DNA of 17,345 bases, from NCBI GenBank assembly GCA_030740295.1, contig JASLXP010000476.1:1-17345 (forward strand), in the 5' to 3' direction. The DNA is from Planctomycetota bacterium (GTDB lineage Bacteria; Planctomycetota; PUPC01; JACPCR01). The position numbers and the translations under genes are program-made. The stretch's first letter is position 1, and the number at the start of each line of letters is the position of its first letter. The notes below the pieces were generated by a model. The model had not been told where the DNA came from. It did not search any database and worked only from the letters and a program-made list of their open reading frames with translations. This document shows, piece by piece, positions 1 through 17,345 of the stretch.

Positions 1-125
1 ACAACCCCAGAGTACGGGTTTCAACTTTACTGAAAGGCTCTTGTCGCGGGAAGACCCGCTGATTGCTTACTGCTCCGGTCCATGACTTCGCCATCGAGTG
101 GAAGTGGTGGTCGGTGGAGAATCTA
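1..125. other. Unassigned 5' edge region
   Basis: No gene could be recognised here. One plus frame is open from base 2 to a TGA at 83-85 (27 codons) and could be the C-terminal end of a gene that starts before the window, but the peptide matches no family I know. A short perfect hairpin (GCGGG at 46-50, loop AAGA, CCCGC at 55-59) lies about 65 bases before the transposase relic. Hairpins flanking RAYT genes are often REP sequences, but a 5-bp stem is far too little to claim one. Confidence 0.3.
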
Positions 126-410
126 ATGGCACGGCCTCTCAGACTGGATCTTCCACGGTTTCTATCATGTCCTGAATCGGGGAGTGGAACGCCGGTTCAT
201 CCATGAAGATGGCGCGGGCCATGAGAAGTTCATCGACCTCCGCTGTCAGATGAGTGAACGCTTTGCAGTGGAGGTCTGGTCTTTGGCCCGATGGGAAACC
301 ATTTTCACCTGCTTAAGCCAACGGGGCATGTACGTTCATCGGCAAAACGTCGCAAAGCCACTATTATTGCGGATGAACTCAGCCGACAATCTGACTTTAT
401 CACGAGGTAA
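126..410 (+). pseudogene. Decayed REP-associated tyrosine transposase (RAYT, Y1_Tnp) fragment
   Basis: The intact protein would be a single-strand DNA transposase of the HUH/Y1 family that acts on REP hairpins. Three segments are readable in sequence. Frame A at 126-155 gives MARPLRLDLP, the usual RAYT N-terminus. Frame B from 160 gives FYHVLNRGVERR followed by a HEKFIDL segment. Frame A again from 288 gives PMGNHFHLLKPTGHV, which contains the metal-binding HUH motif as His-Phe-His, and ends at TAA 408-410. Two frame changes are therefore needed, one near 156-159 and one near 286-288, and they cancel. The relic spans about 95 codons against roughly 150-300 in intact relatives, and no catalytic-tyrosine region is visible, so the C-terminal part has been lost. 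It ends 23 bases before the next gene's start codon. Sequencing error could explain one frameshift, but not the truncation. Confidence 0.8.
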
Positions 411-433
411 TTAACGAAAGGGAGATACTTGCC

Positions 434-1237
434 ATGAAATTGCACGAGACTAAACGAATCATTGGGTTCCTGGCCGTGTTCACTTTTCTCGGCTCGGTTG
501 TGGCCGTAGCGGAGAATAAGACGCCGGAGGAGAAGCCAGGCTACGATAAAACGATAGACGTGGGCGCCGCGGCCCCAAAAGGCGCCGACTTACCGTTTGA
601 CGGCACGAAGGAATCAATCGATGAGAATTGGGAAATGTGGCCGAAGTCCAAGATGCCGATTACGTGGACTCTCGTCGACAGTCCCACAGGCGGCGGCAAG
701 GCGCTTATGACCAACGGTGGCAGACGCTGGGGCACGCACGACCTGGTCACGAAGAAAAAGTACACCGACTTCGAGGGTCACGTTGAATTCGTGATGATGG
801 GCAAGCGTGGGGACGACAAGGTCGAGGGCTATACCAACAGTGGCGTGTACCTGCAAAATCGGTACGAGCTCCAGATCGAATCTCCGAAAGGCCGGAACGC
901 GAAAGATCCGTATAGCTGGAAGATCGGCCCACATGGCATCGGTGCGTTCTGCATGGAGCGCGTACCAGACGTAAACGCCTGGCGGCCGAATGGTGAATGG
1001 CATTCCTTCCACTTCATCTTCACCGCAGCACGCTGGGACGGTGATAAGTCCATTGAGCCGGCGCGTGCGACCGTTTGGTGGAACGGCTTGAAGATTCACG
1101 ACAATGTGGCAATCAAACATGCCAACGGCGGAGTCAAAGTCGGCCCGAGCGCCGAAGGGCTCAAACTGCAGGAGCACGGCCAGGATGTGCGCTACCGCAA
1201 TGTCTGGATCCTCGACCGCGCCACGAAGGACAACTGA
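434..1237 (+). CDS. Exported DUF1080 (3-keto-disaccharide hydrolase-like) protein
   Basis: This 267-residue protein is a single DUF1080 domain behind a signal peptide. The signal peptide is basic at residues 1-8, hydrophobic at about 9-26, with probable cleavage after the VAVA segment. Family hallmarks are NSGVYLQNRYELQI (about residues 135-148), a GPHGIGAF turn, the WHSFHF strand, and the closing YRNVWI strand near the C-terminus. The fold is a concanavalin-like beta-sandwich. Some members hydrolyse 3-keto-glucosides or 3-keto-disaccharides, but most are uncharacterised, and I see nothing that fixes the substrate. The start at 434 is well supported by an AAAGGGAG Shine-Dalgarno at 417-424, the best ribosome site in the window. 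The sulfatase follows 115 bases downstream on the same strand, a common partnership in planctomycetes and Verrucomicrobia, so co-expression is plausible. Confidence 0.88.
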   Translation: MKLHETKRIIGFLAVFTFLGSVVAVAENKTPEEKPGYDKTIDVGAAAPKGADLPFDGTKESIDENWEMWPKSKMPITWTLVDSPTGGGKALMTNGGRRWGTHDLVTKKKYTDFEGHVEFVMMGKRGDDKVEGYTNSGVYLQNRYELQIESPKGRNAKDPYSWKIGPHGIGAFCMERVPDVNAWRPNGEWHSFHFIFTAARWDGDKSIEPARATVWWNGLKIHDNVAIKHANGGVKVGPSAEGLKLQEHGQDVRYRNVWILDRATKDN

Positions 1238-1352
1238 CTTAAGTGGAGAATGAAGAAATCATCGACCAGTTCTCCGAATGTTCCGCCGAAAACTGATGAC
1301 CTGCGCCACCGGCCGCGTCCCCAACTAATCCGAACGCAAGAAAATCGAAGGC

Positions 1353-3350
1353 ATGAAAGTGAAGGACAGATCTGTAAGTCAGCCGGCAACATGTTTGGTG
1401 CTTTTTGTTATCAGCGCCTGCTCGGCCTCGTTGGCAGATTCGAAGCCGAATATTGTTTTCTTTCTTGTCGACGATTTGGGGCAAAGGGATCTGGGATGTT
1501 ACGGCAGTCAGTTTTACGAAACACCGTCTATCGATCGGCTGGCGAAAGAAGGTGTGCTGTTTGATAACGCCTACTCGACCTGTCATGTATGTTCACCAAG
1601 CCGAGCCAGTATTCAGACGGGAAAATATCCTGCCAGAACGAACTTGACCGAGTGGTTGGGGGGACGCCCCGAACGTGCTTACGAAAAGCTGCATAGCGCC
1701 GAAAAAACTTCGAAGCTGCCTGATGAGGAGCAAACACTTGCGGAAACCCTGAAAGCCCAAGGTTATCGCACCGCTTTCTATGGGAAAGCACATTTGGGAA
1801 GACATCCCCGGGCCTGGGGTTTCGATGAGTCTACATTTGGATGGTACGGCTCGTATCATTACCCCTTTAAGGTCAGAGGTGGCAATGGGCCTGATGGGAA
1901 AGGGGGAGACTATCTAACGGATCGTTTCACAGATTTGGCGGTGGACTTTATTGAACGAAACCAAGATCAGCCGTTTTACCTGCACATGGCTCATTTTGCC
2001 GTTCATGACCCGTTAGATGGTCGCAAAGACCTTGTCAAGAAATACCAAAAGAAACTTGCCACGATGCCGGATGATGGGGGGCCTGCTTATATCCTGGAAA
2101 AGAATCCAGATGGCCCTGGCCTTTCCAGTGAAGAACTCAGAGCAATTGAAGAAGATCAGACCTTCAAGACCACGCAAGAGAGGCGGGTTTGGTGGGTCAA
2201 GCAGAAGCAGGACAATGTTCAGTTTGCCGGCATGGTCGAAGCCATGGATGAGAGCCTGGGGAGAATCCGAGCCAAGCTCAAAGAGCTCGGCCTGGAAGAC
2301 AATACCATCATCATCTTCACGTCCGACAATGGCGGCATGGCAGCATCGAACCAGTATTGTGACATCAACAAGTCTCAAGGCGCGCTCAATCGTCGCTTTG
2401 CCACATCAAATCTCCCATTACGCGGCGCAAAAGGCTGGAACTACGAAGGTGGCGTCCGCGTGCCGCTGATTGTCCACTGGCCGGGGCATACCGAGGCCGG
2501 CAAAACATCGCATGCCGTGGTAACCGGAACCGATTACTACCCATCCCTGCTGGAAATGATCGGTCTTCCCTCCATGCCCAAACAGCACATGGATGGCAAA
2601 AGCTTCGTTCCCGCCCTCAAAGGCAATGCCTATGACCGTGGCGCGGTCTACTGGCACTTCCCTCATTACAGCAACCACGGCTACCAGAGCCCGGGAGGCG
2701 CAATTCGTCTGGGCAAATACAAACTGCTCGAATACTTCGAAAATGGAACCGTTCAGCTATTCGATTTGGAAAACGACATCGGTGAGAAGCACGACATTTC
2801 GAAAGAGAATCCGGAGACAATGAAGAAACTGCTGAGGATGCTGCACGGGTGGCGCAAAGAGGTGGACGCAAGAATGCCGAAAGTGAAGACATCCTCGAGC
2901 AGACCGAAAACGCGGCCGACAGGAGGCAAAGCCCTGGCTGCCGCCGTCGAAAAATTCGCGCCCGGCTGGAAGATCCGCAATTGGGGCGGGCCCAGGATGA
3001 AACCCGGTTTACGGAACGAGTGGATGGGGCGCAGGAATGTGATGCTCACGCATCCGCACAGCACGGAGGTTCCGTGTGTCCTCTTTCGGGAATTCGAAGT
3101 TCCGGCCGGCAGGAAAACCGCGCTCGAGTTTGCTGTGAGCAACCACCCTAAAGGCGACTGGAAACTCGTCGTCCGGATCGACGAACACGACGTGCTCGCA
3201 AAATCAATTGAAGACTCTCAGTGGAAAGAGTTTCGTGTCGACCTGACTGAATATGCGGGGAAAACAGTTACGCTCGAGCTGGAGAACCGTGCGACCGGCT
3301 GGGCATATGAAGCCGGCTACTGGAGCCGGATCGAGATCGAATCCGAGTGA
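1353..3350 (+). CDS. Exported formylglycine-dependent sulfatase with C-terminal beta domain
   Basis: This is a 665-residue arylsulfatase A-type hydrolase that would remove sulfate esters, probably from a carbohydrate, in the periplasm or outside the cell. A signal peptide covers about residues 1-29. The alkaline-phosphatase-fold core shows the metal-binding Asp40-Asp41 (LVDDLG), the CSPSR activation motif with Cys80 as the residue converted to formylglycine, GKAHLG (Lys145, His147), HDP (His218), TSDNGG (Asp325, Asn326), and GAKGWNYEGG with Lys360. All expected active-site residues are present. After the core, residues about 525-665 form an additional domain with alternating beta-type sequence, unlike a standard sulfatase C-terminus. 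It may bind carbohydrate, but this is inference. The start at 1353 gives a complete signal peptide, and GAAGG sits very close upstream. Substrate subfamily cannot be assigned by eye. Activation needs a formylglycine-generating enzyme not seen here. Confidence 0.93.
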   Translation: MKVKDRSVSQPATCLVLFVISACSASLADSKPNIVFFLVDDLGQRDLGCYGSQFYETPSIDRLAKEGVLFDNAYSTCHVCSPSRASIQTGKYPARTNLTEWLGGRPERAYEKLHSAEKTSKLPDEEQTLAETLKAQGYRTAFYGKAHLGRHPRAWGFDESTFGWYGSYHYPFKVRGGNGPDGKGGDYLTDRFTDLAVDFIERNQDQPFYLHMAHFAVHDPLDGRKDLVKKYQKKLATMPDDGGPAYILEKNPDGPGLSSEELRAIEEDQTFKTTQERRVWWVKQKQDNVQFAGMVEAMDESLGRIRAKLKELGLEDNTIIIFTSDNGGMAASNQYCDINKSQGALNRRFATSNLPLRGAKGWNYEGGVRVPLIVHWPGHTEAGKTSHAVVTGTDYYPSLLEMIGLPSMPKQHMDGKSFVPALKGNAYDRGAVYWHFPHYSNHGYQSPGGAIRLGKYKLLEYFENGTVQLFDLENDIGEKHDISKENPETMKKLLRMLHGWRKEVDARMPKVKTSSSRPKTRPTGGKALAAAVEKFAPGWKIRNWGGPRMKPGLRNEWMGRRNVMLTHPHSTEVPCVLFREFEVPAGRKTALEFAVSNHPKGDWKLVVRIDEHDVLAKSIEDSQWKEFRVDLTEYAGKTVTLELENRATGWAYEAGYWSRIEIESE

Positions 3351-3373
3351 GAAGGACGAAAGAGGGTCAGGTC

Positions 3374-3403
3374 TCTTTCTTTCTTTCTTTCTTTCTTGCT
3401 TGC
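3374..3403. repeat. (TTTC)5(TTGC)2 microsatellite
   Basis: Five perfect TTTC units occupy 3376-3395 and run directly into two TTGC units at 3396-3403. The tract begins 23 bases after the sulfatase stop codon and lies outside any credible gene. Tetranucleotide tracts can change length by slipped-strand mispairing, but here a change would affect only the 3' untranslated region of the sulfatase transcript, so phase variation of a coding frame is not expected. Confidence 0.85.
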
Positions 3404-3523
3404 CGCTGACCAATGAAACCTGCCCCGTTCTAATCCCAAAACAAGCGCGATTTTCTGTATCCGTTTTGCCGGGCACAGGTTCGACCAGGCATGCGGGTCA
3501 TTTCAGCGTAAAGAAATGAAGAA

Positions 3524-3646
3524 ATGAAAACCGCGCTTGCTCTGGGGGCTAGCCTCCTAAACTCGAGTATGCAGTTGAGCCCTGCCCCGGCCCCATGCGA
3601 TCGCGAGGTGATGCAGCGATTTATGCGGGTCTACTACGCGCCTTGA
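3524..3646 (+). CDS. Possible short secreted peptide ORF (uncertain)
   Basis: An ATG at 3524 opens 40 codons ending in TGA 3644-3646. The peptide starts MKTALALGASLL and continues through a Pro/Ala stretch (SPAPAP) to a basic tail ending RVYYAP, so the first dozen residues resemble a signal peptide start. Only a weak purine-rich stretch precedes it, within a duplicated AAGAAATG. I recognise no family. It may be the remnant of a lost exported gene or chance. It ends 28 bases before the convergent stop of the large minus-strand gene. Confidence 0.2.
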   Translation: MKTALALGASLLNSSMQLSPAPAPCDREVMQRFMRVYYAP

Positions 3647-3674
3647 CCGGATCGTCGGCCGCGCAGTTGTTTCT

Positions 3675-6600
3675 TCAAAAGTCTTCGTCGAGCTTCTCGA
3701 GCTGCTCGAGCAGCTCTTCGTCATTCTGTTTGAGAACGCCTTCGCCCTGGTCCCGGACGGCCACCTGAACTAATGCGGCAATCTGTGCCATGCGCCCCTC
3801 CAGTTGGCCTCTGCCGTCCATCAGACGTCCGGCTCTGTCCCTTTCCGGTGGTCGCTTGGCCCAATGGTAGTTCACGAAGATGCGAACCATTTCGTTCCCG
3901 TCGTTTTTCACACCGGCGTACCATTTCTGCAGTTTTGCTTCGGTCCTTTTCATGGTGCCGGCTGCGGCCGGGGTGAACTTCTTTACTACGTTCATATAAG
4001 CCGTACCGATATCCTGCCCATTGTTGTCGCGCCATTCCGGGGCCGCTTTGACGGCACACTTGACGATCCCGGCGACCAGGCCAGGCGCCATCTCGTTTTT
4101 CTCATCGATGTGTTTCTGCAGGACGGAAAGCAGGGCTTTGTTGGCGTACCAGCACTGCCAGTCACGGAGGTCGTGGACTGCCGCGTCGAGCGCTTTGCCG
4201 ATGGCCGGGACGGACGCACGCACTTCCTTCCTGTCGATGTGCCGGCTGAGCACTTCGCCAGCGAAGGCGTAGTGGCGAGAATCGTTGCCTTCAACGTATC
4301 CAATCACAACGGTCGCTATCTTGATCGCGGTCTTCGGGCCTTTGCAGCGCCCGGCCCAGGCTGCGGAGACGGCCACCTTGCGCTCGAAAGCGTTGTCGCT
4401 CTCGGCCAGTGACAGCAAGACCTCATCGTCCCGGCCCTTGCCGAGTTTTGCGAGTGTCTGCCCCCAGACCTTCATTTCATGAATTACGTTCTGCATGGGC
4501 TGGCGCGTCTCCTCGCCGCCCAGTTCTGTCATCTGTACGGGAGGCGCGGTATCGAGCCACTGCTGCTGCGCCTTGACCACTTCGGCAACTTTCTCTTCCA
4601 CCGCGGGCGTGAGTTTGTAGACGCTTCGCTTCATCGCTCGTTGAGCTATCGGCCAGCCGGGCCAATCGCTCTTGGGCACTTTGATGTAACACTTGATGAG
4701 GCCGGAGATGAGGTGAGGGGTCTTTTCGGTTTCCGCATCCAGATAGCGGTCCAGTACGGGCGCACAGCCATCCATGACTCCATTGGAAAACATTCCCCGC
4801 AGGTGGTGCGCGACATTGTCCAGGACAAGAGCGATGGCCGGGAACGCATCTCTGGCTTCGGGACGCTCAACGTGAGCTCTGATGAGTTCCCAGGCGAACC
4901 CGAAAATGCGGGCATCGTTGCCCTGCCAGTTTTTCGCTGCCGCGGTGCCGACTCTCAGCGCAGCGACGGGATCTTTCATGAAGCCTCCACGCCTTCTGTT
5001 GAACATCAGGATGGCTCTACTTCGAGTGCCCGGATCCTGGCTCTCGGCCATAGCCAGTGCGATTTTGTGAGACGCTTCATTTTCAACCTTGAAATCATCG
5101 AGCACTTTCGCGGTCGACTGCATGACCCGGGCATCGCTGAGGGATTGGGCCGCCAGGGCCAGCAGCTCTTCGACTGCGTTCTCATCGAGCTTCCCGGCTT
5201 TGTGCAGCGCAAGCGCGACATCCCATCCTCCCATGCGGACGCCGGGGTGCGTGTCCTGAACCAGTTCCTTGACCAGAGGCAATCCGGCTTTTCCCTGGCG
5301 AGCGATCGCTGACGCAGCCTCCTCAATAACCGTGAAGACCGGGTGCGTCAGGAACCGGGCGCACTCTCTGGCTGACTTATCTTTAAAGAACTCCCGGCAA
5401 TCCTCATGAAAACGTTCGTCAGGTGGACGCCACCCGTTTCGCCCGCCGCCGCTTTCTGTGAATGGCTCTTTCGCTCGCACTTCAACTCCCTTGGGGCCGG
5501 CTGGTCCGAGCCCCAGCCTGACCAGACGTCTTGAGCCGGTACCGCAGCCGGCCAGCTTTGCCGCGAGGACATTTCTGTCGGGCCGGAGGAGTTCAAGGGC
5601 CTTCTGGCCGAGGTCAAACCTGCGCGGGCCATCGCCCTTTGTGAATGACATGATGCGCACACCATTGAGAAAGACGTCCCCGCTCACCGCCGGATCGACG
5701 GCCAGGCACATCGAGGTATACGCTGCTTTTTTTGCCGGCTCCTCCTCTACGGCGGCGAGGATCCCGGCGTCCTCATCGGCCTCCGGATCGGCATCCAGAA
5801 AGTCGTCCGGCAGGTCATCCCCTTTGCTTCGATTGAATTCCCTGCGAACCAGCAAGGTCTGCGCTGACGGTGCTGGTTCAGTGGCCTCGACGACCTTTGC
5901 CCAGCCAGTCGGCTTGTGATCGACCTCAACCCATGTCGGGCCTGGTTCAGGATGATCGTTATCGACTCCGTAAACATAGTGCTCGTCCTTTGCCGCATCG
6001 CCCCCTTCGAGCATGATGTCCCACAGGTGCACCTTCGCCTTCGCGGGCTCGGGCTCGTCCCTTTTTGCTGCCCGTGATCTTGGCAGGACTGGATTCACAA
6101 TCCTGGCTGCCAGCTTCTTCATCGCCTCACGTTCCTCACCGATATAAATGACGAGCGCGTCGAGCTGTTGCTTCGCTTTCCATTCGTTACCGGCCCTGAT
6201 GTTGTCTTCGATCAGAGCCAGGCTGGCCTGGTAATGTTGCTCTGTTCCGTGATATACGGCCTTCAATCCTGCAACGTATTTTCTTTCTGAATCGGTGGCG
6301 GGTTCCGATCGCTCTAAAGCCGAGGCAAGCTCTTTCCAGTTCTTTTGTTTAAAGAGGGCCGCCAAGCCTGAGAGATTCGCGGGTGGGCGTGTCCCGAATG
6401 TACCTTTCGGCGCGCCGAAGACGCGGAGCTTCTGCTTGGGCAACGCGTAGGCCATCCCAAGCCGCGAGGTCGAGCCCATGGGAGCCAGCGCCTGCATCGA
6501 GCCATCGCGCTTGTGTATCAGCTCGTAATGCCAGATCAGGTTGTTCATATAGAGGTTGAATTCAGGCGCCGGTGCGAGGTGTGCCCCTGGTGCGCCCCAG

Positions 6601-7916
6601 GCCATGGCAAACATCCGCGCACCATGGCCGTGCAGTCGATTGCGGTAGGCATAGGTGATGGGCCGAGCTGTCCATCGTGCAAGGTCTTCCGCTCCGAGGA
6701 TGGACAGAGTGATCGCCATGGTAGCGTTCATACCGTTGTAAGCCGCACCGTGGTAGTGCGACGCGGTCACTGTGTGATCGCCATAAGGCATACACGCGCC
6801 CACTCCCTTGCCAAAGAAGCGAATCGAACGCAGTAGCACATCGCGGTCGACTTCCAGCCCGGCTTCGCGCGCGAGCACCAGGCCCATGTAACAGACAGAA
6901 CCGACCTGATTGACCGCGCCGTAACCGCCCGGCGGGCAGCCATGCGACCACGAGCCGCAGGTCATTTGCCCCTTCTCGAGCACTTCGACCAGTTTGGCCG
7001 CGGACTCGAGCACTGCTGAATCACCGGTCAACAGATAGTATTCACAGAGCGTGACGAGGGCATAGCTCGACCACCACGAATTCAATCCGCCGTATCCGAG
7101 GTTCTTCTTTTTTGCCAGGCGATAGGCGGAACGGCGCACCAGTTCCAGGGCCTCGTGGTCATCCATCCCCAGCAGGAAAAGCCCGTCCCACCAGAACGAA
7201 ACGCCGGTGTCGCCCTTTGTATTGAGCACATTTCGCAAGACCTTCCTGCCGACTGCGTCGGACTTTGGACAATTGAAAGGCCAAGTCTCTCGGTAGCTGC
7301 CCTGCACGCCAAGCTCGATATTCACCTGTAGGACCTCTTGCCCGCGCACGACGTCGAGGATGAGCTGGCCGTTTCGCGCCTCGCTCTTCGCATCCGCCAG
7401 AGCATAGCCGAGCGGAACGCGGGGATCCCGTTCCTTCTCGAACAGATGCCCATAGGCGCCAATGACGAGGTCGCCCTTTTTGAGAGCCTTGCGCGCAGGA
7501 GAGTCAGGCTCAACGGTCATGACCGTGACCGCACTCTCGTTGTTCAGCTCTCTGAGCTGAGCCCCACATGTTCCCAGGGGAAAGGTCCCAGGCCCCGAAC
7601 GCCGATTGAGAAAAAAGGTCACCGCGCCGTGTTGCCGGAGCGCAGTCGCCTTCTCTTCTTTGCTCAATTGCCGCAGCGGCTTGCCCATGTATTGCTTGCG
7701 CAGATCGACGTGCGTGTCAGCCGCCTCTGCACCGTCAGGAAGTTTCCCCAGCACGGAGGACTCCCGATCTATCGACAGATGAGGTCGATGGTCGTCGCGT
7801 AGCTTTTGCAGTTCTTCTGCCAACTCAGCATCAGAGAGTGTTGGCTTCGCCGAAAGCAGTGACGGCGTAAACAGAATTGCAAGCGCAGCAATGTGGATGA
7901 TGTGGGAACGATTCAT
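3675..7916 (-). CDS. Giant exported PDZ / alpha-toroid / beta / HEAT-repeat protein (DUF6288-like)
   Basis: This is a 1413-residue protein with a signal peptide (residues 1-23). Domains in order: a PDZ-like domain at about 113-202, with VEPDSPARKALKKGDLVIG as its core; an alpha/alpha-toroid-like region at about 206-505, marked by ETWPFNC, WWSSYALVTLCEYY, a GYGAVNQVGS stretch, MPYGDH and a closing LRVFGAPK; a tetratricopeptide-like helical linker at about 515-605; a beta-rich domain at about 627-812 interrupted by an acidic segment (698-731); and HEAT-like helical repeats from about 835. Residues about 953-1120 and 1167-1335 are an internal duplication. From memory this family is labelled DUF6288; its function is unknown. 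Helical toroids of this size occur in polysaccharide lyases, glycosidases and terpene cyclases, so an enzyme is possible, but no catalytic set is proven. It lies 197 bases downstream of its paralogue on the same strand. No Shine-Dalgarno is visible. Confidence 0.85.
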   Translation of the reverse strand: MNRSHIIHIAALAILFTPSLLSAKPTLSDAELAEELQKLRDDHRPHLSIDRESSVLGKLPDGAEAADTHVDLRKQYMGKPLRQLSKEEKATALRQHGAVTFFLNRRSGPGTFPLGTCGAQLRELNNESAVTVMTVEPDSPARKALKKGDLVIGAYGHLFEKERDPRVPLGYALADAKSEARNGQLILDVVRGQEVLQVNIELGVQGSYRETWPFNCPKSDAVGRKVLRNVLNTKGDTGVSFWWDGLFLLGMDDHEALELVRRSAYRLAKKKNLGYGGLNSWWSSYALVTLCEYYLLTGDSAVLESAAKLVEVLEKGQMTCGSWSHGCPPGGYGAVNQVGSVCYMGLVLAREAGLEVDRDVLLRSIRFFGKGVGACMPYGDHTVTASHYHGAAYNGMNATMAITLSILGAEDLARWTARPITYAYRNRLHGHGARMFAMAWGAPGAHLAPAPEFNLYMNNLIWHYELIHKRDGSMQALAPMGSTSRLGMAYALPKQKLRVFGAPKGTFGTRPPANLSGLAALFKQKNWKELASALERSEPATDSERKYVAGLKAVYHGTEQHYQASLALIEDNIRAGNEWKAKQQLDALVIYIGEEREAMKKLAARIVNPVLPRSRAAKRDEPEPAKAKVHLWDIMLEGGDAAKDEHYVYGVDNDHPEPGPTWVEVDHKPTGWAKVVEATEPAPSAQTLLVRREFNRSKGDDLPDDFLDADPEADEDAGILAAVEEEPAKKAAYTSMCLAVDPAVSGDVFLNGVRIMSFTKGDGPRRFDLGQKALELLRPDRNVLAAKLAGCGTGSRRLVRLGLGPAGPKGVEVRAKEPFTESGGGRNGWRPPDERFHEDCREFFKDKSARECARFLTHPVFTVIEEAASAIARQGKAGLPLVKELVQDTHPGVRMGGWDVALALHKAGKLDENAVEELLALAAQSLSDARVMQSTAKVLDDFKVENEASHKIALAMAESQDPGTRSRAILMFNRRRGGFMKDPVAALRVGTAAAKNWQGNDARIFGFAWELIRAHVERPEARDAFPAIALVLDNVAHHLRGMFSNGVMDGCAPVLDRYLDAETEKTPHLISGLIKCYIKVPKSDWPGWPIAQRAMKRSVYKLTPAVEEKVAEVVKAQQQWLDTAPPVQMTELGGEETRQPMQNVIHEMKVWGQTLAKLGKGRDDEVLLSLAESDNAFERKVAVSAAWAGRCKGPKTAIKIATVVIGYVEGNDSRHYAFAGEVLSRHIDRKEVRASVPAIGKALDAAVHDLRDWQCWYANKALLSVLQKHIDEKNEMAPGLVAGIVKCAVKAAPEWRDNNGQDIGTAYMNVVKKFTPAAAGTMKRTEAKLQKWYAGVKNDGNEMVRIFVNYHWAKRPPERDRAGRLMDGRGQLEGRMAQIAALVQVAVRDQGEGVLKQNDEELLEQLEKLDEDF
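3912..5060 (-). repeat. Internal protein-level duplication in the 1413-residue gene
   Basis: Two helical blocks, residues about 953-1120 (bases 4557-5060) and 1167-1335 (bases 3912-4418), align end to end. Both have the order AES, then GND.R, FA.E, H..R.E.R, PAI...LD, H.LR, VL, D.E.E, a K-C-x-x-K element (KCYIK and KCAVK) and a Trp a few residues on. The blocks have diverged and about 46 residues separate them. This is an ancient tandem duplication of a HEAT-like module rather than a recent DNA repeat. Confidence 0.75.
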
Positions 7917-7991
7917 GCGGGGTGTCTGTGCGATTTACCGAGAATGAATGATAAACGGTTCTCGATGAATCGGATACTGGCGGTAGCAGAA

Positions 7992-8031
7992 TCGACTGGA
8001 GTCGACTTCAGTCGATTGTAGTCGACGGTCG
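7992..8031. repeat. Four-copy 10-bp tandem repeat, consensus TCGACTNNAG
   Basis: Four consecutive 10-base units are seen directly: TCGACTGGAG, TCGACTTCAG, TCGATTGTAG and TCGACGGTCG. The TCGA core is invariant and the last unit is degenerate. Two unit junctions create the palindrome GTCGAC. A 10-bp period places each core on nearly the same face of the DNA helix, as expected of an array of protein sites, but an intergenic repeat family with no regulatory role would look the same. The array ends 75 bases upstream of the start codon of the 1413-residue gene, so it lies in that gene's 5' region. Confidence 0.85.
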
Positions 8032-8086
8032 TGGCCACGGGCTGCTGCCATCCTGTGGTTCCTCCTCAGACAGCAGGCTGGCAGCC

Positions 8087-8113
8087 CGCCGCCACGGTGC
8101 GGCGAAATCGCCG
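8087..8113 (-). terminator. Alternative hairpins just after the 969-residue gene
   Basis: Two stems share sequence and exclude each other. One is CGCCGC (8087-8092) with GCGGCG (8099-8104) around a 6-base loop. The other is CGGCG (8100-8104) with CGCCG (8109-8113) around AAAT, abutting the stop codon. On the minus strand they lie immediately downstream of the gene, a terminator position, but no T run follows. They could instead stabilise the 3' end or attenuate read-through into the next gene. Confidence 0.35.
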
Positions 8114-11023
8114 TTACTTCGCTCTCTTCAAAACAAGATACGGCGGCTTCCAATCTTTCGGTTTGTCGCTGCTGAAGCCACCGGCTTCGATGAACAGGTA
8201 GGGCTCTGTCGGGCCTATCTTCTTCTCCTCGGTTTCCAACTCGAGGTCGACATCGAGGTCAAGATCATCCGCGTCATCCACCCCCAACGTCACTTCCGGT
8301 TCTTTGGGGTTATTGGGGAGCTCGACTTGCCGGATGGTCATCAGCAGCGCTTCGCCGCGGCTGGAGTCCATCAGGGTGTTGCCCGTCCAGATGCGTCTGG
8401 GATCGTCGGTCTTGCCGTCGTCATTGAAGGTGATCGATCGGAATGGAGTGCGGCCGGGATCCTTCTTCTTTTGGATTTTAAATTCGTCGAACGTCGCGAC
8501 CTGGTCGATGACCCGCCAGGTGCCGAGGATCTCTTTGTTGGCGATGAACTTTTCGTCGTACACATATTTGTCGGATTCCTTGAAGGTGGACTGCCATTTG
8601 GAAGTCAGTTTGGGCAGCACGAGCAGGAGCTCATCACTCCCGGGCGCATTGGAGATGAAGCTGTAGGCGCGGCCGCGGAGAATTTCCGTCTGAGCGCGGG
8701 TGATTTTTCCGGTTGGGGACTTCACCGGCTCAGGGATGGCCGCATAGGCATCGGAGAAGAGCTTGAGGCCAAACTTCTGCACCTCAGGACTGGCCGTCTG
8801 GAGTTTCTTGGCAATGCCGCCGACCGGGCCGGTCGATTGAAAGTCGATCCGCTTCTTGATGAGTTCAGCGATGGGCGGCAGCACTTTTTTGTAGTAACGC
8901 TTGTCGGTCGCGATGGGTGTGAGTGCCTTCGTGGCCGTGGTGTGCATCCACCAGTCCTCGTGATTCACAAACGACACGAGCCGATCGACGTGCGGTGCAA
9001 TACGCTCGGGGCCGGCCCGGGCGATGGCTTTCATGGCGGCCTGTGTTACCCACCACGACTCATCGGGATCGCTGAGCATTTTACCGACGAGGCCGAACAT
9101 CTCGTCGGTCACCCGATCGGCCGGCAGGGCCCTTCCTTTGAACATGCCGGTGATCGGCAGAAGACCGGTTTGCCGCATGCGAGGGTCTTCGCTCTTGAGC
9201 AACTCGAGGATGAGGTGGTCTCGTTTGTGTTGTCCGATCGCCCGGGCGGTCATCACTCGAACACCAAACTCCGGGTGACGGGCATACATCCGCAACGTGT
9301 CGTCGCTGACATCTTTGTGATTGATGCGGCGGAGGATAGGCCACGATGCATCGGTGGGGACCACCTCATTGCTCAAATCCTGGGCTTTGCCGGGTTTGTA
9401 TTCGGCCGGTTCGTTCGATTGAAAAGCATCGTCCGCGGCGTTGCCCCAGGGGCGTTTGGGCAGGGAGTATGTTTTGCACCATTGGGTCTTCGGCGCGCCG
9501 AACAGGCGAAGTTTTTTGCGTGGCAGCGTGTAGGCGAGCGCGTGGTAAGTGCCCCACGAGCGGGAATGCTCGGACGCCGAATTGTCGTAGCCTTCGCCGC
9601 CTGAGATGCCGATGCTGCCGTCGACACGCCGTGAGAGATCGTATAGCCAGCGGCGCTCGTTCATAAAGGAACGGTACTGGACGGGGCGCCTCTCCGGCAT
9701 CAGTCCCATGGCCGTGCTGTGCCAGAGCTCGCCGATGCCACCGCCGGTGTGGCCGGCCATGAACCACGACGTGGCATAAAAACTCTTCATGGCTGAGTTG
9801 TTCCGCGCCCGTGCGTAGATTGATGACTCACCCTCGGGCGACAACAGAGCCGCAGCCGCCATGGTTACGGCCAATCCGCCGGTCTTGCCGTTGTCACGGA
9901 ATCCGCCTTCGGGCCAGTGGTCTCCGTAAGGAACGTTGCCATGGCCGGCAAAACGGTAGAAGTGTTTGAGCGAGGTTTGAAGCATGTATTCGTCCACCTC
10001 GACGCCGCACTGCCGCGCCAACAGGAGGAACGTGACGCAGTGCACGCCCGCCGCGTTCATGTGTCCGCCCGCCATGTAGGTGAAGCCCGCGTGCCCGCGG
10101 CCGCTCCAGCCGCCGCTGTATAACGTCTTCCTGAGTTCCTCAGTCATTTTCTTGATGACCGGCAGGATACGGCGGTCTCCGGTGCGCAGGTAGTATTCAC
10201 AGACGCCCGGGCCGAGCATCCCATTGCTCCACGGATAAGAGCCAACGCCTTCAAAATCCTTCATCCATTTCTTGACGACCTCCAGGTCTTTCTCCTCACC
10301 GGTGGAGAGCAGAAACAGCACCGATCCCCATCTCGGTTTTTCATGCGTGGCAAGGAGATCGGCCATCTTCCTGACGATGCGGTCAGACTTCTTGCAGTTG
10401 AGCGGCCAGGTCTCGCTGTAAGTGCCGAGCACCGGAATCTTGACGATGACCTCATACGCCACGGCTGCGGCCGCTTTCGGCTTTCCTTTGGCAATAGTCT
10501 TCGTCAGTTCGTCGGCATCATCACCGGGGAGGGCGAGGGCGCCGGGAGCCACTTTTTTGACCGGCTTACTTCTCGAGGGCTTGTCCCTCACGATCATCTT
10601 CAGCACGCCATCCGTGGCCTCAGCTTCGGAGATGATGTTGCCGAGGATGATGCGCGGGTCGACGTCCTTCAGGGTCTTGCCGTTGATGCTCTCGATGATT
10701 TGACCGGGCTTCAGCTTGCCCGTTGCCGCAGCCGGAGAATCCTTCTCGACATTCTTGATACGCATGGTAAACGCCGGCTGAATCAGCTCGAGACCAATCC
10801 CGACCGGCCCGAAGTGCGTGATCGTCCAAGTCCCCTTCTCGTTTGGATAAGGGTGGAATTGCGGATGGACTTTGTAGTACGAACTCCCGGCCAATGCATC
10901 GTAAAGCGAGCCGGGGGCAGCCGGGACATTCGCCACCAAGCCCAGCAATACCGCGGTGATGGTTACCCCCATTTCCGTTGAAATCTTCCTGCTCTTCATA
11001 TCGTCTTGTCCGCGGATACTCAT
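8114..11023 (-). CDS. Large exported PDZ / alpha-toroid / HEAT / lipocalin-like protein (DUF6288-like)
   Basis: This 969-residue protein is a paralogue of the 1413-residue gene product downstream. It has a signal peptide (hydrophobic about 19-35), a PDZ-like domain at about 74-205 (GIGLELIQPAFTMRI, then SPAAATGKLKPGQIIESING) split by a low-complexity insert at 148-187, an alpha-toroid-like region at about 200-512, HEAT-like repeats at about 568-760, and a C-terminal beta-barrel-like domain at about 826-967 that opens with ILGTWRVID and ends YLFIEAGGF...KPPYLVLKR, reminiscent of lipocalin-like planctomycete domains. Motifs shared with the paralogue are ETWPLNC.KSD, CEYYLRTGD, VPYGDH and LRLFGAPK. 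An acidic insert lies at 913-935. Function is unknown. The ATG at 10999 (residue 9) would give a more conventional signal peptide, and GGA lies upstream of it, so the true start may be 10999 rather than 11023. Confidence 0.83.
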   Translation of the reverse strand: MSIRGQDDMKSRKISTEMGVTITAVLLGLVANVPAAPGSLYDALAGSSYYKVHPQFHPYPNEKGTWTITHFGPVGIGLELIQPAFTMRIKNVEKDSPAAATGKLKPGQIIESINGKTLKDVDPRIILGNIISEAEATDGVLKMIVRDKPSRSKPVKKVAPGALALPGDDADELTKTIAKGKPKAAAAVAYEVIVKIPVLGTYSETWPLNCKKSDRIVRKMADLLATHEKPRWGSVLFLLSTGEEKDLEVVKKWMKDFEGVGSYPWSNGMLGPGVCEYYLRTGDRRILPVIKKMTEELRKTLYSGGWSGRGHAGFTYMAGGHMNAAGVHCVTFLLLARQCGVEVDEYMLQTSLKHFYRFAGHGNVPYGDHWPEGGFRDNGKTGGLAVTMAAAALLSPEGESSIYARARNNSAMKSFYATSWFMAGHTGGGIGELWHSTAMGLMPERRPVQYRSFMNERRWLYDLSRRVDGSIGISGGEGYDNSASEHSRSWGTYHALAYTLPRKKLRLFGAPKTQWCKTYSLPKRPWGNAADDAFQSNEPAEYKPGKAQDLSNEVVPTDASWPILRRINHKDVSDDTLRMYARHPEFGVRVMTARAIGQHKRDHLILELLKSEDPRMRQTGLLPITGMFKGRALPADRVTDEMFGLVGKMLSDPDESWWVTQAAMKAIARAGPERIAPHVDRLVSFVNHEDWWMHTTATKALTPIATDKRYYKKVLPPIAELIKKRIDFQSTGPVGGIAKKLQTASPEVQKFGLKLFSDAYAAIPEPVKSPTGKITRAQTEILRGRAYSFISNAPGSDELLLVLPKLTSKWQSTFKESDKYVYDEKFIANKEILGTWRVIDQVATFDEFKIQKKKDPGRTPFRSITFNDDGKTDDPRRIWTGNTLMDSSRGEALLMTIRQVELPNNPKEPEVTLGVDDADDLDLDVDLELETEEKKIGPTEPYLFIEAGGFSSDKPKDWKPPYLVLKRAK

Positions 11024-11281
11024 TTAAGTCAGGGAAGGTTATCCCCTGAATGCTCCATTGCCTGTCCAGGAGGGTGTCCTTATGCGTCAAATTTGGTGAC
11101 CAGTTGCGCCAGCCTCACAGCCTGCATTACTTGCCCAGTCCAAGTCGTTGATGGATGTCGTCTTTTCTGAATGGTGAAGCCGGCAGTTTTCAGTTGTAAC
11201 GAACGGCAGGAACTAAGTAGAAAAGACAGTTACGATAGCATCAGATTTCTCTTTCCGACCACCATCCGGACCAGGCTCACC
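11024..11281. promoter_or_regulatory. Divergent intergenic region
   Basis: This 258-base gap lies between the divergent 969-residue gene (minus) and the Dabb gene (plus) and must hold the 5' signals of both, unless the plus gene starts earlier. I could not place a convincing -35/-10 pair for either direction. A plus-strand frame is open from an ATG at 11171 into the Dabb gene, but the added 37 residues look noncoding. Confidence 0.4.
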
Positions 11282-11578
11282 ATGATCAAACACATCGTCC
11301 TATTCAAAATCAAAGACACTGTCATGGAAGACCAGGTTCAGCATGTCTTTAGTGAACTTGCCGGGCTGAAAGACCTGATCCCCGGCCTGCTCGATTTCTC
11401 CGGTGGCCCTTACTCGAGCCCGGAAGGCCTGAACAAGGAATTCACACATGGCTTCATCATGACCTTCAAAACAGCCGAGGACCGGGACATCTACCTCCCG
11501 CACCCGGAACACGAACGCGTCAAGGAACTCGTTATCCCTTGCGTCGATGATGTTGTTGCCTTCGATTTCGAGGACTAA
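11282..11578 (+). CDS. Dabb family (stress-responsive alpha/beta-barrel) protein
   Basis: This 98-residue cytoplasmic protein matches the Dabb family (Pfam Dabb, dimeric ferredoxin-like alpha/beta barrel) over its whole length. It opens MIKHIVLFKIKD, has the helix ending in LIPGL, then a strand with HGFIMTFKTAEDRD, then the HPEHERVKE motif and the final strand VVAFDFED. Dabb proteins form dimers; a few are enzymes such as olivetolic acid cyclase, but most bacterial ones have no known substrate. The start at 11282 is chosen because the family begins exactly with this MIKH segment; the upstream extension from 11171 adds nonconserved residues. It stands apart from its neighbours: a divergent gene on the left and a 300-base gap on the right, so it is probably a single-gene unit. 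Confidence 0.9.
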   Translation: MIKHIVLFKIKDTVMEDQVQHVFSELAGLKDLIPGLLDFSGGPYSSPEGLNKEFTHGFIMTFKTAEDRDIYLPHPEHERVKELVIPCVDDVVAFDFED

Positions 11579-11878
11579 CGCGCTGATAACCATATACGGC
11601 ACGTTCAGGGGCTGTTGATGTGTGAAAATCGCAAAATGGGAAGCTATGAGACATCATAAGCCTCAATGACGCATCAGCCGCCCCTGGCCGATGGATATGA
11701 GGGCAGTGACGGCGCCATCGTCATCCAAACCCAGAGCGACTGAGCGGTCTGGTGGGTCGGGCCGTATCGGAGCCTCACTCGGGCCAGATTTACGGGTTCG
11801 AGTGTCGGAGTCCCCTTTCGTCTGCAACCGAAATTCCCTAAGCGCCAAACGACCCAGACGCGGAGCCAAGTAGAACAC
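11579..11878. other. Intergenic region between Dabb and BtrH-like genes
   Basis: This is 300 bases with no gene I can support. A short minus-strand frame crosses it, but the peptide is unfamiliar and overlaps the next gene. One hairpin stands out: CACTCGGGCC at 11776-11785 pairs with GGTTCGAGTG at 11795-11804, 10 pairs including two G-U, with a 9-base loop. It sits about 75 bases before the BtrH-like start codon and lacks a T run, so it may be a 5' leader structure or chance. Confidence 0.4.
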
Positions 11879-12829
11879 ATGAAAAAAATCGAAAATCTCA
11901 CATGGCGTCAGATGCATGTCTCACACCTCGGCTGCATCAAAGGTTGTCTTGAATTTCTGGGGATAGATGTTTCTCCGCCATGGCTGTTTGGTGCCACGGG
12001 TCACGCGTTCGTCATCAATGTTCACGAAACCGCATGCCCAAGCGGACCAACTGCATGGAATACGGAGATGCTTTTCGCCCTGGGTAAAAACATCGGTTAC
12101 AACGCGGGCGGCTATTTCTGTATGAAATCCAGTGAGAGCTTCGAGGATTTCCAGGAGAAGAGCTGGCAAATGGTGCAGAAATCCATAGACGGCGGCACGC
12201 CCTGTTTCGGCTGGGAACTGGCCATCCCCGAATACTATGTGGTCAATGGATACGATGAGACCGGCTATCTCTTTTCCGGCCCCGGTGCTGAGGAAGGAGG
12301 GCCGGAGGCCAAACCATGGCGCGAGTTGGGGGACTCGGGGATCGGTGTTCTCGAAATGTTCACAGTGGACGCAGGCGAAGCAGTGGATGACTCGGTGGCG
12401 GTAAAGGAGGCACTGAGTTTTGGATTGGCGCACGCCAGCACCAGAAGCTGGATCTTTCCAAAATACAGTTCCGGCGTGGAAGGCTTCGAGACGCTGATAA
12501 GAGGCATCAAGGATGACGTTTCGGAACCATTCGGTTTCGCGTACAACATTGCCGTGTGGACGGAATGCCGCGAGATGGCAGTGCTCTTCCTGAAAGAGGC
12601 AAAAGAACGAACGGGTCTGGACGGCCTATACAACAGCGCTGTCGGTCATTACGAAGCCACAGCATCAGCACTGCGAAAAGTGGCAGACGCTTTCCCCTTT
12701 CATGGCATGAGCCCCGAACATCTCAAAGACTCGGACCTGCGTGCTGTTGCGATTGAGGAGCTTGGCAAAGCAAGAGATACCGAACGCGCCGGTCTTAACG
12801 CTCTCGAAGCCATCCGTGATGCGCTTTAG
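11879..12829 (+). CDS. BtrH N-terminal-like / C39-like papain-fold protein
   Basis: This 316-residue protein has no signal peptide. Residues about 10-160 resemble the BtrH_N family (papain-like fold related to C39 peptidases). A Cys-containing helix HLGCIKGCLEFLG has Cys19 or Cys23 as candidate nucleophile, WLFGATGHAFVINVHE holds His42, and YYVVNGYDETGYLF is the usual core strand pair with Asn123/Asp126. Residues about 170-316 are helical and may correspond to the accessory half of such proteins. BtrH itself transfers an acyl side chain from an acyl carrier protein to ribostamycin in butirosin synthesis; others in the family are uncharacterised. No carrier protein or antibiotic genes are present here, so the role is open: an acyltransferase, amidase or peptidase. 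The Shine-Dalgarno is weak. The next gene starts 95 bases downstream. Confidence 0.7.
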   Translation: MKKIENLTWRQMHVSHLGCIKGCLEFLGIDVSPPWLFGATGHAFVINVHETACPSGPTAWNTEMLFALGKNIGYNAGGYFCMKSSESFEDFQEKSWQMVQKSIDGGTPCFGWELAIPEYYVVNGYDETGYLFSGPGAEEGGPEAKPWRELGDSGIGVLEMFTVDAGEAVDDSVAVKEALSFGLAHASTRSWIFPKYSSGVEGFETLIRGIKDDVSEPFGFAYNIAVWTECREMAVLFLKEAKERTGLDGLYNSAVGHYEATASALRKVADAFPFHGMSPEHLKDSDLRAVAIEELGKARDTERAGLNALEAIRDAL

Positions 12830-12924
12830 CAGCGACGATCCCGTCAGTAGAAGGACTCTTTACGCAGGAATGTCCCAGCCTTTCACCCACGGGCCACTTC
12901 TGAAAAACCACTTACTCTGATTGC

Positions 12925-15792
12925 ATGAATTCATCCTCAGTCCTGTTGTTGCTTACTCTTGGCGTGCCGCTTTACGGGGAGACCTTCACGATCAACAGCA
13001 TCGTCCCCGATCGAATGCCGGGGGATTTGGAACTGGCGGTCATCCCCACCCCGCAGGAATCAGATTGGCCGGACAGGATGATTCGGGCCGGACAGGTAGC
13101 GATCGTTGTTTCGGATCCGAAGAAACTGAGGGCAGGCAAAGATGAACTCATAGAACTGTTTGGCGGCCCTGAGAATGTGGAGTTTTTTACCAGACAGAAG
13201 AAAGCCGAGGCCAGGGAAGGCATCACCTCTACGATTTCAATCTCAGTCCCTGAGCGGGCCATCGCCGGCGGGCACAGGGAGGCTTACAGGCTGTCCATCA
13301 AACCTGGTGAGGAGCGACACCGTATCACGATAGAAGGCAACACTTGGCAGGCGTGCCACTGGGCGTTGCAGACGCTCAGGCAGATCTGTTACCTGAAGGA
13401 CAGCAGCCTCTACATCCGCTGTGGCCGGGTGACCGATTGGCCCGTCTTCCCGTTGCGAGGCTGCAAACGGCCGCAGCCATGGGAGCACTCGTTTAAATCA
13501 AATTTTCGGTATTCGGTGAATGGGCTGCGCACGAAAGAACAGTTTCAGAATCACTTCATGGATCGGTTCATTCCTGATCCTTTTATCGGACGCGAATTGG
13601 ATACGTCCGAGAAAACGATCGAGAAATTCGAAGAGCAGATGGCACAGTTCAACACCGACGGCGCGACCGGATACGCGTTTCACGTGGATGACATGCCCAT
13701 GAAGCTCTCCGATTCGACTCAGGCAAGATTCAACGGTAACTACGAAGCCGCGATCCATTCGTTCTTGTCAAGCATGAAGTCAGCAAGAGACCGCATCGAT
13801 CCGGGCGATTCACTTTATTTTATTGCGCAGCCGTACTGGACGAACACCAATTACAGGACCTATGCGGATGCCATTAACAAGGCCGGAGGTCTACCTTCCG
13901 ACCTGGGGATGATCCTGTGCGGCCACGAAGTGACCAGTTGGGCCCTGCCTAGGGATGACATCCAGGCTTACCGTGAAGCATTCAAGACCATCAGAACAAA
14001 GGCGCTCATATACGACAACATTTACGATTCGACCTTCATCCCCGTGGATGCCCGCCCCGCGGAATTGGCAGAGGTCATCGACGGCGTCATCCCCGAACAA
14101 GCCACCGCTACTGGCCGGATCACTCGCCTTGATTGGGGCTGGAATCCCAGGGCATACAATCCCGATCGCAGCCTCAAGCTCGCATGCCGTGAACTCGCAG
14201 GGCTCAAGCACTGGGACACGCTCTACCATGCCATCCGATTGAGCGATGGACGTCTTCCCGGCCCAAATTACGAACCGCGCAAGGCCGCGCTGGGGCGGTT
14301 CAAGGTGCTCACCAGGCAACTTCATTCTTACCTGGACAAGCTGAACGAAATCGCGGATGACGCAGGCAACATCCCCGGCGGATTCGAAATTAAAGGGCCG
14401 GCTGCGGTCAGCCATCCGTTTAAAGGAATCATCGACGACTTGGGCCTGTTCTCTATCGCGCTCAGCGAAGACGAGCTCGATGCCATCTACGAGGAAGGGC
14501 TGGAATCTCGCCTCGAGGAAAACGATGAATTACGAGAGGCCGCGGTCGGTATCTGGCTCATGGATGATCCGTCCTCGGAAAGAGTGTTGGACAGTGCCGG
14601 TCGCAAGATCCATGCGGCAGTGAAAGGAAGACGGACTCGAAAGGTCGCGGGCAAACATGGCCTTGCCCTCCGCTTCCCCGGTAACGATGGCAACAGCGTG
14701 CGCGTCCCATACCGGCCGCTGCTGCGGCTCAACGCTTTCACGATCACCACCTGGATAAAGGCCCGGCACACCGGTAACTACCAAGTGATCCTGCACCGGT
14801 TTGGTAAAGATGATCACCGCAATTATTCGCTCATCCTCGACAAGGAGGGCCGCCCCTACGCAGACGTTTTTCCCGTCCCGGGAGTGAGCGCAAACATCAA
14901 GGTAACCGACGATAAGTGGCATCACCTTGCAGTCACGCTCGAAGGAAGGGAATCACGGATCTACGTGGACAACAGACTGAGAGGCACACGCCAGGTGAAA
15001 GGCGGTCTGAGTTTTCGCGGCGACGCGCCGCTGAGCATCGGCGCCACTTCCAGTCCGAATGTTTCGAGGCCCAAAGGCTACGCTTACGGGGTAGTCCATC
15101 ACCTCACTGATTTCGTCGAGGGGATCGATAAACACGAGGCCACGTCCGCGCAGATGAAAAACGCATACAAGGAAATGAAAGCAGCCCGGCTTAGGAACAA
15201 GATTCAGATCGATGGAAGGATGGAGAATGCCTGGTCCGTCACTTCACCCGCTGGCAACTTTGTCATCGGCCACAACGGCGAACCGGCCTCAGAGCCAATC
15301 CAACTCTCCGTCCGTGCGGGCTACGACGCCGAGAATCTGTATCTGTCCATCACGAATCGTTCAAAGGCGCAAAGCGAAGCAGAACTGGCAAAGCTCACAC
15401 GCCGGGACCGCATCCTGGCAAACGGACTCGGCCCCGATCACCTGATCGCCCTTCTCGACCCCGGTCATACCCACAAATGGAGCTACGAATTCCGAGTCTC
15501 CCGCAACGGGACAATGCACGACGGCCGCTTCCACATCGGGTCCGCCGAAACCCCGCAAGGCAAGCAATGGAACAGCGGCGCAAAAGTCGCCACGCACAGC
15601 ACGGCAGCTCAATGGACGGCCGAGCTGGCCATCCCGCTGAAAAGGCTCGGAAAAGCGCCGGCGAGCGGCAGCGTGTGGGGCATCAATTTCTGGGCACGAA
15701 AGCCCGGCACTCCGCCCCTCATCTGGTCCCACAAGATTCGCTGGTGGGGGTTCACCGATACTCGGCAGGCGGGGCATTTGCTGTTTGAGTAA
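12925..15792 (+). CDS. Exported GH84-type beta-N-acetylglucosaminidase-like protein with LamG and CBM9-like parts
   Basis: This is a 955-residue protein with a short signal peptide (about 1-18). Residues about 36-160 form a GH20b-type alpha/beta domain (EAYRLSI, ITIEGNTWQACHWALQTLRQI). Residues about 174-430 form the catalytic barrel, resembling GH84 (NAGidase), with the adjacent aspartates Asp255-Asp256 in AFHVDDMP in the position of the GH84 catalytic pair, an ILCGHEVTSW strand where GH84 enzymes have WTGP-type sequence, and a LIYDNIYDS strand. Helices follow at about 430-480. A LamG-like lectin domain at about 497-706 is in permuted order, more helices lie at 720-757, and a CBM9-like domain is at about 760-955 (IDGRMENAW, AENLYLSI, WTAELAIPLKRLG). 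GH84 enzymes cleave beta-N-acetylglucosamine by a substrate-assisted mechanism. Several GH84 landmarks are weakly conserved, so substrate may differ. No Shine-Dalgarno is visible. Confidence 0.78.
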   Translation: MNSSSVLLLLTLGVPLYGETFTINSIVPDRMPGDLELAVIPTPQESDWPDRMIRAGQVAIVVSDPKKLRAGKDELIELFGGPENVEFFTRQKKAEAREGITSTISISVPERAIAGGHREAYRLSIKPGEERHRITIEGNTWQACHWALQTLRQICYLKDSSLYIRCGRVTDWPVFPLRGCKRPQPWEHSFKSNFRYSVNGLRTKEQFQNHFMDRFIPDPFIGRELDTSEKTIEKFEEQMAQFNTDGATGYAFHVDDMPMKLSDSTQARFNGNYEAAIHSFLSSMKSARDRIDPGDSLYFIAQPYWTNTNYRTYADAINKAGGLPSDLGMILCGHEVTSWALPRDDIQAYREAFKTIRTKALIYDNIYDSTFIPVDARPAELAEVIDGVIPEQATATGRITRLDWGWNPRAYNPDRSLKLACRELAGLKHWDTLYHAIRLSDGRLPGPNYEPRKAALGRFKVLTRQLHSYLDKLNEIADDAGNIPGGFEIKGPAAVSHPFKGIIDDLGLFSIALSEDELDAIYEEGLESRLEENDELREAAVGIWLMDDPSSERVLDSAGRKIHAAVKGRRTRKVAGKHGLALRFPGNDGNSVRVPYRPLLRLNAFTITTWIKARHTGNYQVILHRFGKDDHRNYSLILDKEGRPYADVFPVPGVSANIKVTDDKWHHLAVTLEGRESRIYVDNRLRGTRQVKGGLSFRGDAPLSIGATSSPNVSRPKGYAYGVVHHLTDFVEGIDKHEATSAQMKNAYKEMKAARLRNKIQIDGRMENAWSVTSPAGNFVIGHNGEPASEPIQLSVRAGYDAENLYLSITNRSKAQSEAELAKLTRRDRILANGLGPDHLIALLDPGHTHKWSYEFRVSRNGTMHDGRFHIGSAETPQGKQWNSGAKVATHSTAAQWTAELAIPLKRLGKAPASGSVWGINFWARKPGTPPLIWSHKIRWWGFTDTRQAGHLLFE

Positions 15793-15931
15793 AGGTTTTG
15801 CAGTTTTGGGGGATTGCCGAGGCAAGCTGCGCACACGTCCTCGTCATAGCCTTTGTCTCTGTTTATCTGCCAGAGCATTCGAACCGACGAAGACTAAGAT
15901 TACGCCACCACAAACCAACCCGGACAAACAA

Positions 15932-16345
15932 ATGAACTTTTTTCTATTCGCAGTCTGCTTCTTCGGCTGGGGGCTAGCCATCTTCATCATGACCATTGTA
16001 GGCAAGGCTCTCGACTGGAAGACCGTCATCGTCTGCAATCTCATCGGGTACACTTTTGCCAATGTCTACTTCATCCCTAAGGCGAAGCTGGCATGGACTC
16101 TGAATCACGGCCTGGCTGCGGCGGTAGGCATTCTGTTCGTGCTCTCAAATGTAGCCTACTACAAACTGTGTGAATCAGGTGGACAGGCCAGTGTCTTGGC
16201 GCCTCTGACCGGACTCTATGTCATTGTCCCTGTGATTCTCGGCGTCGCGTTCCTCGAGGAGGATCTGACCGTGCAGAAGATTGGTGGTGTGGCTCTGGCG
16301 GTTGGCGCGATTTACTTGTTGTCGACAAGCCCGAGCGCTGCTTGA
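15932..16345 (+). CDS. Half-size EamA/DMT-type membrane transporter
   Basis: This 137-residue membrane protein has five hydrophobic segments at about residues 3-24, 30-47, 57-78, 86-108 and 116-131. The end of the protein, FLEEDLTVQKIGGVALAVGAIYLLS, matches the closing signature of an EamA domain, with the conserved acidic residue after TM4 and the glycine-rich last helix. Full EamA transporters have two such domains (10 TM). This is one, so it probably works as a dimer, as small multidrug-resistance proteins do. The substrate cannot be told. The start at 15932 is chosen because it begins at the first membrane segment; a frame open from 15785 would add 49 nonhydrophobic residues and overlap the upstream gene's stop. 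It stands 139 bases after the GH84-like gene. Confidence 0.8.
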   Translation: MNFFLFAVCFFGWGLAIFIMTIVGKALDWKTVIVCNLIGYTFANVYFIPKAKLAWTLNHGLAAAVGILFVLSNVAYYKLCESGGQASVLAPLTGLYVIVPVILGVAFLEEDLTVQKIGGVALAVGAIYLLSTSPSAA

Positions 16346-16346
16346 C

Positions 16347-16374
16347 ATGTGCCCTGCCGCTTCCCTTGGCACAT
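16347..16374 (+). terminator. Hairpin just after the EamA gene
   Basis: A perfect 7-bp inverted repeat begins two bases after the stop codon: ATGTGCC at 16347-16353 pairs with GGCACAT at 16368-16374 around a 14-base loop. The position suits a terminator, but no T run follows and the loop is large, so an intrinsic terminator is not proven. Confidence 0.3.
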
Positions 16375-16451
16375 ACAGATCTGCGTGCCGGCGACTGACC
16401 CCATCATTCCAATCATCCACCATTGGATCATCCTTCCATCTTCCTCTTTCA

Positions 16452-16480
16452 TTGACTCGATTGATGCCCCCTCCTAACAT
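16452..16480 (+). promoter_or_regulatory. Candidate sigma70-type promoter for the secretin gene
   Basis: TTGACT (16452-16457, five of six to consensus) is separated by exactly 17 bases from TAACAT (16475-16480, four of six). It lies 96 bases before the secretin start codon in the 230-base gap after the EamA gene. Spacing is ideal, but consensus matches of this quality occur by chance and promoter rules in PVC bacteria are poorly known. Confidence 0.3.
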
Positions 16481-16575
16481 CCGCTCAACAGGAGTTTGGC
16501 GCCGGAAAACATAGAATTCGACCATTAAATCCCAAAACAGAACTTACTCATTACTTATTACTCATCACATCCGCC

Positions 16576-17345
16576 ATGCGTGTCATCCCAGCGATTCTTG
16601 CACTGACGATTTTGCTGCTTTCGCCAGCGGCTGCTGAAGAAAAGCAGAACGGCCTCCTCTGGCAGGGCGGCGACCTCGAGCTCCAGATTCTCATGGAATA
16701 TGTGAGCAAAGTGCTGGACAAACGATTCGTGTACAACCCGAACGACATCAAGGGCAAAAAGGTGGCGATGCTCTCGAACAAGCGGATGGAGCCCGAAGCG
16801 ATGTACGAGCTCCTGCAGACGATTCTGCAGATGAATAAATACGTCCTAGTCGAATACAAGGACTACATCAGGGTCGAGCCCGCGGCCAATGCGAAAACTA
16901 TGCAGACAGGCGTTTTCAACGCCGACGAGGCTAAAACATTCAAAGGCCAGGATCGCCTGATTACCCAGGTCTTCACTCTCGATCACACGGAAGTCGCCTC
17001 TCTGAGTGCCATGCTTACCAGGATGATTCAGCCGCAATACGAACAGATCATTCCCTTGACTAACAGCAACATGCTGGTCGTCACCGGATTTGCGCGAAAT
17101 GTCGAACGAATCGGGGCTGTAGTGAAAGCTGCGGATACTCCTGCGCCCAAGGTGATCTCCGAATACCGTGAGCTCAAACACGCGGACGCGTTGGATGTGG
17201 CCAAGCAACTGATCACCATCACCAAGAATATCCAGGCATCCCGGCCGACCACTGGTCTCATCAACAAAAGAATACCGCCGCCATCCATCGCCGCAGTCAC
17301 AAAGACGAACGGCCTCATCATCACCGGGCTGGAAAAAGAAGTCCA
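16576..17345 (+). CDS. Type II secretion system secretin GspD-like, N-terminal part (runs off the window)
   Basis: The frame is open without a stop from ATG 16576 to the last base: 256 complete codons plus two bases. A signal peptide is clear (MRVIPAILALTILLLSPAAA, then EEK). Residues about 27-103 form a secretin N0 domain (LEYVSKVLDKRFVYNP, then a two-helix segment YELLQTILQMNKYVLVEY and IRVEP). Residues about 127-188 form an N1-type KH-like module (TQVFTLDHTEVASLSAML, ending NSNMLVVTGFARNVERI). A second module begins at about 193 (EYRELKHADALDVAKQL) and ends TNGLIITGLEKEV, the usual N1/N2 closing strand. In full-length GspD a further module and the outer-membrane beta-barrel secretin domain follow; they lie outside the window. 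It would form the outer-membrane channel of a type II secretion machine, and the exported enzymes nearby are possible cargo, by inference only. No Shine-Dalgarno is visible. Confidence 0.85.
   Translation, partial: MRVIPAILALTILLLSPAAAEEKQNGLLWQGGDLELQILMEYVSKVLDKRFVYNPNDIKGKKVAMLSNKRMEPEAMYELLQTILQMNKYVLVEYKDYIRVEPAANAKTMQTGVFNADEAKTFKGQDRLITQVFTLDHTEVASLSAMLTRMIQPQYEQIIPLTNSNMLVVTGFARNVERIGAVVKAADTPAPKVISEYRELKHADALDVAKQLITITKNIQASRPTTGLINKRIPPPSIAAVTKTNGLIITGLEKEV

Follow-up and report, generated by a model that had tools for sequence, protein, structure and literature searches.

Two long genes stand side by side on the minus strand of contig JASLXP010000476.1, a 17,345-nt stretch from a Planctomycetota bacterium that was analysed at full length and is referred to here as the window. 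A sequence-only reading had presented their products, a tandem pair of exported proteins, as a candidate undescribed system, possibly the two components of a machine that binds or cleaves a polymer. The locus raises the questions of which family the two proteins belong to, whether they work as a pair, and what chemistry they could perform.

Family membership and domain layout

The first gene (3675..7916, minus strand) encodes P0001, a DUF6288 protein of 1413 aa that the tree assigns to clade B. The second (8114..11023, minus strand) encodes P0002, a clade A DUF6288 protein called at 969 aa, with a true start that is likely Met9 (10999). A 961-aa database protein (P0003) is 100% identical to P0002, and P0123 is a database near-copy of P0001 (99.9%). 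The 197-bp spacer between the genes contains three direct repeats of 15 nt, spaced 10 nt apart, along with an inverted repeat of 27 nt with 74% complementarity, at 7990-8026 and 8030-8096, which are possibly regulatory or a terminator.

P0001 and P0002 are 29% identical (E 6e-32) in an alignment across the PDZ-toroid core. Pfam model PF19805 (DUF6288), whose 402 positions take in the toroid plus some of the PDZ, is matched by P0002 at 408.5 bits and by P0001 at 236.4 bits, far over the curated cut-off of 26.3. By these sequence comparisons, the window genes are distant paralogues within a catalogued but uncharacterised family, and they may serve related substrates. The label "undescribed" had to be abandoned, since the family is not only catalogued but multi-copy, with 2 to 32 PF19805 matches per genome in ten genomes (fragments of one gene tallied separately); the highest listed count in one genome is 29 places, fragments included. 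DUF6288 is a Pfam name without a function, and a literature search on DUF6288 and PF19805 returned no paper under either name. Beyond the family model, P0001 carries two further parts, a jelly roll of GH2 type and an extended HEAT tail.

In P0002, a signal peptide judged by eye (residues 9-36; 10916..10999, minus strand) precedes a PDZ domain at about residues 66-147 (10583..10828, minus), identified from Pfam PDZ_6/PDZ matches slightly under the cut-off together with model strands. The toroid, of predicted (alpha/alpha)6 fold, covers residues 198-512 (9488..10432, minus) and is followed by HEAT/armadillo-like repeats at residues 553-830 (8534..9367, minus). A C-terminal beta domain defined by model strands (residues 831-969; 8117..8533, minus) includes a low-confidence acidic stretch, with low pLDDT at residues 913-931, and gave no match in family searches. 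The sequence-only reading had called this domain lipocalin-like.

P0001 follows the same core order. Its signal peptide (residues 1-23; 7848..7916, minus) was also judged by eye, its PDZ lies at about residues 115-201 (7314..7574, minus; Pfam PDZ_2 under the cut-off plus model strands), and its toroid spans residues 204-504 (6405..7307, minus). The central jelly roll at residues 633-812 (5481..6020, minus) resembles a GH2 sugar-binding domain; the sequence-only reading had taken it, too, as lipocalin-like, and structural comparison matched it to GH2 domains. The C-terminal half, residues 830-1413 (3678..5429, minus), is helical and HEAT-like, with HEAT_2 under the cut-off and a model that reaches residue 1200.

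The Foldseek matches listed are HEAT/armadillo and similar proteins, and the toroid was seen through VIA-align, with glycosidases and epimerases as its structural matches. The structural part of the sequence-only reading was largely right: signal-peptide-like starts, Pfam and models agree on PDZ, alpha-toroid and HEAT paralogues that look exported, and the toroid is akin to the glycosidase fold. Both proteins are apparently exported, to judge from their N-terminal sequences.

Distribution of the family and conservation of the pair

Homologues of P0002 at E up to 0.001 numbered 1969 among 7997 candidates examined. A contig scan of the best 80 of 371 relatives left 79 loci, of which 72 are labelled Planctomycetota, Verrucomicrobia, Kiritimatiellia, PVC or subgroups of these, and seven carry no phylum label. 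At E 1e-20, PF19805 was found in 15 of 145 and 48 of 149 genomes of two phylum samples, both of which contain the centre genome, where the family was already known. None of 14 control genomes had it at that threshold; at E 0.001, weak matches under the cut-off appeared in two control genomes of a hand-picked background set.

In a midpoint-rooted tree of 62 cores, clade B comprises 18 rows including P0001 (support 99/99) and clade A 42 rows including P0002 (support 86/86), two rows falling outside both; several clade B branches are long and uncertain. Relatives of P0002 include P0004 (81% identical), P0005 (78%) and L001 (77%), the last two from Planctomycetota. P0001-like genes are rare in the phylum sample, being present at E 1e-60 in four of 392 genomes, the centre genome among them. 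No P0001 match turned up at E 1e-100 in 288 genomes from a single phylum, in a search that had no positive control.

The family also includes other architectures. Seventeen compact DUF6288 ORFs (L113-L128 and L132; called at 461-774 aa, mostly near 500) were collected; all six that were scanned with Pfam show PDZ and DUF6288, and all 17 retain the conserved Trp, Tyr and His described below. Two DUF6288 proteins of about 1,475 aa (L129 and L130) have counterparts in seven other genomes of their phylum sample, each with one match in a frame of 1462-1506 aa, and are perhaps a separate conserved lineage. In the genome that is the source of L048 (G006, C1), some DUF6288 and SASA matches contain an in-frame TAG, perhaps reflecting decaying paralogues or sequencing errors.

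As for the pair, the one close relative whose context was examined is L001 (P0004 is closer). Its gene has a fumarase gene downstream and no clade B gene across 10 kb downstream, and the P0001-like gene of that genome (40-47%) is on a different contig of 237 kb, with gyrase A and a kinase close by. The window genes are not an obligate pair. Co-occurrence of the two genes in other genomes, whose absence the sequence-only reading had named as counting against its proposal, was not seen in this single case.

That P0001 and P0002 form a dedicated two-component exported machine is, on the combined evidence, very unlikely. In its favour, clade A and B genes lie less than 2 kb apart in eight of the 79 loci by tree (L008, L029, L031, L041, L064, L072, L074 and L077), with a smallest gap of 34 bp, and DUF6288 genes cluster above chance: 13 of 122 members have another within 3 kb (4.4 expected) and 15 of 122 within 5 kb (6.4 expected). 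These six-genome counts use 122 listed rows out of 144 PF19805 matches, exclude second pieces of one gene and disregard contig ends. Against a dedicated machine stand the partnerless L001 gene, the 107 of 122 members that are solitary within 5 kb, and the varying order and orientation of the A-B pairs. At those eight loci, moreover, the B partners come from a different subclade of clade B or from long branches that stand apart within it. Two of the loci, L074 and L077, hardly differ from each other, and a long branch carries the B gene of L064. Local cooperation in some A-B loci is possible. As a two-gene "system", the unconserved pair is less important.

Conserved residues and relatives of the toroid

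Conservation was analysed in 44 cores at <70% identity and in an enlarged set of 64 toroids, obtained by adding 20 hand-picked distant members from other genomes (the 17 compact ORFs plus three proteins of 1,473-2,450 aa). Seven residues are invariant in the 44 cores, namely Trp265, Glu276, Gly340, Tyr366, His425, Trp434 and Gly509 in P0002 numbering. Only Trp265 (10229..10231, minus strand), Tyr366 of the PYGDH motif (9926..9928, minus) and His425 (9749..9751, minus) remain so in 64 of 64, and in 35 of 35 at <60% identity. Asn378, which would stand for the third residue of PL5/PL33-type centres, an Asn that stabilises the enolate, is present in 41 of the 44 cores, yet in one of the 20 distant members (L131). 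The P0002 residues Trp265, Glu276, Tyr366 and His425 correspond to Trp281, Glu292, Tyr378 and His431 of P0001, and Arg465 and Lys/Arg380 of P0002 are His and Met in P0001.

By helix order in the P0002 model, the chain enters the inner helices from long loops and leaves them through short turns, of which TGD is one. This topology assigns Trp265, Trp306, Tyr366, Asp368, Asn378, His425 and Asp468 to the long-loop face, and NC.KS, TGD and FGAP to the turn face. In the (alpha/alpha)6 toroid fold, activity resides on the long-loop face. From the model topology we infer a shared cleft, in which Tyr366 and His425 would both lie on the long-loop face. The sequence-only reading expected its motifs to cluster in a cavity; as far as topology tells, only the PYGDH region is on the long-loop face, and the turn face has ETWP.NC.KSD, TGD and FGAPK. 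The active site proposed from those motifs is reduced to Tyr366 and His425, the latter outside all of them. Tyr366, which sits in a Gly-rich loop, could be structural. The EYYL.TGD motif may be a feature of the fold, because the cellulase CelS contains it too (E 0.0015 across 44 residues).

Comparison with characterised toroid enzymes gave likeness of fold with differing residues. GH76 alpha-1,6-mannanases (7nl5, 5agd, 6shm) have the toroid fold in common with P0002 and P0001 but only 7-12% identity to the DUF6288 toroid, which is without a conserved Asp pair; the titles of 6shm and 5agd mention Asp mutants. The GH76 family PF03663 is absent from the nine families matched by 26 DUF6288 cores at E up to 1. 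The GH88/GH105 unsaturated glucuronyl hydrolases reached a probability of 14.6% against DUF6288 in hhalign, and their family PF07470 was matched by one of the 26 cores (best E 0.099), which did not place DUF6288 in GH88/GH105. The cellobiose 2-epimerase/AGE family has a conserved His pair, whereas DUF6288 has one invariant His; PF07221 (AGE) was matched by none of the 26 cores. Low profile scores do not rule out kinship, because GH88 and AGE, which share the fold, yield just 13.7% when compared with each other, using alignments of seven and four sequences, respectively.

The toroid polysaccharide lyases (PL5; PL12, PL15, PL17, PL21, PL33 and PL39) offer a different comparison. PL5 is described as having a centre of conserved Asn, His and Tyr (PMC8286568), and PL33 as having Asn238, Tyr291 and His444, in that order, and an added antiparallel beta-sheet domain (PMC11848413). 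In DUF6288, by difference, Tyr, (Asn) and His are all inside the toroid. With the arrangement differing, the relation to PL5/PL33 would be one of likeness, not membership. Lyases of the PL5/PL33 type were not recognised among the structural matches listed, and kinship may still exist.

Genomic associations and proposed role

The neighbourhood of DUF6288 genes points to carbohydrates. In 98 neighbours up to two genes away, drawn randomly from 237 (254 minus 17 edge fragments), the commonest was SASA (PF03629), at 15 of 98. Counted over six genomes, 21 of the 122 DUF6288 matches have SASA no more than 2 kb away, against 3.4 expected (Poisson P about 1e-10), the expectation being taken from gene density under random placement, with 143 of 227 SASA matches used. 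In L029, L074 and L077, genes on one strand follow each other as SASA - clade B - SASA - clade A, and the spacings on either side of the inner SASA gene are -116 to 77 bp (starts approximate). Some related members apparently share operons with SASA-type carbohydrate esterases. In the window itself, none of nine proteins scanned was SASA, and no SASA gene adjoins the DUF6288 gene in L001. Sulfatases were also considered as partners and show at most mild enrichment, with 18 genes where 12.2 would be expected (P 0.07, from two different detection methods) and four of 98 neighbours (P 0.04).

DUF6288 is further fused to GH35 (L029), to a GDSL esterase (L076) and to SASA plus LamG (L131), and L129 has an NPCBM match under the threshold. 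One of 40 hand-picked members in the domain tally matches SASA at 3.5e-15. The L131 ORF is a giant of 2450 aa (L131:1-7350) that reaches the edge of the fetched stretch, with SASA, DUF6288, HEAT, three LamG stretches and cadherin-like domains. The L008 B gene is not counted as a SASA fusion: it was flagged by an iterative SASA profile, 29 of whose 41 genes carry the short motif sought, and Pfam lists no SASA there.

The window also encodes a sulfatase, a PF06439 hydrolase and a 955-aa GH20/GH84-like protein (12925-15792) with GH20b and LamG matches, NAGidase barely over and CBM9 barely under the cut-off, which is a probable hexosaminidase-like enzyme by its domain matches. A 316-aa ORF (11879-12829) has no Pfam match even at E 10, no NCBIfam match and no relatives by phmmer in any of the 79 related loci; against the PDB, its only match is a weak one to a designed protein (E 0.00025). 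A role in defence was set aside, PADLOC giving no match for P0001, P0002 or this ORF.

We give an even chance to the reading that P0001 and P0002 are exported and act on carbohydrates through a Tyr/His centre, perhaps as lyases or epimerases. Acting outside the cytoplasm on carbohydrate polymers, the toroid would bind glycan in an aromatic cleft built by the long loops that precede the inner helices, and the invariant pair (Tyr366 and His425 in P0002, Tyr378 and His431 in P0001) would most likely do the chemistry. The reaction would then resemble that of beta-eliminating polysaccharide lyases or of sugar epimerases, instead of using a GH76-like carboxylate pair. The added beta domains, such as the GH2-type jelly roll of P0001, may aid substrate binding, and PDZ and HEAT could dock or scaffold, a guess from the usual roles of such domains.

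The main competitor, rather doubtful in our estimation, is that these proteins are non-enzymatic scaffolds in which PDZ, toroid and HEAT organise exported enzymes or the envelope, the invariant residues serving ligand binding or folding. HEAT and PDZ are mostly binding modules, non-catalytic toroids exist, the add-on domains are variable and an invariant glycosidase-like carboxylate pair is missing. A scaffold accounts less readily for Trp, Tyr and His that stay invariant at 16-25% identity while the remaining toroid diverges, and the fusions to GH35, SASA and GDSL domains suggest common substrates. A hydrolase of the GH76/GH88 kind, with Glu276 and either Asp368 or Asp468 as acid/base, is unlikely, despite the predominance of glycoside hydrolases among the best toroid structural matches and the retention of Glu276 in 62, Asp468 in 51 and Asp368 in 40 of 64 toroids. 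Glu276 (10196..10198, minus strand) is the sole near-invariant candidate, and it belongs to the inner helix of the EYYL.TGD motif common to CelS; Asp368 gives way to Asn, Thr or Arg in 17 of the 64, all Asp columns of the 64 cores stay under 85%, and no glycosidase profile matched any core under E 0.03, the value of the best one (GH127, two of 26 cores). Thiol chemistry in the style of linalool dehydratase-isomerase, with Cys210 and His425, is highly improbable: Cys210 is kept in 43 of the 44 cores, but helix order puts it on the turn face, opposite His425, its position in the enlarged set is gapped in four cores and holds another residue in two, and neighbours and fusions indicate carbohydrates.

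The exported Tyr/His reading can be extended, tentatively and with a smaller likelihood, to a picture of DUF6288 as a new family of exported toroid lyases or epimerases, with the Tyr/His centre inside the toroid and an integral PDZ, that would dismantle acetylated polysaccharides with SASA esterases in PVC bacteria. These bacteria are degraders of complex polysaccharides. For a toroid enzyme, such a combination of PDZ and toroid would be an uncommon design. The compact DUF6288 ORFs suit as a minimal assay construct and, if the proteins are carbohydrate-active enzymes, one assay would turn an empty Pfam name into a new enzyme family.
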